Source: Pseudomonas sp. WJP1 (GTDB lineage Bacteria; Pseudomonadota; Gammaproteobacteria; Pseudomonadales; Pseudomonadaceae). Taken from it: 64,000 nucleotides of DNA. The notes under the pieces are model-generated. The model ran no database searches. It saw only the letters and a program-made list of their open reading frames with translations, and was not told where the DNA came from. Positions 1-64,000 of this stretch are shown here, piece after piece (position 1 is the first letter of the stretch; every line of letters begins with the position of its first letter). Where the stretch lies: the NCBI RefSeq assembly GCF_028471945.1, contig NZ_CP110128.1, positions 5,483,001 through 5,547,000 on the forward strand, read 5' to 3'. The position numbers were made by a program, and so were the translations under genes.

Positions 1-58
1 CCTGTCATCCTAACCGCTTCACTTTGCGTCGGTTGATACGCGGTAAGGCCTGAGGCGA

Positions 59-3000
59 TCAATCCAACGTAAAACAGGTCCTTGCCGCGTCGGCGTCCAT
101 GGCGGCCTGGGTCAGGCCCTTCAACAAATCGTGTTCAGCCGTCTTCATATCAGCGTCGATGCGGTCGAGCGTGGGGCCATAGTCCTCGCCAAGCTTTGCT
201 TCGTTTTCAGAAGCCGTCTGCTCCCGCACTTGAAAGGGCGCGATCATTTCGGAGAATTTCTCGCCATGATGCGCTCGCAAAAAATCGCTCCAGAACGAGC
301 GTTCAATGAGGGAGGTCAAGAGTTCAGGTGAAAGTTCTGCGGTAATGACTTTGTTGTAGGCCGCATCCAGGTCATTTGCGTTTACACCACTCACCAATTC
401 AAATCGCATGTGCCGGGGTTGACCGATCAGTTCGAGCCTGTCGGCCAGACCGGTGCGATAAGCCAGCTCCACCTCCACATCATCGAGCGCTGGATTGGCC
501 TCGACCCGTTCCCTGGCAATTTTGGCAAGATAATCCTGTCGGAACAGGCGGCGCCCAAGTCTCAACAGCCGAGCGGCCTTATCATGGGCATTAGCGGACA
601 GTCGAACCTCCTTTTCGATCTCAACGGCGACCTCAATATTACTGAAGAGCGACGCCGCGTCATCAGCGCAACGGGCTGTCGCCGCCATCTTCAGCAATAG
701 ACGGCACAACGCCTCATCGCTCCGGGTCGCCTCCATGACACTCCAGACCCGCCATGTCATGTTTTCATGCACAAAGCGGCTATCGGCCGAACTTCCAAGT
801 TGTGCCAGCAATTCAAAGAATGCTTTCGATTCGGGGTTTTCCTTTAGCGCCAGCCATACACCATTACGACGGGCATAGGTCGCTTCAGCCGGTTTGGGCA
901 TCCACAGGTCTCGAGCCCTTTGATCATGGACCACCACAGTTTCATTTTGCCACAGCCCCATCCCGATGCCCGTATTGCTATGGAAGGTCCCCAGCCTCGC
1001 TCGGCTACGTGCGGATACGGGGTTACCACTCAGGTTGATCGACAGAGCGTTTCGCTGACGGAGGTTGAACAGCCACTCCGGCAACTCCACTATGTTGTTT
1101 CCTCTCAGGTCCACGAAGTCCAGATCCAGAACGTGTTGAAGCCCGACAGGCAGTTCCGTCGCGTGAGTATCACGCAGTAACAGTTCTTTCAGATTGATCA
1201 TCTTGCTGACGTCAACCGTAGCGCCCAGGTTGTTGTCGCTCAGCCCCAACGAGCGCAATTTGTGCATGTCCGCCAGTTTGCGCAAGGTGTACTCGGTCAG
1301 TTGTATCTGATTTCCCTGCAGGCTCAAATGCTCAAGATCGGCCATGTGCGACAAGGCTTCAGGCAATCGCTTGAGGTTATTGTGGTCCAGGTTCAGCGTG
1401 ACAAGCCCTTTGAACGGCGCAAGGAAATACGCCAGCTCATCGCCAGCCTTCATCTCAGTGATGGAAAGGCTGCGCACATGGGCAACATCCTGCTCGGTCA
1501 GCGTCGGTAATGGGCCTACAGGGTTGCGCTCCAGCCTGAGCATTGTAGAAGTACGAGTGGACCGTGCTATCCGGCGCCAGCATTTTTCGATGGTATTGGC
1601 CACTTGACGACGGCTGACACGGATATCGTTTTCATTCCCCGGCAGCTTCTCTACTGCTTCAGCTATTGCCACTTTATCGTCACGCCAGGTGTGCAGCACA
1701 CCGCGCAGTTTTTTCAGTTGCTGCTCCAGTTCCTTGATTCGATTCACCCGCTGCATCTGGGTGCTGCCGGCGCTGTCGAGAAACGCCGAAGCCTGGTCAT
1801 CCGTGAACAGCGGATAAAGTTTTTTGACTTTACGAATCAAGCCCCTTGCATACGAGTTCGCAGCGGGGGAGTCCGCCTGGACACAGGCAAAAAGGTGTTT
1901 GGGTGTATCACTGCGCTCCCCTCGCAACACCCGCCCGGTACGCACCGGATCGCCAGCGGCGGCCCTCGACAGCCGTGACCGTAACGTCGGTACATCCAGC
2001 GGATCTTCGCCCGTGAGACTCATGCGGGTGCGCTGGGTCGTTGGCATTGCGTCAAGTATCGACCCAAGCAGCGTGTCGCTGGTCAGCGTGGAAGAGACAT
2101 TGCCAGTGGTTTGAGTGACCTGGTAACCGGTGGGCGTCTTGACAATGATCCCGAGCGACTGCGCATCCATTTCGCCCACGCTGTCCAGCAAGGTGCCGGT
2201 CGCTGAACCCTGTCGCACTTCAAGTCGGCAGCTGTCATCCCAGCCTTGCACCCTGTCCATCAGCCCGAGCGACAGTTTGTCGGTGTCGGCATTGGCCAAT
2301 CTCGGGAGGTGCAACCCGGTGAGCGCACGGTCCTGCCTGATCTGCGCCTGTGCTTCGCTGACCTGTACGGCGAGATCCATGCCGAGGATCTTGCGGTCAC
2401 GCAAAAAGCTGCGATCGCTGGCAGAGGCGTTATCCAGCAATTCCTCGCATACCCTCGTGGGAAGGTCAGTGGTGTGTTCGCGCAACAGCGCCAAGTCACC
2501 GGTGGCGGTGCCGTCCCAGGCCTTATAGAGCCACTCGAACAGCGGCTGGCGATCATTCTTGAGGCTTGTCGCGATCTTCTTTGCCAACAGCTGCGATTTC
2601 GATTCAGTGGTTGTTTTGCCGATGATGCCCTCCACTTCAGTCGGGTAAAGACCATTGATGACCGTATCGAGCAGTTTTCCCGAGTCCAGTTCCGATTGAA
2701 GGACGTGCACGCTGTTGACGTCATCATCATGCGGCGCCGTCTCGGGGAAGCGGGACACGACCAGGTCTTCCCCGTCGCGCACTTCAATGAAGCGCTCCGC
2801 CGGCCAGCCGGGCAGCCTCGGCAGCGTATGCAGCTGCTCCTGGATGAAGTCCTTGTTTGTGCTCTCTCCCCCTTCCATTGCCGCGACCATCGTGGTGATG
2901 CGCCGGTCGATCCTGAAGCGCTCGACACAATCATTCAGCCGCTGCGGTAACTTGAGGTTGCTTTCATGAAGCTGGTGCAACTTGTCAGGCGTCATGTCGG

Positions 3001-4885
3001 TAATGTCGGCAATCGCTTCCAGGTCATCGCCCAGATCACCCAGGCGCGGATCCGTACGCTCCAATGCATAGGCACCGTCGCGCCACTCGTGCGCATGCTC
3101 ATAGACATGCCGCCAGCCCCCTTCGACATTTCGCTCGACGGCAGGCGCAAAGGCGTCAGTACGCACGGGATGATTGAGGGTCCATGGCGATCCCTCTGCG
3201 CTTTGGGTGACTCGATAGGGAGCACCCTCGATGACGATCGACGTCTGCCCGGCATGCCGGTAAAGCCCTTGCGCATCAGGTTGCGCGTCAATTGGCAGAG
3301 CCGTGGTCTGTTTATAGGCGTCGAGGTTGGGCTTCCACAATTTAGCCGTACCATCTGCGTGAGTGACGGCCTCGAACTTGTCGAAGAATGCCTCCTGCTC
3401 CTTCGCGCCCCTGCCGATAGCTTTGGCGATTATTTTTCCGCCGACGGCAAACGCTGCCAGCTGCGCGACGTTTTCCACCACACTCAACAAATGCGTCAAC
3501 GCCTCGGCCCGCTCGCCGTGCGTCCAGTCCACCGCGCCTTCATACACCTCACTGACGATGTCGACGACCGCCGCAGCCAGCATGAACTGGCCGATCACCG
3601 GGACGAAAAAAGCGGCTACGTTCAACAACACAAGACCACCATCGATCAATGCCTGAAGGTTTTTTTCCCGCTGCTGCTCATCGACGTCTTCAGTCGGCAC
3701 GGCAAGTATTCGTGCGTCTTTTTGAGTCGTGCTGACCAACGTACTGAAGAAAAAATCGCCAAGGCAGGTGTCGGCAGGAACAGCAGCGAGCGTGCCCAAG
3801 GTTTTGCCCTTGTCAAACCCGGTAAAAAACCCGGTCTTATCATGGCCATGCAGGTACTGCCCGGCGAAAGACTTTCTGTAGCTTTTGCTTTGCAAATGGA
3901 GGGTCAGGTAGACCTTGAAGTCATCCAGAGAGGCGTATTCATACAGTGGTCGTCGAGGTTCGTTCGGCATGTAGACCACACACCGGGCCTTCGGCTCGGT
4001 ATCGATGGAGACTTTGGTAAATACCAGTGCCCCACAGATGCAAGTGTCGTGAATCATCAAGCCCTGCCAATGCACCGGCCCGCCATCGAACAATGCGCCC
4101 CTGGTTTGAGCTGCCGGGAGATCCTGATCGATCACACTCAGCAGCATCGTATAGACCGCGGGAGTGATGTCCTTTTTCAGGGAGGCCATGTGCAAGGCAA
4201 CCCGCATGTCCAGCACCTTCAGGCGCCGGATGTCCGCAACTCTAGCCCGATCATCGACAGGTGCATCTTTTGCGGGTTTGGCCGGCAATGCCAGGGCCTG
4301 GTCGATATGGCGCTGATAGCGAGCCCCCAGGTCGAGTTCACGACACAGTGCAGCGAATTTTACAGGGGTGATTTCAGCGTCTGATTGGGCTTGTTCATTG
4401 ATGCGAATTACCGACTCTGCTGGAAAACCGCCGCTCCCCGCTTCCCCGGAAGTAAAGTTTTCCATGGCCGCCTGGAGCAGGCTGCGTGATGTCGTGGTTT
4501 TTTGATCCGGGTAACCGAGGACCGGAAGCGCGCCTGTGGACGTGTACAGAGTTTTCGTGATGTCCAGCATGTCCCGCTCGACATCGAAATCGACGGTCCA
4601 TTTACCCTTGAGGAATTCGGTCAGTTGCTCTTTACAGAACTCGTCCAAGGGCTTGAGTTTCTTGAGCGCCTCCGTGACCTTGCCTTGAGTATCAAAAGAC
4701 TGCTCGAACGCAGCCTTCAGAGCCTGCACCACGGTAAGATCCGCAGTCGCCAACCAGGGTGCAATGGACGCTTGCAGCACTTGCGCCTTGTCCAGGTCGC
4801 CTGTGTGTTCCAACAACGCTTCGAGGCGTTGTGCCGAGGTCAGCGGCTCCGCTGCGGTGGCGGTTTTGGAAGTCGTAGCCAGCAT
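59..4885 (-). CDS. Giant LRR protein with NEL-type E3 ubiquitin ligase domain (DUF6543-like N-terminus)
   Basis: About 1608 residues. The long N-terminal part resembles the DUF6543/dermonecrotic-toxin-like region common in Pseudomonas proteins of this size, and has a hydrophobic segment near residues 415-452 (GGLVLLNVAAFFVPVIGQF). Leucine-rich repeats lie at about residues 1150-1290 (LVTLNLDHNNLKRLPEAL, LEHLSLQGNQI, LRSLGLSDNNLG, DFVDLRGNNIVELPEWL). The C-terminal part looks like a NEL domain: the IpaH/SspH family uses a cysteine in a CxD motif, and here CADD has its Cys codon at 668-670 (residue 1406). NEL enzymes ubiquitinate host proteins after delivery into eukaryotic cells, so this is probably an effector or toxin. 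No secretion genes are adjacent. An upstream in-frame TTG (4891) exists, but the ATG at 4885 has AAGGAT seven bases upstream and is preferred. The family call is strong; target and delivery route are unknown. Confidence 0.85.
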   Translation of the reverse strand: MLATTSKTATAAEPLTSAQRLEALLEHTGDLDKAQVLQASIAPWLATADLTVVQALKAAFEQSFDTQGKVTEALKKLKPLDEFCKEQLTEFLKGKWTVDFDVERDMLDITKTLYTSTGALPVLGYPDQKTTTSRSLLQAAMENFTSGEAGSGGFPAESVIRINEQAQSDAEITPVKFAALCRELDLGARYQRHIDQALALPAKPAKDAPVDDRARVADIRRLKVLDMRVALHMASLKKDITPAVYTMLLSVIDQDLPAAQTRGALFDGGPVHWQGLMIHDTCICGALVFTKVSIDTEPKARCVVYMPNEPRRPLYEYASLDDFKVYLTLHLQSKSYRKSFAGQYLHGHDKTGFFTGFDKGKTLGTLAAVPADTCLGDFFFSTLVSTTQKDARILAVPTEDVDEQQREKNLQALIDGGLVLLNVAAFFVPVIGQFMLAAAVVDIVSEVYEGAVDWTHGERAEALTHLLSVVENVAQLAAFAVGGKIIAKAIGRGAKEQEAFFDKFEAVTHADGTAKLWKPNLDAYKQTTALPIDAQPDAQGLYRHAGQTSIVIEGAPYRVTQSAEGSPWTLNHPVRTDAFAPAVERNVEGGWRHVYEHAHEWRDGAYALERTDPRLGDLGDDLEAIADITDMTPDKLHQLHESNLKLPQRLNDCVERFRIDRRITTMVAAMEGGESTNKDFIQEQLHTLPRLPGWPAERFIEVRDGEDLVVSRFPETAPHDDDVNSVHVLQSELDSGKLLDTVINGLYPTEVEGIIGKTTTESKSQLLAKKIATSLKNDRQPLFEWLYKAWDGTATGDLALLREHTTDLPTRVCEELLDNASASDRSFLRDRKILGMDLAVQVSEAQAQIRQDRALTGLHLPRLANADTDKLSLGLMDRVQGWDDSCRLEVRQGSATGTLLDSVGEMDAQSLGIIVKTPTGYQVTQTTGNVSSTLTSDTLLGSILDAMPTTQRTRMSLTGEDPLDVPTLRSRLSRAAAGDPVRTGRVLRGERSDTPKHLFACVQADSPAANSYARGLIRKVKKLYPLFTDDQASAFLDSAGSTQMQRVNRIKELEQQLKKLRGVLHTWRDDKVAIAEAVEKLPGNENDIRVSRRQVANTIEKCWRRIARSTRTSTMLRLERNPVGPLPTLTEQDVAHVRSLSITEMKAGDELAYFLAPFKGLVTLNLDHNNLKRLPEALSHMADLEHLSLQGNQIQLTEYTLRKLADMHKLRSLGLSDNNLGATVDVSKMINLKELLLRDTHATELPVGLQHVLDLDFVDLRGNNIVELPEWLFNLRQRNALSINLSGNPVSARSRARLGTFHSNTGIGMGLWQNETVVVHDQRARDLWMPKPAEATYARRNGVWLALKENPESKAFFELLAQLGSSADSRFVHENMTWRVWSVMEATRSDEALCRLLLKMAATARCADDAASLFSNIEVAVEIEKEVRLSANAHDKAARLLRLGRRLFRQDYLAKIARERVEANPALDDVEVELAYRTGLADRLELIGQPRHMRFELVSGVNANDLDAAYNKVITAELSPELLTSLIERSFWSDFLRAHHGEKFSEMIAPFQVREQTASENEAKLGEDYGPTLDRIDADMKTAEHDLLKGLTQAAMDADAARTCFTLD

Positions 4886-5181
4886 GAGCAATATCCTTAT
4901 TGCGTGAAGAGACGCTCAGTCTAGGAAGCCCGGCAGGCAATTGATAATTCGAATACCGGGTCGGATCGCAACCCATCCCAGCAGCTACTTCTATGCATCC
5001 CAGCAATAGTTACCGCCACGGCCAACGGTGGTTCTGCCACGCCAGCCATTCGCCCTGCAATTCCTGCTTATAACTTATCGTTCTAAAACTCCCACAACCG
5101 AGGCGGGTCAGTTTTTGAGTACCTGCCCTTTTGGCACGGTATCGATTGACCCTCCCCAACGGAAAAACCGGTAAGGAATTT
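4886..5181. other. Intergenic region between two divergent genes
   Basis: This gap must hold the divergent promoters of the LRR/NEL gene and of the NAGGN operon. I see no convincing -35/-10 pair, hairpin or small gene in it. The only clear signals are the two ribosome binding sites at its edges, AAGGAT for the leftward gene and AAGGA at 5173-5177 for the rightward gene. Confidence 0.4.
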
Positions 5182-6954
5182 ATGTGCGGATTAGCTGGCG
5201 AGTTACGTTTTGACAATCAACCTGCAGACCTTGCAGCCATCGAGCGAATTACCCACCACCTGGCACCTCGAGGCCCTGATGCCTGGGGTTTTCATAGCCA
5301 GGGGCCGATTGCCCTGGGCCATCGCCGCCTGAAAATCATGGACCTGTCGGACGGCTCGGCGCAGCCGATGATCGACCAGCAACTGGGCCTGTCCCTGGCC
5401 TTCAACGGCGCGATCTACAACTTCCCGGAACTGCGCAGCGAACTCGAAAGCCTTGGTTATGCCTTCTATTCCGGCGGCGACACCGAAGTGCTGCTCAAGG
5501 GCTACCACGCCTGGGGCGAAGCCCTGTTGCCCAAGCTCAACGGCATGTTTGCCTTCGCCATCTGGGAGCGCGACGCCAAGCGCCTGTTCATCGCCCGTGA
5601 CCGTCTCGGTGTGAAGCCGCTGTACATGTCGCGCACCGGCCAGCGCCTGCGCTTTGCCTCGGCGTTGCCAGCATTGCTCAAGGGCGGCGACATCAACCCG
5701 ATCCTCGATCCGGTGGCCCTCAATCACTATCTGAATTTCCATGCCGTGGTCCCGGCGCCACGCACCCTGCTGGCCGGCATCGAAAAGCTGCCGCCCGCCA
5801 CCTGGATGCGCATCGAAGCAGACGGCAGCACCGAGCAGAAAACCTGGTGGACCCTGCCCTACGGCCCACACGAGGATGAGAAGAATCTGACCCTCGAAGA
5901 CTGGCGCGACCGCGTACTCGACAGCACCCGCGAGGCGGTGGCAATTCGTCAGCGGGCGGCGGTGGACGTCGGCGTGCTGCTGTCGGGTGGTGTCGATTCG
6001 AGCATGCTCGTCGGCCTGTTGCGTGAGGTCGGCGTGGAAAACCTGTCGACCTTCTCCATCGGTTTCCAGGATGCCGGTGGCGAGCGCGGTGACGAATTTC
6101 AATATTCGGACCTGATCGCCCGGCATTACGGCACCCACCACCACCAATTGCGCATCGACGAAAAAGAGATCATCGAGCAACTGCCCGCCGCCTTCCGCGC
6201 AATGAGCGAGCCAATGGTCAGTCATGACTGCATCGCTTTCTATCTGTTGTCCCGCGAAGTGGCCAAGCATTGCAAAGTGGTGCAAAGCGGCCAGGGCGCG
6301 GACGAGCTCTTCGCCGGTTATCACTGGTATCCGCAGGTCGATGGCGCAGCCGATCCCTACGCGGCCTATCGTGAAGCGTTTTTCGACCGCAGCTACGAGG
6401 ATTACGCCGCCACCGTACAGCCGAAATGGCTGACCGCGAATGATGCCGCCGGCGACTTCGTGAAGGAACATTTCGCACAGCCCGGCGCCGATGCGGCGGT
6501 GGACAAGGCCCTGCGCCTGGACAGCACGGTGATGCTGGTGGATGACCCGGTCAAGCGCGTCGACAACATGACCATGGCCTGGGGCCTGGAGGCGCGCACG
6601 CCGTTTCTCGACTATCGCCTGGTGGAATTGTCTGCCCGGGTGCCGGGTAAATTCAAACTGCCCGATGGCGGCAAGCAAGTGCTCAAGGAAGCGGCGCGCC
6701 TGGTCATTCCGAGCGAAGTCATCGACCGCAAGAAAGGCTACTTCCCGGTGCCGGGCCTCAAGCATTTGCAGGGCGACACGCTGAACTGGGTACGCGAATT
6801 GCTGCTCGACCCTAGCCAGGATCGCGGCCTGTTCAACCCGGCGATGCTCGACCGCTTGCTGACCGACCCACAAGGCCAGTTGACCCCGTTGCGCGGCTCC
6901 AAGCTGTGGCAATTGGCGGCGCTGAACCTGTGGCTCAGTGAACAAGGAATCTGA
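5182..6954 (+). CDS. asnO: N-acetylglutaminylglutamine amidotransferase (asparagine synthase family)
   Basis: 590 residues. It has the class II glutamine amidotransferase plus asparagine-synthase architecture. The protein begins MCGLAGEL, so Cys2 is the glutaminase nucleophile exposed after Met removal; this fixes the start at 5182 rather than the in-frame ATG at 5131. The synthase half shows the ATP-pyrophosphatase loop LLSGGVDSS at about residue 267. In Sinorhizobium and Pseudomonas this enzyme amidates N-acetylglutaminylglutamine to the osmoprotectant NAGGN. It is followed after three bases by ngg and then by an M42 peptidase, the standard NAGGN trio, which separates it from ordinary asnB. 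Expression is presumably osmotically induced, but no promoter motif was recognised. Confidence 0.93.
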   Translation: MCGLAGELRFDNQPADLAAIERITHHLAPRGPDAWGFHSQGPIALGHRRLKIMDLSDGSAQPMIDQQLGLSLAFNGAIYNFPELRSELESLGYAFYSGGDTEVLLKGYHAWGEALLPKLNGMFAFAIWERDAKRLFIARDRLGVKPLYMSRTGQRLRFASALPALLKGGDINPILDPVALNHYLNFHAVVPAPRTLLAGIEKLPPATWMRIEADGSTEQKTWWTLPYGPHEDEKNLTLEDWRDRVLDSTREAVAIRQRAAVDVGVLLSGGVDSSMLVGLLREVGVENLSTFSIGFQDAGGERGDEFQYSDLIARHYGTHHHQLRIDEKEIIEQLPAAFRAMSEPMVSHDCIAFYLLSREVAKHCKVVQSGQGADELFAGYHWYPQVDGAADPYAAYREAFFDRSYEDYAATVQPKWLTANDAAGDFVKEHFAQPGADAAVDKALRLDSTVMLVDDPVKRVDNMTMAWGLEARTPFLDYRLVELSARVPGKFKLPDGGKQVLKEAARLVIPSEVIDRKKGYFPVPGLKHLQGDTLNWVRELLLDPSQDRGLFNPAMLDRLLTDPQGQLTPLRGSKLWQLAALNLWLSEQGI

Positions 6955-6957
6955 CCG

Positions 6958-8703
6958 ATGAAACCTCAAGCCACGGCGTACAGCCAACGCCTGTTGCGGG
7001 GTCAGGCGCCCTCTTACGAACGCTTGCAGGCGCGTCTGGCCGAAGACGGCAGCGAACTCGGTACCGCGCCGATTGCCGTGCATTGCGGCTGGGGACGGCT
7101 GTTAATCGGCCATACGTTCCCCGACCCGGAGAGCCTTGCCCAGGAGCTGCTCAATGAGCAACCGGGCGAGCGCGACATCGCCCTGTATGTCGCCGCACCC
7201 CAGCAAGTGCTGGGGCTGGAGCCGGCCCAGCTGTTTCTCGACCCCTCTGACACCCTGCGGTTGTGGTTCAGCGATTACCGACAGGCAACCCGTGTATTTC
7301 GCGGTTTTCGCATTCGTCGTGCGCAAGGCGATGCCGACTGGCAGGCGATCAATCAGTTGTATCAGGCGCGCGGCATGTTGCCGATCGACGCCAGTTTGCT
7401 CACTCCGCGTCATCTGGGCGGCCCGGTGTACTGGCTCGCCGAGGATGAGGACAGCGGCGCGATCATCGGCAGCGTCATGGGCCTCAATCATCACAAGGCC
7501 TTCAACGATCCGGAACACGGCAGCAGCCTGTGGTGCCTGGCGGTCGATCCGCACTGTTCGCGGCCCGGCGTCGGTGAAGTGCTGGTGCGGCATTTGATCG
7601 AACACTTCATGAGCCGTGGGCTGAGTTACCTGGACTTGTCCGTGCTGCACGACAATCGCCAGGCGAAGAACCTTTACGCCAAGCTCGGTTTTCGCAATCT
7701 CTCGACCTTCGCCATCAAGCGCAAGAACTGCATCAACCAGTCGTTGTTTCTCGGCCCCGGTCCTGAAGCCGAGTTCAACCCCTACGCGCGGATCATCGTC
7801 GAGGAAGCCCATCGCCGCGGCATCGATGTGCAGGTCGATGATGCCGAGGCCGGCATGTTCACCCTCAGCCACGGCGGACGGCGGGTACGTTGCCGCGAGT
7901 CGCTGACGGACCTGACCAGCGCCATCAGCATGAGCCTGTGCCAGGACAAAAGCCTGACCCATAAAGTGCTCGCGGCCGCCGGCCTGAACCTGCCCGCGCA
8001 GCAACTGGCGGGTAACGCCGATGACAACCTGGCGTTTCTCGACGAACACCAACGGGTGGTGGTCAAGCCGCTGGACGGTGAACAGGGGCAAGGGGTGGCC
8101 GTGGATCTACAGACCATTGAAGAGGTTCAGAACGCCATCGAAGCCGCCCGCCAGTTCGACAGTCGCGTGTTGCTGGAAAGCTTCCACGAAGGTCTCGACC
8201 TGCGGATTTTGGTGATCGGCTTTGAAGTGGTCGCCGCGGCGATTCGTCGGCCAGCCGAGGTGGTGGGCGATGGCCAGCACTCCATCGGTGCGCTGATCGA
8301 AGCCCAGAGTCGACGGCGCCAGGCGGCTACAGGCGGCGAAAGCAAGATCCCGCAGGATCCTGAGACCGAGCGCACCGTGCAAGTAGCGGGCTACGACTAC
8401 GCCAGCATTCTGCCGGCGGGCGAGCACCTGTTCGTGCGGCGTACGGCGAATCTGCATACCGGTGGGATTCTCGAAGACGTCACCGCGATCCTCCATCCCA
8501 CGCTGGTGGACGCCGCGGTGCGCGCGGCGCGGGCGCTGGATATTCCCGTGGTCGGCCTCGACCTGATGGTGTCTGCCGCCGATCAACCGCAATACGTGTT
8601 TATCGAAGCCAACGAGCGCGCCGGACTGGCCAACCATGAGCCGCAGCCGACAGCCGAGCGGTTTGTGGATCTGTTGTTTCCGCACAGTCAGCCGGCCGTT
8701 TAA
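6958..8703 (+). CDS. ngg: N-acetylglutaminylglutamine synthetase (GNAT-ATP-grasp fusion)
   Basis: 581 residues. The N-terminal half is a GNAT acetyltransferase (WCLAVDPHCSRPGVGEVLVRHL, then LDLSVLHDNRQAKNLYAKLGF). The C-terminal half is an ATP-grasp ligase of the cyanophycin synthetase/RimK type (VVVKPLDGEQGQGVAVDL, LRILVIGFEVVAAAIRRPA, FIEANERAGL). This fusion acetylates and joins two glutamines to give N-acetylglutaminylglutamine, the substrate of the upstream amidotransferase. The ATG at 6958 is three bases after the asnO stop, so the two are translationally coupled. Length and domain order fit the family. Confidence 0.93.
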   Translation: MKPQATAYSQRLLRGQAPSYERLQARLAEDGSELGTAPIAVHCGWGRLLIGHTFPDPESLAQELLNEQPGERDIALYVAAPQQVLGLEPAQLFLDPSDTLRLWFSDYRQATRVFRGFRIRRAQGDADWQAINQLYQARGMLPIDASLLTPRHLGGPVYWLAEDEDSGAIIGSVMGLNHHKAFNDPEHGSSLWCLAVDPHCSRPGVGEVLVRHLIEHFMSRGLSYLDLSVLHDNRQAKNLYAKLGFRNLSTFAIKRKNCINQSLFLGPGPEAEFNPYARIIVEEAHRRGIDVQVDDAEAGMFTLSHGGRRVRCRESLTDLTSAISMSLCQDKSLTHKVLAAAGLNLPAQQLAGNADDNLAFLDEHQRVVVKPLDGEQGQGVAVDLQTIEEVQNAIEAARQFDSRVLLESFHEGLDLRILVIGFEVVAAAIRRPAEVVGDGQHSIGALIEAQSRRRQAATGGESKIPQDPETERTVQVAGYDYASILPAGEHLFVRRTANLHTGGILEDVTAILHPTLVDAAVRAARALDIPVVGLDLMVSAADQPQYVFIEANERAGLANHEPQPTAERFVDLLFPHSQPAV

Positions 8704-8769
8704 CCCTCTTCATGAGCGCGCCCACGCTCAGCGCGGGAGCGCTCAGCACCCAATTCATCAGGAGTTTCC

Positions 8770-9960
8770 ATGACCCGCCAATACCCGGAACCGGACCTGA
8801 CCTATCTGCAAAAAGTCCTGCTGGAAATGCTCGCCATTCCCAGCCCCACCGGCTTCACCGACACCATCGTGCGTTATGTCGCCGAACGCCTGGAAGAGCT
8901 GGGCATTCCCTTCGAGATGACCCGCCGCGGCACCATCCGCGCCACCCTCAAGGGCAAGAAAAACAGCCCGGACCGTGCGGTTTCCGCGCACCTGGATACC
9001 ATTGGCGCCGCCGTGCGCGCCATCAAGGACAACGGCCGCCTGACGCTGGCCCCCGTGGGTTGCTGGTCCAGCCGTTTCGCCGAGGGCAGCCGCGTCAGCC
9101 TGTTTACCGACAACGGCGTGATCCGCGGCAGTGTGCTGCCCTTGATGGCCTCCGGGCACGCGTTCAACACCGCGGTCGATGAAATGCCGATCAGCTGGGA
9201 TCACATCGAGTTGCGCCTGGACGCCTATTGCGCCACCCGCGCCGATTGTGACTCGCTCGGCATCAGCGTCGGTGATTTCGTAGCCTTCGACCCGTTGCCG
9301 GAATTCACCGAGAGTGGCCACATCAGCGCCCGTCACCTGGACGACAAGGCCGGCGTCGCCGCGTTGCTGGCAGCGTTGAAAGCCATCGTCGACAGCGGCG
9401 AAGAGCTGGCGATCGATTGCCATCCGCTGTTCACCATCACCGAGGAAACCGGCAGTGGAGCCGCGGCGGCGCTGCCTTGGGACGTCAGTGAATTCGTCGG
9501 CATCGACATCGCGCCCGTCGCGCCCGGCCAGCATTCCAGCGAACACGCGGTGAGCATCGCGATGCAGGATTCCGGCGGGCCGTACGACTATCATCTGTCG
9601 CGGCACCTGTTGCGCCTGGCCAGTGACAACGAATTGCCGGTACGCCGCGACCTGTTCCGCTACTACTTCAGCGACGCGCACTCGGCGGTCACCGCCGGCC
9701 ATGACATCCGCACCGCCCTGCTCGCCTTCGGCTGCGACGCCACCCACGGCTACGAACGCACCCACATCGACAGTCTCGCCGCCCTCAGCCGCCTGCTCGG
9801 CGCCTACATCCTCAGCCCGCCGGTGTTCGCCAGCGACGCGCAGCCGGCCACGGGCTCGCTGGACCGCTTCAGTCATCAGATCGAACACGAGACGCAGATG
9901 GAAAGCGATACACGGGTGCCGTCGGTGGATAGCCTGGTGGGGCAGCGGTCGGATAGCTGA
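8770..9960 (+). CDS. NAGGN-system M42 family peptidase
   Basis: 396 residues. It is an M42-type (glutamyl aminopeptidase/endoglucanase-like) metallopeptidase. Visible metal-site motifs are SAHLDTIGA (His and Asp), HLDDKAGVAALLAAL, TITEETGSGAA (catalytic and ligand Glu), GIDIAP and DAHSAVTAGHDIRTALLAF. This is the third member of the NAGGN trio; its exact role is not settled, with peptide turnover or processing likely. It starts 66 bases after ngg behind AGGAG. The C-terminal 30 residues are a polar tail. A perfect REP palindrome follows directly. Confidence 0.9.
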   Translation: MTRQYPEPDLTYLQKVLLEMLAIPSPTGFTDTIVRYVAERLEELGIPFEMTRRGTIRATLKGKKNSPDRAVSAHLDTIGAAVRAIKDNGRLTLAPVGCWSSRFAEGSRVSLFTDNGVIRGSVLPLMASGHAFNTAVDEMPISWDHIELRLDAYCATRADCDSLGISVGDFVAFDPLPEFTESGHISARHLDDKAGVAALLAALKAIVDSGEELAIDCHPLFTITEETGSGAAAALPWDVSEFVGIDIAPVAPGQHSSEHAVSIAMQDSGGPYDYHLSRHLLRLASDNELPVRRDLFRYYFSDAHSAVTAGHDIRTALLAFGCDATHGYERTHIDSLAALSRLLGAYILSPPVFASDAQPATGSLDRFSHQIEHETQMESDTRVPSVDSLVGQRSDS

Positions 9961-9989
9961 GCCAGGTATTTTCGTTGACTGATCAATCG

Positions 9990-10057
9990 CCATCGCGAGC
10001 AGGCTCGCTCCCACAGTTAACCGCGTATCCCTGTGGGAGCGAGCCTGCTCGCGATGG
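9990..10057. repeat. REP inverted pair
   Basis: Two 27-base arms, 9990-10016 and 10031-10057, are perfect reverse complements separated by 14 bases. Each contains GGAGCGAGCCTGCTCGCGAT. It sits between the M42 peptidase and the yheU-like gene and may limit 3' decay or act as a weak terminator. Confidence 0.9.
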
Positions 10058-10143
10058 CGTCAGTCCAGGCAGCGCTTCAACCACAGGCTAGCGGCGACCT
10101 CCCATTCGCCGTAGCATCGCGCCATTGTTTAGCCGAGGTGCCT

Positions 10144-10371
10144 ATGCTGATTCCCCACGACCAACTTGAAGTCGATACCCTGACCCGCCTGATCGAAGAC
10201 TTCGTGACCCGCGACGGTACCGACAATGGCGATGACACGCCGCTGGAGACCCGCGTATTGCGTGTTCGCCAGGCATTGATCAAGGGCCAGGCCCTGATCG
10301 TCTTCGATCCGGAGAGCGAGCAATGCCAGTTGATGCTCAAGCATGACGTGCCCAAGCATCTATTCGACTGA
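10144..10371 (+). CDS. YheU family protein (UPF0270)
   Basis: 75 residues. The sequence [20 protein letters not shown] and the central [13 protein letters not shown] match the small YheU/UPF0270 family, whose function is unknown. A longer in-frame start at 10033 lies inside the REP element and is rejected; the ATG at 10144 has GAGGTG close upstream. The 3' end overlaps the convergent csrA-family gene by 12 bases. In P. putida I recall a YheU gene beside RsmI and the NAGGN genes, the same arrangement as here. Confidence 0.88.
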
Positions 10372-10551
10372 TTTCTTGTTGCGCGCCAGCTTGCGCTGGA
10401 TTCGCTCGTAGATCTCGCTTCGGTGCACGTTGACATGGTTCGGGGCTTCGATGCCGAAGCGCACGTTACCGCCATTGACGGCGATGATGCGCACCGAAAT
10501 GGTGTCGCCGATGGAAATCAATTCGCCGACTACACGACTCAATACAAGCAT
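10360..10551 (-). CDS. csrA: CsrA/RsmA-family translational regulator, RsmI type
   Basis: 63 residues, a full-length CsrA-fold protein ([16 protein letters not shown], then [15 protein letters not shown]). Arg44 in VHR, needed for RNA binding, is present. CsrA proteins are dimers that bind GGA motifs in mRNA leaders and block or aid translation. The N-terminus [14 protein letters not shown] differs from what I recall of RsmA and RsmE, and position next to yheU and the NAGGN genes points to RsmI, an extra CsrA copy in fluorescens/putida-type pseudomonads. The leader has GAAGGAC at the ribosome site, itself a possible CsrA target for autoregulation. Family certain, RsmI assignment likely. Confidence 0.9.
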
Positions 10552-10703
10552 GGCTTTGGTCCTTCAGGGTTACCGGGCCTTGAAGATGCCCGGTGCACGC
10601 CGGGCCTACAAGACAGCCTGGGTAATCCAGACCGAACCTACAGCCACTGGGCTGCCTTGCTGAAGGAAATGCCTGACACGCACCTCAATCGAGGGCCGAT
10701 TCG

Positions 10704-11036
10704 TCAGGAAGCCGAGAAGCGTGGGCCGAACAGGATAACGCTGGCCCCGATCACGCACAGCGCAACGCCCAACCAGTCGGAGCCCAGTGGTCGAATCCGC
10801 TCGACCACCGCCAGCCAGCCAATCGAAGCAATGATGTAGATACCGCCATAAGCGGCATAGGCACGGCCTGCGTAAGTCGCCTCTATTCGCGTGAGCAACA
10901 ATGCGAACAACGTCAGGCTGAGTAACGCCGGCACCACCCACCAGACGCTTTTACCCTGGCGCAACCACATCCAGAAGGCGAAGCAGCCGGCGATTTCGAA
11001 CAACGCAGCGAGGAAAAACCACAGGTAATTGAGCAT
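10704..11036 (-). CDS. YnfA family small membrane protein (UPF0060)
   Basis: 110 residues with four predicted transmembrane helices ([67 protein letters not shown]). The motif [16 protein letters not shown] is typical of YnfA, a relative of the small multidrug resistance family. Substrate unknown; efflux is only inferred from the fold. Size is normal for the family (about 108-110). Confidence 0.92.
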
Positions 11037-11100
11037 GCGAACGTCTCGCGAGGATGGCCGATGGCGGCCACCCTAACGAGGCTGTTCCGTGTGGGCAAGT

Positions 11101-11916
11101 TCAGCTTGCCGATTGCCTGGCCTTGGCGCGCATCTTGTCGGCCATCAGGGTCATTTCGTTGTAGAGCAATTGCGGGTTCTTCTGCTTGAGCGCCCAGGCC
11201 TGGCGGCCCTGTTCGTGGGGCAGGATCATGAACTCGCCGGCGGCAACCTGCTGGTAGATATAGTCGGCAATATCGGCGGCACTGATGGGCGAGCTTTCCA
11301 GCAACTTGCCAACCTGGGCTTTCATGGCCGGCGTCGGGCCGCGGAAGGAGTCCAGCAGATTGGTCTGGAAAAACGACGGGCAAACCACATGTACGCCGAC
11401 TTCCTGATGCGCCAATTCGATCAGCAGGCTTTCGGACAACGCCACTACGCCGGCCTTGGCCACGTTGTAGTTGCTCATGGCCGGGCCTTGCATTAACGCC
11501 GCCATCGACGCGATGTTGATGATCTTGCCCTTGCTCTTCTCCAGCAACGGCAGGAAAGCCTTGCAGCCCTTGACCACGCCCATGAGGTTGATTGCGATCT
11601 GCCAGTCCCAGTCTTCCAAGGACAGTTCGCTGAAAAAACCGCCCGAGGCCACGCCCGCGTTATTGACGATGACGTCGATACCGCCGAACTTCAATTCGCA
11701 GGCCTGGGCAAACGCGGTCAGCTGGCTGTAATCACGCACATCGCAACGCTGGATAAAACCGTCGCCACCGGCTTCGCGCACCTGTTTCAGGGTTTCCTGC
11801 AGGCCTGGTTCGCTGACGTCCGACAAGGCCAGCTGCCAGCCTTCGCGCGCCCAGCGCAGCGCGATTTCGCGACCCAGGCCGGAGCCCGCACCAGTGATCA
11901 TCATGCGATTTTGCAT
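11101..11916 (-). CDS. SDR family oxidoreductase
   Basis: 271 residues. It is a classical short-chain dehydrogenase: the nucleotide motif ITGAGSGLGREIA lies at the N-terminus, then NNAGVASGG, an active-site Ser in IINIASMAAL, and Tyr/Lys in YNVAKAG. Substrate cannot be read from the sequence. The ATG at 11916 (MQNRMMITGAG) is preferred over an in-frame start at 12030, because the cofactor motif should lie within the first 15 residues and AAGG precedes this ATG. It lies 64 bases upstream of ynfA on the same strand. Confidence 0.88.
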   Translation of the reverse strand: MQNRMMITGAGSGLGREIALRWAREGWQLALSDVSEPGLQETLKQVREAGGDGFIQRCDVRDYSQLTAFAQACELKFGGIDVIVNNAGVASGGFFSELSLEDWDWQIAINLMGVVKGCKAFLPLLEKSKGKIINIASMAALMQGPAMSNYNVAKAGVVALSESLLIELAHQEVGVHVVCPSFFQTNLLDSFRGPTPAMKAQVGKLLESSPISAADIADYIYQQVAAGEFMILPHEQGRQAWALKQKNPQLLYNEMTLMADKMRAKARQSAS

Positions 11917-12202
11917 AGCAAACAGCCTTGTTGTTCCGGGGAAGATGCGTCGAGTGTAGCGAAGGATATTGGCCGTCCCACGCTCTATCAGATTGCTGAA
12001 TGCCCCGAGCAAACCGCAGGCGCGGCTCAACCAACTAACGCAACATCAGACGGAATAGGCAATAGTTCTAAAAACAGCAAAAAAACTTGGAATTTTTTGC
12101 CCTGAGTAGCGGTCGGATTTTTTAAGCAGCTCGAATAAATGACATTCCCGCTGACTGATAACGGCTAGGTCATTCCTGAAGACTTAAAGCAAGGAAACAG
12201 AC

Positions 12203-12355
12203 ATGGGCACAATTCTTCTGATCATTCTGATCCTGTTACTGATCGGTGGTCTACCGGTCTTCCCGCACTCCAGAAGTTGGGGTTATGGCCCGTCCGGTAT
12301 CATCGGCGTGGTGTTGGTGGTGATACTGATCCTGTTGTTGCTCGGCAAGATATGA
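12203..12355 (+). CDS. DUF3309 family small membrane protein
   Basis: 50 residues, MGTILLIILILLLIGGLPVF at the start and IIGVVLVVILILLLLGKI at the end: two hydrophobic helices around HSRSWGYGPSG. This is the usual length and pattern of DUF3309 proteins; function unknown. AAGGAA lies six bases upstream of the ATG, and a strong hairpin terminator follows 15 bases after the stop. Confidence 0.85.
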   Translation: MGTILLIILILLLIGGLPVFPHSRSWGYGPSGIIGVVLVVILILLLLGKI

Positions 12356-12370
12356 AGTTCTGACCGGCAA

Positions 12371-12400
12371 AAAAAGAGGCTCTACAAGAGCCTCTTTTTT
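12371..12400. terminator. Bidirectional rho-independent terminator
   Basis: A perfect stem AAAAAGAGGCTCT / AGAGCCTCTTTTT with a three-base loop, T-rich on both strands. It separates the DUF3309 gene (+) from the convergent sulfatase gene (-). Confidence 0.92.
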
Positions 12401-12431
12401 ATTGCATCGCTATTTGCTCGGTCTTGCCAGT

Positions 12432-14549
12432 TTAATCCGGCTTGCCGTCGACCACACCGGCGGTGTTATCGATCAGGCTCTTGGTCGCCGTTTGCAGGAA
12501 CGCTTCGAGCTTGGTTTTAAGCTCAGCGGTACGCGGTGCATCAGGAACAACCACGGCACGAGGCGTAGCGCCCAGTTCGTACTGGTACATCTTCGGCGCC
12601 ATGTCCTTGTCCTTCGGCAAGACCAGGATCTGGTCCGCGGTGATGATCGCGGTGGTCTGCTCGCTGCCCGACGGCTTGATCACACCGAAACCGGTGTCGC
12701 CTTCCGGCAAGTTGAGCAAGTCACGGCCCCAGCACTGATGACGCACTTCGCCACCGATCCGGCCCATGATGGTCGGCACGATGTCGACTTGAGTGCCAAC
12801 GGTGTGGTCGAGCGTGCCGAACTTTTCCTGGATGCCCGGTGCGATCATCAGCATCGGCACGTTGAAACGGCCCAGGTCCATTTCGGTGATCTGACGCTCA
12901 TTGCCGAAACCGTGGTCGCCGACGATGACAAACAGGGTTTCCTTGAAGTAGGGCTCATTGCGCGCCTTCTCGAAGAACTGGCCCAGCGCCCAATCCGAGT
13001 AGCGCATGGCGGTCAAATGTTCGTTCAGGCTGCCACGATCGGTCACGCGCTCGACCGGCAAGGGGGTCGGTAACGCATAGGGGGTGTGGTTGGACAGGGT
13101 TTGCAGCAAGGCATAGAAAGGTTTCTTGTCCTTGCCATCGCGGGCCTTGAGTTCCACCAGACCACGGTCGAACATGTCCTGGTCGGACACACCCCAGGTC
13201 GGGTCGGAGAACACCGGGTTAACGAAGTCGTTACGCCCGATGAAGTTGGTCATGCCCTGGTTGCTGAAGAAACCCGACTGGTTGTCCCAGGCGAAATCGC
13301 CGTTGTAGACATACACATCGTCGTAGTCACGGGCGCTGAGCAACTGCGGCAGGCCAGACAGTTTGTGGCTGCCTTCCGGGGTCTGCATCAGGTATTCGAA
13401 ACCCGGCAGGTTCGGAAAGCAGGCCATGGTGGCGAACATGCCCTGGTGGGTGTGGGTACCGTTGGAGAAGAAGTGGTCGAACAGCAGGCCTTCCTTCGAC
13501 AGTTTGTCGAGGTACGGCGTGATGTTGCCCGGTGCGCCCAGTGCACCCACCGAGTGACCGGCCATGCTTTCCATCAGGATCACGACGACGTTCTTGATCG
13601 GCAAGGTCTTGTCCGCCGGCGGCATGTAGTCACGACGCACGGCGGCGGTCTCGGCATCCACCAGTTTTTCGTCCTTCATCACCAGCAGGTCGCGCACGGT
13701 TTGCTGCGCCATCGGTTGAGGCAACGTGGCTTTCCAGATGTTGTCGCGATCTTCGGACATCCGGCTCTTCGCCGCCGCCACCAGGGACAGGGTACCGTTG
13801 AGGCCCAGTTGGTTAGCGAAGTTGGAATCGGTGGTGTAGACATCACCCCAACGCATGGGCGGGCCTTGACGCAAGGTACCGCGGGCCGCGACCACGCAGA
13901 TCAGCAGGCACACCACGAACACCATCGCGCGCGAGTACCAGGGGGCAACTTGCCGGGTACTGATACTGCCGCCGCTGAAAGGGCCACGAGGACGCGTGGC
14001 ACGGTCGGCACCCTTGAACGCGAGGCTCAGGATCCAGGTACCCAGGGCCCAGGCCAGCAGGTAGCGAACCACCGGAAAACCGTACCAGAGCATGCTCATC
14101 ACGGTTTTCGGGTCTTCCTTCACATACTGGAAGACCAGCCCGTTGAGGCGCTGGTGGAACTCACGGTAGAAGTCCATCTCCATCAGGCCCAGGAACAGCG
14201 CGATGCTGGAGGTGACTGTCAGCCACAGGCGGAAGATTCCCCGCGCCGCCATGGCCCGGGCACTGAACAGCGCCAGCACCAGCGGAACGCTCAGGTAGAC
14301 CACCAGGCGCAGGTCGAAACGCAAGCCGTTGGCGAATGCTTCGAAAAAGGTCGCGGCCGGTGTGTCGAGGATCATTTCGCGGTTGTAGACCAGCAGCGCG
14401 AGGCGCAGCACGGAAAACATCACCATCATGACCAGAGCGCACAACAGTGTGTAGGCCAGATGCGATTTGACGGTCGGTTGCAGCAAGCGACTCGATGCTC
14501 GCTTCTGACTCAGGGCGTCCGGGATTGCCATGTCGTTTTTAGGACCCAT
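12432..14549 (-). CDS. LTA synthase family membrane sulfatase/phosphotransferase
   Basis: About 700 residues. The N-terminal half has five hydrophobic helices (for example LAYTLLCALVMMVMFSVL and ILSLAF), and a large periplasmic sulfatase-fold domain follows from about residue 320. Alkaline-phosphatase-superfamily metal motifs are visible: VVILMESMAGHS (Glu), NGTHTHQGMFA (likely catalytic Thr) and FVIVGDHGFG (Asp-His). Relatives transfer phosphoglycerol or phosphoethanolamine groups to envelope glycans, so a role in modifying periplasmic glucans or LPS is plausible; the substrate is unknown. The ATG at 14549 has no clear ribosome site, and the ATG at 14531 (MAIPDALSQ) is an equal candidate. 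Confidence 0.85.
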   Translation of the reverse strand: MGPKNDMAIPDALSQKRASSRLLQPTVKSHLAYTLLCALVMMVMFSVLRLALLVYNREMILDTPAATFFEAFANGLRFDLRLVVYLSVPLVLALFSARAMAARGIFRLWLTVTSSIALFLGLMEMDFYREFHQRLNGLVFQYVKEDPKTVMSMLWYGFPVVRYLLAWALGTWILSLAFKGADRATRPRGPFSGGSISTRQVAPWYSRAMVFVVCLLICVVAARGTLRQGPPMRWGDVYTTDSNFANQLGLNGTLSLVAAAKSRMSEDRDNIWKATLPQPMAQQTVRDLLVMKDEKLVDAETAAVRRDYMPPADKTLPIKNVVVILMESMAGHSVGALGAPGNITPYLDKLSKEGLLFDHFFSNGTHTHQGMFATMACFPNLPGFEYLMQTPEGSHKLSGLPQLLSARDYDDVYVYNGDFAWDNQSGFFSNQGMTNFIGRNDFVNPVFSDPTWGVSDQDMFDRGLVELKARDGKDKKPFYALLQTLSNHTPYALPTPLPVERVTDRGSLNEHLTAMRYSDWALGQFFEKARNEPYFKETLFVIVGDHGFGNERQITEMDLGRFNVPMLMIAPGIQEKFGTLDHTVGTQVDIVPTIMGRIGGEVRHQCWGRDLLNLPEGDTGFGVIKPSGSEQTTAIITADQILVLPKDKDMAPKMYQYELGATPRAVVVPDAPRTAELKTKLEAFLQTATKSLIDNTAGVVDGKPD

Positions 14550-14896
14550 TGGAAGTTTAAGTTTCGAAAATACAGCTGCGCCCTGCCCTCTGTTGGCCAG
14601 TACTCGGCCCCGGGGTTCGCGCGGTGCGCAAATGTTGCACGATCAATCGCGGCATTGCCATTGATTACTGTTCGTCGATGGCCGCGCGGGGGGGAATTGT
14701 CTTGGAGGCTTTGTGAAAATTGTGTGCAACGAATATTCGGAAACACAATAAAGGTTTGTGTAGGAGCGATGCTTGCTCCGGGCGGCGTTCCGACTAAAAA
14801 CGCCAGGACGGCACGGGCATGCAGACAGCCCGCGTTATCGTTGACGTCCATCGCGAGCAAGCTTCGCTCCTACAGGGGAATGGGTGGTACCCGCTT
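14550..14896. other. Gene-free interval with a degenerate REP pair
   Basis: This stretch of nearly 350 bases separates the START protein gene from the sulfatase gene downstream on the same strand. It should contain the sulfatase promoter. Apart from the REP pair at 14759-14875 I see no gene or clear promoter. Confidence 0.5.
14759..14875. repeat. Degenerate REP inverted pair
   Basis: TGTAGGAGCGATGCTTGCTCC at the left and a reverse-complement-like arm ending GCTTCGCTCCTACAG at the right, about 70 bases apart. The arms are less well matched than in the other REP pairs here, suggesting age. Confidence 0.75.
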
Positions 14897-15502
14897 TTAT
14901 TTCTCGGCCAGCGCTTTCAGGTTTTTCAAGGTGTTGAACGGCGCATCCACCACAAACTTGTTGGCCACCATCGATGGCACGCTACCACCTGGCTCAGTGT
15001 GTACCTGGTAGGTCACTTCAACCTGATCGCCCTTGGGGACGAACTTCCAGAAACCATCGACCTTGGCGACCCGCACAAAACCCTTTTCTTCAGGAAGGTA
15101 TTTCGGCATGCCTTCGAGCTTGCGCGTCAGGCTGCCATCGGCGCCTGTGATCGTGGTGATGTGCAGCACCGAATCACGCGGCGTGACCGGCCATGGCGTA
15201 TTGAACTGGGTGTAGGTCCAGCTCTGATCACCTTCGTGCTTGAGCAACTTCTGGATCTTGCACTCGTGAATCCAGGCGCAGGCGCCGACCACGTCTTCCT
15301 GCAGCGCGCGCAGTTTGGCCACGGTGGTCTTCATCAGGGTGACGCCCTGATAGGCCTTGTAGTCGGAGCCGGCCACTTCACTCAGGGAGATCTTGATGCC
15401 GTCTTCGTTCTTGGCGACTTTCCAGTCTTCGGCCTGGGCGACCGAAGTGACCAGTACAGCGGTCAAACCACACAACACAGCGATACGATGCAGCGAACCC
15501 AT
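14897..15502 (-). CDS. START domain-containing exported protein
   Basis: 201 residues. A Sec signal peptide covers about the first 24 residues (IAVLCGLTAVLVTSVAQA-ED). The remainder resembles the START/SRPBCC lipid-binding fold as found in bacterial periplasmic proteins (DWKVAKNEDGIKISLSEV, TPWPVTPRDSVLH, VDAPFNTLKNLKALAEK). Function unknown, with binding of a hydrophobic ligand in the periplasm the likely role. Monocistronic in appearance. Confidence 0.85.
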   Translation of the reverse strand: MGSLHRIAVLCGLTAVLVTSVAQAEDWKVAKNEDGIKISLSEVAGSDYKAYQGVTLMKTTVAKLRALQEDVVGACAWIHECKIQKLLKHEGDQSWTYTQFNTPWPVTPRDSVLHITTITGADGSLTRKLEGMPKYLPEEKGFVRVAKVDGFWKFVPKGDQVEVTYQVHTEPGGSVPSMVANKFVVDAPFNTLKNLKALAEK

Positions 15503-15543
15503 AATCTTATTCCTTATTGTTTAAGTTCCGTTCGTCGAACACA

Positions 15544-15798
15544 TCACGCCGCGGTCATCTGCTCCCACCAGCCAATCAACCGGATAGCCTCTTCGCTGCT
15601 GTTGCCACACACCTCGATGTCAGCCTCGAAGGCCGAACACACCGCCGGGCGCTCGGGTTTGCCGAAAATGTTGCACAGGTTTTCAGCTGACAATTGCAGG
15701 CAACGTTCCCCGGCGGCTTTGCCATGGGGCATACCGGGAATCGGTGAACTGATGGAAGGGGCAATGCAGCAGGCGCCACAGCCCTCACGGCATTTCAT
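15544..15798 (-). CDS. YkgJ family cysteine cluster protein
   Basis: 84 residues. Cysteines are spaced MKCREGCGACCIAPS, then CLQL, LCNIFG, AVCSAF and VCGNS, the pattern of the YkgJ/CxxCxxCC family thought to bind zinc or an iron-sulfur cluster. Function unknown. Length is normal for the short Pseudomonas version. It is followed, with a 41-base gap, by the START gene on the same strand. Confidence 0.9.
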   Translation of the reverse strand: MKCREGCGACCIAPSISSPIPGMPHGKAAGERCLQLSAENLCNIFGKPERPAVCSAFEADIEVCGNSSEEAIRLIGWWEQMTAA

Positions 15799-15963
15799 GA
15801 CGAAAAGCTCCTCGCGACGAGCAATGTGTTAAAGGACGGGGCACAGAGTAACCGCTAAAACAGTTGTTTTAAATTACCCTTGCCTGGGTATTTGCCTGCA
15901 AATGGGCGTGACCGGCCAGTCTCCGACCAAGCGTCTGGCTGGCGGGTCAGCTAACGGCGGAAT

Positions 15964-16419
15964 TTAGCGCTTGAACTCGAATTCCAGCGCTGCGCCTTCG
16001 ACCTCATGGCGCTCTTCGTTACGCATTTGCAGCTGCATTTCGTTGTTGATCAGCCTGCCGTTGAGCTGGAACTGGCTGCTCTTGTCACCGAACATCTGCG
16101 GCAACACCGGTTCGCGCTTGGGCAATGGAACCGTACCGACCGGTTTCAGCTCTTCGACCATATCTTTGGGCAGGCTCAAATCCAGGTCGGCTGAGGGTAC
16201 CGGGGTTTTCACCACCTCGCTGGCCGGTTTTGACTTGGAGGCAATCGGTGCGCGCTTTTTTACCGTGGCGGGCTTTTTGACCGGTGCGGTTTTTTTCGGG
16301 GTTGCCTTGGCAGCGCTGGCGGCGGGTTTTTCCTGCACGGATTCGGCCTTCACGGACGCCGGCTGAACACTCACTAACAGGCAGATCAACAGCCAGACGG
16401 CAGGGAGAATCGGCTTCAT
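15964..16419 (-). CDS. Exported Lys/Ala/Pro-rich hypothetical protein
   Basis: 151 residues. MKPILPAVWLLICLLVSV followed by Ala/Ser looks like a signal peptide. Residues 30-75 are a low-complexity basic stretch of AKATPKKTAPVKKPATVKKR type, perhaps an envelope-spanning or nucleic-acid/peptidoglycan-contacting linker. The C-terminal part (LNGRLINNEMQLQMRNEERH) is unique. The ATG at 16419 is chosen because it starts the signal peptide directly; an upstream in-frame start at 16488 gives an odd leader. I do not recognise a family. Confidence 0.7.
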   Translation of the reverse strand: MKPILPAVWLLICLLVSVQPASVKAESVQEKPAASAAKATPKKTAPVKKPATVKKRAPIASKSKPASEVVKTPVPSADLDLSLPKDMVEELKPVGTVPLPKREPVLPQMFGDKSSQFQLNGRLINNEMQLQMRNEERHEVEGAALEFEFKR

Positions 16420-16509
16420 GTACCCAACGACGCAAACGGCGAAAACGACAGAGGTGCCTATGCTCGCCTGTTGCACGCCCCGTGACAAGCACGGACAGAG
16501 GCCGCCCGG

Positions 16510-17949
16510 TCAAAAGCCGCCAGCCATCTCCTGGCAGAGCTGGGTGGCAAGCATGCCCAGGGTCATCAATGCACGTTCGGCTTCGCGGTTCCACGGGATG
16601 CCGCAATTGAGCCGGATGCAGTGGTTGAACTGCTCGGTGTTACTGAAAATCAGCCCCGGCGCGATACTGATGCCCTGCTGCAACGCTCGCACATGCAGTT
16701 CCTGGGTGTTGACCCGTCCCGGCAGGCTCACCCACAAAATGAAACCGCCGGTAGGCCGGGTCATCTGCGTGCCTTCGGGGAAATACTGCTGCACCGCCAG
16801 CTGGAAGGCGCTGAGGTTCTTGCGGTACTCCTGGCGGATGTAACGCAAATGGCGGTCGTAACCACCGTTTTCCAGATAGGCGGCAATGCCCATCTGCGTG
16901 ACGCTGCAGGCCGAATGGGTACTGAAGGTTTGCAGGCGCTGGATCTCCTGCTGGTACTTGCCGGCAATCATCCAGCCGATCCGCACCCCCGGCGACAGGG
17001 TCTTGGAGAAGCTCGAGCAGTAAATCACCCGGTCCAGCCGGTCATAGGCCTTGAGCGATTTGGTGCGGCCCTGCTCGAACATCAGCTCGCCGTAGATATC
17101 GTCTTCGACGACCTGGATGTCAAAGTCCGACGCCAGGCGCAGCAGTTGCTTCTGCCGCTCTTCCGGCATGGTGCCGCCTAACGGATTGCTCAGACGAGTG
17201 GTCAGCACCAGCGCTTTGATCGACCACTGGTTGGCCGCCAATTGCAGGGCTTCGAGGCTCATGCCGGTGGACGGGTCGCTGGGGATTTCGATGACTTTGA
17301 GGCCCAAAAGATCGGCCAGCTGCAGCAACCCGTAATAGGTCGGCGACTCGGCCGCGATCAGGTCACCGGGCCGGGTCAGCACCCGCAGGGACATCTGCAA
17401 GGCGTCGACGCAGCCATGGGTGATCACCACTTCCGAAGGGTCGACCACCACGCCGGCATCGCGCATGCGGATCGCCACCTGTCGGCGCAGGGGTTCGAAA
17501 CCGGGGCTGAACATGTAGCTGAACGCCCGCGGGCTATGGAACCGGGTGACTTTGGCCAATTGCTGATGCAGGGCCCGCACCGGCAAATAGTCGACGCTGG
17601 GCACCGCTGCACCCAGCGGAAAAACGCCTTCGCGACGGGATTCGACCAACACCTGCTGAATGATGCTGCTGCGGGTGACCAGGCCTGGACGTTCGACCCG
17701 GGCAATGTCCGGTGTCGGCGCGGTCAGAGCCGGAGTCTGGTGCACGTAGTAACCGGACTGCGGCCGCGCGCGGATCAGCCCCTGATCTTCGAGGTTGGCA
17801 TACGCCTGCAGCACCGTGGCATGGCTGACATTGAGCTGCGAACTCATCTTGCGCACCGAAGGCACGCGCTCGCCCGGTTGATAGACACCACGGCGGATGT
17901 CTTCGGCCAGTTGCTGAGCAATACGTTGGTAGAGCAAGAGGTTGGTCAT
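16510..17949 (-). CDS. MocR-type regulator: GntR wHTH fused to aminotransferase domain
   Basis: 479 residues. The N-terminal winged helix is of GntR type (LAEDIRRGVYQPGERVPSVR, SHATVLQAYANLEDQG). From about residue 100 it is a fold-type I aminotransferase domain with the PLP lysine in SSFSKTLSPGVRIGW (Lys316). MocR regulators (PdxR, GabR, TauR) use PLP or a PLP-amine adduct as signal. A strong inverted repeat lies about 95-130 bases upstream of the start and is a candidate autoregulatory operator. There is no divergently transcribed partner gene, which is unusual for this family, so its target is unclear. Confidence 0.9.
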   Translation of the reverse strand: MTNLLLYQRIAQQLAEDIRRGVYQPGERVPSVRKMSSQLNVSHATVLQAYANLEDQGLIRARPQSGYYVHQTPALTAPTPDIARVERPGLVTRSSIIQQVLVESRREGVFPLGAAVPSVDYLPVRALHQQLAKVTRFHSPRAFSYMFSPGFEPLRRQVAIRMRDAGVVVDPSEVVITHGCVDALQMSLRVLTRPGDLIAAESPTYYGLLQLADLLGLKVIEIPSDPSTGMSLEALQLAANQWSIKALVLTTRLSNPLGGTMPEERQKQLLRLASDFDIQVVEDDIYGELMFEQGRTKSLKAYDRLDRVIYCSSFSKTLSPGVRIGWMIAGKYQQEIQRLQTFSTHSACSVTQMGIAAYLENGGYDRHLRYIRQEYRKNLSAFQLAVQQYFPEGTQMTRPTGGFILWVSLPGRVNTQELHVRALQQGISIAPGLIFSNTEQFNHCIRLNCGIPWNREAERALMTLGMLATQLCQEMAGGF

Positions 17950-18042
17950 GACGCAGCACTCGATTTCACGGGCATTTTATTCTTGTGTGAAACAATACCG
18001 GAACAGTTTAGAAGTGTACGGGGACAGTTGCCACAATAGTCG

Positions 18043-18077
18043 ACAGTACAGTGCAGTGTCAGCAAAAACTGTACTGT
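18043..18077. promoter_or_regulatory. Candidate MocR operator upstream of the MocR gene
   Basis: ACAGTACAGT (18043-18052) and ACTGTACTGT (18068-18077) form a perfect inverted repeat; each arm also contains the internally repeated ACAGT/ACTGT unit. Related half-sites (GTGTACGGGGACAGT, GGAACAGTTTAG) occur closer to the gene. MocR operators of GabR/PdxR type often have repeated elements of this kind. The link to the adjacent regulator is inference. Confidence 0.6.
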
Positions 18078-18099
18078 TTTGTGCGGTAATCGGCAGGCG

Positions 18100-18132
18100 A
18101 AAAAAAACCCGGCGCTGTCTGGCAGGCCGGGC
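18100..18132 (-). terminator. Rho-independent terminator after the OmpA-family gene
   Basis: Read on the minus strand: GCCCGGC, a 12-base loop, GCCGGGT, then a run of eight T. It ends the leftward OmpA/DUF4398/solute-binding-protein unit before the MocR gene. Confidence 0.88.
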
Positions 18133-18151
18133 TTTCCAGAGACGCTACCCT

Positions 18152-18964
18152 TTAGCGGGCAGCGCCGAGCTGGCCTTTTTCGTCGGAAAACACGATTTCC
18201 ACCCGACGGTTCTGCGCCCGGCCCCGCTCGGAGGCGTTCGCGTCAACCGGATACTCATCGCCATAACCTTCAACCCGGATGCGCTTGTCGTCGATGCCCA
18301 GGTCCATCAGCACGTCCGCCACCGATTGCGCCCGGTCGCGGGACAGCTTGAGGTTTTCCTGCTTGCCGCCGGTACTGTCGGCGTAGCCTTCGATGCGCAC
18401 CACGCGCTTGGGGTTGAGCTGCAGGAACTGCACAATCTTCAGCACCACGCGATTGGCCGAGTTTTTCAGCTCTGCTTCACCGGTGTCGAACAGCACATCG
18501 CCCAGGGTCATCACCAGGCCACGGTCGGTCTGGGTGGTCGCCAGGGCCAGGATCTGCTCTTCCAGCCATTTGCCCTGCTGCTGCACGCTGAGCAACTTGG
18601 ATTCGCGCAGGGCCAGTTGCAGGCGCTGGCGTTCCAGCTCCAGCTTGGCGGCGCGCTCTTCGTTGAGCACCAGGTTGGTGTGCTCCCTGGCAATCTCGCT
18701 ATAGCGCTGGCTCAGGTAAGCGTAATGCACCACATCCGAGCCGCTGCCCCAATAGGTGGACAAACGGTCGGCCCGGGCCAGGGACTCACCGGCGCGAATC
18801 ACGTCCTTGGGGGCGATGCGCAGCACGTTGGAGTCTTCCTTGACCTTCTGGAAGTCGGCGCCCGCCTGTTGCAGCGCCGCTTCGCCTTGCTGGCCGGCGC
18901 AGCCGACAAGGTTCACGGTTCCTGCCAGGATCAAAATACCGAGAATGTTGGACTTGAGGCTCAT
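18152..18964 (-). CDS. OmpA family lipoprotein (DUF4398-like N-terminus)
   Basis: 270 residues. The signal peptide ends in a lipobox LVGC (Cys about 22). A helical region of about 120 residues rich in Glu/Leu/Gln follows, then a C-terminal OmpA peptidoglycan-binding domain (VMTLGDVLFDTGEAEL, VVRIEGYADSTGG, LSRDRAQSVADVL, RRVEI). It should sit in the outer membrane and grip peptidoglycan. Its ATG overlaps the stop of the DUF4398 lipoprotein gene (ATGA), so the two are translationally coupled and probably act together. Confidence 0.9.
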   Translation of the reverse strand: MSLKSNILGILILAGTVNLVGCAGQQGEAALQQAGADFQKVKEDSNVLRIAPKDVIRAGESLARADRLSTYWGSGSDVVHYAYLSQRYSEIAREHTNLVLNEERAAKLELERQRLQLALRESKLLSVQQQGKWLEEQILALATTQTDRGLVMTLGDVLFDTGEAELKNSANRVVLKIVQFLQLNPKRVVRIEGYADSTGGKQENLKLSRDRAQSVADVLMDLGIDDKRIRVEGYGDEYPVDANASERGRAQNRRVEIVFSDEKGQLGAAR

Positions 18965-19317
18965 TGGGCTGCTCCCAACTGCTTTTGCAGGCGGGCGATG
19001 CGGGTATTGAGCACGTTCAGCTGTTCTTCACTCTTGAGGGTCAGGACCCGGGCTTCGGCCAGGCGCGCGTCCAGCTCGGCCTGCTCGGCGCGCATCCGCG
19101 CATTCCTGAAAGACTGGTCAGCCATGCTGCCCTTGGCCCGGTTGTACTTGTCTTCGGCCAGTTTCATTTCCGGCACTTCGTCGGCAGTGGCACCTACGGC
19201 CTTGGCTTGCTCGACGGCCTGTGCGGTCAGGCGCATTTGTTCATTCGGCGCCGGATCGGCTGCACAACCCGCCAGAGCCAGAACGGCCAGGGCAGCGAAA
19301 AGAGGTCGAATACTCAC
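18961..19317 (-). CDS. DUF4398 lipoprotein
   Basis: 118 residues. Lipoprotein signal LAVLALAGC with Cys18, then a long amphipathic helix (EMKLAEDKYNRAKGSMA, AEQAELDARLAEARVLTLK, LNTRIARLQKQLG) likely to be coiled coil. DUF4398 proteins are commonly encoded beside OmpA-family lipoproteins in Pseudomonas. Function unknown; an envelope scaffold role is inferred from the pairing. It starts nine bases after the upstream solute-binding-protein gene. Confidence 0.88.
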   Translation of the reverse strand: MSIRPLFAALAVLALAGCAADPAPNEQMRLTAQAVEQAKAVGATADEVPEMKLAEDKYNRAKGSMADQSFRNARMRAEQAELDARLAEARVLTLKSEEQLNVLNTRIARLQKQLGAAQ

Positions 19318-19326
19318 TAAGAATCC

Positions 19327-20142
19327 CTACTGTTTTGGGGTACTGACAGGTTGTTTCTGCTGCGCATTCCAACGCTCGATGTTGCGTTGCAGTACGGCTT
19401 CCGTCAGTCCGGACGCGGGCAATTCTGTCATCTTTTTGGCCAACTGTCCGCGCAACCACGGATCGTTGCAGGCCGAGTTGTGGGAAACCGCCAGAAACAG
19501 ACCCGGTTTGTCGACCGGTTGCGCGCGGGCGACCAGGTCATTGGCCATGCCCAGGGTCTGCGCCATCGCCATGCCGGAGTAGCGCCCTGCCAGGACAAAC
19601 TCCACCTCGCCCAGGAGCAATTTCTGAAGGGCCTGGGTCAGGTTCGGCGTACGGGTGAGGCTCAATTGCTGTTCGGCGAAAGTGGCGAACTGCGAGGTCA
19701 ATCGCGACTTTTCCGACAACGCCCCGGGATGCCCGTGCAGGTCTGCGACTGCGTTGTAGACCAGCGACGAGTCCTTGCGGGTCCACACCAGATAATCGTT
19801 CTCCAGCAACGCTGGATGAATGTAGTCCAGGGATTCCAGCTCGCTGACCGTCAACGGGGCATCGGCCAGCATGTCCATGCGCCCGCTGCGTACTTCCTCC
19901 AGCGCCTGGGCGCGTTTGCCGGCGTAGAGCAACTGGACCTTGATGCCCAACTGCCCCGCTACCTGCTGCAACAAATCGGCACTGGCGCCGATCAGGTGCT
20001 TGGGATCTTGCGGGTCTTGCCACAGGTACGGTGGCGCATCCGGGCTGCCGGTGACCACCAGGCGTTCGCATTTGCCGGCGGCGATCGACAGTGTGGGCAA
20101 TAGCGCCAAACCCAGAAAACTCCACGCGAGACGCAGATCCAT
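19327..20142 (-). CDS. Periplasmic solute-binding protein family 3 (transporter-type SBP, no transporter)
   Basis: 271 residues. Signal peptide WSFLGLALLPTLSIAAG, then the family 3 pattern: VTGSPDAPPYLWQDP, LIGASADLLQQVAGQLGIKV, LEEVRSGRMDMLADAPLTVS, LLLGEVEFVLAGRYSG. No permease or ATPase gene is next to it. It is the first gene of a three-gene unit with the DUF4398 and OmpA lipoproteins, so it may act as a ligand sensor for the envelope rather than in transport. That role is inference. Confidence 0.85.
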   Translation of the reverse strand: MDLRLAWSFLGLALLPTLSIAAGKCERLVVTGSPDAPPYLWQDPQDPKHLIGASADLLQQVAGQLGIKVQLLYAGKRAQALEEVRSGRMDMLADAPLTVSELESLDYIHPALLENDYLVWTRKDSSLVYNAVADLHGHPGALSEKSRLTSQFATFAEQQLSLTRTPNLTQALQKLLLGEVEFVLAGRYSGMAMAQTLGMANDLVARAQPVDKPGLFLAVSHNSACNDPWLRGQLAKKMTELPASGLTEAVLQRNIERWNAQQKQPVSTPKQ

Positions 20143-20175
20143 AGCAGCACACTCCCGTTGAGACCGTTTATATCC

Positions 20176-20277
20176 CTGTAGGAGCGAGCCTGCTCGCGAT
20201 GGACGTCAACGATGACACGGGTATCCTGGATACACGCGGTGCATTTGAGACCATCGCGAGCAGGCTCGCTCCTACAG
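20176..20277. repeat. REP inverted pair
   Basis: CTGTAGGAGCGAGCCTGCTC at the left and its reverse complement at the right, ends 20176 and 20277, about 48 bases between arms. It lies between the etfA terminator and the solute-binding-protein gene. Confidence 0.9.
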
Positions 20278-20287
20278 GTACAGAGGC

Positions 20288-20317
20288 AAAAAAAAGCCCG
20301 ACCAAAGGGTCGGGCTC
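20288..20317 (-). terminator. Rho-independent terminator of etfBA
   Basis: On the minus strand AGCCCGACC, a short AT loop, GGTCGGGCT, then seven T. It starts about 20 bases past the etfA stop. Confidence 0.92.
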
Positions 20318-20338
20318 TTTATAAGTGAAGACGCCGGA

Positions 20339-21268
20339 TTAGACCAGCTTCTCCAGCTCAGGGATGGCTTCGAACAGGTCTGCCACCAGGCCGTAATCGG
20401 CCACCTGGAAGATCGGCGCTTCTTCGTCCTTGTTGATCGCAACGATCACCTTGGAGTCTTTCATGCCGGCCAGGTGCTGGATCGCGCCGGAGATACCGAC
20501 CGCGATGTACAGCTGTGGCGCAACGATCTTGCCGGTCTGACCGACCTGCATATCGTTGGGTACGAAACCTGCGTCGACCGCGGCGCGCGAAGCACCCACG
20601 GCAGCACCCAGCTTGTCGGCCAGGGCGTACAGGTGCTTGAAGTTGTCACCGTTCTGCATGCCACGACCGCCGGAAACGACGATCTTGGCAGCGGTCAGTT
20701 CCGGACGATCGGACTTGGCCAGTTCTTCGCCGACGAAGCTGGAGATGCCAGCGTCATGGGCAGCGCCAACGGCTTCAACAGCAGCCGAACCACCGGTAGC
20801 GGCAACCGGGTCGAAACCGGTAGCACGCACGGTGATCACTTTCACTGCAGCGTTCGACTGAACGGTAGCAATGGCGTTACCGGCGTAGATCGGACGCTTG
20901 AAGGTGTCAGCGCTTTCGACCGAGATGATCTCGGAGATCTGGTCAACGTCCAGTGCAGCGGCAACGCGCGGCAGGATGTTTTTACCGTTGGAAGTGGCGG
21001 CAGCCAGGATGTGGCTGTAGCCCTTGCCCAATTCAGCAACCAGAGGAGCGACGTTTTCCGGCAGTTGGTGAGCGTAGGCAGCATTGTCAGCTACCAAGAC
21101 TTTGCTCACGCCAGCGACTTGCGCAGCGGCTTCAGCCACGGCGCCAGCGCCCTGGCCTGCAACCAGAACGTGGATGTCACCACCAATTTTGGCGGCGGCA
21201 GCAACAGTGTTCAGCGTGGCCGGGGCCAGCACTTTGTTGTCGTGTTCAGCAATAACCAAGATAGTCAT
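20339..21268 (-). CDS. etfA: Electron transfer flavoprotein alpha subunit
   Basis: 309 residues, the family length. The C-terminal FAD domain is clear: [60 protein letters not shown]. With EtfB it accepts electrons from acyl-CoA and other dehydrogenases and passes them to ETF-ubiquinone oxidoreductase, encoded divergently at 22565. Its ATG directly follows the etfB stop with no gap, so the operon is etfB-etfA, ended by a strong terminator. Confidence 0.97.
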
Positions 21269-22018
21269 TTAGATTACCTTCGCTTCGTTTTTCAGTTTCT
21301 CGACCAGTTCAGCCACCGACTTGACCTTGATACCCGCGCTGCGTGCAGCAGGCGCTTCGACTTTCACGGTCTTGTTGGTGGAGGCGGTGGAAACGCCCAA
21401 AGCATCCGGAGTCAGCGTCTCGAGAGGCTTCTTCTTGGCTTTCATGATGTTTGGCAGCGACGCGTAGCGCGGCTCGTTCAAACGCAGGTCGGTGGTGACG
21501 ATGGCCGGCAGTTTCAGGGAAACGGTCTGCGCGCCGCCGTCGATTTCGCGGGTAACAGCTACGCTGTCGCCGCTGATTTCGACTTTGGAGGCAAACGTGC
21601 CCTGACCGTAGCCGCTCAGTGCCGCCAGCATCTGGCCAGTCTGGTTGTTGTCGCTGTCGATGGCTTGTTTGCCAAGGATCACCAGCTGAGGCTGTTCCTT
21701 GTCGACAACAGCCTTGAGCAGCTTGGCAACAGCCAGGGAAGTCAGGTCTTCGGCGGACTCGACGAGGATGGCGCGGTCGGCACCCAGAGCCAGCGCGGTG
21801 CGCAGTTGCTCTTGAGCGGTGGACGGGCCCACGGAGACGACGACGATTTCAGTCGCAACACCCTTTTCTTTCAGGCGTACGGCTTCTTCCACGGCGATCT
21901 CGCAGAACGGGTTCATCGACATCTTGACGTTGGCAAGATCGACGCCGGAATTGTCCGCCTTGACGCGAACTTTCACGTTGTAATCCACAACGCGTTTGAC
22001 AGCTACAAGAACCTTCAT
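21269..22018 (-). CDS. etfB: Electron transfer flavoprotein beta subunit
   Basis: 249 residues. Starts [19 protein letters not shown], with [24 protein letters not shown] in the middle and the recognition-loop region [17 protein letters not shown], which docks partner dehydrogenases. First gene of etfBA. The 5' region shared with the divergent ETF dehydrogenase gene holds a candidate PsrA site, consistent with a beta-oxidation link. Confidence 0.97.
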
Positions 22019-22394
22019 GGATTCCTCGTTACTCTCCGGTGAAAAGAAAGTCGCCTAGGCGAACCTGGCGGTTGATGCTCATCGGGCGCAAGGGCACCTC
22101 CAAAAACGCCGGCAAACGTGTCAAGTGACCATCGCTCATGATGCTGATGACCGTTCGTCAGGAGTGACTAACGAGTCATTCAATATCGCGACGTGTAAAC
22201 TGCGCGTCAAACCCGCGCGGCGCATCACTTTCCACTGCCATCGCCTGTCTTTAGAGGTGCTCTTGAAACCAACAGTCAGCCTACGGCGAGCGCAAAACCG
22301 CCCGTATCTTGACCGGAACGCCTATTCCGGTCAATACGCCAAAATGGCCGTTCATACCCCGCGTGACTTTGATTTCTCTGGCTTTGAGCCATTT

Positions 22395-22408
22395 CAAACA
22401 AACGTTTG
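22395..22408. promoter_or_regulatory. Candidate PsrA (fatty-acid-responsive TetR) operator
   Basis: CAAACAAACGTTTG fits the PsrA consensus (G/C)AAAC-N2-4-GTTT(G/C) exactly, with a four-base spacer. It ends two bases before the -35 of the ETF dehydrogenase promoter, so a bound repressor would block polymerase. PsrA is known to control beta-oxidation genes in Pseudomonas, and I recall ETF genes being reported as PsrA targets in P. aeruginosa. Confidence 0.75.
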
Positions 22409-22410
22409 TA

Positions 22411-22439
22411 TTGGACGCTGAGAGTGGTGTAGATATAAT
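22411..22439 (+). promoter_or_regulatory. Sigma-70 promoter of ETF dehydrogenase gene
   Basis: TTGGAC (22411-22416), 17 bases, TATAAT (22434-22439). This is near consensus and lies about 120 bases upstream of the start codon. Confidence 0.85.
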
Positions 22440-22564
22440 GCGCCACCAAAGAGAAAGGTGGTTAATCGATTGTCCGCTCCCGGCGTTGCGCTGGGATTCA
22501 TGGATGCGACACCCAACCTCCATATTAGAAAAAAAACTGTTGAGCCTTGAGTAGGAGATAACCT

Positions 22565-24229
22565 GTGGAACGCGAATACATGGAATTCGACGTGGTCATC
22601 GTCGGTGCCGGCCCCGCTGGTCTTTCCGCTGCCTGCCGATTGAAGCAGAAGGCCGCCGAAGCCGGTAAGGAAATCAGCGTCTGCGTGGTCGAAAAAGGCT
22701 CCGAAGTCGGTGCTCACATCTTGTCTGGTGCAGTGTTCGAACCCCGCGCCCTGAACGAACTGTTCCCGGACTGGAAAGAACTCGGCGCGCCGCTGAACAC
22801 GCCGGTCACCCGCGATGACATCTTCGTGCTGAAAAACGCCGAAAGCGCGCAAAAAATTCCAGACTTCTTTGTGCCCAAGACCATGCACAACGAAGGCAAC
22901 TACATCATTTCCCTGGGTAACCTGTGCCGCTGGCTGGCCCAGCAGGCCGAGAACCTGGGCGTGGAGATCTACCCGGGCTTCGCCGCCCAGGAAGCACTGT
23001 TCGACGAAAACGGCGTGGTCCGTGGGATCATCACCGGCGATCTGGGCGTTGACCGCGAGGGCAACCCGAAAGAAGGCCTGTACACCCCGGGCATGGAGCT
23101 GCGCGGCAAGTACACGCTGTTCGCCGAAGGTTGCCGCGGCCACATCGGCAAGCAACTGATCAAGCGCTTCAACCTCGCCAGCGATGCCGACGCCCAGCAC
23201 TACGGCATCGGCCTGAAGGAAATCTGGGAAGTCGACCCGGCCAAGCACCAGCCAGGCCTGGTGGTGCACACCGCCGGTTGGCCGATGGACATCATGGGCA
23301 CCGAGAACACCGGTGGCTCGTTCCTCTATCACCTGGAAAACAACCAGGTGGTCGTTGGCCTGATCGTCGACCTGTCCTACAGCAACACCTACCTGTCGCC
23401 GTTCGACGAGTTCCAGCGCCTCAAGCATCACCCGGTGCTCAAGCAGTATCTGGAAGGCGGCAAGCGCGTCAGCTACGGCGCCCGCGCCATCTGCAAAGGC
23501 GGCCTGAACTCGCTGCCGAAAATGGTTTTCAAGGGCGGCGCGCTGATCGGTTGCGACCTCGGCACCCTGAACTTCGCCAAGATCAAGGGCAGCCACACCG
23601 CGATGAAGTCCGGCATGCTGGCGGCTGACGCCGTGGCCGATCGCCTGTTCGCCGAGTCCGAAGGCGGCGACGAGCTGACCAACTACGTCGAAAGCTTCAA
23701 GAACAGCTGGCTGTACGAAGAACTGTTCGCCAGCCGCAACTTCGGCCCGGCGATCCACAAGTTCGGCGCCATCGTCGGCGGTGGTTTCAACTGGCTGGAC
23801 CAGAACATCTTCGGCGGCAAACTGCCGTTCACCCTGCACGACACCAAGCCGGATTATGCGTGCCTGAAACTGGCGGCCGACTGCAAGAAGATCGACTACC
23901 CGAAACCGGATGGCAAGATCAGCTTCGACAAACTGAGTTCGGTGTTCATCTCCGGTACCAACCATGAAGAAGAGCAGCCGTGCCACCTGAAACTGGCCGA
24001 CGCGAGCATCCCGATCAGCAAGAACCTGCCGCTGTACGACGAACCTGCCCAGCGCTACTGCCCGGCCGGCGTGTATGAAGTAGTGACCAAGGAAGACGGC
24101 GAGAAGCGCTTCCAGATCAACGCCCAGAACTGTGTTCACTGCAAGACCTGCGACATCAAGGACCCTGCACAGAACATCACCTGGGTGACACCGGAAGGTG
24201 CCGGCGGCCCGACTTACCCGAACATGTAA
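22565..24229 (+). CDS. Electron transfer flavoprotein-ubiquinone oxidoreductase
   Basis: 554 residues, the standard ETF-QO length. FAD-binding VVIVGAGPAGLSAACRL is at the N-terminus. The C-terminal [4Fe-4S] site is shown by RYCPAGVYEV and then NCVHCKTCDIKDPAQNI. It moves electrons from reduced ETF into the ubiquinone pool at the inner membrane face. The start is GTG at 22565, with TAGGAG eight bases upstream; an internal ATG six codons later is less well placed. It is divergent from etfBA and carries its own promoter with a PsrA-like box. A terminator follows. Confidence 0.95.
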   Translation: MEREYMEFDVVIVGAGPAGLSAACRLKQKAAEAGKEISVCVVEKGSEVGAHILSGAVFEPRALNELFPDWKELGAPLNTPVTRDDIFVLKNAESAQKIPDFFVPKTMHNEGNYIISLGNLCRWLAQQAENLGVEIYPGFAAQEALFDENGVVRGIITGDLGVDREGNPKEGLYTPGMELRGKYTLFAEGCRGHIGKQLIKRFNLASDADAQHYGIGLKEIWEVDPAKHQPGLVVHTAGWPMDIMGTENTGGSFLYHLENNQVVVGLIVDLSYSNTYLSPFDEFQRLKHHPVLKQYLEGGKRVSYGARAICKGGLNSLPKMVFKGGALIGCDLGTLNFAKIKGSHTAMKSGMLAADAVADRLFAESEGGDELTNYVESFKNSWLYEELFASRNFGPAIHKFGAIVGGGFNWLDQNIFGGKLPFTLHDTKPDYACLKLAADCKKIDYPKPDGKISFDKLSSVFISGTNHEEEQPCHLKLADASIPISKNLPLYDEPAQRYCPAGVYEVVTKEDGEKRFQINAQNCVHCKTCDIKDPAQNITWVTPEGAGGPTYPNM

Positions 24230-24247
24230 GCCGAACGCCTGAACATC

Positions 24248-24272
24248 AAGGCTCCCGAATGGGGGCCTTTTT
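24248..24272 (+). terminator. Rho-independent terminator after ETF dehydrogenase
   Basis: Stem AAGGCTCCC / GGGGGCCTT with a GAAT loop, followed by TTTTT. It begins 19 bases after the stop codon. Confidence 0.88.
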
Positions 24273-24306
24273 GTTGCCCTCGATTTTTGTTTCACCACAA
24301 AACCAA

Positions 24307-24397
24307 TGTAGGAGTGAGCCTGCTCGCGATAGCGGTGAATCAGGCATCGATGATGTCGACTGACACGCCCTCATCGCGAGCAGGCTCACTCCTACAG
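24307..24397. repeat. REP inverted pair
   Basis: TGTAGGAGTGAGCCTGCTCG and its reverse complement (ending CACTCCTACAG), about 35 bases between arms. Both arms carry the same GAGTGAGCC variant, so the pair has changed in concert or was copied as a unit. It separates two convergent genes. Confidence 0.88.
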
Positions 24398-24413
24398 AGG
24401 GATTTACGGTGCT

Positions 24414-25304
24414 TCAGGCGGCGCGTTCGTCCCCGGGGTTACGCTCGAAGTAGCGCTTGTACTCGCGACTGAACTGCGACGTGCTCTGATACCCCACCCG
24501 ATGCGCCACCTGCGCCACGCCCAACCCCTCGCCCAATAACAACTGCTGCGCCCTGAGCAAACGCAATCGCTTCAGGTACTGCACCGGCGACAGCAAGGTG
24601 CTGCGCTTGAAATGCTCATGAAAGGTCGACGCACTCATATTCGCGCAACTGGCCAGGGTCTCGACGTTCAACGGTTCGGTGTAATGCGCATGCAGATGAC
24701 TGAGGGACGCCGCGATCCGGGCGAACTGCCCCTGCTGCTCAACCAGCGCCCGCAATACATCGGCCTGCGGACCACGGAGTGCGACAAACAGCAATTCACG
24801 CAAGCGCGCCTGCCCCATGATCTGGCATTCCAGCGGATCGTGCAGGCAACGCAGCAGTCGCTCGACACAACCGCGCATCGCATCATCGAGTACGGCCGAA
24901 GTCATGGACTCAGGTGTTTGCGCCGGGATATGCCGCCCCGGCGCCAGGCCCATCGCCAACACCAGCTCGCCCAGCATCACCCGGTCGATCGCAACCGACA
25001 CCCCGAGCATCGGCCCGTCGGGCGCCGCAAAAGTTTCGCACTCGAACGGCACCGGCAGCGCCTGGATCAGATAGTGCCCTGCCCCATATTCAAGGGTGCG
25101 CGGCCCCAGGTACGCCAGTTTGCTGCCCTGGGCGATGATCACCAGGCTCGGCTCATAGATCTGCGGCCCACGGGCCACATCGCAACTGGCCCGCAGAACC
25201 TGCACGCCCGGCAAGGCGGTCGGGACGAATCCGTCGCGCGTCGATAGCGGCTCGATCAGCGAAACCAGGGTGGCATTGGCATCAAGGTGACGGGTCAACA
25301 ACAT
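24414..25304 (-). CDS. AraC family transcriptional regulator (AraC_N type)
   Basis: 296 residues. The N-terminal cupin-like effector domain of the AraC_N type is recognisable (GPQIYEPSLVIIAQGSKLAYLG, YLIQALPVPFECET, GVSVAID). Two C-terminal helix-turn-helix motifs follow (SCANMSASTFHEHFKR; LGVAQVAHRVGYQSTSQFSREYKRYF). It is divergent from the alcohol dehydrogenase gene 190 bases away, and regulators of this subtype often control such a neighbour; that is inferred. The effector is unknown. Confidence 0.92.
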   Translation of the reverse strand: MLLTRHLDANATLVSLIEPLSTRDGFVPTALPGVQVLRASCDVARGPQIYEPSLVIIAQGSKLAYLGPRTLEYGAGHYLIQALPVPFECETFAAPDGPMLGVSVAIDRVMLGELVLAMGLAPGRHIPAQTPESMTSAVLDDAMRGCVERLLRCLHDPLECQIMGQARLRELLFVALRGPQADVLRALVEQQGQFARIAASLSHLHAHYTEPLNVETLASCANMSASTFHEHFKRSTLLSPVQYLKRLRLLRAQQLLLGEGLGVAQVAHRVGYQSTSQFSREYKRYFERNPGDERAA

Positions 25305-25495
25305 CGAAGCTCTTCACAAAAAAAGTCACGGAAAAAGGGATGAAAACATCATCGCAGGTCTGATCGCCAATGCGATCGATCAAGGGCGCATGCCGGAGGA
25401 ATAGGCATGACACCCGGAGGAATCGCCATGGCCGCGAGGGGGGCCGGCGCCCAGAATGCGCCGCCTCACCTGTTAACGCTTTTGCGAGGCTCACC

Positions 25496-26548
25496 ATGTA
25501 CACCGCCATCGGATATGCCGCCCAGTCGGCCACCACGCCCCTCGCCCCGATGAAATTCCAGCGTCGCAGCCCACGGCCCGACGACGTCGCGATCGAGATT
25601 CTCTACTGCGGCGTTTGCCATTCCGACATCCATCAGGCACGCAATGAATGGGGCATTGCCGTTTACCCGTTGATGCCTGGCCACGAGATCGTCGGAAAAG
25701 TTACCGCCATAGGTGCGAACGTTACTAAACATAAGGTCGGCGATCTGGTCGGCGTCGGCTGCATGGTCGACTCTTGCCGCAGTTGCGAAGCCTGCCACGC
25801 CGACCTCGAGCAATACTGCCTCGAAGGTCCGACCATGACCTACGCCACCCCCGACCGCGTCGATGGCAGCAACACCATGGGCGGTTACTCCGACAGCATC
25901 GTGGTCAGCGAGCATTTCGTGGTGCGCATTCCGGAAAAACTCGACCTGGCCAGCGCCGCACCGATCCTGTGTGCCGGCATTACCACCTACTCGCCGCTCA
26001 AGCACTACGGAGTCAAGGCGGGCGACAAGGTGGGGATTCTCGGCATGGGTGGCCTGGGCCACATGGGCATCAAGTTCGCCAAGGCCATGGGCGCCGAAGT
26101 GACGTTGTTCACCCGTTCGGCGAGCAAGGCCGAGGAAGGTCGTCGTCAGGGCGCCGATCACGTGATCGTGTCCACCGATGCCGAACAGATGAAGGCTGCG
26201 GCGGGACATTTCGACTTCCTGCTGGACACCATTCCGGTGCAGCACGATCTCAACCCGTACCTCGACACCCTGCGCTTCGACGGCGTGCACATTCTGGTGG
26301 GCCTGATCGAACCGATCGATCCGCCGGTGCATGCCGCGAAACTGGTGCTGGGCCGTCGCGTGCTGGCCGGCTCCTTGATCGGCGGAGTCGCCGAAACCCA
26401 GGAAGTGCTGGATTTCTGCGCCGAACACAACATCACTTGCGACATCGAGATGCTCGACATCCGCCAGATCAACGAGGCCTACGCGCGCATGATCGCCGGT
26501 GACGTGAAGTACCGTTTCGTCATCGACATGGCGACCCTCAAGCTTTAA
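25496..26548 (+). CDS. Zinc-dependent NAD(P) alcohol dehydrogenase (YahK/CAD-like)
   Basis: 350 residues. Catalytic zinc site CGVCHSD and GHE (MPGHEIVGKV); structural zinc cysteines in CMVDSCRSCEACHADLEQYC; Rossmann motif GILGMGGLGHMGIKFAKAMG. This pattern is that of the cinnamyl-alcohol/YahK group, which reduces a broad range of aldehydes with NADPH. The ATG at 25496 with GAGG upstream is preferred to an in-frame start 126 bases earlier that would add an unrelated Arg-rich leader. Its last four bases overlap the convergent IclR gene. Confidence 0.92.
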   Translation: MYTAIGYAAQSATTPLAPMKFQRRSPRPDDVAIEILYCGVCHSDIHQARNEWGIAVYPLMPGHEIVGKVTAIGANVTKHKVGDLVGVGCMVDSCRSCEACHADLEQYCLEGPTMTYATPDRVDGSNTMGGYSDSIVVSEHFVVRIPEKLDLASAAPILCAGITTYSPLKHYGVKAGDKVGILGMGGLGHMGIKFAKAMGAEVTLFTRSASKAEEGRRQGADHVIVSTDAEQMKAAAGHFDFLLDTIPVQHDLNPYLDTLRFDGVHILVGLIEPIDPPVHAAKLVLGRRVLAGSLIGGVAETQEVLDFCAEHNITCDIEMLDIRQINEAYARMIAGDVKYRFVIDMATLKL

Positions 26549-27348
26549 ACCTTGAGGCCAAGCTCCGCCGACAGCCGGGCCGTGACCCCTTTGATCAGGG
26601 GAATCAGCTCGGCCATTTTTTCCAGCGGCATGTACGGCACGGTGCTGGCGATGCTGATGGCGGCGACGATGCGTTTGCTGGCATCGCGGATCGGCGCCGC
26701 CACGCAGCGGATCGACGGTTCGTTGTCTTCCAGGTCGAAGGCATAACCGCCGTCCACGTACTCGATCATGCGCTGCTGGAACTGCTCCCAGGATTGCTCG
26801 GGATGCTGCGGCCAGAACTGGTTTTTCCCACCCACCGGCAGGCTGACTTCGTACAAGCGCTGCCACTCTTGCGGCGAGTCATCGAGCATCAGCGCCTTGC
26901 CGATCCCGGTGCGCGCCAAGGGCATGCGATGGCCGACCCGCGAGCGCATCTCCGGACCGTTGCGCCCGGGATTCTTGTGCAGGTACAGCACCTCGTCGCC
27001 TTCGCGGATGGCCAGGTGAATGGTGTCGCCGGTCAACGCCGACAACTCATCCAGGTAAGGCCCGGCCAGGGTCACCAACGGCAATTCTTCGCGCGCCTGA
27101 AACCCCAGTTCGATCAGCTTGGGCCCCAACAGATAACCGACCTGCGGCACCACCCGCAGATACCGCTCGTCCACCAGGCAACTGGCCAGGCGATGGGTGG
27201 TGCTGCGCGTGGTGCCGATCAACCGGGCGATTTCCTTGAGATCGCGGGCGCCACTGGCCACGGCCTGAACCACACCCAGGCCGCGAAGCAGTGTCTGGGT
27301 GCCGGTCGGTGCGGCGTCCTTGGCGATTTTTGGGGCGTCTTCCTGCAT
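26545..27348 (-). CDS. IclR family transcriptional regulator (dgo operon)
   Basis: 267 residues. N-terminal winged helix (LLRGLGVVQAVASGARDLKEIA, IGTTRSTTHRLASCLVDE) and the IclR effector domain (DTIHLAIREGDEVLYLHKN, GKALMLDDSP, RCVAAPIRDASKRIVAAISIAS). It lies downstream of, and on the same strand as, the galactonate genes, 60 bases after the MFS transporter, so it is probably the last gene of the dgo operon and may control it. It is a candidate reader of the inverted-repeat element found in the promoters at 31770-31829 and 43870-43930; this is inference. Confidence 0.9.
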   Translation of the reverse strand: MQEDAPKIAKDAAPTGTQTLLRGLGVVQAVASGARDLKEIARLIGTTRSTTHRLASCLVDERYLRVVPQVGYLLGPKLIELGFQAREELPLVTLAGPYLDELSALTGDTIHLAIREGDEVLYLHKNPGRNGPEMRSRVGHRMPLARTGIGKALMLDDSPQEWQRLYEVSLPVGGKNQFWPQHPEQSWEQFQQRMIEYVDGGYAFDLEDNEPSIRCVAAPIRDASKRIVAAISIASTVPYMPLEKMAELIPLIKGVTARLSAELGLKV

Positions 27349-27408
27349 ATCCAGCCTTTACCGTTGAGCGAGTGAACGGGCGGCATTATGGTCGCCCGCA
27401 GGTCACGA

Positions 27409-28719
27409 CTACAACTTGATACGCTCGACCTTGCCCACCAGCAGGATGTAGGAAAGTGCACCGATCAACGCCAGCACCGAGATATAGGTGATGGCCGGGG
27501 CAAAGGAGTCACCGCTGGCCAGGAAGCCGATGACGATCGGCGTGGCGATGGCCGACAGGTTGCCGATGAAGTTGAACACCCCGCCGGTCAGCCCAAGCAA
27601 GCGCGCCGGCGCCAGGGTCGACACCAGTGACCAGGTGATCGACGCCAGGCCGTTGCCGAAAAACGCCAGCGCGAGGAAGGCAATCACCAGCGGCGTCGAT
27701 TCGACGAAATTGGCGCCGATGATCGACGTGGAGATCAGCAGGCCACTGATGATCGGCAACTTGCGGGCGAAACCCACGGTGTAGCCACGACGAATCAGGA
27801 AGTCCGAGAAGAACCCGGAACACAGCACACCGACGAACGCCGCGAGAAACGGCAGCGATGCCAGCAAGCCGGACTTGATGAAGTCCATGCCGCGGTATTT
27901 CACCAGGTAGGTCGGGAACCACGTCAGGAAAAACCACAGCGTCGAGTTGAGGCAGAACTGGCCGAGGTAAATGCCCCAGAGCTTGCGCTTGGTCAGGACA
28001 ATGCCCAGATCGGTCCAGCTGAATTTGGCTTTGACCTTGGCCTGTTCGGACTGGATGTCCACCAGCCCGCCGCCTTCTTTGATCAGCTCGATTTCGGCGT
28101 CGTTGGCGCCTTTGAAATCCCGTGGCTCGCGATACACCGCGTACCAGATCACCGCCCACAGAATGCCCACTGCACCGGTGGTGACGAACACCATGTGCCA
28201 GCCGAATTCATGCTGCAGCCAGGCCAGAACCGGTGTCAGGAATGCCAGGCCGACGAACTGCCCGGAGGTGTAGAAACCGATGGCCGTGGCGCGCTCACGC
28301 TCCGGGAACCAGGTGGTGACCACGCGGCTGTTGATCGGATAGGCCGGCGCTTCCAGGGCACCGACGGCCATGCGCAACACGAACAGGGCGACGAAACTGC
28401 CCGCGAAGCCAAGCATGACCGTGGCAATCGACCATAACAGCAGTGCGGCGGTATAGAGAATGCGCGGCGGTACCCGGTCCACCAGCCAGCCACCAGGAAT
28501 CTGCATGGCGGCGTAGGTCCAGCCGAAGGCCGAGAAGATCAGGCCGACGTGGATTGGATCGATACCCAGGTCGCTGGTCAGCGCCGGTGCGGCGATCGAC
28601 AGGTTGCTGCGGTCCAGGTAGTTGATCACCACGGTGATGAACAACAGGACCATGATGAAAAAACGCTTGCGGCTGGGCGCCGCCAACGACGCCTGCCCGG
28701 TGAGGGTTTGCGGTTGCAT
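27409..28719 (-). CDS. MFS transporter, galactonate/sugar-acid (ACS) type
   Basis: 436 residues, twelve predicted helices. Typical anion:cation symporter motifs are NYLDRSNLSIAAPAL, WTYAAMQIPGGWLVDRVPPR and the loop WFPERERATAIGFYTSGQ. E. coli DgoT and glucarate porters belong here. Next to dgoD, dgoA and dgoK it most likely imports D-galactonate. A REP pair separates it from dgoD, which could lower its expression or protect the upstream message. Confidence 0.9.
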   Translation of the reverse strand: MQPQTLTGQASLAAPSRKRFFIMVLLFITVVINYLDRSNLSIAAPALTSDLGIDPIHVGLIFSAFGWTYAAMQIPGGWLVDRVPPRILYTAALLLWSIATVMLGFAGSFVALFVLRMAVGALEAPAYPINSRVVTTWFPERERATAIGFYTSGQFVGLAFLTPVLAWLQHEFGWHMVFVTTGAVGILWAVIWYAVYREPRDFKGANDAEIELIKEGGGLVDIQSEQAKVKAKFSWTDLGIVLTKRKLWGIYLGQFCLNSTLWFFLTWFPTYLVKYRGMDFIKSGLLASLPFLAAFVGVLCSGFFSDFLIRRGYTVGFARKLPIISGLLISTSIIGANFVESTPLVIAFLALAFFGNGLASITWSLVSTLAPARLLGLTGGVFNFIGNLSAIATPIVIGFLASGDSFAPAITYISVLALIGALSYILLVGKVERIKL

Positions 28720-28788
28720 GAGGTGTGCCTCTTTTTATGTTTATTGAGGTCGGTGGAACGGCAGATCTCCCTGTCCATGGAGATCAAA

Positions 28789-28880
28789 CTGTGGGAGCCA
28801 GCCTGCTGGCGATAGCGGTGTGTCAGTCACCTTAAAGGCTGGATGTGCCGGCCAGATCGCCAGCAGGCTGGCTCCCACAG
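28789..28880. repeat. REP inverted pair inside the dgo operon
   Basis: CTGTGGGAGCCAGCCTGCTG and its reverse complement (GCTGGCTCCCACAG at the right end). It falls between the dgoD stop and the MFS start, two genes of one operon, so it would be part of the mRNA as a strong hairpin pair. Confidence 0.88.
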
Positions 28881-28903
28881 GGGTTCAGTGGTGTGTCAGG
28901 CAC

Positions 28904-30052
28904 TCACCACTCGGCAAAACTGCCGTCGGCATGGCGCCAGATCGGGTTGCGCCAGCGGTGGCCGACCGCGGCGCGTTCGATCACGTACTCCTCGTTGATC
29001 TCAATGCCCAGGCCCGGGCCGTTCGGGATCTTCACAAAGCCTTTGTCGTAGTCGAACACCCGCGGATCCTTCACATAGTCGAGCAGGTCGTTGCTCTCGT
29101 TGTAATGGATACCCAGGCTCTGCTCCTGAATGAACGCGTTGTAGCAGGCCGCGTCCAGTTGCAGGCACGCCGCCAGGGCAATCGGGCCCAGCGGGCAATG
29201 CAGTGCCAGTGCCACGTCGTAGGCTTCAGCCATGTTGGCGATCTTGCGGGTTTCGGTGATGCCACCCGCATGGGAAGCATCCGGCTGGATGATGTCGACA
29301 TAGCCTTCGCTGAGCACGCGTTTGAAATCCCAGCGCGAGAACAAGCGCTCACCCAGGGCAATCGGCGTGCTGGTCAGCGGTGCCAGTTCCTTCAGCGCTT
29401 CGTAGTTTTCGCTGAGCACCGGTTCTTCGATGAACATCAGTTTGTACGGGTCGAGTTCCTTCATCAGCACCTTGGCCATGGGCTTGTGGACCCGGCCATG
29501 GAAGTCGACACCGATGCCGACGTTCGGCCCCACCGCATCACGCACGGCGGCGACGTTGGCCAGGGCCAGGTCGACCTTGTCGAAGGTATCGAGGAACTGC
29601 AGCTCTTCGGTGCCATTCATTTTCACCGCGGTGAAACCCCGGCTGACCGCTTCTTTCGCCGCGCGCGCGGTGTCTGCCGGGCGGTCGCCGCCGATCCACG
29701 AATACACGCGGATCTTGTCCCGCACCTGTCCACCCAGCAGGTCACTGACCGACACGCCCAGCGCCTTGCCCTTGATGTCCCACAACGCCTGGTCGATGCC
29801 GGCCAGGGCGCTCATATGGATCGCGCCACCACGATAGAAGCCACCGCGGTACAGCACGGTCCAGATGTCTTCGATGTTGCGTGGGTCTTTGCCGATCAGG
29901 TAGTCGGACAATTCCTCAACGGCTGCAGCGACAGTATGGGCGCGGCCTTCGACCACGGGCTCGCCCCAGCCGGTGACGCCTTCATCGGTCTCGACCTTGA
30001 GGAAGCACCAGCGTGGCGGAACGATGAAGGTGGTCAGTTTGGTGATTTTCAT
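28904..30052 (-). CDS. dgoD: D-galactonate dehydratase
   Basis: 382 residues, the length I recall for E. coli DgoD. Enolase-superfamily (mandelate racemase group) motifs are complete: metal ligands in GIGVDFHGR (Asp183, with His185), MFIEEP (Glu209) and [10 protein letters not shown] (Glu235), and the catalytic His in LALHCPLGP. It dehydrates D-galactonate to 2-dehydro-3-deoxy-D-galactonate. It lies between dgoA and the transporter in the operon. Confidence 0.96.
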
Positions 30053-30098
30053 CTTGTTGTCTCTCTTATAGATGCAGCGCTCGCAGCGCCAAAAAGTC

Positions 30099-30719
30099 TT
30101 AGCGAAGGGCTTTCCAGGCAGCCACGTAAGCCTTGGCGTTAAGCGCCACTTCGTCTGGCGTCATGCCCGGTTTGAACAACCCGGAACCGAGGCCAAAGCC
30201 TTTGACGCCCGCGTCGATGAACACCTGCATGTTGTCCGGGGTGACGCCACCGACCGGCGCCAGGATCGTTCCCGCCGGCAGCACCGCGAGCCAGGCCTTG
30301 ACGACCGCCGGGCCCATCTGCTCGGCCGGGAACATCTTCAGCACATCCGCGCCTTCGGCCAGTGCCGCGAAGGCTTCGGTCGGGGTGGCGACACCGGGCG
30401 ACAGGTATAGGCCGGCCGCTTTCGCTGCGCGCAACACCTGCGGATCGCTGTGGGGCATGACGATCACCTGGCCGCCGGCCGCCTTCACCTGTTCAACCTG
30501 CTGCGGCGTCAGCACCGTGCCCGCGCCGATCAGGCAATCGGCGGGCAACGTGCTGCGCAGGATGCGGATGCTTTCGTACGGCTCAGGGGAATTGAGCGGC
30601 ACTTCGATCACGCGAAATCCGGCGGCATACAGGACTTCACCCATGGCGGCGGCTTCTTGCGGGCGCAGGCCACGCAGGATCGCGATCAGCCCGTTTTGCG
30701 CCAGTGCTTGTTTGAGCAT
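30099..30719 (-). CDS. dgoA: 2-dehydro-3-deoxy-6-phosphogalactonate aldolase
   Basis: 206 residues. KDPG/KDPGal aldolase family: [18 protein letters not shown] (Glu39), GAGTVLT, and the Schiff-base lysine in [14 protein letters not shown] (Lys128). LNSPEP with [14 protein letters not shown] is the DgoA-type signature as opposed to Eda. It cleaves KDPGal to pyruvate and glyceraldehyde 3-phosphate. It starts 19 bases after dgoK and is followed by dgoD. Confidence 0.95.
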
Positions 30720-30738
30720 GTCAGGACTCCAGTCAGGT

Positions 30739-31731
30739 TTAACGATTTGGCGTGGACGCGATCAGGCCGGCCGCCAGTGCCAGCTGCCACAACCCGCGTT
30801 CGGTGGCCTGCTCGGCCAAGGTCACCCGCGCAAAACCGCAGGCATCGAGTGCGCGGCTGTAGCGGCTGCACAGTTGGGAATTGCCGATGAGGATGATCGA
30901 AGGCAGGTGCACGCTGTTGCGGCGACGGCGCTGCACGCAGGCCAGGGCCGACAGTTCATGGCCGATCAACAGGCCGGACAGGTAATCCGCTTGCGCCGTG
31001 GCGCTGAGTTCACCGGTGAGGCCGAGGCTGCGGGCGCTGAACAAGGTCGACAGGGGGCCGATTTCGCCGTCTGCCGACAACGCCACCTGCACGCCGCGAT
31101 CGAATGCATCCGCATCGAATGACGCGCCGCGCTGTTGGGTACGCCCCAGGATGCTGTGTTCGCTGAGCACGGCGAAGACTTCGCCGGTCATGAAGGTATC
31201 GAAATGCACGATGCAGCCGTTGGCCACTTCCACCCATTTCGAATGGCTGCCCGGCAGGCCGATCAGCAGATCGCTGCCCGCCTCGCCCGCGAGGTTCTGC
31301 AAGACGCCGAGCACCTGGGTTTCTTCGCCGCGCATCACGTTCGGCAGGCGCGAACGCTGGATCACCCCCGGCACGATGTGCACATCGACACCGCGCAGGC
31401 TGCGAACGGTTTGCAGGGAAGTGCCGAGGCTGGCGACGTTCGCCGGTGTGTCGCGATAGGCCGCTTCACGCCAGCCCTGGGCGCTGCCGACCATGCCGCA
31501 GGCGATCACCGGCAAGTCGGGCTGTTCGTCGAGCCAATCGCCACAAGCCTCATCAAACGCCAGTTCAAAACCGTCGACGCATTCGCGACCGTTGATAATT
31601 CGCGCAGCCTTGGGCAACTGCATGATCCCCGACGACAACGAACGTTGTTCGAGCACCTGGCCGCCCGCGGCAAGTTTGTAAGCACGTAATGAGGTTGTCC
31701 CCCAGTCGAGCGCGATCAATTGCGCCTGCAT
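30739..31731 (-). CDS. dgoK: 2-dehydro-3-deoxygalactonokinase
   Basis: 330 residues. N-terminal ATP-site motif LIALDWGTTSLRAYKL; further family motifs GMVGSAQGWREAAY, LIGLPGSHSKWVEVANG, FDTFMTGEVFAVLSEHSILG and SGLLIGHEL. It phosphorylates 2-dehydro-3-deoxygalactonate at C6 with ATP. First gene of the leftward dgo operon; its promoter is the element at 31770-31829. Confidence 0.95.
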   Translation of the reverse strand: MQAQLIALDWGTTSLRAYKLAAGGQVLEQRSLSSGIMQLPKAARIINGRECVDGFELAFDEACGDWLDEQPDLPVIACGMVGSAQGWREAAYRDTPANVASLGTSLQTVRSLRGVDVHIVPGVIQRSRLPNVMRGEETQVLGVLQNLAGEAGSDLLIGLPGSHSKWVEVANGCIVHFDTFMTGEVFAVLSEHSILGRTQQRGASFDADAFDRGVQVALSADGEIGPLSTLFSARSLGLTGELSATAQADYLSGLLIGHELSALACVQRRRRNSVHLPSIILIGNSQLCSRYSRALDACGFARVTLAEQATERGLWQLALAAGLIASTPNR

Positions 31732-31769
31732 CGCTTCACCTGTTCTGTTTTTGGCAGTGAGTGAGGCGG

Positions 31770-31829
31770 ACTATAAACCTTGGCGCCGATAAATCTCAAT
31801 ATATAAATATCAATCCCACATATTGAGAT
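31770..31829 (-). promoter_or_regulatory. dgo operon promoter with inverted-repeat operator
   Basis: On the minus strand TTGAGA (31794-31799), 18 bases, TATAGT (31770-31775). The -35 lies in one arm of a perfect 10-base inverted repeat: ATCTCAATAT (31793-31802) and ATATTGAGAT (31820-31829). The whole stretch, including downstream text towards the start codon, closely resembles the promoter at 43870-43930. A regulator bound here would cover the -35. Confidence 0.75.
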
Positions 31830-31840
31830 AAGACAAAAAA

Positions 31841-31917
31841 AGATCGCAGCCTTCGGCAGCCCCTACAGGATCGGGTTTACACGCGATCCATCTAGGAGTT
31901 GCCGAAGGCTGCGATCT
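31841..31917. repeat. Inverted repeat of the GATCGCAGCCTTCGG type
   Basis: AGATCGCAGCCTTCGGCAGC at the left and its reverse complement GCCGAAGGCTGCGATCT at the right. This is a different palindrome family from the GGAGCGAGCC REPs in the rest of the window. It lies between dgoK and the GNAT gene. Confidence 0.85.
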
Positions 31918-31928
31918 ATTGAACGGTA

Positions 31929-32411
31929 TTAATTACCCTCAGCAAAATCCCGCAAGACTGCCCCATCCATGCGGTATCGAACCCACTCTTCCTGCGGCTG
32001 TGCGCCCAGGGATTTGTAGAAGTCGATGGCCGGGATGTTCCACTCCAGCACGCTCCATTCAAAGCGCCCACAGTCGTTGGCACAGGCGATTTTCGCCAGA
32101 TGCCGCAGCAGGGTTTTACCCGCACCGCCGCCGCGCTGCTCAGGGGTGATGTACAGGTCTTCGAGGTACAGGCAGTTGCTGCCCAGCCACGTGGAGTAGC
32201 TGAAAAAGAACACCGCAAAACCGATGGGCACACCCTCGCGCAGGCAGATCAGGCCATGGGCCGTCGCTCCTTCACTGAACAGGCTGCGCTCGATGTCGGC
32301 GACACTGGCGATGACTTCATGGCGAGCACGTTCGTAGTCGGCCAGTTCAGTGATGAACGCGAGGATTTGCGGCGCGTCACTGGGGGTCGCCGGGCGGATT
32401 TCGATCGTCAT
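31929..32411 (-). CDS. GNAT family N-acetyltransferase
   Basis: 160 residues. Whole-length GNAT fold: IEIRPATPSDAPQILAFI, LEDLYITPEQRGGGAGKTLL (acetyl-CoA loop Q/RxxGxG/A) and FEWSVLEWNIPAIDFYKSLGA. The pattern resembles diamine/amino-acid acetyltransferases (SAT-like), but the substrate cannot be fixed from sequence. Monocistronic, divergent from the MFS gene at 32588. Confidence 0.9.
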   Translation of the reverse strand: MTIEIRPATPSDAPQILAFITELADYERARHEVIASVADIERSLFSEGATAHGLICLREGVPIGFAVFFFSYSTWLGSNCLYLEDLYITPEQRGGGAGKTLLRHLAKIACANDCGRFEWSVLEWNIPAIDFYKSLGAQPQEEWVRYRMDGAVLRDFAEGN

Positions 32412-32587
32412 GGACGTGCCTTGTCAGAAGTTGAAAACGCCATACTAAGGCGCCGTGAGAATTGTGGCGAGGGAGCACCTTACTCCGGTTCGCACTAACC
32501 CTGGCATCGCCAAGCTCAGACCTAACATGGACACGTTGCATGATAGATAGATGACCTGCGTATTCATCGGGTCAAGGAAACCGCTTC

Positions 32588-33793
32588 ATGTCCACTGCAA
32601 CACCTCCAGTCTCCAGGAAATTGTTCGGCCTCTTTTGCCTGGCCAGCTACCTGCTCTCACTGTCCTACGGTTCGACCTTCTTGCTGTCGCTGCTGATCGG
32701 CTCGCGTGGCGGCAACGAACACGACGCCGGCAGTGTGATTTCGGCGGCGATGCTCAGCACGTTTGCGGCGGTAATTGTGTCCGGTCACTTGTCCGACCTG
32801 CTCGGTGCCGCGCGTTCGGTCGCGCTGTTCGGTCTGTTGCTGGTGGCGGCCAGCCTGGGCTTCGCCCTGACGCCGGGCGTGGGCCACCTGCTGCTGTTTT
32901 TCGGGCTGTTGCTAGGGTTGGGTTGGGGGGTGTTCTACACCCTCGGGCCGATCATCGTCGCAAGCCTGGTCACTCCCGCACAACGGGCCAAATACTTCGC
33001 GTTGCTGTCGGGCAGCATGATGACCGGGATCGGCAGCGGGCCCTTGCTGGGGCGCGCCGCAAGCGCCCTCGGCTACCCGCTGACGGCGGCGTTTTACCTC
33101 GCTGCGCTGGCCAGCCTGATCGGGGTTTTGCTGTTCTGGCAGCTCGATCGACACCTGAAAAACGCGTCGCTGCAATCGACTGCGGTGTCGCGGATTTCCT
33201 GGCGTGCAACGGCCCAAGTGCTGTCGTCCAGAGCGGTGTTTGCAATCATCATGGTCGGCCTCGGCGGTTGCGTATTCGGTGGCCTGTCGAGTTTCCAGAC
33301 CAGCTACGCAGCGGCGCGCTCGCTCGATTATTCGCTGTTCTTCCTGGGCTTCATGGGCGCGGCGATCAGCAGCCGCATGCTGATCGCCGGTTTCGTGGTC
33401 AAGCGTGATCCGTTGCGCGCTTCCTGCCTGCTGTCAGGCCTGATGCTGGGCTCGATCCTGATGTTCGGTTTCGTGATCGATGATGGCTTGAGCTACGTGA
33501 TCGCGGCGGTCATGCTCGGGGTCGGCTACGGGCTGACCTACTCGGTGATCAACGGCCTCGCCGCCAATGAAGCGCCGAGCGGCACCACGGCGCAGGCCTT
33601 GCTGTTGTTCAGCCTGTCGTACTTTATCGGCGTGTTCGGCTTTCCGTTGCTCGCCGGGAAAATCATCGTCGAACAAGGCATGGCCACGCTGCTGCTCACG
33701 GTAATGGCGGTCGCCCTGCTCAATTGGCTGATCACCGTGGGGCGATTGATCTGGCGTCGAGTCTGCACCACCAAGGCGTTGCAGCAGGCCTGA
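32588..33793 (+). CDS. MFS transporter, substrate unknown
   Basis: 401 residues with about twelve hydrophobic helices (KLFGLFCLASYLLSLSYG, LLLFFGLLLGLGWGVFYTLG, FAIIMVGLGGCVFGGL, LLLTVMAVALLNWLITVGRL). A motif-A-like loop is SGHLSDLLGAARSVALFG. It looks like an efflux-type MFS member; substrate unknown. Start ATG with AAGGAA upstream. Neighbours do not suggest a role. Confidence 0.85.
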   Translation: MSTATPPVSRKLFGLFCLASYLLSLSYGSTFLLSLLIGSRGGNEHDAGSVISAAMLSTFAAVIVSGHLSDLLGAARSVALFGLLLVAASLGFALTPGVGHLLLFFGLLLGLGWGVFYTLGPIIVASLVTPAQRAKYFALLSGSMMTGIGSGPLLGRAASALGYPLTAAFYLAALASLIGVLLFWQLDRHLKNASLQSTAVSRISWRATAQVLSSRAVFAIIMVGLGGCVFGGLSSFQTSYAAARSLDYSLFFLGFMGAAISSRMLIAGFVVKRDPLRASCLLSGLMLGSILMFGFVIDDGLSYVIAAVMLGVGYGLTYSVINGLAANEAPSGTTAQALLLFSLSYFIGVFGFPLLAGKIIVEQGMATLLLTVMAVALLNWLITVGRLIWRRVCTTKALQQA

Positions 33794-33877
33794 ACCGTTC
33801 GTCGTTGATCAGGCACCAATTCGAAACGGGGGCAGACCAACATCAGGTAAGGACTCTAAATCAATGGAGACACCCCC

Positions 33878-34213
33878 ATGATCTCGTCCAGGTTGACCGC
33901 CCTCGCCCTCGCTGTCCTGCTGTCCCCGCTCGCCATCGCTGCCACCACTGCCTCCGGTACAGGCCCGACCAATCCGGTCGAAAAGCCCAAGGCCCCCGCC
34001 ATCCAGAGCTCCCCCGGAATAAACACCAATGGCACGGGCGTCGACAGCAGCCTGCCGCCGTCTACCGGCACCGATCCGCGGACCCAAGGCAACGATACGG
34101 GCCGCCAGGGCGGCTTGAACCTGCCGGACACCAAGACACCCGATAACGCCGCCCCCGGCATCGGCTCGACCACCACCGGTGGCTCGAGCTCTTCAGGGGG
34201 CGCAAGCCAATAG
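33878..34213 (+). CDS. Small exported Gly/Ser/Thr/Pro-rich protein
   Basis: 111 residues. Signal peptide ALALAVLLSPLAIA, then a low-complexity mature part full of Gly, Ser, Thr, Pro and Asn (SSPGINTNGTGVDSSLPPS, GSTTTGGSSSSGGAS). No cysteine, no recognisable domain; likely disordered in the periplasm or outside. AATGGAGAC-type ribosome site nearby. Family unknown to me. Confidence 0.72.
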   Translation: MISSRLTALALAVLLSPLAIAATTASGTGPTNPVEKPKAPAIQSSPGINTNGTGVDSSLPPSTGTDPRTQGNDTGRQGGLNLPDTKTPDNAAPGIGSTTTGGSSSSGGASQ

Positions 34214-34252
34214 TTCGCCGCACTACCTACCCATCGCAATGAAGAGGTAACC

Positions 34253-34507
34253 ATGAACGTCGATAAAAACCTGGAAAAAGAAGTCCTGACCCGCCTGCTG
34301 CACGCCCACCCGAGTGGCTTGGGCAAGGAGGTGCTCGACAATTACCGGGGGGAGAAAGTCGTGGCCAGTACCCTCGCCACACTGCAAGAGCGCGGACTGA
34401 TCCAGCACGGCAACGTGGTGTGCAACGAGGCCGGCGAACACTCGCTGAACCTGCCGATCAAACTCAGCGCTGCCGGCGTTGAGGCCGCACGTAAGCTGGA
34501 TGCGTGA
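34253..34507 (+). CDS. Small hypothetical protein, winged-helix-like
   Basis: 84 residues, cytoplasmic, no signal. Pattern KEVLTRLLHAHPSGLGKEVL, then VVASTLATLQERGLIQHG and LPIKLSAAGVEAARKL suggests a small winged-helix fold as found in MarR-like or phage-type proteins, though DNA binding is not shown. GAGGT lies upstream. It follows the exported protein gene by 39 bases and may be co-transcribed. Confidence 0.72.
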   Translation: MNVDKNLEKEVLTRLLHAHPSGLGKEVLDNYRGEKVVASTLATLQERGLIQHGNVVCNEAGEHSLNLPIKLSAAGVEAARKLDA

Positions 34508-34568
34508 ACACCCCATGAGAAATTTGAAGGCTGGCTAGAGCCGAATCATGAATTGGATCTGAGGGCCT

Positions 34569-34652
34569 CATCGCTGGCAAGCCAGCTCCCACAAGTGAGC
34601 ACATAGTCTGTGATCACCATAGAACCCTGTGGGAGCTGGCTTGCCAGCGATG
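34569..34652. repeat. REP inverted pair
   Basis: CATCGCTGGCAAGCCAGCTC at the left and its reverse complement GAGCTGGCTTGCCAGCGATG at the right. It lies between two convergent genes and extends to just before the PfkB stop. Confidence 0.88.
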
Positions 34653-34669
34653 GCGGCAGCTCAGACACC

Positions 34670-35590
34670 TCAGGTCTTCCTGATCAACTCATCCACCTCA
34701 GCAGTTCCCGGAGAAGTCGCCGGCCCCCAGCGAGTCACCGCCAAAGCCGCTGCCGCATTGGCCCTTTGCGCGGCATCAAGCGCAGACAACCCCTGCGCCA
34801 GCCCCGCCACGAACACCCCGGCGTGGGCATCACCGGCGCCATTGCTGTCCACCGCCTGCACCTTGAAACCTGGTACATGTCGCCGCTCGCCCTGCTGATC
34901 AATCCAGCATCCTTGGGGCCCGTCGCGCACGACCATGAGCACATCGCGCGGTAAATGCTCGACCAGCCGATCCAGCGCCTGGTCGATGTCCGTTGCGCCG
35001 GTGAACTTCAGCGCCTCGACCGCATTGCTGGTCCACACGTCAATGCGCGCCAGCAACACCCGCATCAGCGGCGCATCCGGCGAATCCACCAGCGGCCCCG
35101 GATCGAACACCACGTTGATCCCGCCCGGTAATGCCAGCACCCAATCCACCAGCGCCCGCGCCTTCCCCGCCTGCAGGAGGCTGTAGCCGCTGACGTAGAC
35201 ATAATCGCCCGCCTCGACCGGCACGCTGGCCAGGTCTTGCGCCGTCAATTCGCCTTCGGCGCCGATGTAGGACACGAAGCTGCGTTCGGCCGAGGCGTCG
35301 GTGATCGCCACGCAGATCCCGGTATCGCGCTCGGCGGGATGAATGATACCGATGTGGATACCTTCGGCCAGCATCGCTGCGCGGGCCAGATCGCCGAAAC
35401 GCCCGGTACCATGCCGACCGAGATAAACCACCGGCAGACCGTTACGTTGCGCGGCGGCCATCACATTGAAACCGCCCCCGGCTTCGAAGCTGGCGGACTG
35501 CGCCAACACGTCGCCCCCCGCTTGCGGCAATTTATCCACGGCCATGACCAGGTCGATGATGACCTGGCCGGTGTGCAGCATCTTAGGCAT
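34670..35590 (-). CDS. PfkB family carbohydrate/nucleoside kinase (YegV-like)
   Basis: 306 residues. Ribokinase family: GGGFNVMAAAQRNG for sugar binding, and the catalytic-base/anion-hole motif VDSNGAGDAHAGVFVAGLA. Such kinases phosphorylate ribose, fructose or nucleosides. It overlaps the permease gene by eight bases and closes a four-gene operon with an ADP-ribosylglycohydrolase and a GntR regulator, the same set as E. coli yegUVW. A ribosyl compound released by the hydrolase is the likely substrate (inference). Confidence 0.9.
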   Translation of the reverse strand: MPKMLHTGQVIIDLVMAVDKLPQAGGDVLAQSASFEAGGGFNVMAAAQRNGLPVVYLGRHGTGRFGDLARAAMLAEGIHIGIIHPAERDTGICVAITDASAERSFVSYIGAEGELTAQDLASVPVEAGDYVYVSGYSLLQAGKARALVDWVLALPGGINVVFDPGPLVDSPDAPLMRVLLARIDVWTSNAVEALKFTGATDIDQALDRLVEHLPRDVLMVVRDGPQGCWIDQQGERRHVPGFKVQAVDSNGAGDAHAGVFVAGLAQGLSALDAAQRANAAAALAVTRWGPATSPGTAEVDELIRKT

Positions 35591-37049
35591 GAGCGTTCTC
35601 GATCAGCGCAGCACGACGATCCTTCGCCCCGCCGAGTAGCAGGTAAATGCCACCGGCGACCACAAAGGTCACGATCCAGCCGAGGCCGTTATGCCCCAGC
35701 CACGAGTCGGACAGGAAACCCTTGAACCAGACGTTTTCTGCCGTGGTGCCGATGGTGGTAAAGCTGAAACCGAGCACGATCGCCACCGCCCAGGCACCGA
35801 ACGCGCGCCACTCGACGCCGCCGCGATACCAATAGGCGCTGGTTGGGCTCACATCCAGCAAATCCTTGGGGCTGTAGTAGTGACGATGCATCAGATCGAC
35901 CACGAAGATCCCGACCCACGCGGTGATCGGCACCGCCAACAGGGAAATAAAGGTGATGAACGGACCGTAGAAACTGTCGGCGATCAGCATGAAGTAAATC
36001 GAACCGGCGAAGATCGCCACGATGTCCACCACCACGGCGTAGACGCGCTTGACCTTCAGGCCTAGGGTCAGCGTGGTCAGGCCGGCGGAGTACACCGACA
36101 GGTTGTTCGACAGCAGCAGGCCACCGAAGGCGGTGATCAGGTACGGCACGGCCATCCAGGTCGGCAGCATGTCGCGGATGGCGATGATCGGATCGGTGGC
36201 CTGGGCCAGGTCGTTGTTGCCCACCGACAGCAAACCGCCGAGGGTGATCAACAGCACCAGTGGAATGCCCGCACCGAACGCCGCCGATGCCACCAGGCGC
36301 ACGGCCTTGACGCTGCGGTGTTGATAGCGCGACATGTCCGCGCCGGCGTTGGCCCAACCGATCCCGGTGCCGGCCGCCATGGTGCCGATGCCGATGATCA
36401 TCGCACTCATTGGCGCCGGTGTAGCGTTGAACACCGCACTCCAGTCGATGGTGGCGCAGAGGAAGCCGCCAACCAGAATGTTCAGTGCGCCGAACACGTA
36501 GGTCGCCCACTTCTGGATCACCAGCAACGTGGCGTGACCGAGGCCGGACACCGACAAGGTCAGCAGCACGAAAATCGCGATGAACACCAGGGTCAGCAAC
36601 GGCGCGCTTTTGGCTTCCACCGGCGAACCGAACAGGATCGAGCACAGTGACAGCAACACGAACGCCGCGGTGGTGGTGTTCACGGTTTCCCAGCCCAGGC
36701 GCGACATCAGCGACACCAGGGTCGGGCCGATATTGCCACGCACGCCGAAGATGGCGCGGGACAGGGTCAGGCTCGGCGCGCGGCCGCGACGACCGGCGAT
36801 GGAAATGATCCCGACCACCGCGAAGGAACCGGCGGCACCGAGGATCGCGACGATGACCGCCTGCCAGATCGCCAACCCGCGAAACGCCACGAGGGTCGCG
36901 CCCAGCGGCAGGCCGAGGATGGAAATGTTGGCGGCGAACCAGACCCAGAACAGCTGCAGCGGATGCCCGTTGCACTCGGCCTCCGGCACCGGCTCGATGC
37001 CGCGGGTTTCCAGTTGCCCGGCGCTCTGCCCGGCGTTCGATGAACTCAT
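35583..37049 (-). CDS. NCS1 family permease (cytosine/purine/nucleoside type)
   Basis: 488 residues, about twelve helices. NCS1 features: WFAANISILGLPLGATLVAF in helix 1, a GRRGRAPSLTLSRAIFG loop, and NLSVYSAGLTTL in the middle. The group carries cytosine, purines, allantoin, hydantoins or nucleosides with Na+ or H+. The ATG at 37049 has AGGAG eight bases upstream; a longer in-frame start at 37088 is rejected. The position between hydrolase and kinase genes suggests it imports the N-glycoside degraded by them. Confidence 0.9.
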   Translation of the reverse strand: MSSSNAGQSAGQLETRGIEPVPEAECNGHPLQLFWVWFAANISILGLPLGATLVAFRGLAIWQAVIVAILGAAGSFAVVGIISIAGRRGRAPSLTLSRAIFGVRGNIGPTLVSLMSRLGWETVNTTTAAFVLLSLCSILFGSPVEAKSAPLLTLVFIAIFVLLTLSVSGLGHATLLVIQKWATYVFGALNILVGGFLCATIDWSAVFNATPAPMSAMIIGIGTMAAGTGIGWANAGADMSRYQHRSVKAVRLVASAAFGAGIPLVLLITLGGLLSVGNNDLAQATDPIIAIRDMLPTWMAVPYLITAFGGLLLSNNLSVYSAGLTTLTLGLKVKRVYAVVVDIVAIFAGSIYFMLIADSFYGPFITFISLLAVPITAWVGIFVVDLMHRHYYSPKDLLDVSPTSAYWYRGGVEWRAFGAWAVAIVLGFSFTTIGTTAENVWFKGFLSDSWLGHNGLGWIVTFVVAGGIYLLLGGAKDRRAALIENAHA

Positions 37050-37116
37050 GAAAAATGCTCCTGTTGCCATTTTTGTGGTTGTGGGCAAATCAGATTTTTA
37101 GAGTCGACAATGCCCC

Positions 37117-37217
37117 CTGTAGGAGCGAGCCTGCTCGCGATGGACGTGAACGATAACGCGGGTTTCCTGATCAACCGCGTCGTCCTGAAGTCCATCGCGA
37201 GCAGGCTCGCTCCTACA
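37117..37217. repeat. REP inverted pair inside the hydrolase-permease operon
   Basis: CTGTAGGAGCGAGCCTGCTC and its reverse complement, about 48 bases between arms. It lies between the ADP-ribosylglycohydrolase stop and the permease start, so the hairpins would be transcribed within the operon. Confidence 0.88.
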
Positions 37218-37251
37218 GGGGAATGCATTGCTCGCGAAGGCGTCAGTCCTG

Positions 37252-38250
37252 TCAGCGCAAAGCCAACAGTCCTTTCACCAATGGCTCAAGCTCCAGATCA
37301 TTGACGGCCTTGACCTTCTCGATCATCGCCAGCGGCCAACTCTGCAGCCCCAGGCAGGCCCCCAGCATCGCACCCAGAATTGCCGCAATGGTGTCGGTGT
37401 CGCCACCCAGGCTCGCCGCCATGCACAGCGCCTCAAAGGCACTCATTTCGCCGATGGCCACCTGCTGGGCCAGGGCAAACGACACCACCACCGACTCCTG
37501 CGAAGCCACCGAGGTGCCGATCACGTCGTACAGCAAATCGGCGAGCAACGCCTTGTCACTGTCGACGCTGATGCTGCGCGCCCAACTGATGCGCGAAGCG
37601 ATGCGTCCGCCGGCCACCCAGTGGCCATGGCCTTCGGCTTGCTGGGCGATTTGCTGGCCGAGGTTCAGCGCCTCGCCCAGGTCCATGCCGTTGATCCCCG
37701 CGGAAACCACCGCCGCCACCGCCGCCGCACTGGAAATTCCCAACGTGGTGTTATGGGTGACTTGGCAGGCCTGCACCACGGCATAGATGAAACGCTCGGG
37801 ATTGGCCACATCCGCGGCAATCCCGACCGGGGTGATCCGCATCGCCGCGCCATTGGTGGTGCCGTAGCGCCCGGCTTCTTCGGGTGAATGGCCGGCGAGG
37901 ATCATTTCGATCGCGCGCTTGGTCGAAGGGCCGAGCAAGTCCTGCGAGCCCTTGGCCTGCATCACTGCTTCCCATTCGATCAAGCGTTGTGCGAGGACCG
38001 AAGGTTCGATGTTGCCTAGACCCTCGACCAGCAATTGACCGACCAGAATGGCCTGCTCGGTGTCGTCGGTGATCGAGCCCTTGGGCATATTGGCGGCGAT
38101 CGGCTGATCGGGACCGGCATTTTCAAGGTCGGTGATTTCGCCGAAGCGCGCCTGGATCTGGGCGCGGCTCAGGGATTGAGTCGGCATGCCCAGTGCATCG
38201 CCCAGGGCCAGGCCATAGAACGCGCCAAGCGCACGATTGAGCGCCGTCAT
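37252..38250 (-). CDS. ADP-ribosylglycohydrolase family protein (YegU-like)
   Basis: 332 residues, nearly the size of E. coli YegU. Metal-binding motifs are GSITDDTEQAILVG in the first third and SLGGDTDTIAAILGAMLGA near the C-terminus, as in ADP-ribosylhydrolases and dinitrogenase reductase-activating enzymes. It should cleave an N-glycosidic bond of a ribosylated compound. The ATG (MTALNRALGAFYGLALGDALG) at 38250 overlaps the GntR stop (ATGA); the longer upstream reading has no family similarity and is rejected. Context points to nucleoside-like catabolism rather than protein de-ADP-ribosylation. Confidence 0.9.
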   Translation of the reverse strand: MTALNRALGAFYGLALGDALGMPTQSLSRAQIQARFGEITDLENAGPDQPIAANMPKGSITDDTEQAILVGQLLVEGLGNIEPSVLAQRLIEWEAVMQAKGSQDLLGPSTKRAIEMILAGHSPEEAGRYGTTNGAAMRITPVGIAADVANPERFIYAVVQACQVTHNTTLGISSAAAVAAVVSAGINGMDLGEALNLGQQIAQQAEGHGHWVAGGRIASRISWARSISVDSDKALLADLLYDVIGTSVASQESVVVSFALAQQVAIGEMSAFEALCMAASLGGDTDTIAAILGAMLGACLGLQSWPLAMIEKVKAVNDLELEPLVKGLLALR

Positions 38251-38960
38251 TTCGACGGCCCGAACTGCAGGTGCAGGCGAAAATGCACAGGGTCGAGCAG
38301 GCTTTCCACCTGTTCCATGAAGCGGTTTTGCCGGTCGTAGGTGGTGCGCAAGGCTTTGAGGAACACCGTGCCGACCGGACGGCCCAGCAATTCGGCATCT
38401 TCGGCGTTCAACGGCTCGGCGCCGATCCATTGATCGCCGCGCTCGCCGATGTAGCCATAAGCGGCCAGGGTGATGGTCAGCGAGTTATCGATCAAGCCAA
38501 CCCGCGGCAGGCTTTCCAGGCCACCGGTAGCGGGCATCAAGGAGCGTTCGAGGGAGACCAGCGTGCCATCGTTGGAACGCCGGCGACGGTCCAGGGTGAT
38601 GAACTGGTCGGTGCCGAAACGCGGCAGCAGGTCAGGACGGGTCACCGCCTCCAGCCGCAGCACTTCGGTATTGATCAGCGCGCCGCTGTCGGCCAGGGCC
38701 TGGGCCCAGCCGCTGCGCTGGTCGAGCGCCACACCGTCGAAGGTGACGATGGAACCGACTCCGCTTTGCGTCGCAATGTAGTTGCGCCGTTTCAACTCGG
38801 CCAGCGCTTCACGCAAGGTTCCTCGGCTGACTTTGAATTCTTGAGCCAACTGATGCTCGCCCGGCAGGTGAAAACCGTCCTCCATGAGACCGCTTTCAAT
38901 GCGCCGGATGAGTTCGTCGACCACCCGTTGTTTCTTGTCGAATCGTACCTGTCTAATCAT
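38247..38960 (-). CDS. GntR family regulator with UTRA domain (YegW-like)
   Basis: 237 residues. Winged helix VVDELIRRIESGLMEDGFHLPGE and VSRGTLREALAELKRRNYI at the N-terminus, then a UTRA effector domain (DQFITLDRRRRSNDGTLVSLE, FLKALRTTYDRQNRFMEQVE). First gene of the hydrolase/permease/kinase operon and coupled to the hydrolase, so it very likely controls it. The ATG at 38960 lacks a good ribosome site; an in-frame TTG at 38996 is an alternative. Confidence 0.88.
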   Translation of the reverse strand: MIRQVRFDKKQRVVDELIRRIESGLMEDGFHLPGEHQLAQEFKVSRGTLREALAELKRRNYIATQSGVGSIVTFDGVALDQRSGWAQALADSGALINTEVLRLEAVTRPDLLPRFGTDQFITLDRRRRSNDGTLVSLERSLMPATGGLESLPRVGLIDNSLTITLAAYGYIGERGDQWIGAEPLNAEDAELLGRPVGTVFLKALRTTYDRQNRFMEQVESLLDPVHFRLHLQFGPSK

Positions 38961-39043
38961 GTACAAATTGAAACCGAAACAGCCTGAGGCGGGCAAGAAA
39001 TATTTACGGGAGGTGACAGAAGGAGGGAGGGTACCTACATAAC

Positions 39044-39134
39044 CTGTGGGAGCGGGCTTGCCCGCGAAGGGGTCGGCACATCCAACATCTATGTGTCAGA
39101 TAAGCCGCCATCGCGGGCAAGCCCGCTCCCACAG
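39044..39134. repeat. REP inverted pair
   Basis: CTGTGGGAGCGGGCTTGCCC and its reverse complement GGGCAAGCCCGCTCCCACAG. A GGGCTTGCCCGCGA variant of the window's main REP type. It follows the ABC permease gene. Confidence 0.88.
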
Positions 39135-39145
39135 GTTTTGGGGCG

Positions 39146-40117
39146 TCAGCGTTGTTTGAGGCGGTCGATGACGACCGCCAGCAACAGGATCGAACCCCGA
39201 ATCACATACTGGTAGAACGTATCGATGTTCTTCAGGTTCATCGCGTTCTCGATGATCGCCAGGATCAACACCCCGGCAATCACATGCCGGATCATGCCGA
39301 TCCCGCCACTGAGCGACACGCCGCCGAGCACGCAGGCCGAGATCACCGTCAGCTCGAAACCCTGGCCGATCATCGGCTGGCCCGAGGTCATGCGCGATGC
39401 CAGGATCACCCCGGCCAGCGCGCCGATCAGGCCGTGCACGGCGAAGATGATGATCTTGGTGCGGTCAACGTTGACCCCCGCCAGCAGTGCCGCTTCCTGG
39501 TTGCCACCGATGGCCATGGTGTTGCGCCCGTAGGTGGTGTAGTTGAGCAGCCAGCCGAAGAACAGGAAGCAGACAATGGTAATCAGGATCGGCACCGGCA
39601 CGCCGAATAACTGGCCGTTACCGAACACGAAGAACGACTCCTGGGACACCCCCACCGCCTTGCCGTTGGCGAAGATGTAGGCCAGGCCGCGCACGATCTG
39701 CATGGTCGCCAGCGTGGTGATCAGCGCATTGACCCGTAGCTTGGCAATCACGATACCGTTGATCAACCCGACGATCAGCCCCATCGCCAGCGCCGCGCTG
39801 ACACCAAGGAAGACGCTGTCGGTGTCGCGCATCACCACGGCGGCAACCACCCCGGCGCAGGCGATCACCGACCCCACCGACAAGTCGAAATGCCCGGACG
39901 CCAGGCAGTACAACATGGTGCACGCGGCGATCCCGGTGGTGGAAATCGCCAGGCCCAGGCCGCGCATATTCAACGGCGAGAGGAAGTTGTCGATCAGCAA
40001 GGTGCACAGCACGAAGATACCGACGGCCGCCAGCAGCATCACCCAGTCGTCGAGAAAGCGCCGCAGGTCCAGGGGTTTGCGTGCACTCGGCAGGGTTTCG
40101 TTTTGGGTTGTCATCAT
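39146..40117 (-). CDS. araH: Sugar ABC transporter permease (AraH-like)
   Basis: 323 residues, eight to ten helices. BPD_transp_2/RbsC-AraH family: LGLAISTTGIAACTMLYCLASGHFDLSVGS, NGIVIAKLRVNALITTLATM, ILASRMTSGQPMIGQGFEL. Partner of the ATPase and binding protein directly upstream. Start ATG at 40117 with AGAGG; an in-frame GTG two codons earlier is too close to it. Last gene of the transporter operon. Confidence 0.92.
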   Translation of the reverse strand: MMTTQNETLPSARKPLDLRRFLDDWVMLLAAVGIFVLCTLLIDNFLSPLNMRGLGLAISTTGIAACTMLYCLASGHFDLSVGSVIACAGVVAAVVMRDTDSVFLGVSAALAMGLIVGLINGIVIAKLRVNALITTLATMQIVRGLAYIFANGKAVGVSQESFFVFGNGQLFGVPVPILITIVCFLFFGWLLNYTTYGRNTMAIGGNQEAALLAGVNVDRTKIIIFAVHGLIGALAGVILASRMTSGQPMIGQGFELTVISACVLGGVSLSGGIGMIRHVIAGVLILAIIENAMNLKNIDTFYQYVIRGSILLLAVVIDRLKQR

Positions 40118-40126
40118 AGTCACCTC

Positions 40127-41671
40127 TCAGTTCGCCACGCCGTCAGCGCGTTGGCGCGGCAAAGCCAGTTGCAGCAGGTTGGATTCATTGGCCTGTTCGC
40201 GGCTCAGTTCGCCGCGCAGCGCGCCTTCGCACAACACCAGGATGCGGTCGGAAATACCCATCACTTCCATCAGGTCGCTGGACACCACGATCACCGCAAT
40301 GCCGCTGGCGGCCAGGTTATGGATGATCTGGTAGATCTCGGCCTTGGCGCCGATGTCGATGCCACGGGTGGGCTCGTCGAGCAGCAGGACTTTCATCGGC
40401 ATCGACAGCCAGCGGCCGAGAATGGCCTTCTGCTGGTTGCCGCCGGACAGGAACTTGATCTGTTGCCCGGCGTGTGGTGTTTTCACCTTGAGCGCCTTGA
40501 TCTGCTTGTCAGCGTTGCCTTTCTCCCACAGGCCACGCAATAGGCAACCGAAGGTCGAGTGCGCACCTCGGGCGCTGATATTGATATTCTCGGCGACGCT
40601 CGCCAGCGGCAGGATGCCCTCCTTCTTGCGGTCCTCGGGACACAGCAGGATCCCGGCGGCAATCGCATCCCGGGGCGAGCGCAATTTCAGTTCATGGCCG
40701 CGCAGTTCAAGGCGTCCGGCGCTGTTGCGCTCCAGGCCACTGAGCAGGCGAAACAATTCCGTGCGCCCTGCGCCGACCAGGCCGAACAAGCCGAGAATCT
40801 CGCCCTTGTGCGCGTCGAAACTCACCGGCTCGCGCAGGCCAGGCCCGAGCAGGCGGTCGACCCTCAATGCCACCGCGCCGCGCGGGCGCGGGCGGTAATC
40901 GTAGATGTCCTGGATGTCGCGACCGACCATGCAGGTGACCAATTGATCGTGGGTCAACTCGCTCATGTCTTCGAAGGTGCGCACGTAACGGCCGTCCTTG
41001 AACACCGTCACCGCATTGCAGATGCGGAACACTTCCTCCATGCGATGGGAGACGTAGAGCACGACTTTGCCTTCGTCGCGCAGCCGACCGATGATCGCCA
41101 TCAAGCGATCGATCTCCCGCGCCGACAGGCTGCTGGTGGGCTCGTCGAAGGCGATGACATGCGCGCCACGGGACAAGGCCTTGGCAATCTCCACCAGCTG
41201 CCGCTGACCGAGGGACAGGCGCCCGACTTTCTCCTGCGGGTCGATTTCGTCGGCCAGGCCCCTGAGACAGGCCAGGGCTTGCTGGCGCAAAGTGCCGCGA
41301 TTGATCAGGCCGAAACTGGCCGGCAGGTGGCCGAGAAAAAGATTCTCCGCGACCGTCATTTCCGGCACCAGGTGCAGTTCTTGATGGATAACTGCAACGC
41401 CGCTGCCGATGCTGTCGGCCGTGGATTTGAAGGCCATCGTCTGGCCGCCGATCTGCAGGTCGCCGCTGCTCGGGGTGTAGGCGCCGCCGAGGATTTTCAG
41501 CAAGGTCGACTTGCCGGCGCCGTTCTCGCCCATCAAGGCATGAACCTGCCCCGGATGGGCGACGAAGTTGATGTTGTCCAGCGCCTTCACGCCGGGAAAG
41601 GTCTTGCCGATCCCGTTGAAGCGCAAGCTGCCGCCGGCGGAGTGTTGCTGTACTTGGGTTTGCGCGTGCAT
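40127..41671 (-). CDS. araG: Sugar ABC transporter ATP-binding protein (AraG-like)
   Basis: 514 residues, two fused ABC domains as usual for monosaccharide importers. First domain: Walker A GENGAGKSTLLKIL, signature LSLGQRQLVEIAKAL, Walker B VIAFDEPTSSL. Second domain: degenerate Walker A (LVGAGRTELFRLL), signature FLSGGNQQKAILGRWL and Walker B VLLLDEPTRGID. Energises uptake with AraF/AraH-like partners. The ATG at 41671 behind GAGG is preferred to a GTG two codons upstream. Confidence 0.94.
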   Translation of the reverse strand: MHAQTQVQQHSAGGSLRFNGIGKTFPGVKALDNINFVAHPGQVHALMGENGAGKSTLLKILGGAYTPSSGDLQIGGQTMAFKSTADSIGSGVAVIHQELHLVPEMTVAENLFLGHLPASFGLINRGTLRQQALACLRGLADEIDPQEKVGRLSLGQRQLVEIAKALSRGAHVIAFDEPTSSLSAREIDRLMAIIGRLRDEGKVVLYVSHRMEEVFRICNAVTVFKDGRYVRTFEDMSELTHDQLVTCMVGRDIQDIYDYRPRPRGAVALRVDRLLGPGLREPVSFDAHKGEILGLFGLVGAGRTELFRLLSGLERNSAGRLELRGHELKLRSPRDAIAAGILLCPEDRKKEGILPLASVAENINISARGAHSTFGCLLRGLWEKGNADKQIKALKVKTPHAGQQIKFLSGGNQQKAILGRWLSMPMKVLLLDEPTRGIDIGAKAEIYQIIHNLAASGIAVIVVSSDLMEVMGISDRILVLCEGALRGELSREQANESNLLQLALPRQRADGVAN

Positions 41672-41734
41672 AGCCACCTCATTTCACAGAGCAGGCAACC
41701 CCGCTGCCGGGGCCGCCGATGAAATCAACCGGCC

Positions 41735-42739
41735 TCAGTTCCACAGGCCGATCTTTTCCAGTTCCTGCTTGAAGTTGTCGCGCGTGATCAGTGTCACGTC
41801 GTCCATGGCGGTGTATTTCGCCGGTTCTTTGCCGCTGGTGACCCACTCGTACATCATGCTGGCGGTGTTGTAGCCCTCGATGTGCGGGCTTGGCAGCATC
41901 GACCCGTAGAAGCCGCTGTTGGGTTTCTTCAGCTCGCCAATGGCGTCGGTACCATTGATGCCGATACCGATCACGTTCGCCGCGGTAAAACCGGCGGCTT
42001 CAGTGGCACGTACGCCGCCCAGCACGGTGTTGTCGTTCATGCCGCCGATGATCAGGTTCTTTGCCGCGCTCGGCAGCTTCACCAACGCCGAGTTGGTGGC
42101 GTCCATGCTGCCCGGTACGTCGAGGGTTTTCAGGGCCGCGAACAGGATGTGATCCTTGGGCATGCCGGCATCTTCCAGCGCCTTGACCGAGCCGTCGGTG
42201 CGTTTCTTACCGGTGTCGAGTTCGTTGTAGGTGTTGATCACCGCGTAGGTGTCCTTCCACTCCCAACCGCGTTTTTTCGCTTCAGTGGCCATGGCGCCGC
42301 CTTGCTTCTGGCCGACTTCGAAAGCGGCCATGCCCAGGTACGGAACGTCTTCCATGAACTTGCCGTTGGCATCGACGAAGCGGTCATCGACAGCGATCAC
42401 TTTCAAACCGTTGAGCTTGGCCTTGGCCATGATCGCAGGGCCCAGGGACACGTCCGGCGGACAGATCACGAAACCCTTGGCCCCGTTCGCCGCCAGGCTG
42501 TCGATGGCCGACAGGGTTTTTTCGCCGTCAGGCACGGCGATCTTGATCAGGGTAAAGCCTTTTTCCTTGCCAGCCTTTTCAGCGAAGGCCCATTCGGTCT
42601 GGAACCAGGGTTCTTCCGCTTGCTTGACCAGAAAACCGATTTTCACTTCCTCGGCCGCCAGCAGCGTGCTGCTGAGGCTGAACGCGCTGACCGCCACGGC
42701 GGCGCAGCACAGGGAACGGATGGCATGACGACGATTCAT
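41735..42739 (-). CDS. araF: Arabinose/galactose-type periplasmic sugar-binding protein
   Basis: 334 residues. Signal peptide CCAAVAVSAFSLSSTLLAAEE. The mature sequence is close to E. coli AraF as I recall it (KIGFLVKQAEEPWFQTEWAF, IAVPDGEKTLSAIDSLAANG, GMNDNTVLGGVRATE, LITRDNFKQELEKIGL). AraF binds L-arabinose and also D-galactose, and the surrounding galactonate genes favour D-galactose here. AAGGAG precedes the ATG. A candidate GntR operator lies just upstream at 42776-42800. Confidence 0.93.
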   Translation of the reverse strand: MNRRHAIRSLCCAAVAVSAFSLSSTLLAAEEVKIGFLVKQAEEPWFQTEWAFAEKAGKEKGFTLIKIAVPDGEKTLSAIDSLAANGAKGFVICPPDVSLGPAIMAKAKLNGLKVIAVDDRFVDANGKFMEDVPYLGMAAFEVGQKQGGAMATEAKKRGWEWKDTYAVINTYNELDTGKKRTDGSVKALEDAGMPKDHILFAALKTLDVPGSMDATNSALVKLPSAAKNLIIGGMNDNTVLGGVRATEAAGFTAANVIGIGINGTDAIGELKKPNSGFYGSMLPSPHIEGYNTASMMYEWVTSGKEPAKYTAMDDVTLITRDNFKQELEKIGLWN

Positions 42740-42775
42740 AAGCTGACTCCTTGTTGTTTTTGTTGAGCGTAGTGC

Positions 42776-42800
42776 CAATAGTCATATCGTATGATGATTG
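42776..42800. promoter_or_regulatory. Candidate FCD/GntR operator before the sugar-binding protein gene
   Basis: An imperfect palindrome of 25 bases: CAAT, two bases, TCATA, TCG, TATGA, two bases, ATTG. It resembles the site at 45597-45611 in front of the GntR gene (TCAT/ATGA arms), though the spacing differs by about two bases. Its position suggests a separate regulated promoter for araFGH downstream of the SDR gene. Confidence 0.55.
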
Positions 42801-42834
42801 GATTTCAGGCGCAGTTTTGCACCTGAAATCCAAT
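42797..42834. terminator. Intercistronic hairpin after the SDR gene (no T run)
   Basis: ATTGGATTTCAGG (42797-42809) and CCTGAAATCCAAT (42822-42834), a perfect 13-base stem with a 12-base loop, four bases past the SDR stop. No T tract follows on the minus strand, so it may protect the SDR mRNA or attenuate rather than fully terminate. Confidence 0.55.
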
Positions 42835-42837
42835 GAG

Positions 42838-43656
42838 TTAGTCGTGGTACATCACTGAGCGCCCGCCATCGATGGTGATGCACGACGCGTTGATGAACGG
42901 CGCTTCATCACTGGCCAGGAACACCGCGGTCATGGCCACCTCGATCGGCTGGCCGATGCGGCGCGGCGGGTGCAGGTCGAAAGCGCGCTGGCGTTCGGCA
43001 TGGGGGTCGGCAAAGCCGTTCCAGTAGTCGACGTTCAATTGGGTTTCGATATAGCCCGGCGCGATGGCGTTGACGCGAATGCCCTTGGGTGCGTATTCGA
43101 TACCCAGGGCGCGGGTCAGGCCGAGCAGGCCGTGCTTGGCCACAGGGTAAGGGAAGCAGCCTGGAATGATGTGGGTGGAATGGGTCGAGGCAATGTTGAT
43201 GATGCTGCCGATGCCCTGCTCGATCATCTGCGGCAATACCGCCTTGCAGCCGTACCAGGCGCCATCCAGGTCGATGGCGAAGCAGCGGCGCCAGTCTTCC
43301 TCGGTCATTTCCAGCGGATCACGGAACACGTTGACCCCGGCACAGTTGACCAGCACGTCGATCCGCCCGTGACGCTCGACCGCCAACCGGGCCATCGCTT
43401 GCAGGTCCTGCGGCTGCGCAACGTCGGCCTTGATCGCCACCACGTCGGCCCCTTTGCCCCGCCACTGCGCCGCGACATTTTCGACTTTTTCGGCCTGGAT
43501 ATCGCTGATGACCAGCTTGGCTTGCTGGGACGCGAAGGTCGCCACTATCGCCTCGCCGATGCCTTGGGCGGCACCGGTCAACAACACGACTTTGTTTTTC
43601 AGGCGCTCGCCCTTGGGGGGTTCGGGCACCGGTGGTAACGAAAGAGGTTCAGCCAT
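42838..43656 (-). CDS. SDR sugar dehydrogenase, probable D-galactose (L-arabinose) 1-dehydrogenase
   Basis: 272 residues. Cofactor motif VVLLTGAAQGIGEAIVATFA, NCAGVNVFRD, Ser in IINIASTHST, and YPVAKHG for Tyr/Lys, so the catalytic set is complete. It is the first gene of the leftward unit with the AraFGH-like transporter, and next to a lactonase, so oxidation of imported galactose (or arabinose) to its lactone is the likely role. Its promoter closely resembles that of dgoKAD, which supports galactose. Exact substrate is inferred. Confidence 0.82.
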   Translation of the reverse strand: MAEPLSLPPVPEPPKGERLKNKVVLLTGAAQGIGEAIVATFASQQAKLVISDIQAEKVENVAAQWRGKGADVVAIKADVAQPQDLQAMARLAVERHGRIDVLVNCAGVNVFRDPLEMTEEDWRRCFAIDLDGAWYGCKAVLPQMIEQGIGSIINIASTHSTHIIPGCFPYPVAKHGLLGLTRALGIEYAPKGIRVNAIAPGYIETQLNVDYWNGFADPHAERQRAFDLHPPRRIGQPIEVAMTAVFLASDEAPFINASCITIDGGRSVMYHD

Positions 43657-43869
43657 GGATCAGGACTCCTGTTCGAAAGCACGACGAAAACCGGACATCT
43701 GTGGATGTCCGGTCAAAAGGCGTTGAAGAAGAAACAGGCAGGCGCGAAAACGTTTCAGCATCGAGATGCTCTGAAACGAGGACTCCACGAGGGAGTGCGG
43801 GGGAATATCGCTGCATCACTTCACCTGTTTTGTTTTTTTAAGTGTGAGTGCGTGTAACTGATGGAGCCG

Positions 43870-43930
43870 ACTATAAACCTGACCGGCCAATAATCTCAAT
43901 ATATAATTTGTAGTCCCATATTATGGGACT
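43870..43930 (-). promoter_or_regulatory. Promoter and operator of the SDR-araFGH unit, homologous to the dgo promoter
   Basis: Minus strand TTGAGA (43894-43899), 18 bases, TATAGT (43870-43875), the same boxes and spacing as at 31770-31799. Upstream lies a perfect 19-base palindrome AGTCCCATA-T-TATGGGACT (43912-43930), reaching the lactonase stop codon. Shared text with the dgo promoter includes ATCTCAATATATAA and ACTATAAACCT as read on the + strand. Confidence 0.75.
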
Positions 43931-44805
43931 TATCCGGAAAATCGACTACAGACCTTTCCTGCAACGTCGACGCGAATCGACAACACGGCCCCATCCAGCG
44001 GATGTCCAAGGGGGCTCTCGGCGCTGGTGATGTACAGGGTTTTCAGGTCGGCGTCGCCGAATACGCAACTGGTCGGACGGCTGACGGGCAGTTCGATCAC
44101 TCGATCGACCTTGCCTTGCGGGCTCAGCCTGAGCAGGCAACTGCCGTCCCATCGGGCATTCCAGATGAAACCCTCGGCGTCCATTGCCGAGCCGTCCGGG
44201 CCGCCGAGTGGGTGGGGGCCGAACCAGGGCTGTGGCGGTTCGAGATGGCCGTCGGTACGAATGAAGTGCCGGTACAACGTGCCGTCGAGGCTGTCGCCGA
44301 AATAAACGGTGGTGGCGTCATCGCTCCACAACAACGTGTTGGGAATGCCCAGGCCACGCAGCAGCGGCGTTACCCGTGCATCGAGATCAACCCGGAACAG
44401 CCCACCGGAACGCCGCTCGATGGGCAGGTCTTCACCCTGCTCGCCGATGTTGTTTTGCATGGTACCGAGCCACAGCCTGCCCTGGGCATCGCAGCGGGCT
44501 TCATTGGCACGGTTGCCGGGCTGCGGATCGGCGACGCAGAACAGGGTCAGTCGCGGGTCCAATCCCGGAGAATCAAGGTCAAGCCGATACACGCCGCTGC
44601 TCAGGGTCACCAGCGCATCGCCGCTCGCACAGGGGATGAACGCCGACACGTGCTCCGGCATCTGCCAGATCTGCACGTTGGCGCCGCTCAACCGCAGCGC
44701 CTGTTTGCCGGCAATGTCCACCCAGTACAGCGCCTGGGTCGGCGCATCCCAGAACGGGCCTTCGCCCAGTTGCGCCCGATGCTCGGTAACCGCAGTCCAC
44801 TCCAT
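43930..44805 (-). CDS. SMP-30/gluconolactonase family sugar lactonase
   Basis: 291 residues, six-bladed beta-propeller type. Metal/catalytic positions appear in AQLGEGPFWD (Glu), GLGIPNTLLWS (Asn) and GGPDGSAMDAEGFIWNARW (Asp). It hydrolyses a sugar lactone to the aldonate; between the sugar dehydrogenase and the dgo genes its substrate is probably galactono-lactone. It follows the GntR regulator gene by 37 bases and shares its transcript. Confidence 0.9.
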   Translation of the reverse strand: MEWTAVTEHRAQLGEGPFWDAPTQALYWVDIAGKQALRLSGANVQIWQMPEHVSAFIPCASGDALVTLSSGVYRLDLDSPGLDPRLTLFCVADPQPGNRANEARCDAQGRLWLGTMQNNIGEQGEDLPIERRSGGLFRVDLDARVTPLLRGLGIPNTLLWSDDATTVYFGDSLDGTLYRHFIRTDGHLEPPQPWFGPHPLGGPDGSAMDAEGFIWNARWDGSCLLRLSPQGKVDRVIELPVSRPTSCVFGDADLKTLYITSAESPLGHPLDGAVLSIRVDVAGKVCSRFSG

Positions 44806-44842
44806 GAAACCTCCTGCATTATTCTTTTTTTATATGTGGGGC

Positions 44843-45559
44843 TCAGCTGGCTTTTTTGTCGGCCATGACCTGCGGGTAGTAACGCTTGATCGCCAGGTCG
44901 GCGTTATCGATCAGGTTCATGCAGGCCCACACGCCCCGCGCGGTATCCCGGGCGGCGATGGCGTCGGCCATGTCTTTGTGAATGGGCAAGGTGCGGCGCA
45001 GTTCGTCGGGGTCGGCGGCGGATACCTCGAAACACACGGCCAACAGTGCGCCCAGGGCCGGAACCATTTGCTCGATGAATTGGTTATGGCTGGCAGCGAG
45101 GATGCACTCGTGGAAGAGCTGGTCGGCGCGGTTGTAATCGACACCGCTGTCCACCGCCCGCGCCAACGCGTTGTAGGCCAATGAAATGGCATCGAGCTGT
45201 TGGGCGGTTGCCCGTTCGCAGGCCCAGCGCACGGCCATCGGTTCGATGGTGCGGCGCAAGTCGAGCAAGTCATCGACGAAGTTTTCCGGCAAGCCGCTGC
45301 GCGACAGCCAGCCTACGACTTGCGGATCGAAGAGGTTCCAGCGCCGCACCGGCAATACCCGTGTACCGACTTTCGGCCCGACTTCGAGCATGCCCTTGGC
45401 GACCAGGGTCTTGATGGCTTCGCGAATGACAGTGCGGCTGACACCCAGTTGTTCGCCGAGGTCGGCCTCGACCTTGAGCGCCTCACCCGGCTTGACGTGC
45501 CCGGCAGCGATCCAGCAGCCCAGCCAGTCGACCGTCGACGCGTGAAAACTGCTGGACAT
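44843..45559 (-). CDS. FCD-domain GntR regulator (DgoR/FadR subfamily)
   Basis: 238 residues. Winged helix with LGVSRTVIREAIKTLVAKG, the motif LFDPQVVGWLSRSGL that recalls DgoR-type regulators, and a C-terminal FCD domain (DLRRTIEPMAVRWACERA, DQLFHECILAASHN, HKDMADAIAARD) with metal-binding Asp/His. It likely senses galactonate or a similar acid. ATG at 45559 with GAGG. A perfect spaced palindrome sits in its own promoter spacer, suggesting autorepression. Confidence 0.9.
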   Translation of the reverse strand: MSSSFHASTVDWLGCWIAAGHVKPGEALKVEADLGEQLGVSRTVIREAIKTLVAKGMLEVGPKVGTRVLPVRRWNLFDPQVVGWLSRSGLPENFVDDLLDLRRTIEPMAVRWACERATAQQLDAISLAYNALARAVDSGVDYNRADQLFHECILAASHNQFIEQMVPALGALLAVCFEVSAADPDELRRTLPIHKDMADAIAARDTARGVWACMNLIDNADLAIKRYYPQVMADKKAS

Positions 45560-45591
45560 GGACACCTCAAAGCCGTTTGCGATGGGTGTCC

Positions 45592-45620
45592 ACGCTAATC
45601 ATCATATGATTGGCTGTCAA
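45592..45620 (-). promoter_or_regulatory. Promoter with operator in front of the FCD/GntR gene
   Basis: Minus strand TTGACA (45615-45620), 17 bases, TAGCGT (45592-45597). The spacer contains AATCAT-N3-ATGATT (45597-45611), a perfect inverted repeat of the kind bound by FCD regulators. Confidence 0.7.
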
Positions 45621-45645
45621 CTTGATTTTTGGAATCAGCAAACCC

Positions 45646-45675
45646 CTGTGGGAGCGAGCCTGCTCGCTCCCACAG
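45646..45675. repeat. Collapsed REP palindrome
   Basis: CTGTGGGAGCGAG, CCTG, CTCGCTCCCACAG: a perfect 13-base stem made from one REP half with the partner missing its distal part. It follows the DUF1285 stop by some ten bases and could end that message. Confidence 0.85.
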
Positions 45676-45684
45676 GGGGATGTG

Positions 45685-46245
45685 TCAGGGTTCGAGACCG
45701 ATGCGGAAGAACTCACCACCACTCCACACACCCAACCAGCGCTGCCCATCGATCTCGCGGGTAACGGCCAACTCCACCAACTGATAGAACACATTGCGAT
45801 GGATCAGCGCTTCGAGATTGGTGCGCACATGCACGTAAGGCGCCGGCTCTTGTGTGTCGGGATCGATGACCACACGAATCGGATGCTCGGTGCCGGCTTC
45901 AGCTGTCTCATCGACATTGGTAGTAAAGCGCAGAACCTGCGACTCGCCCTCGCCTTCCACGTCCACCGCAATCGCCACGAAAGGCGCGTCATCGACCTTG
46001 ATCCCGACCTTCTCGACCGGCGTGATGAGGAAGTAGTCATCACCGTCGCGGCGGATGATGGTAGAGAACAGCTTGACCATCGGCTTGCGTCCGATCGGCG
46101 TGCCCAGGTAATACCAGGTGCCGTCGCGGGCGATGCGCATGTCGATGTCGCCGCAGAAATCGGGGTTCCACAAGTGGACCGGTGGCAAGCCTTGGGTCTT
46201 GGGGATTTGCCCCAGCAGGTCGTTGGCTTTTTGCGGGCCACTCAT
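45685..46245 (-). CDS. DUF1285 domain-containing protein
   Basis: 186 residues, soluble, no signal. Family motifs [23 protein letters not shown] and [24 protein letters not shown]. Function unknown across the family. It is 16 bases after the DUF4823 gene on the same strand, so probably co-transcribed. Confidence 0.92.
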
Positions 46246-46261
46246 GGCGTTCTCCTTGAAA

Positions 46262-46870
46262 TTACTGGTCGCTGAGCCCCAGCAGGCTGCGCGCGTACTG
46301 TTGCAACGGCGGGCCCATCAGGTCTTCTGGTTTTTCGTCGTGGAATGTCAGCAGACCGCCACGACTCTTGATACGCGCAGTATCAATCAAATACTGGGTG
46401 CTGGTCTCGATCAACATGATTTGAATCACGCCGGTGTCGATGCCGAGGCGATCCACCGCTTCCTGATCCAACCATTCATCCGAGTTGCCGATGCGGTCAT
46501 CGGACTTGGCGAAACGGGTATAGAGCAGGTAATGGGCACCGACGGCACGGGCTTCGCCCATGGCCTGGTCAAGGCCTTGCGGAGTGCGGGCGCGGCGGAC
46601 CATCGGGAAATATTCGACAAAGCCGTCAAAGGCGACTTCGGCGATCACATTGGGGCGGGGGTAAACGACACTGCCCGGCGGCATAAAGGCACCCTGGGCA
46701 ATGTAGACGAAGGAGTCCGGCTGAATGCGCAGGTTGTTCACCCGGCGGCTGTCGCTGTGGTCCAGCAGGCCGGCGTCGCTCATGTGGTAGCGAGTCCCTT
46801 CGGCCATGTCGCTGACATTCATGCAGCCACCGAGCGCCAAAATGGCCAGCAGCAAAACCAGGCTACGCAT
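46262..46870 (-). CDS. DUF4823 lipoprotein
   Basis: 202 residues. Lipoprotein signal [13 protein letters not shown] with Cys16, then a single domain with [21 protein letters not shown] and [13 protein letters not shown]. The family occurs in Pseudomonas and has no known function. First gene of a pair with DUF1285. Confidence 0.9.
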
Positions 46871-46946
46871 CCTATCCTCCAGGGGCCGGTGACGGAAAAC
46901 CGGCGAATGGCCGTGGGATGCAGCTTTTGCGCCAGCTCCGCAATAC

Positions 46947-46973
46947 CTGTGGGAGCGAGCCTGCTCGCGATGA
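46947..46973. repeat. Single REP unit
   Basis: CTGTGGGAGCGAGCCTGCTC followed by GCGATGA: one REP unit without an inverted partner, ending eight bases before the moaA stop. Confidence 0.8.
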
Positions 46974-46980
46974 GGCCCGA

Positions 46981-47949
46981 TCAGCCGCCGATAATCTTCA
47001 TGACCGTCGCACCACCGGAAAACGCCACTTCCTGCTTATCGCCCAACGCCTTGACCAGCAACCGCTGCAAGGCAGGCAACGCCTGATGACGCGGCTTATC
47101 GAGCAGGTCGCCGACATAGTGGCGATTGCTTGACGACAGGCAGCCATGCAGCCAGCCAGTGGACGACAGGCGCAACCGCGAGCAGGTGCGGCAGAACGGC
47201 ACGCTTTCGTTGGCGATCACGCCGAAATGCCCCAACCCCGGAATTTCATAACGCACGGCGGTCGCATCGACAGGCGCATCGGCCTGGAGATATTCATAGC
47301 GCTCGCCGATCAGGCTCAGCAGCTGTTGCAGGCTGACAAACTGCTGCAGGAAGGCATTGGAGTCGCTGGCCAGGTGGCCCATGCGCATCAACTCGATGAA
47401 GCGCAGCTCATAGCCGCGCTCCAGGCAGTAATCGAGCAGCGGCATCACCTGATCGAGGTTCTGGCCGCGCAGTGGCACCATGTTGACCTTGACCTTCATG
47501 CCCGCCGCCCGGGCCTGGTCCATGCCGCCCAGCACGGTCGCCAGATCACCGCCACGGGCAATGCCGCGGAATGCACTGGCGTCGAGGGTATCGAGGGAAA
47601 CGTTGATGCGCCGAATGCCGGCATCGACCAGGATCGGCAGCTTCTTCGCCAACAGCTGGCCATTGGTGGTCAGGCTGATGTCCTGCAGCCCCATCTGGCC
47701 GACGGCGGCCATGAAGGCTTCGAGTTTCGGGCTGACCAGCGGTTCGCCACCGGTGATGCGCAAGCGCTCGATACCCGCCGCTTCGATCAGGTAGGCCACC
47801 CCGCGCGCCATGGCTTCGGCCGACAGTTCATCCTGCGCAGCCACCAGCCGCTTGCCGTTAGGCACGCAATAGGTACACGCGTAATTGCAGGCTGAGGTCA
47901 GGCTGACTCGCAAATTGCGAAAACGCCTGCCTTGTCGGTCAACGATCAT
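46981..47949 (-). CDS. moaA: GTP 3',8-cyclase (MoaA), molybdenum cofactor synthesis
   Basis: 322 residues. Radical SAM motif CNYACTYC (CxxxCxxC) near the N-terminus; ITGGEPLVSPKLE for SAM; second cluster CRTCSRLRLSSTGWLHGC near the C-terminus; final Gly-Gly (MKIIGG) as required in MoaA. It converts GTP to 3',8-cyclo-dihydro-GTP. No other mo genes are in the window, so it may be a second or isolated copy. The ATG at 47949 has GGAG five bases upstream and is preferred to a GTG two codons earlier. Confidence 0.92.
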   Translation of the reverse strand: MIVDRQGRRFRNLRVSLTSACNYACTYCVPNGKRLVAAQDELSAEAMARGVAYLIEAAGIERLRITGGEPLVSPKLEAFMAAVGQMGLQDISLTTNGQLLAKKLPILVDAGIRRINVSLDTLDASAFRGIARGGDLATVLGGMDQARAAGMKVKVNMVPLRGQNLDQVMPLLDYCLERGYELRFIELMRMGHLASDSNAFLQQFVSLQQLLSLIGERYEYLQADAPVDATAVRYEIPGLGHFGVIANESVPFCRTCSRLRLSSTGWLHGCLSSSNRHYVGDLLDKPRHQALPALQRLLVKALGDKQEVAFSGGATVMKIIGG

Positions 47950-48086
47950 GATCACTCCGGCGCAAGAATATTCGGGCCGTTAAAACTTGACTCACAAATC
48001 AAGTTTTAGCAAGCCCTCTGCCTGAGTATATTCCTGCGGTACTGCGCCATATAGCGAAATCACGGGCAATAAGGCGGCTGAATGGC

Positions 48087-48725
48087 TCAGCTGCTCGGGG
48101 TATCGCTGTCGCGCTTGCGCTTGTTGCCCATGCGCACGCCGATGTCCATCAGGAACTGGAAGAAGCCTTCCTGGTCTTCCAGCACATTGCTCCAGAACGG
48201 CGAGTGATACAGCGCCACGGCACCGTGCACCAGCGCCCAGGAAGCGCAGTAATGGAAGTAAGGCGGCACATCTTCGAGCTTGCCTTCGCTGATCCGGCCC
48301 TTGATGAGCAAGGTCAGGCGTTCGAAGTTCGAGGCGCGGATCTTGTGCAGCTCCTCGACCATCTCCGGCACCTGGTTGCCCTTGACGACCTTTTCTTCCA
48401 GGCGGTCAAACAACCGGTACCGCTGTGGATCGCGCATGCGGAATTCGAAATAGGCGCGGGACAGGGCTTCCTTGTCCTTGTCGACATCGGCCGAATGCAA
48501 CAGCTCGTTCAAATCGCGCTCATAGTCGAGCATCAGGCGCAGGTAGATCTCGGCCTTGGACTTGAAGTGCTTGTAGATCGTGCCTTTGCCGATACCGACA
48601 GCATCAGCAATCATCTCGACGGTGACACTGTCTTCACCCTGGTCGAGGAACAGCTTGAGCGCGGTATCGAGAATTTCTTGCTCGCGGCGACGAAACTCAC
48701 GGACCTTACGAGGTTCTTTATGCAT
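48087..48725 (-). CDS. TetR/AcrR family transcriptional regulator
   Basis: 212 residues. N-terminal HTH: EILDTALKLFLDQGEDSVTVEMIADAV is followed by GIGKGTIYKHFKSKAEIY. The ligand domain is unassigned. The regulator occupies the position of PA2957 in the recalled P. aeruginosa order (just before rgsA and tatD). Its target is unknown. Confidence 0.9.
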   Translation of the reverse strand: MHKEPRKVREFRRREQEILDTALKLFLDQGEDSVTVEMIADAVGIGKGTIYKHFKSKAEIYLRLMLDYERDLNELLHSADVDKDKEALSRAYFEFRMRDPQRYRLFDRLEEKVVKGNQVPEMVEELHKIRASNFERLTLLIKGRISEGKLEDVPPYFHYCASWALVHGAVALYHSPFWSNVLEDQEGFFQFLMDIGVRMGNKRKRDSDTPSS

Positions 48726-48927
48726 AAGAAAAGGTCTGTAGGGGTCAAAATTCGAAGCCGCGTATTATGCCTAAATTGCGCAAAAATGCACGGATCATCC
48801 GACCATATCTGTGTTTCTTGATGATTTCTCACCACATCGTCCGTTGATGAGAACTCTTCTGAAGCGCCTGTATTCCAAATATGTTTAAAAACCGCGATCT
48901 ACAAACTGGACGGTACGAAATCCTGAT

Positions 48928-48937
48928 CAATACTTGA
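48928..48937 (+). promoter_or_regulatory. Candidate RpoS-type -10 of the small RNA
   Basis: CAATACTTGA resembles the sigma-S extended -10 CTATACTTAA. It is placed five to seven bases before the expected 5' end of the RNA. RgsA is known to depend on RpoS. Confidence 0.6.
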
Positions 48938-48941
48938 ACTG

Positions 48942-49058
48942 TCGGCGGGGCATCTCCCCCAAGTGTCACGCCGATATTGGTACCAACGGACCGCGTGCCA
49001 TTGTTTTACTCCTAATGGTCTTAACCCGGATTCACCCCCCAGAACCCGGGTTTTTTTT
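48942..49058 (+). ncRNA. rgsA: Small RNA, probably RgsA (P16)
   Basis: About 117 nt on the + strand, opposite to its neighbours. Three stem-loops are visible: TCGGCG (48942-48947) with CGCCGA (48969-48974) around an inner GGGG/CCCC hairpin; CCATT (48998-49002) with AATGG (49014-49018); and the terminator AACCCGG / CCGGGTT followed by eight T. Length, RpoS-like promoter, terminator and location between a TetR gene and tatD fit RgsA, a stress- and Gac-linked sRNA of about 120 nt I recall at this locus. Identity is inferred from position and structure, not from alignment. Confidence 0.75.
49023..49058 (+). terminator. Rho-independent terminator of the small RNA
   Basis: AACCCGG (49023-49029), loop, CCGGGTT (49046-49052), then T to 49058. 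It faces the 3' end of tatD, ten bases away. Confidence 0.9.
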
Positions 49059-49067
49059 GCCTGCGAT

Positions 49068-49853
49068 TTAACCTTTTACATGCGTCAGCGGGAACAGGCG
49101 CTTGAAATTCGCCGTGGTCTGCTCGGCAAATCGCTCGTAAGGCTCACCACGCAACATTGCCAGAAATTCCGCTACTTCCCGTACGTACTGCGGCAGGTTC
49201 GGCTTGCCACGGTAGGGGATCGGCGCGAGGTATGGCGAGTCGGTTTCCACCAACAAACGGTCGGCCGGCACTTTGCTCGCCACGTCGCGCAACGCGTCGG
49301 CGTTGCGGAATGTGACAATCCCGGACAGGGAAATGTAGTAACCCATGTCCAGCGCGGCTTTCGCCATGTCCCAGTCTTCGGTGAAGCAGTGCAGCACGCC
49401 CGCCTGGGGCAGAGCGGCCTCACGCAGCAGGTTCAAGGTATCGGCGCGCGCGCCCCGGGTGTGGATGATCACCGGCTTGCCGGTCTGCTGGGCCGCTTGC
49501 AGGTGCAAACGGAAAGATTGCTGCTGCAACTCGGCCGCTTCCGGCTCGTAGTGATAATCCAGGCCGGTTTCGCCGATCGCCACCACGCGCGGATGATTGA
49601 GCTCTTGCAACAGCCAGTCCAGCGCAGGCGCCGCACCGGGCTGCACATCCAGCGGATGCACGCCGACCGAACAATCGACATCGTCATAGCGCTCGGCCAG
49701 GGCTTTGACGTCGGCCGCGTTATCAGCACTGACGCCGATACACAGGAAGTGCCCTACCCCACGCTGCCGGGCCGCATCGAGGGCGGCATCCAGCGAGCCG
49801 TCATGGGCGGCGAGGTCGAGGCGATCAAGGTGACAATGGGAATCTACGAGCAT
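49068..49853 (-). CDS. tatD: TatD family metal-dependent DNase/hydrolase
   Basis: 261 residues. Metal ligands are in VDSHCHLDRLD, ETGLDYHYE, IIHTRGARADT, HCFTEDWDMA and ETDSPYLAPIPYRGK, the full TatD set. These enzymes are 3'-5' exonucleases or tRNA/D-aminoacyl hydrolases; the exact role is not fixed by sequence. It follows a truncated pilZ by 14 bases and ends convergently with the small RNA. Confidence 0.94.
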   Translation of the reverse strand: MLVDSHCHLDRLDLAAHDGSLDAALDAARQRGVGHFLCIGVSADNAADVKALAERYDDVDCSVGVHPLDVQPGAAPALDWLLQELNHPRVVAIGETGLDYHYEPEAAELQQQSFRLHLQAAQQTGKPVIIHTRGARADTLNLLREAALPQAGVLHCFTEDWDMAKAALDMGYYISLSGIVTFRNADALRDVASKVPADRLLVETDSPYLAPIPYRGKPNLPQYVREVAEFLAMLRGEPYERFAEQTTANFKRLFPLTHVKG

Positions 49854-49867
49854 AAAAGGGCTGCAAC

Positions 49868-49951
49868 TTACATCGTATGAGTGGGACGGCCGGATTTCAG
49901 AGCTCCGGCCGGGTGGGTTTCGATTCGACTGCGTACAGTATTATCGCCGTC
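49868..49951 (-). pseudogene. pilZ: Remnant of pilZ (last 27 codons)
   Basis: In the minus strand between the holB stop and the tatD start a reading begins DGDNTVRSRIET and ends GRPTHTM with stop TAA at 49868-49870. This is the C-terminus of PilZ as I recall it (DGDNTARNKIE...ERPTHTM). PilZ is about 118 residues and sits between holB and tatD in other Pseudomonas; only 133 bases separate holB from tatD here, so about 90 N-terminal codons, with the start, are gone. The remaining 36 bases towards holB show no start codon or PilZ sequence. Changes such as THP for TYL fit decay. Confidence 0.8.
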
Positions 49952-49987
49952 AATGACGCTTGATGCCCGGAATCCAGGCGCCGACGG

Positions 49988-51608
<1,621 letters not shown>

Positions 51609-51618
51609 TTAGTCAGAT

Positions 51619-52905
51619 TCATTGCGGGCTTTGCGGCGTTGTTGAGTTCGGTTGCGGCTCCGGTGTGGCAGCAGGCTCAGGCACGGACTCTTGCGCTGGC
51701 TCTGCAGGTGCAGCCTCGGGCGCGGTATCGGGCGAAGCCGCCGGGACGGGGGGCTGGGCCTCGGGAGCCTGCGGTTGCGTCGTTTCGGTTGGCGCAACCT
51801 CGGATTGCGGCACCTCCGTTGGCAGTGCCTCGGTCGGCGTCGCCTGGGTATCCGGCGTCTCGGGCGTGCTCACTGGCGCCGGGCTGGAGCGGTAATCGGC
51901 GCGGCGCTTGAGCTGGAACTCTCGCACGGCATTGTTGTGCGCGTCCAGATCATCGGAGAACACATGGCTGCCGTCACCGCGCGCCACGAAGTAGAGGCTG
52001 GTGCCCTCCACCGGATTGAGCGCCGCGTGGATGGCTTCGCGGCCGACCATGGCAATCGGGGTCGGCGGCAAACCGGAAATCATATAGGTGTTGTAAGGGT
52101 TCGCTTCCTTGAGATGGGCGCGAGTCAACTTGCCATTGTAACGGTCACCCAGGCCATAGATCACCGTCGGGTCCGTTTGCAACAGCATGCCGATTTCCAT
52201 GCGACGCACGAACACGCCGGCAATCTGCCCACGCTCCTGTGGCACGCCGGTTTCCTTCTCCACCAGCGAGGCCATGATCAGCGCTTGATAGGGCCCGGAG
52301 TAAGGCAGGTCGGCCGCACGCTGGTTCCACTCCTTGGCCAGCACTTCGTCGAGGCGCTGGTAAGCGGTTTTCAGCAATTCGGTGTCGGTCATGCCGCGCA
52401 CGAAGCGGTAGGTATCGGGAAAGAATCGCCCCTCGGGGAAAATCCCGCTATGGCCGAGCTTGTCCATGACCTGGCTGTCACTCAGGCCGCTCAGGGTTTG
52501 CTCGAGCTTTTCTTCCTTGGCCAAGGCCGCGCGGACCTGGTGGAAATTCCAGCCTTCGACCAGGGTCAGGCTGTATTGCACCATTTCCCCGCGCTTCCAC
52601 AGGTCGATCAGACCTTCGACGGTCATGCCGGGCGTCATGCGGTACTCACCGCTGTGCAATGGCTGTTTGGGTAAGTTGAAGCGCCAATAGACGCGCAGCC
52701 AGAAAGCGTCCTTGATGACGCCGTCGGCTTCCATCCGCAGGAAGGTGCGGTTCGGAGTGGTGCCCTTTGGCACCTCCAGCAGTTCTTCCTGCGTGATATT
52801 CAGCGGTTGCACCAGTGCCGAATGAATTTTCCAGGCAGAAGCACCTAACATCAGCCCCGCCAGAACCAGTCCGGTTTCCAGCAGCAGCAAGAATTTACGT
52901 CTCAC
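51619..52905 (-). CDS. mltG: Endolytic murein transglycosylase MltG, with long acidic/proline tail
   Basis: 428 residues. An N-terminal membrane anchor (FLLLLETGLVLAGLMLGAS) is followed by a LysM-like part and a YceG catalytic domain with the active-site Glu in LIMASLVEKETGVP, plus DPTVIYGLGDRYNG and NPYNTYMISGLPPTPI. It cuts nascent glycan strands and so sets chain length. Beyond about residue 342 comes an unusual 85-residue tail rich in Pro, Glu, Thr, Ala and Gln, probably disordered in the periplasm. E. coli MltG ends before this point. Confidence 0.94.
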   Translation of the reverse strand: MRRKFLLLLETGLVLAGLMLGASAWKIHSALVQPLNITQEELLEVPKGTTPNRTFLRMEADGVIKDAFWLRVYWRFNLPKQPLHSGEYRMTPGMTVEGLIDLWKRGEMVQYSLTLVEGWNFHQVRAALAKEEKLEQTLSGLSDSQVMDKLGHSGIFPEGRFFPDTYRFVRGMTDTELLKTAYQRLDEVLAKEWNQRAADLPYSGPYQALIMASLVEKETGVPQERGQIAGVFVRRMEIGMLLQTDPTVIYGLGDRYNGKLTRAHLKEANPYNTYMISGLPPTPIAMVGREAIHAALNPVEGTSLYFVARGDGSHVFSDDLDAHNNAVREFQLKRRADYRSSPAPVSTPETPDTQATPTEALPTEVPQSEVAPTETTQPQAPEAQPPVPAASPDTAPEAAPAEPAQESVPEPAATPEPQPNSTTPQSPQ

Positions 52906-52908
52906 GTA

Positions 52909-53724
52909 TCAAGCATCCAGTAGCGCGCGGGCAATGGTTTGGAGTTTACGGGTGAGCGGCCCAACCGGCCAGCTCAGTGCGGCATAGGCGCGCACCGGCC
53001 AAACGCCATACACGCTATTGCAGACAAACACTTCGTCAGCGCCCTGCAGCTGCTCGAGCGTGATATCGGTGATTTGCAGGGGTATGCCCAAGGATTCGGC
53101 CTGGGACAACAACTCGGCACGCATCACACCTTCTACACCGCAGTAGGTCAAATCCGCGGTGATCAACACGCCGTCATGCACCAGGAACAGGTTGCTGAAC
53201 ACGCCCTCGATCACGCGACCGGCCTGATCGAGCATCAAGCCTTCGGCATGATCGGTGTCCTGCCATTCGGCGCGCGCCAACACCTGCTCGAGACGGTTCA
53301 GGTGCTTGAGACCTGCGAGCAAGGGCTGGAAGGACAGTCGGGTGGTGCACGGGAACAGGCGAATGCCCTGCTCTGCATGGGCATCCGGGTAAACCGCAGG
53401 AGGATTACCCGACAGGATACGACGGGCCTGGGCCGAAGGATCGAAAGCGTAGCCACGCTGGCCGTCGCCGCGGGTAACGATCAGCTTGAGCACGCCTTCG
53501 TTCAGTTGCTCGGCATAGGTCAACAATTCCGCGACCACGACAGCCTGGTCCAGATTGATTGCCAACCGTCGGCAGCCCCTGGCGAGGCGCACCAGATGAC
53601 GGTCCAGTAGCACCGGAAAGCCATCATGCACGGCGATGGTCTCGAACAGACCGTCGCCGTAGGCCAGGCCGCGATCCTTCAGCGACAATGCGTCAGCCGG
53701 CTGACCGTCGACCCAGCTGTCCAT
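52909..53724 (-). CDS. pabC: Aminodeoxychorismate lyase
   Basis: 271 residues. Fold-type IV PLP enzyme: RGLAYGDGLFETIAVHDG, KLIVTRGDGQRGY containing the PLP-lysine, EGLMLDQAGRVIEGVFSNLFLV, and VFVCNSVYGVWPV. It makes p-aminobenzoate for folate. The ATG at 53724 (MDSWVDGQ) overlaps the fabF stop (TGATG); a longer upstream reading inside fabF is rejected. mltG follows after three bases. Confidence 0.94.
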   Translation of the reverse strand: MDSWVDGQPADALSLKDRGLAYGDGLFETIAVHDGFPVLLDRHLVRLARGCRRLAINLDQAVVVAELLTYAEQLNEGVLKLIVTRGDGQRGYAFDPSAQARRILSGNPPAVYPDAHAEQGIRLFPCTTRLSFQPLLAGLKHLNRLEQVLARAEWQDTDHAEGLMLDQAGRVIEGVFSNLFLVHDGVLITADLTYCGVEGVMRAELLSQAESLGIPLQITDITLEQLQGADEVFVCNSVYGVWPVRAYAALSWPVGPLTRKLQTIARALLDA

Positions 53725-54968
53725 CAGCCTGCGAACCGGCGGAACACCAGCGAGCCGTTGGTGCCGCCAAAACCGAAGGAGTTGGACACGACCACATCGA
53801 TATCCATGTTGCGCGCGGTGTGCGGCACGAAGTCGAGGTCGCAACCTTCGTCCGGCTCATCGAGGTTGATGGTCGGTGGCGCCACCTGGCTGTTGATCGC
53901 CAGCACGCTGAAGATGGCTTCGACCGCGCCCGCCGCGCCCAGCAAGTGCCCGGTCATCGACTTGGTCGAACTGACGGCCAGGTTGTAGGCGTGCTCGCCA
54001 AACACCGACTTGATCGCATTGACTTCAGCGAGGTCGCCAGCCGGCGTCGAGGTGCCGTGGGCATTGATGTACTGCACTTGATCGCCATTGATCTTGGCGT
54101 CTCGCAGCGCATTGGTGATGCAGCGTGCAGCCCCCGCGCCATCAGCTGGCGGCGAAGTCATGTGGTAGGCATCGCCACTGGTGCCGAAACCGATCAGCTC
54201 GGCATAGATGGTCGCGCCACGGGCCTTGGCGTGTTCCAGCTCTTCGAGCACCAGCGCACCGGCGCCATTGGACAATACGAAGCCATCACGGCCCTTGTCC
54301 CATGGACGGCTGGCGCGGGTTGGCTCGTCGTTGCGGGTCGACAGGGCGCGGGAAGCACCGAAACCGCCCATGCCCAGGCCGCAGGCGGCCATTTCGGCGC
54401 CGCCGGCGATCATCACGTCAGCTTCGTCGTACATGATGTTGCGAGCAGCCATGCCAATGCAGTGCGTACCGGTGGTACACGCCGTGGCGATGGCATAGTT
54501 AGGCCCCTGTGCCCCCAGGTGGATGGACAGGAAACCGGAAATCATATTGATGATCGAGCCAGGCACGAAGAACGGAGAAATCCGTCGCGGACCGGTCTCA
54601 TGCAAGGTGCGGCTGGTTTCTTCGATGTTGGTCAGCCCACCGATACCCGAACCCATGGCCACGCCGATGCGCTCACGGTTGGCATCGGTCACTTCCAGAC
54701 CGGCATTGCGCACTGCCTGAAAACCTGCGGCCAGACCGTACTGAATGAACAGGTCGAGCTTGCGGGCTTCCTTGACCGACAGGTATTCCTCGACTTTGAA
54801 GTCCTTTACCGAGCCGCCAAAACGGGTGGAATAGGCAGAAAGGTCGGTGTGTTCGATCAGACCAATGCCACTGCGGCCAGCCAGAATGCCCTGCCAGCTG
54901 CTCGGCACATCCGTGCCCAGTGGCGACAACATACCCATACCGGTGACTACGACGCGTCTACGCGACAC
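53724..54968 (-). CDS. fabF: Beta-ketoacyl-ACP synthase II
   Basis: 414 residues, standard length. Catalytic Cys in [12 protein letters not shown], His in [11 protein letters not shown] and in [12 protein letters not shown], plus the [12 protein letters not shown] end motif. It elongates acyl-ACP with malonyl-ACP. Start is GTG at 54968 with AAGGAG six bases before; the ATG at 55031 would add a Phe-rich leader and lies within the acpP-fabF terminator. It is separated from acpP by a terminator hairpin. Confidence 0.96.
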
Positions 54969-55014
54969 AGCACTCTCCTTTTTTTCAAATGACGACTTTG
55001 CATCAGGCCTAAAG

Positions 55015-55049
55015 AAAAAACCGCACGCCATGATGGCAGTGCGGTTTTT
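55015..55049. terminator. Terminator between acpP and fabF
   Basis: AAAAAACCGCAC (55015-55026) and GTGCGGTTTTT (55039-55049) with a 12-base loop, T-rich in both directions. It should stop most acpP transcripts, so that ACP is made in excess of FabF. Confidence 0.9.
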
Positions 55050-55078
55050 CCATGACAGCGAGCAACGATTACAAACTA

Positions 55079-55315
55079 TTACGCCTGGTGGGCAGTAACG
55101 TAGTCGATTGCAGCTTGTACAGTAGTGATCTTCTCAGCTTCTTCGTCAGGGATTTCGGTCTCGAATTCCTCTTCCAGAGCCATCACCAGCTCAACGGTGT
55201 CAAGGGAGTCAGCACCCAGGTCTTCAACGAAGGAAGCAGTGTTGACCACTTCTTCTTCTTTAACGCCCAGTTGCTCGGCAACGATTTTCTTGACGCGCTC
55301 TTCGATGGTGCTCAT
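55079..55315 (-). CDS. acpP: Acyl carrier protein
   Basis: 78 residues. The phosphopantetheine site is [16 protein letters not shown] with Ser37, in an acidic four-helix protein. It carries growing acyl chains in fatty acid synthesis. It has its own strong promoter upstream (55368-55395) and a terminator before fabF. Confidence 0.97.
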
Positions 55316-55367
55316 ACCTTGTTTTCACTCCTAATGGACAAATTCAGGCAGCTGGCCAGTGGGTAAG

Positions 55368-55395
55368 TGTATAGAAAGACTTTTCAGCTTTTCAA
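55368..55395 (-). promoter_or_regulatory. acpP promoter
   Basis: Minus strand TTGAAA (55390-55395), 16 bases, TATACA (55368-55373), about 50 bases before the acpP start. This near-consensus sigma-70 promoter fits high-level ACP expression. Confidence 0.75.
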
Positions 55396-55506
55396 CTGAA
55401 AGCTTCACTCCTCAAACCCGGCGACCCTCTGCCTATAAATAGATTGCAGCTTTATAACGGATTTTAGACAGCTCGTATGACATTTTTTTGAAACGATCCG
55501 TCACAT

Positions 55507-56250
55507 TTAACTCATGTACATCCCGCCGTTCACCGGGATTGTAGCCCCAGTAACGTAAGCCGCACCGTCCGACGCAAGAAAAGCGACCACAGACGCGATC
55601 TCTTGAGCTTGCCCCAGACGACCCAGCGGAATCTGCGTCTGCAAGGCTTCACGCTGTGCCTCGGGCAGTTCGCGGGTCATATCGGTGTCGATGAACCCTG
55701 GGGTCACCGAGTTTACCGTAATCGAACGCGAACCGACTTCACGCGCCAGTGAGCGGCTGAAACCTTCCAGGCCGGCCTTGGCGGCAGCGTAGTTTACTTG
55801 GCCTGCGTTGCCCATGGCACCCACAACCGAGCCAATACTGATAATTCGTCCCCAACGGGCCTTGGTCATACCGCGCAAAACACCCTTGGACAGGCGGAAC
55901 AGACTGGTCAGGTTGGTATCGACCACGTCATGCCACTCGTCGTCTTTCATGCGCATCATCAGGTTATCGCGGGTGATGCCGGCATTGTTGACCAGGATCG
56001 CCGGCGCACCGAACTGCGCCTGAATGTTCTTCAGCACCTCGGTAACGGATTCGTCGCTGGTGACATTGAGCTCAAGGCCGGTGCCCTGGATGCCGTTTTC
56101 CTTCAGGGTGGCGGCAATGCGCTCGGCACCCGAAGCTGTGGTCGCGGTGCCCACAACGATGGCGCCCTGACGACCCAGTTCCAGGGCGATGGCCTGGCCG
56201 ATACCGCGGCTCGCACCGGTGACCAGTGCAACTTTACCTTGCAGACTCAT
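55507..56250 (-). CDS. fabG: 3-oxoacyl-ACP reductase
   Basis: 247 residues. SDR motif ALVTGASRGIGQAIALELG, NNAGITRDNL, Ser in ISIGSVVGAMG, YAAAKAG for Tyr/Lys, and TVNSVTPGFIDTDM. Reduces 3-oxoacyl-ACP with NADPH. It follows fabD by 16 bases. Family-standard length and the fab context separate it from other SDRs here. Confidence 0.96.
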   Translation of the reverse strand: MSLQGKVALVTGASRGIGQAIALELGRQGAIVVGTATTASGAERIAATLKENGIQGTGLELNVTSDESVTEVLKNIQAQFGAPAILVNNAGITRDNLMMRMKDDEWHDVVDTNLTSLFRLSKGVLRGMTKARWGRIISIGSVVGAMGNAGQVNYAAAKAGLEGFSRSLAREVGSRSITVNSVTPGFIDTDMTRELPEAQREALQTQIPLGRLGQAQEIASVVAFLASDGAAYVTGATIPVNGGMYMS

Positions 56251-56266
56251 GCAAGCTTCTCCTGAT

Positions 56267-57205
56267 TCAGGCTAGCGCTGCACGGGCGGCAGCGAAAGCG
56301 TCTGGGGTATTGAGATTGGAAGTCGATACGCCTTCGGCGCAACGCTTGTTCAGACCGGCCAGTACTTTGCCCGGGCCGCATTCCACCAGATTGGTCGCGC
56401 CTTTGGCGGCCAGGGTCTGCACGGATTCTACCCAGCGTACTGGCTTGTACAGTTGCTCGAGCAGATCACGCTTGAGGGTTTCCAGATCCGCCGGCACCTG
56501 GGCACTGACGTTCTGTACCACCGGGATCTGTGGAGCCTGCCAATCGATCGCGGCGATCGATTCGGCGAAACGCTCGGCCGCCGGGCGCATCAGTTCGCAG
56601 TGCGACGGCACGCTGACCGGCAACGGCATCGCGCGCTTGGCGCCACGTGCCTTGCAGCCTTCGATGGCACGCTCGACCGCCGCCTTGGCACCGGCAATGA
56701 CCACTTGCCCCGGGGAGTTGAAGTTGACCGCGCTGACCACTTCGCCTTGTGCCGCTTCGGCACAGGCAGCCAGTACGTCGGCGTCTTCCAGGCCGAGGAT
56801 GGCAGCCATGCCGCCCTGCCCGGCCGGCACGGCTTCCTGCATCAGTTGGCCACGGCGCTCGACGAGCTTTACCGCGTCCGCCAGGCTCAAGCTGCCAGCC
56901 GCCACCAGGGCACTGTATTCACCCAGGCTGTGACCGGCCACATAAGCCGGGCGCGCGCCGCCTTCAGCCAGCCACAGACGCCACAGGGCGATCGAAGCGG
57001 TCAGAATCGCCGGTTGGGTTTTATCGGTCTGGTTGAGTTGTTCTTCCGGCCCTTGCTGGGTCAGCGCCCACAGGTCGTAACCCAGGGCATCGGAAGCTTC
57101 TTTGAACGTGTCGAGGACGACCGGGTGTTGCGCGCCCAACTCGGCCAGCATGCCGAGGGACTGCGAACCCTGTCCCGGAAAGACGAATGCGAGGGAAGCA
57201 GACAT
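56267..57205 (-). CDS. fabD: Malonyl-CoA-ACP transacylase
   Basis: 312 residues. FVFPGQGSQSLGMLAEL, active-site Ser in YVAGHSLGEYSALVAAG, and the histidine in PVSVPSHCELM. It loads malonyl onto ACP. The ATG at 57205 (MSASLAFVFPGQG) is chosen because the family motif begins at residue 5; an in-frame start at 57265 adds an unrelated leader. 126 bases separate it from plsX. Confidence 0.96.
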   Translation of the reverse strand: MSASLAFVFPGQGSQSLGMLAELGAQHPVVLDTFKEASDALGYDLWALTQQGPEEQLNQTDKTQPAILTASIALWRLWLAEGGARPAYVAGHSLGEYSALVAAGSLSLADAVKLVERRGQLMQEAVPAGQGGMAAILGLEDADVLAACAEAAQGEVVSAVNFNSPGQVVIAGAKAAVERAIEGCKARGAKRAMPLPVSVPSHCELMRPAAERFAESIAAIDWQAPQIPVVQNVSAQVPADLETLKRDLLEQLYKPVRWVESVQTLAAKGATNLVECGPGKVLAGLNKRCAEGVSTSNLNTPDAFAAARAALA

Positions 57206-57331
57206 GTAACAAGCCCCTAATGATCTTGTCGTCGGAGAATTGACGTCCCGCTCAGGGGGACGCAAGAAACTGAGAGTTGGATGGCCATTTGAACCAAGCG
57301 GTCACATTTAAGCATTGTCCGACGAAAACGC

Positions 57332-58342
57332 CTAAAGCAACAAATCCTCCAGACGACCGTGGATGCGTTCCGGCAGGTTTTCCTGAATCTCGATCAGAGC
57401 ACGGGAAATGGCACTTTGAAAGCCCTGGACCCCTGCAGAACCGTGACTCTTTACGACAATCCCCTGCAAACCGAGAAAGCTCGCGCCATTATGTCGCGCC
57501 GGTGCCAGGTCGGCCTTCAGGCGCTTCATCAGCGGCAAGGCCAAGGCTCCGACCATGCGCGACGGCAGGTTTTTCTGGAACAACGCCTCGATACGCCCGG
57601 CAATCATGGTGGCCAAGCCCTCGCTGGACTTGAGCAGGATGTTGCCGACAAAACCATCGCACACCACGACGTCCGCTTCGCCACGGTACAACCCGTCGCC
57701 CTCGACAAAACCTATGTAATTGATGCCACGGGCAGTTTGCAGCAAGGTTGCAGCGAGCTTGACCTGCTGATTGCCCTTGATGTCCTCGGTGCCGATGTTC
57801 AGCAATGCCACGCGCGGACGCACGATGCCCAGGGTTTCTGCAGCGACCGAACCCATCACCGCAAACTGCAACAGATGCTCGGCGCTGCAATCGACATTGG
57901 CGCCCAGGTCGAGCAACTGGCAGTAACCTTTCTGCGTCGGGATCGCCGCCACCATGGCTGGTCGATCAATGCCAGGCAAGGTCTTGAGGACAAATCGCGA
58001 CAATGCCATCAGCGCCCCGGTATTACCGGCACTGACACAGGCCTGGACCTTGCCATCGCGCAGCAATTCAAGCGCCACGCGCATCGACGAATCGGGCTTT
58101 CCGCGCAGGGCCTGGGCAGGTTTTTCGTCCATGGTGATGACTTCGGACGCCGGAGCAATCGACAGGCGCGCGCGATCCACAGCCGAATGGCCAGCGATCA
58201 ATTCTTCAAGGAGGGAGGGTTGACCGACGAGGGTCAGGTGCAGCGAGGGCGTAGCAGACAGGCAAGCAATACTGGCCTGGACAATGCTGCGGGGACCGAA
58301 GTCCCCGCCCATTGCGTCAATCGCGATGACTTGAGCGGACAA
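57332..58342 (-). CDS. plsX: Phosphate acyltransferase PlsX
   Basis: 336 residues. [19 protein letters not shown] at the N-terminus, [54 protein letters not shown]. It makes acyl-phosphate from acyl-ACP for phospholipid synthesis. Four bases after rpmF, so the L32-PlsX coupling known in many bacteria is kept. Confidence 0.96.
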
Positions 58343-58346
58343 GTGA

Positions 58347-58529
58347 TTACTCGTCAGCGCCCTTGTCGATCACTTTACGGCCACGGTATACGCCTTCTGG
58401 CGATACGTGGTGACGCAGGTGAACTTCACCGGTGGTTTTTTCTACAGACAGGGTGCTAGCCTCGAGAGCGTCGTGCGAACGGCGCATGTCACGGGCAGAG
58501 CGGGATTTTTTGTTCTGCTGAACAGCCAT
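58347..58529 (-). CDS. rpmF: Ribosomal protein bL32
   Basis: 60 residues: [20 protein letters not shown], then [18 protein letters not shown]. It has no zinc-binding cysteines, as in the E. coli type. It lies 13 bases after the YceD-like gene and immediately before plsX. Confidence 0.97.
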
Positions 58530-58542
58530 AATTGATTAACTC

Positions 58543-59070
58543 CTAAACGTTTGGGTCACGCTTTAACTGCGCCAATACACTGAACGGGTTGGACCGCGTT
58601 ACCTCGTCCTCGCTCGGTTCGGGCTCATCTGCTCCCGCCGGCTGCTGGCATTCTTCCGGATGATGAGCAGGCACAATGGGCAAGGCGAGCAGAAGCTCCT
58701 CCTCGATCAGTGACTGCAGATCCAAAGGATCTTCGCCCAGTTCCAGCACGTCATAACCTTTCGGTAACGACTGGGTATTCGCACCCTCCTTCACCACAGC
58801 GTAACTGCATTCGCTATGGATCGGCAGGGTGACCAGCTCAAGACAACGCTGGCAAACCATTTTGACTTCAGTGTCGATAAAGCTGTGGATGACCACAGAT
58901 TTACGTTCATCTCGTTCAAAAACGAATTTAGCCTGCACCGTACCGACATTGTCGGAAAGCGGGTCGCAGAGTCTCTTCAAATCGGCCAGCAGCATTTCAC
59001 CTTGGAGGGTGGTGCCACGATCAGCCAATTTGCGCGGGTCAACGTGAGGTGGAATCGGGTCATTCAACAT
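58543..59070 (-). CDS. yceD: YceD family protein (DUF177)
   Basis: 175 residues. Cysteines in MVCQRCLELVTLPIHSEC are typical of DUF177, as is an acidic C-terminal region. Linked to rRNA/ribosome biogenesis by its fixed place before rpmF; mechanism unsure. The ATG at 59070 (MLNDPIPPH) is chosen over one at 59094, matching the family start. Confidence 0.92.
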   Translation of the reverse strand: MLNDPIPPHVDPRKLADRGTTLQGEMLLADLKRLCDPLSDNVGTVQAKFVFERDERKSVVIHSFIDTEVKMVCQRCLELVTLPIHSECSYAVVKEGANTQSLPKGYDVLELGEDPLDLQSLIEEELLLALPIVPAHHPEECQQPAGADEPEPSEDEVTRSNPFSVLAQLKRDPNV

Positions 59071-59175
59071 AGGCGCAGCATTATAGGGATGCACCCGCCC
59101 ATGTCAAAGGAAATTCAGCCCTATCCGTCACTTGGAAGCCCCGCTAGAATTCTCGCCTGCCATTTGGAGTTGCGC

Positions 59176-59754
59176 ATGCTGCCTTTATTACTCGCTTCAA
59201 GCTCGGTCTATCGCCGGGATTTGCTGGCCCGCCTGCAGCTGCCATTCAGCTGCAGCTCGCCGGACATCGACGAAAGCCATCGCCCTGGCGAATCCGCCAT
59301 CGAGCTGGTCAAACGCCTCGCCGAAGAGAAAGCGCGCGCCCTGGCGGCCAGTCATACCGCTCATCTGATTATCGGTTCCGACCAGGTCGCGGTGCTGGGC
59401 GAACGGATCATCGGCAAGCCCCACACCTTCGAGAAAGCCCGCGAACAACTGCTGGCCGCAAGCGGCGCCAGCGTGACGTTCCTGACTGGCCTTGCCCTGC
59501 TAAACAGCCAGACCGGCCACTGCCAGGTCGACTGCGTACCTTTCACAGTGCACATGCGCACACTCGACAGCGAACGCATCGAACGCTACCTGCGCGCCGA
59601 ACAACCCTACGACTGCGCTGGCAGCTTCAAGGCCGAGGGACTGGGGGTGAGCCTGTTTCAGAGCACCGAGGGCCCCGATGCCACCAGCCTTGTCGGTTTG
59701 CCGCTGATTCGCCTGGTGGATATGTTGCTGGCCGAAGGCGTGCAAATCCCCTGA
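59176..59754 (+). CDS. maf: Maf family nucleotide pyrophosphatase (YceF-like)
   Basis: 192 residues. LLLASSSVYRRDLLARLQLPF, SSPDIDESHRPGE, IIGSDQVAVLGERIIGKP and YDCAGSFKAEGLG are the Maf motifs; the YceF group acts on 7-methyl-GTP. The ATG at 59176 has TGGAG upstream; an in-frame reading from 58816 runs antisense into yceD and is rejected. It is divergent from yceD, with a shared 105-base promoter region. Confidence 0.93.
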   Translation: MLPLLLASSSVYRRDLLARLQLPFSCSSPDIDESHRPGESAIELVKRLAEEKARALAASHTAHLIIGSDQVAVLGERIIGKPHTFEKAREQLLAASGASVTFLTGLALLNSQTGHCQVDCVPFTVHMRTLDSERIERYLRAEQPYDCAGSFKAEGLGVSLFQSTEGPDATSLVGLPLIRLVDMLLAEGVQIP

Positions 59755-59758
59755 CGTG

Positions 59759-59784
59759 AAAAAACCGGCCGAAGCCGGTTTTTT
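59759..59784. terminator. Bidirectional terminator between maf and sppA
   Basis: AAAAAACCGGC, CGAA, GCCGGTTTTTT: an 11-base perfect stem with a four-base loop, T-rich on both strands. It serves both convergent genes. Confidence 0.93.
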
Positions 59785-59798
59785 GCACAATGGAAAAA

Positions 59799-60788
59799 TC
59801 AGCGCAACGACGGACCGTTAAACCCCATCCACATCGCCAGATGCTCAGCCACGCTGGCGCCGAGCTTTTTCGAGAAGCGATCGAACGGCGATTCCTGAAC
59901 GGTGAAATCCACCAGCTCTTTTTCGCCGATCACATCCCGCGCAACATAACTGGCATTACCCAGGCCATCGACCAGGCCCAGCGGCAGCGCCTGCTCACCC
60001 GACCAGACCAGCCCGGAGAACAGCTCCGGATGCTCCTTGTCCTTCAGCCGATCGCCACGACCCTGCTTGACGCTATTGATGAACTGTTTATGCGTGGTAT
60101 CGAGCACGCCCTGCCAGAACGCCGTTTCTTCAGGCTTCTGCGGCTGGAACGGATCGAGGAAGGATTTGTGTTCGCCCGAGGTGTAGGTGCGACGCTCCAC
60201 ACCCAGCTTCTCCATGGTACCGACAAACCCGTACCCGGCCGCCGTCACCCCGATGGAACCCACCAGGCTCGCCTTGTCGGCATAGATCTGGTCCGCCGCA
60301 CTGGCGATGTAATACGCACCGGAAGCGCCGAGATCGGAAATTACCGCGTAAAGCTTGGTATCCGGATGCAGGCCACGCAGTCGGCGGATCTCGTCATAGA
60401 CATACCCTGACTGCACCGGACTGCCGCCCGGGCTATTGATGCGCAGGATGACGCCCTTGACCTTTTCGTCTTCGAAGGCAGCCCGCAGGCTACCGACGAT
60501 GTTGTCGGCACTGGCCGGCTCCTTGTCGGCGATCATGCCGTTAACGTCGATCAACGCGGTGTAGTTGCCACTGCGGGTAGCGGCCTTCTCAATGTCCATC
60601 AGTGGCGTGAACAGCGCCAACGCGACGAACAGGTACACGAAGGTCAGCAACTTGAAGAAAATCCCCCAGCGCCGTGAGCGACGCTGCTCCTGCACACCGG
60701 CCAGCAGGGTCTTTTCCAGCAGCTTCCAGCTTTTTTCGTCACCGCTCTCTGCGCTCGCCTTGGCGGGCGCTTTCCATTTGTCGGCCAT
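59799..60788 (-). CDS. sppA: S49 family signal peptide peptidase SppA
   Basis: 329 residues. One transmembrane anchor (IFFKLLTFVYLFVALALFTPLM at about 45-65). Catalytic Ser in SDLGASGAYYIASAADQIYADKAS and Lys in VSS/KLGVERRTYTSGEHKS-type context; also INSPGGSPVQSGYVYDEI. It cleaves leftover signal peptides in the membrane. Short, single-domain form. 24 bases after the HAD gene, same strand. Confidence 0.93.
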   Translation of the reverse strand: MADKWKAPAKASAESGDEKSWKLLEKTLLAGVQEQRRSRRWGIFFKLLTFVYLFVALALFTPLMDIEKAATRSGNYTALIDVNGMIADKEPASADNIVGSLRAAFEDEKVKGVILRINSPGGSPVQSGYVYDEIRRLRGLHPDTKLYAVISDLGASGAYYIASAADQIYADKASLVGSIGVTAAGYGFVGTMEKLGVERRTYTSGEHKSFLDPFQPQKPEETAFWQGVLDTTHKQFINSVKQGRGDRLKDKEHPELFSGLVWSGEQALPLGLVDGLGNASYVARDVIGEKELVDFTVQESPFDRFSKKLGASVAEHLAMWMGFNGPSLR

Positions 60789-60812
60789 GCCATCTACCCC
60801 AGCAATAACGTA

Positions 60813-61475
60813 TTAGGCCCGCTGACTCAGCCAGGCATGCAATTGTGAAAAACGATCGATGGCCAGTCGCGGCTCGAACAGCTTCAGCGCTTCGATCGAT
60901 TGCGCGCCGTAGCTGACCGCCACCGAATCCATGCCCGCGTTGCGTGCCATCTGTAAATCGAAGGACGAGTCGCCAACCATCAGGGCCTGATCCGCACGCA
61001 CATCACAATGGGCAAGTATCTGCTCAAGCATCAACGGATGGGGCTTGCTGGCCGTCTCGTCGGCGGCCCGGGTGATATCGAAGTAATCTTCCCAACCGTG
61101 AGACTTCAGCACCCGATCCAGCCCGCGACGAGCCTTGCCCGTGGCCACGGCCAGATGATAGCCCTCGGCACGAAACGCCTCGAGGGACTCGACCACGCCC
61201 TCGAACAAGGGCGAAGGCTGTGCTTCCGAAGCGATATAGTGGTCGGCGTAGTGCTGACGAAAGGCTACCAGCTCGGCATCGCCGATGTCGGGATACAGGG
61301 TCCGAATCGCCTCCGGCAGCCCCAGGCCGATGATGCCCTTGACGGCAAAGTCATCGCACTGCTCAAACCCGGAGCGCTGCGACGCCACGTGCATCGCCTC
61401 GACAATCCGGCCAATGGAATCGGCCAGCGTGCCGTCCCAATCGAAAATCAGCAGCTTGTAATCAGATGGGTGCAC
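60813..61475 (-). CDS. HAD superfamily hydrolase (phosphoglycolate-phosphatase-like)
   Basis: 220 residues. HAD motif [22 protein letters not shown], motif [18 protein letters not shown], motif III with Lys in [13 protein letters not shown], and motif [18 protein letters not shown]. Substrate not fixed. Its 5' end overlaps the rluC stop by 14 bases, in the conserved rluC-HAD-sppA order. Confidence 0.93.
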
Positions 61476-62424
61476 TCAGGCGCTCCACGGTTTTAGCCCA
61501 CATTTCGTCGACAGGCGCCTGCAACTTCAGTTCGCCACCATCCGGCAGCGGCACGGTCAGCATGTAGGCATGCAGGAACAGGCGCTTGCCGCCCAGATCG
61601 CGGATTTCCTTGCTGAAACCTTCCTCGCCATACTTGGTGTCGCCAGCGATGCAATGCCCGGCGTGCAAGGTATGCACGCGGATCTGGTGAGTCCGGCCGG
61701 TAATCGGCTTGGCTTCGATCAGGGTGGCAAAGTCGCCGAAGCGGCGCAGGACCTTGAACACGGTCACGGACTCCTTGCCCTCCTCCTCGTCGACCTCGAC
61801 CATGCGCTCGCCGGAGCGCAGGTTGCTCTTGCCCAGCGGCGCGCGGACTTGCTTGATCGAGCTCGCCCAATTACCGCGCACCAGCGCCATGTAGCGCTTG
61901 TCGACGCCATCACCGCGTAACGCGGTGTGCAAGTGGCGCAACATGCTGCGCTTCTTGGCGATCATCAACAGGCCGGACGTGTCACGGTCGAGACGGTGAA
62001 CCAGTTCCAGTTCCTTGCAATCGGGGCGCAACTGACGAAAGGCTTCGATCACCCCGAAAGTCAGGCCGCTACCACCATGCACCGCAATGCCGGCGGGCTT
62101 GTTGATCACAATCAGGGCCTTGTCTTCGAAGACAATCGAGGCTTCCAGGCGCTGCAACAGCCCCTGGGCCAGCGGTACCGGCTCGTCGCGCTCAGGCACG
62201 CGAACCGGCGGCACGCGCACGATATCGCCCGCCTGCAGCTTGTATTCGGGCTTGATCCGGCCCTTGTTCACTCGCACTTCGCCTTTGCGCAAAATGCGGT
62301 AAATCAAGGTCTTGGGCACGCCTTTGAGCCGAGCGAGAAGGAAGTTATCAATACGTTGGCCGGCATATTCCGGCGAGACCTCAAGCAGTTGTACGCCTGG
62401 AGTCGGGGGGGTAGTCGTCGTCAT
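61462..62424 (-). CDS. rluC: 23S rRNA pseudouridine synthase RluC
   Basis: 320 residues. An S4 RNA-binding domain ([33 protein letters not shown]) precedes the RluA-type catalytic domain with Asp in [18 protein letters not shown], and [14 protein letters not shown]. It forms pseudouridine at three sites (955, 2504, 2580 in E. coli numbering). Position divergent from rne matches the known pseudomonad layout. Confidence 0.95.
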
Positions 62425-62453
62425 GGCGCGGATGATAACAATTTTTTATGGAA

Positions 62454-62482
62454 TTGAAGCACTTAATCATTGCTGCTATAGT
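62454..62482 (+). promoter_or_regulatory. rne promoter
   Basis: TTGAAG (62454-62459), 17 bases, TATAGT (62477-62482). Transcription would start near 62489 and give a leader of about 637 nt, much longer than usual. Confidence 0.75.
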
Positions 62483-62488
62483 CGCGAA

Positions 62489-63126
62489 CGCCGCCAAAAG
62501 CGGCCTGGCCAGCGGACCAACGGTCAAAAACCGGCCCTGACCAACGCAATTCACCAGGACGCGAGGCCGTCCTACGGGGCTTTCGCTACGTAACGGTGGA
62601 GTTTGCAACTGTAACAAGCGCAGGTGACATGAGGCCTGAATCAAACCGCGAAGCAGAGTTTCCACTCGCTTTTCGAGCCAATATTCATGGCCAGTTCACA
62701 AAGTGCAGTCAGCTGCGGATGACCCCGAGCGAAAGGCTTCGGAAACAACGCCTAAATTAGCCATGATGCGTGACCTCCCCTTTCGGAGCTCACGGTAAAT
62801 GCCAACCCGCTGCGGATTCTGCGCGCGGCAGCACCCGAATTATCAGGGATACGTGTAGGGTGGAGATGCACAACCGCTGGCCTGTGTAGCAATAGGCTTT
62901 ATCAAGACGCTTCATCTCGTCCACAGCCGCCGGTTGATTCCTCCTCCTGACTGAGTGCTTAAGTAGCCACAGCAAGCAGGACGCGTACGTCGCGACAAAG
63001 GCCCACATTGGCCGGACATCGCTGGACACGGGAATGGCCAACCACTCCCGACGCACCTGACACCGACCATGAGAAGTCGTGTGTGCCGAACGCCGTTTCC
63101 GGCAGCCCGGAAACCGACGGTACTAC
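62489..63126 (+). ncRNA. rne 5' leader, probably the rne-II autoregulatory motif
   Basis: Pseudomonads carry the rne-II structured RNA in the leader of RNase E, thought to let RNase E cut its own mRNA and so set its level. The location, length and multiple stem-loops fit. The boundaries are estimated from the promoter and the start codon; I did not fold it fully. Confidence 0.6.
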
Positions 63127-64000
63127 ATGAAAAGAATGCTGATTAACGCAACTCAACCCGAAGAGTTGCGTGTTGCACTGGTAGATGGCCAGCGCCTCTA
63201 CGACCTGGACATCGAATCCGGTGCACGCGAGCAGAAGAAGGCCAACATCTATAAAGGCCGGATTACTCGCATCGAACCAAGCCTGGAGGCTGCCTTTGTC
63301 GATTTCGGCTCTGAGCGCCACGGCTTCCTGCCCCTCAAAGAAATCTCCCGCGAATACTTCAAGAAAACCCCTGAAGGCCGCGTCAACATCAAGGACGTCC
63401 TGAGCGAAGGCCAGGAAGTCATCGTCCAGGTCGAAAAAGAAGAGCGTGGCAACAAGGGCGCAGCCCTGACCACCTTCATCAGCCTGGCCGGTCGTTACCT
63501 GGTCCTGATGCCGAACAACCCGCGTGCCGGCGGTATTTCCCGTCGCATCGAAGGTGAAGAGCGCAACGAACTGCGTGAAGCGCTGAACGGTCTGGTCGCA
63601 CCAGCCGACATGGGCCTGATCGTGCGCACTGCCGGCCTGGGCCGCAGCAGCGAAGAAATGCAGTGGGACCTCGACTACCTGCTGCAACTGTGGACCGCCA
63701 TCAAAGAAGCCTCGCTGGATCGTTCCGCGCCTTTCCTGATCTACCAGGAAAGCAACGTGATCATCCGCGCGATCCGCGATTACCTGCGCCAGGACATCGG
63801 CGAAGTGCTGATCGACAGCGTTGAAGCCCAGGACGAAGCCCTGACCTTCATCCGCCAGGTGATGCCGCAGTACGCCAGCAAGATCAAGCTGTACGAAGAC
63901 AGCGTACCGCTGTTCAACCGCTTCCAGATCGAAAGCCAGATCGAAACCGCTTTCCAGCGCGTCGTCGAACTGCCTTCCGGCGGCTCCATCGTGATCGATC
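63127..64000 (+). CDS. rne: Ribonuclease E, N-terminal part (cut by window end)
   Basis: The 291 residues present begin [21 protein letters not shown] and carry the S1-domain segment ([30 protein letters not shown]) and the start of the RNase H-like/5'-sensor region ([42 protein letters not shown]). The catalytic DNase I-like domain and the degradosome scaffold lie beyond the window. It is the key endonuclease of mRNA decay. The start is confirmed by the family's MKRMLINA N-terminus. Confidence 0.96.

Follow-up and report, generated by a model that had tools for sequence, protein, structure and literature searches.

Within the 64,000-nucleotide stretch of the Pseudomonas sp. WJP1 genome that was analysed (the window), genes for a GntR regulator, an ARH (ADP-ribosylhydrolase)-fold hydrolase, an NCS1 permease and a PfkB kinase follow one another, in that order, on the minus strand over positions 34670-38960. 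They are listed here together with the elements around them.

38247..38960, minus strand: GntR/UTRA transcription regulator, 237 aa, first gene of the operon (PF00392, E 3e-15; PF07702, E 7e-10)
37252..38250, minus strand: ARH-fold hydrolase, 332 aa, related to YegU; putative riboside 5'-phosphate N-glycosidase (PF03747, E 1e-58)
35583..37049, minus strand: NCS1-family permease, 488 aa, its subfamily being linked with ARH loci (PF02133, E 5e-55)
34670..35590, minus strand: PfkB-family kinase, 306 aa, related to YegV; putative riboside 5'-kinase (PF00294, E 6e-46)
37114..37221, no strand assigned: REP-like inverted pair in the hydrolase-permease gap (arms 37114-37145 and 37190-37221; 32 nt, 100% complementary)
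34569..34652, no strand assigned: REP-like inverted pair 3' of the kinase gene, at the end of the unit (25-nt arms, 100% complementary)
39038..39140, no strand assigned: REP-like inverted pair upstream, between an araH-type permease gene and the regulator (33-nt arms, 94% complementary)
38945..38964, minus strand: operator-like imperfect palindrome GTACATGATTAGACAGGTAC spanning the GntR start codon
38993..38997, minus strand: CTTGC, possible -35 region (TTGC invariant in 17/17 same-genus sequences, the preceding C in at least 14)

The original prediction of a one-strand, four-gene operon with an ATGA overlap and an eight-base overlap was borne out by the ORF positions and the Pfam matches. The GntR and ARH genes share four bases (38247-38250), the NCS1 and PfkB genes share eight (35583-35590), and the ARH and NCS1 genes lie 202 bases apart, with the predicted REP pair indeed present in the gap. 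The identical order was found in all 16 other genomes of the same genus that have a strong ARH match (69-94% identity), so this arrangement is not due to chance. The further suggestion of a co-conserved set acting on an unusual riboside-type compound is thereby supported, as the finding that would have spoken against it, a lack of joint conservation, was seen in none of the 16 relatives. Beyond the genus, the version with NCS1 occurs in Paraburkholderia, Plesiomonas, Aeromonas, Paenibacillus, Clostridium, Lactobacillaceae, Ktedonosporobacter and Streptomyces. Of the 26 genomes matched in one search the analysis covered 20, and of the 44 places matched in another it covered 40.

Directly before the GntR start codon, TTGTAC is invariant in 17/17 same-genus sequences, and in locus L040 the arms of the palindrome are perfect (GTACATG-ATTAGA-CATGTAC). 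Upstream of the regulator, the conserved CTTGC may represent a -35 region.

Immediately upstream of the operon, the window and L031-L038 have an araFGH-type ABC cluster. As this cluster is absent there from L039-L046, it was rejected as a part of the system and is taken to be a neighbour. In L039 an araFGH-type set is present on the opposite side of the operon. Among 80 representatives, no extra gene recurs beside more than a few NCS1 loci. A 377-aa gene is found beside the NCS1 loci L073, L096 (where it is annotated as a porin) and L102, and genes for an aldolase, a dehydrogenase and an FGGY kinase recur mostly next to ECF loci.

The gene set had been equated with yegTUVW of E. coli. This holds at the family level, as YegU-, YegV- and YegW-type proteins occur together, but the likeness is not close, with 31% identity between the ARH protein and YegU, 31% between the PfkB protein and YegV and 31% over 130 aa between the GntR protein and YegW/GgaR. 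Both systems thus combine a homologous hydrolase, PfkB kinase and GntR regulator, and the idea of an importer working with a hydrolase and a kinase applies to both. They differ in the carrier, which is the MFS protein YegT in E. coli and an NCS1 protein in the window, where no YegT-like match was found within 4.2 kb of the ARH gene. They also differ in the regulator gene, which is convergent at the far end in E. coli (where it is also called ggaR) and heads the operon in the window. The window permease clearly belongs to NCS1 (PF02133, 187.5 bits against a gathering score of 23.5), but it does not closely resemble a characterised nucleobase carrier: it scores 24 bits against CodB and has no match to AllW, compared with 162-543 bits against the NCS1 proteins of six distant ARH loci.

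With four identical loci removed from 174, there are 170 distinct ARH loci, in which the recognised transporter partners are NCS1, YegT-type MFS, PotABCD-like ABC, PnuC, ECF or PTS. The transporter is of a non-PTS type in 148 loci and a PTS in five; in 17 none was recognised, although 11 of these do have a kinase, leaving six with neither (L148, L154, L155, L246, L263 and L265). In the midpoint-rooted ARH tree NCS1 is found on both sides, while YegT forms one nested group; near-copies had been dropped at 82% from this tree, which has 77 rows and does not include L161. Because of this distribution YegT looks like a derived replacement, and NCS1, the more widespread partner, is probably the older one. 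The polarity of the original prediction, in which the transporter had been swapped into a yegTUVW set, was therefore not borne out.

A kinase, either PfkB or the unrelated AIRS-domain, CblS-like type, is present in 143 of the 148 loci with a recognised non-PTS transporter and in none of the five with a PTS (Fisher p 4e-7, kinship ignored). On a second tree (near-copies dropped at 72%, 75 rows, L161 again not included), PTS was gained three times independently, each time in loci without a kinase, but with kinship counted the contrast is not significant (3/3 pairs, p 0.25; the contig-end loci L156, L231, L255, L263 and L266 left out). Two YegT loci of Lonsdalea (L151, and L161 with its short ARH match) gave no kinase match, and neither did L234, where the transporter is a partial EcfT match only. 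In L156 and L231, also without a detected kinase, the locus ends with the contig. One of the PTS loci is L098 of Listeria, which we take to be bvrABC. Its ARH-fold protein comes immediately after the transporter, but it has a beta-glucoside-type PTS, no recognised kinase and a PRD-domain regulator, compared with NCS1, PfkB and GntR in the window.

In otherwise alike ECF operons the PfkB and AIRS-domain kinases alternate. An EcfS protein and an AIRS-domain kinase resembling CblT and CblS adjoin the ARH gene in nine distinct ECF loci; neither was found within 4.2 kb of the window ARH gene. On pMF1298-5 such a kinase and EcfS are reportedly named CblS and CblT, and CblS is cited as an alpha-ribazole kinase. 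The sister-locus proteins are only 26-34% alike to these, and the ARH rows of their loci group in sets apart from the window ARH. Relatives of the AIRS-domain kinase occur in seven records of a plasmid collection, with B12 genes in all four that were examined. In a draw of Actinomycetota, CblS-like kinases were found in four of 296 genomes, with an ARH gene within about 5 kb in two of them, G452 (already among the loci as L174) and G1014. None was seen on the 7.1-kb contig of G1121, which has an adjacent PfkB match, or in the 13 kb covered in G883. In Salmonella, the ARH protein STM4067 is described as sharing an operon with STM4066, a reported aminoimidazole riboside kinase. This locus (STM4065-4067, taken to be L105 on its annotation) likewise combines a PfkB kinase with an ARH protein and an adjoining GntR gene, but its carrier is of the MFS and not the NCS1 type, and its hydrolase is only about 28-33% identical to the others compared and sits on a long branch.

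At roughly even odds, we regard the operon as serving the import and breakdown of an unusual N-riboside under GntR repression. Its computed support consists of the gene set and its conservation, the exchange of transporters around a constant hydrolase, the failure to find a kinase together with a PTS, and the conserved residues. The NCS1 permease would import the riboside, the PfkB enzyme would phosphorylate its 5'-OH, and the ARH-fold hydrolase, in which the metal ligands and the phosphate-contacting Gly and His of ADP-ribosylhydrolases are conserved, would cleave the N-glycosidic bond into a free base and ribose 5-phosphate, which could enter the pentose phosphate pathway. The regulator may repress its own operon via the site over its start codon, until released by the substrate or an intermediate. 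A similar order of steps is known for pseudouridine, which is imported by PsuT, phosphorylated by the PfkB-type PsuK and split as a 5'-phosphate by PsuG, yielding ribose 5-phosphate. PsuG, however, has a fold unrelated to ARH and cleaves a C-glycosidic bond. The PnuC partners described below also count in favour of the proposed route. Counting against it are the non-PTS loci in which no kinase was detected, the six loci with neither partner recognised, the low likeness to CblS and CblT, the Gln at the Glu-flap position of the window hydrolase and the reported response of E. coli GgaR to ADP-glucose. Open-licence literature on the hydrolase, nucleosides and NCS1 yielded nothing pertinent.

We favour phosphorylation as the first step because no kinase was recognised in the 5/5 PTS loci, where the sugar would arrive phosphorylated, and because related kinases (the CblS-like and STM4066-like ones of sister loci) resemble enzymes for intact ribosides. 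The reverse order of the original prediction, with the imported riboside first cut by the hydrolase and the freed ribose then phosphorylated by the kinase, is not supported by these findings and appears unlikely. It would likewise yield ribose 5-phosphate, and ribokinase is indeed the best NCBIfam match of the window PfkB protein; the score of 120.6 bits, however, is far under the cut-off of 299.65, and a true ribokinase (364.9 bits) is encoded elsewhere in the genome.

For the preferred route, phosphorylation followed by cleavage, the substrate that we favour is an alpha-configured heterocyclic riboside of the alpha-ribazole or alpha-nicotinamide riboside type. This is a bold guess by analogy and the weakest part of the proposal; the base may be benzimidazole-like or nicotinamide. 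The guess is drawn from what is reported on ARH1 and ARH3, which are described as cleaving only alpha-linked ADP-ribose, and on ARH3, which is said to cleave the N-glycosidic bond of alpha-NAD rapidly. CblT and CblS are known to supply alpha-ribazole phosphate for the assembly of B12. No convincing cob genes were found beside ARH when seven cob proteins were compared with the 173 loci other than that of the window; CbiZ matches at 11 ARH loci all fall on an ABC ATPase gene. Two further points count against a strictly alpha substrate or alpha-ribazole. Firstly, the riboside of aminoimidazole and the ordinary one of nicotinamide both have the beta configuration. Secondly, CobT is present in the genome of the window, so that a hydrolase of alpha-ribazole phosphate could drain the cell's own B12 synthesis.

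Salvage of beta-nicotinamide riboside, or of nicotinic acid riboside, via the mononucleotide to nicotinamide and ribose 5-phosphate would account for the PnuC transporter in nine ARH loci, with 5/5 scanned exceeding the cut-off for nicotinamide riboside transporters, and one of the NCS1 proteins of yeast carries nicotinamide riboside. In L103 of L. plantarum the ARH-NCS1-PfkB trio adjoins genes for an NrtR-type regulator, a nicotinate phosphoribosyltransferase and an isochorismatase-family hydrolase. However, such NAD genes were seen in this one L. plantarum record and not in the 8 kb covered at L104 in L. fermentum, of which only 1.1 kb is upstream of the trio, and relatives of PnuC carry other vitamins too. 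As ARH1 and ARH3 are, moreover, reported to act on alpha and not beta linkages, we consider beta-nicotinamide riboside salvage distinctly improbable.

The hydrolase could also be an ordinary DraG/ARH eraser of protein or nucleic-acid ADP-ribosylation that stands beside a transporter and a kinase by happenstance. The window protein does have the ARH fold and the binuclear metal residues (TDD and DxDT) that it shares, together with the phosphate-contacting residues, with ARH1, ARH3 and DraG. Over the 170 loci, T61, D62 and D63 are present in 170, D284 and D286 in 169 and T287 in 167, and the phosphate-site Gly and His in 170. It differs from these enzymes in its metabolic operon, in the lack of the DraG adenine motif and in the Glu-flap. 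The latter position (E41 of ARH3, E28 of DraG) is Gln25 in the window, and across the loci E occurs 125 times and Q 36 times; since the glutamate is reported to be essential to ARH3 and of little weight in DraG, it is not required of all ARH members. The adenine-binding ExxA motif is found in 2/170 loci, with R128/T131 in the window; as L018 alone carries it among eleven other ARH-family sequences from L018-L030, the motif marks DraG and tells us little about other ARHs. The score against the DraG equivalog TIGR02662 is 94.5 bits, well short of the cut-off of 337.05, and importer and kinase are both recognised in 143/170 loci, across phyla, which makes de-ADP-ribosylation very improbable.

A role in ADP-glucose or glycogen turnover, as proposed for E. 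coli yegTUVW, where YegW/GgaR reportedly represses yegTUV, ADP-glucose relieves its DNA binding and ggaR loss raises glycogen (PMC10819704), seems the least probable, as the window regulator aligns with YegW over only 130 aa (31%), the ECF, PnuC and PTS partners of the same hydrolase are left unexplained and the authors themselves see no clear function for any yegTUV gene.

Import, 5'-phosphorylation and ARH cleavage might even form a widespread, unnamed module for alpha-nucleoside catabolism, a possible though doubtful extension in which members of several phyla take up alpha-N-ribosides shed by others (such as alpha-ribazole, other cobamide-type alpha-ribosides or alpha-nicotinamide riboside), phosphorylate them and cleave them via ARH-fold alpha-nucleotide N-ribosidases. 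The proposed route would already give the enzyme family that removes ADP-ribose from proteins a small-molecule job; the module would add, besides the erasing of ADP-ribosylation, a large metabolic branch in which importer and kinase are exchanged freely and the hydrolase is kept. If the proposal is right, many ADP-ribosylhydrolase-fold proteins annotated as signalling enzymes serve in carbon use or vitamin salvage, and a degradation route exists for alpha-ribosides such as alpha-ribazole. In exometabolomes and in water from blooms, alpha-ribazole has reportedly been detected, if only putatively (PMC5643483). The proposed route in itself narrows the yegTUVW question to a few testable substrates and a definite order of steps, and the NCS1 version, rather than the E. 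coli one, is suggested as the older form.

The four genes of the operon, in a genome of 7.0 Mb, are transcribed from the minus strand in the following order:

38247-38960, minus strand, GntR/UTRA regulator (YegW kin)
37252-38250, minus strand, ADP-ribosylhydrolase-fold (ARH) hydrolase (YegU kin)
35583-37049, minus strand, NCS1 permease
34670-35590, minus strand, PfkB kinase (YegV kin)

The coordinates and coupling described in the original prediction were borne out: the order, the gene overlaps of 4 and 8 bases and the single REP-like inverted pair separating the hydrolase and permease genes were all found again. An ARH match at E 1e-3 was present in 22 of 57 genomes searched and was strong (69-100% identity) in 17 of these 22, including the window's own, all of the same genus. 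In all 16 other strong-match genomes, whose loci were read over 16-19 kb, the four genes are kept together in the same order. Mean column identity of the aligned proteins is highest for NCS1 (94%), followed by ARH (84%) and the kinase (78%).

Upstream of the regulator, TTGC (within CTTGC) is invariant in 17/17 same-genus sequences, as is TTGTACATGA over the GntR start codon. The start codon is also spanned by a palindrome, perfect in the locus L040 (GTACATG-ATTAGA-CATGTAC), which we infer to be an operator; it is partly coding, and therefore its conservation is not wholly regulatory. At 38945-39000, the conserved TTGC is accompanied by an A/T-rich stretch and an ATG lacking an obvious ribosome binding site, and the regulator mRNA may be leaderless. 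The operon lies in a sugar-use neighbourhood, flanked by a 2-keto-3-deoxygalactonokinase-family gene (30739-31731) and an araH/araG/SBP/SDR cluster (39146-43656).

The protein families are already known, as is the operon type for E. coli. Identity to YegU, YegV and YegW is 31% each, for YegW over 130 aa. YegW/GgaR is reported to repress yegTUV and to sense ADP-glucose; according to the same source, none of the yegTUV genes has a clear function (PMC10819704). STM4067, a kin gene in Salmonella, is reported to contribute to persistence in the gut of pigs, with no biochemical function given. Among the matches listed from open-licence literature, there was no paper giving YegU/YegV kin a biochemical function, and the NCS1 form of the operon was not described.

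To place the operon among its relatives, ARH loci were taken from same-genus relatives, a phylum draw (398 genomes; 26 with matches at E 1e-40, 20 read), plasmid records (16 loci read), a named-genome scan (best 80 of 437 confirmed loci) and a draw around the locus L188 (398 genomes; 36 with matches, 40 of 44 places read). Partners within 4.2 kb or 5.2 kb of the hydrolase were identified by tblastn, using proteins of this analysis as queries. A GntR match lies nearby in 126 of the 170 distinct loci.

Transporter and kinase partners of 170 distinct ARH loci; enterobacterial and same-genus loci are over-represented in this uneven sample, and the labels hinge on the reference proteins used
YegT + PfkB: 49
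NCS1 + PfkB: 44, and 1 more with both NCS1 and YegT
ECF + PfkB: 17
PotABCD-like ABC + PfkB: 13
PnuC + PfkB: 9
ECF + AIRS-domain kinase: 8
ECF + both kinases: 1
STM4065-type MFS + PfkB: 1
PTS without kinase: 5
YegT without kinase: 3
ECF without kinase: 2
Transporter not recognised: 17 (10 with PfkB, 1 with AIRS kinase, 6 with neither)

Kin of a gene annotated as porin in L096 (5934-7067; also L073 10552-11685 and L102 6021-7124) are found beside the regulator of two NCS1 loci and of one ABC locus. Three further loci (L256, L262, L264) carry ARH-fold genes in tandem, with ABC ATPase matches nearby.

The original prediction regarded NCS1 as the swapped transporter, a polarity that is probably to be revised. 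In a 77-row hydrolase tree, the YegT-linked rows form one starred set of 17 rows, including two without recognised transporter. This set adjoins NCS1-linked rows of Plesiomonas, Aeromonas, Photobacterium, Serratia, Providencia, Lonsdalea, Prodigiosinella and Chromobacterium, and further NCS1-linked rows on its side are found among Bacillota; on the other side are the NCS1-linked window, Paraburkholderia, Streptomyces and Ktedonosporobacter. The NCS1 proteins of ARH loci are one subfamily: the window protein scores 271 bits against Plesiomonas, 543 against Streptomyces and 162 against L. plantarum, versus 72 bits against the only other NCS1 match of its genome and 24 against CodB. At least 9-10 transporter changes are needed among the labelled rows. 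The simplest reading is that NCS1 came first and was replaced by YegT in one lineage, with ABC, PnuC, ECF and PTS as further exchanges; the direction is likely rather than proven, because the tree is rooted at its midpoint.

The kinase informs on the order of steps. Of the 148 loci that have a recognised transporter other than a PTS, 143 also have a recognised kinase, against none of the five with a PTS (Enterococcus L097, Listeria L098, L188, L268, which is a weaker match of 32%, and the Klebsiella plasmid locus L108, where the PTS is mannose-type). A PTS phosphorylates its sugar upon entry, which would make the kinase dispensable if its substrate is the glycoside taken up. In a comparison of independent pairs, the link is seen in 3/3, a number at which significance is out of reach. 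Counting against the rule, no kinase was found near YegT in L151 and L161 or in L234 (partial EcfT match), and neither transporter nor kinase was recognised in L148, L154, L155, L246, L263 and L265; L156 and L231 are contig ends. Five of these loci, from Brenneria, Lonsdalea and Symbiopectobacterium (L148, L151, L154, L155, L161), keep ARH and GntR, three of them also without a transporter found, which can be read either as decay or as a kinase located elsewhere.

The kinase itself is also exchanged: ECF operons that are otherwise alike have either PfkB or an AIRS-domain protein, whose folds are unrelated. The AIRS-domain protein occurs in seven records of the plasmid collection (Listeria 2, Levilactobacillus 3, L. 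plantarum 1, Cytobacillus 1), with B12 genes in 4/4 contexts read (one per genus; 4 of 7 records). The EcfS-kinase pair of pMF1298-5 was named CblT-CblS (PMC6722938), CblS is cited as an alpha-ribazole kinase (PMC6461909) and, for the PfkB encoded in Salmonella STM4065-4067, aminoimidazole riboside kinase activity has been reported (PMC3161100). Both of these kinases thus act upon intact ribosides. Because no kinase was recognised with a PTS and kin kinases act upon intact ribosides, phosphorylation of the imported riboside would precede cleavage by the hydrolase. The predicted pathway of riboside uptake and breakdown is retained in kind, with phosphorylation now favoured ahead of hydrolysis; the mechanism is proposed from comparative evidence.

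In the Listeria locus L098 (5084-8927), a PRD-domain regulator and a beta-glucoside-type PTS precede the ARH-fold gene, followed by catalase. We take this locus to resemble bvrABC, in which case BvrC would belong to the hydrolase group. L108 (2008-7731) comprises ARH, the PTS, two amidohydrolase-family genes and GntR, with no kinase recognised, approximately 5 kb from tellurium resistance genes.

The hydrolase model has the ARH fold, with low confidence for residues 35-59. Metal ligands are conserved in 167-170 of 170 loci, and the phosphate-site Gly and His, mapped via an ARH3 alignment and binding pyrophosphate in ARH1/ARH3 (PMC6309922), in 170/170; the adenine motif described for DraG (PMC7050489) is present in only two. 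For these reasons the site looks suited to a 5-phosphorylated ribose while lacking an adenine grip of the DraG type. ARH1 and ARH3 are described as cleaving alpha linkages only (PMC6309922), and alpha-NAD is rapidly split by ARH3 at its N-glycosidic bond, for which an initial attack is called superfluous (PMC8319183). Whereas ARH3 has Glu at the Glu-flap, the window hydrolase has Gln, as do 36/170 loci (22 NCS1, 13 ABC, 1 ECF); by analogy, Gln would suffice for an N-glycosidic bond.

As to the substrate, the riboside pointers disagree between partner genes. By analogy, CblT/CblS-like partners would point to benzimidazole alpha-ribosides, STM4066 to imidazole riboside, and PnuC partners (5/5 scanned over the NR-transporter cut-off) together with the L103 neighbours to nicotinamide ribosides. 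Counting against alpha-ribazole, no cob genes were found beside ARH in 173 loci scanned, and CobT is present in the window's own genome. Neither substrate pointer stems from the window's branch, because its starred set (18 rows of the hydrolase tree) has NCS1 and ABC partners only. Substrates may differ between branches.

Several loci have distinctive neighbours. In L103 (2821-9193, L. plantarum plasmid), an NrtR-type regulator, nicotinate phosphoribosyltransferase (pncB) and an isochorismatase-family gene precede the trio ARH-NCS1-PfkB, a possible link to NAD salvage. The order GntR, EcfS (CblT-like), AIRS kinase (CblS-like), EcfA, EcfT, ARH is found in L229, L230, L232 (its ARH identical to that of L182), L233, L235 and L236, and in L231, cut by the contig end; cob genes were sought beside this CblT/CblS-type riboside uptake set (L229-L233, L235, L236) and were not found. 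In L241 (609-1583, 7016-11508), the next genes after ECF-PfkB-ARH encode a DhnA-type aldolase, a zinc dehydrogenase and an FGGY kinase; the fate of the sugar phosphate may be different in such loci. L239, L245, L248 and L253 carry kin of these additional genes, and a DeoR/LsrR-like regulator lies upstream in loci of this type.
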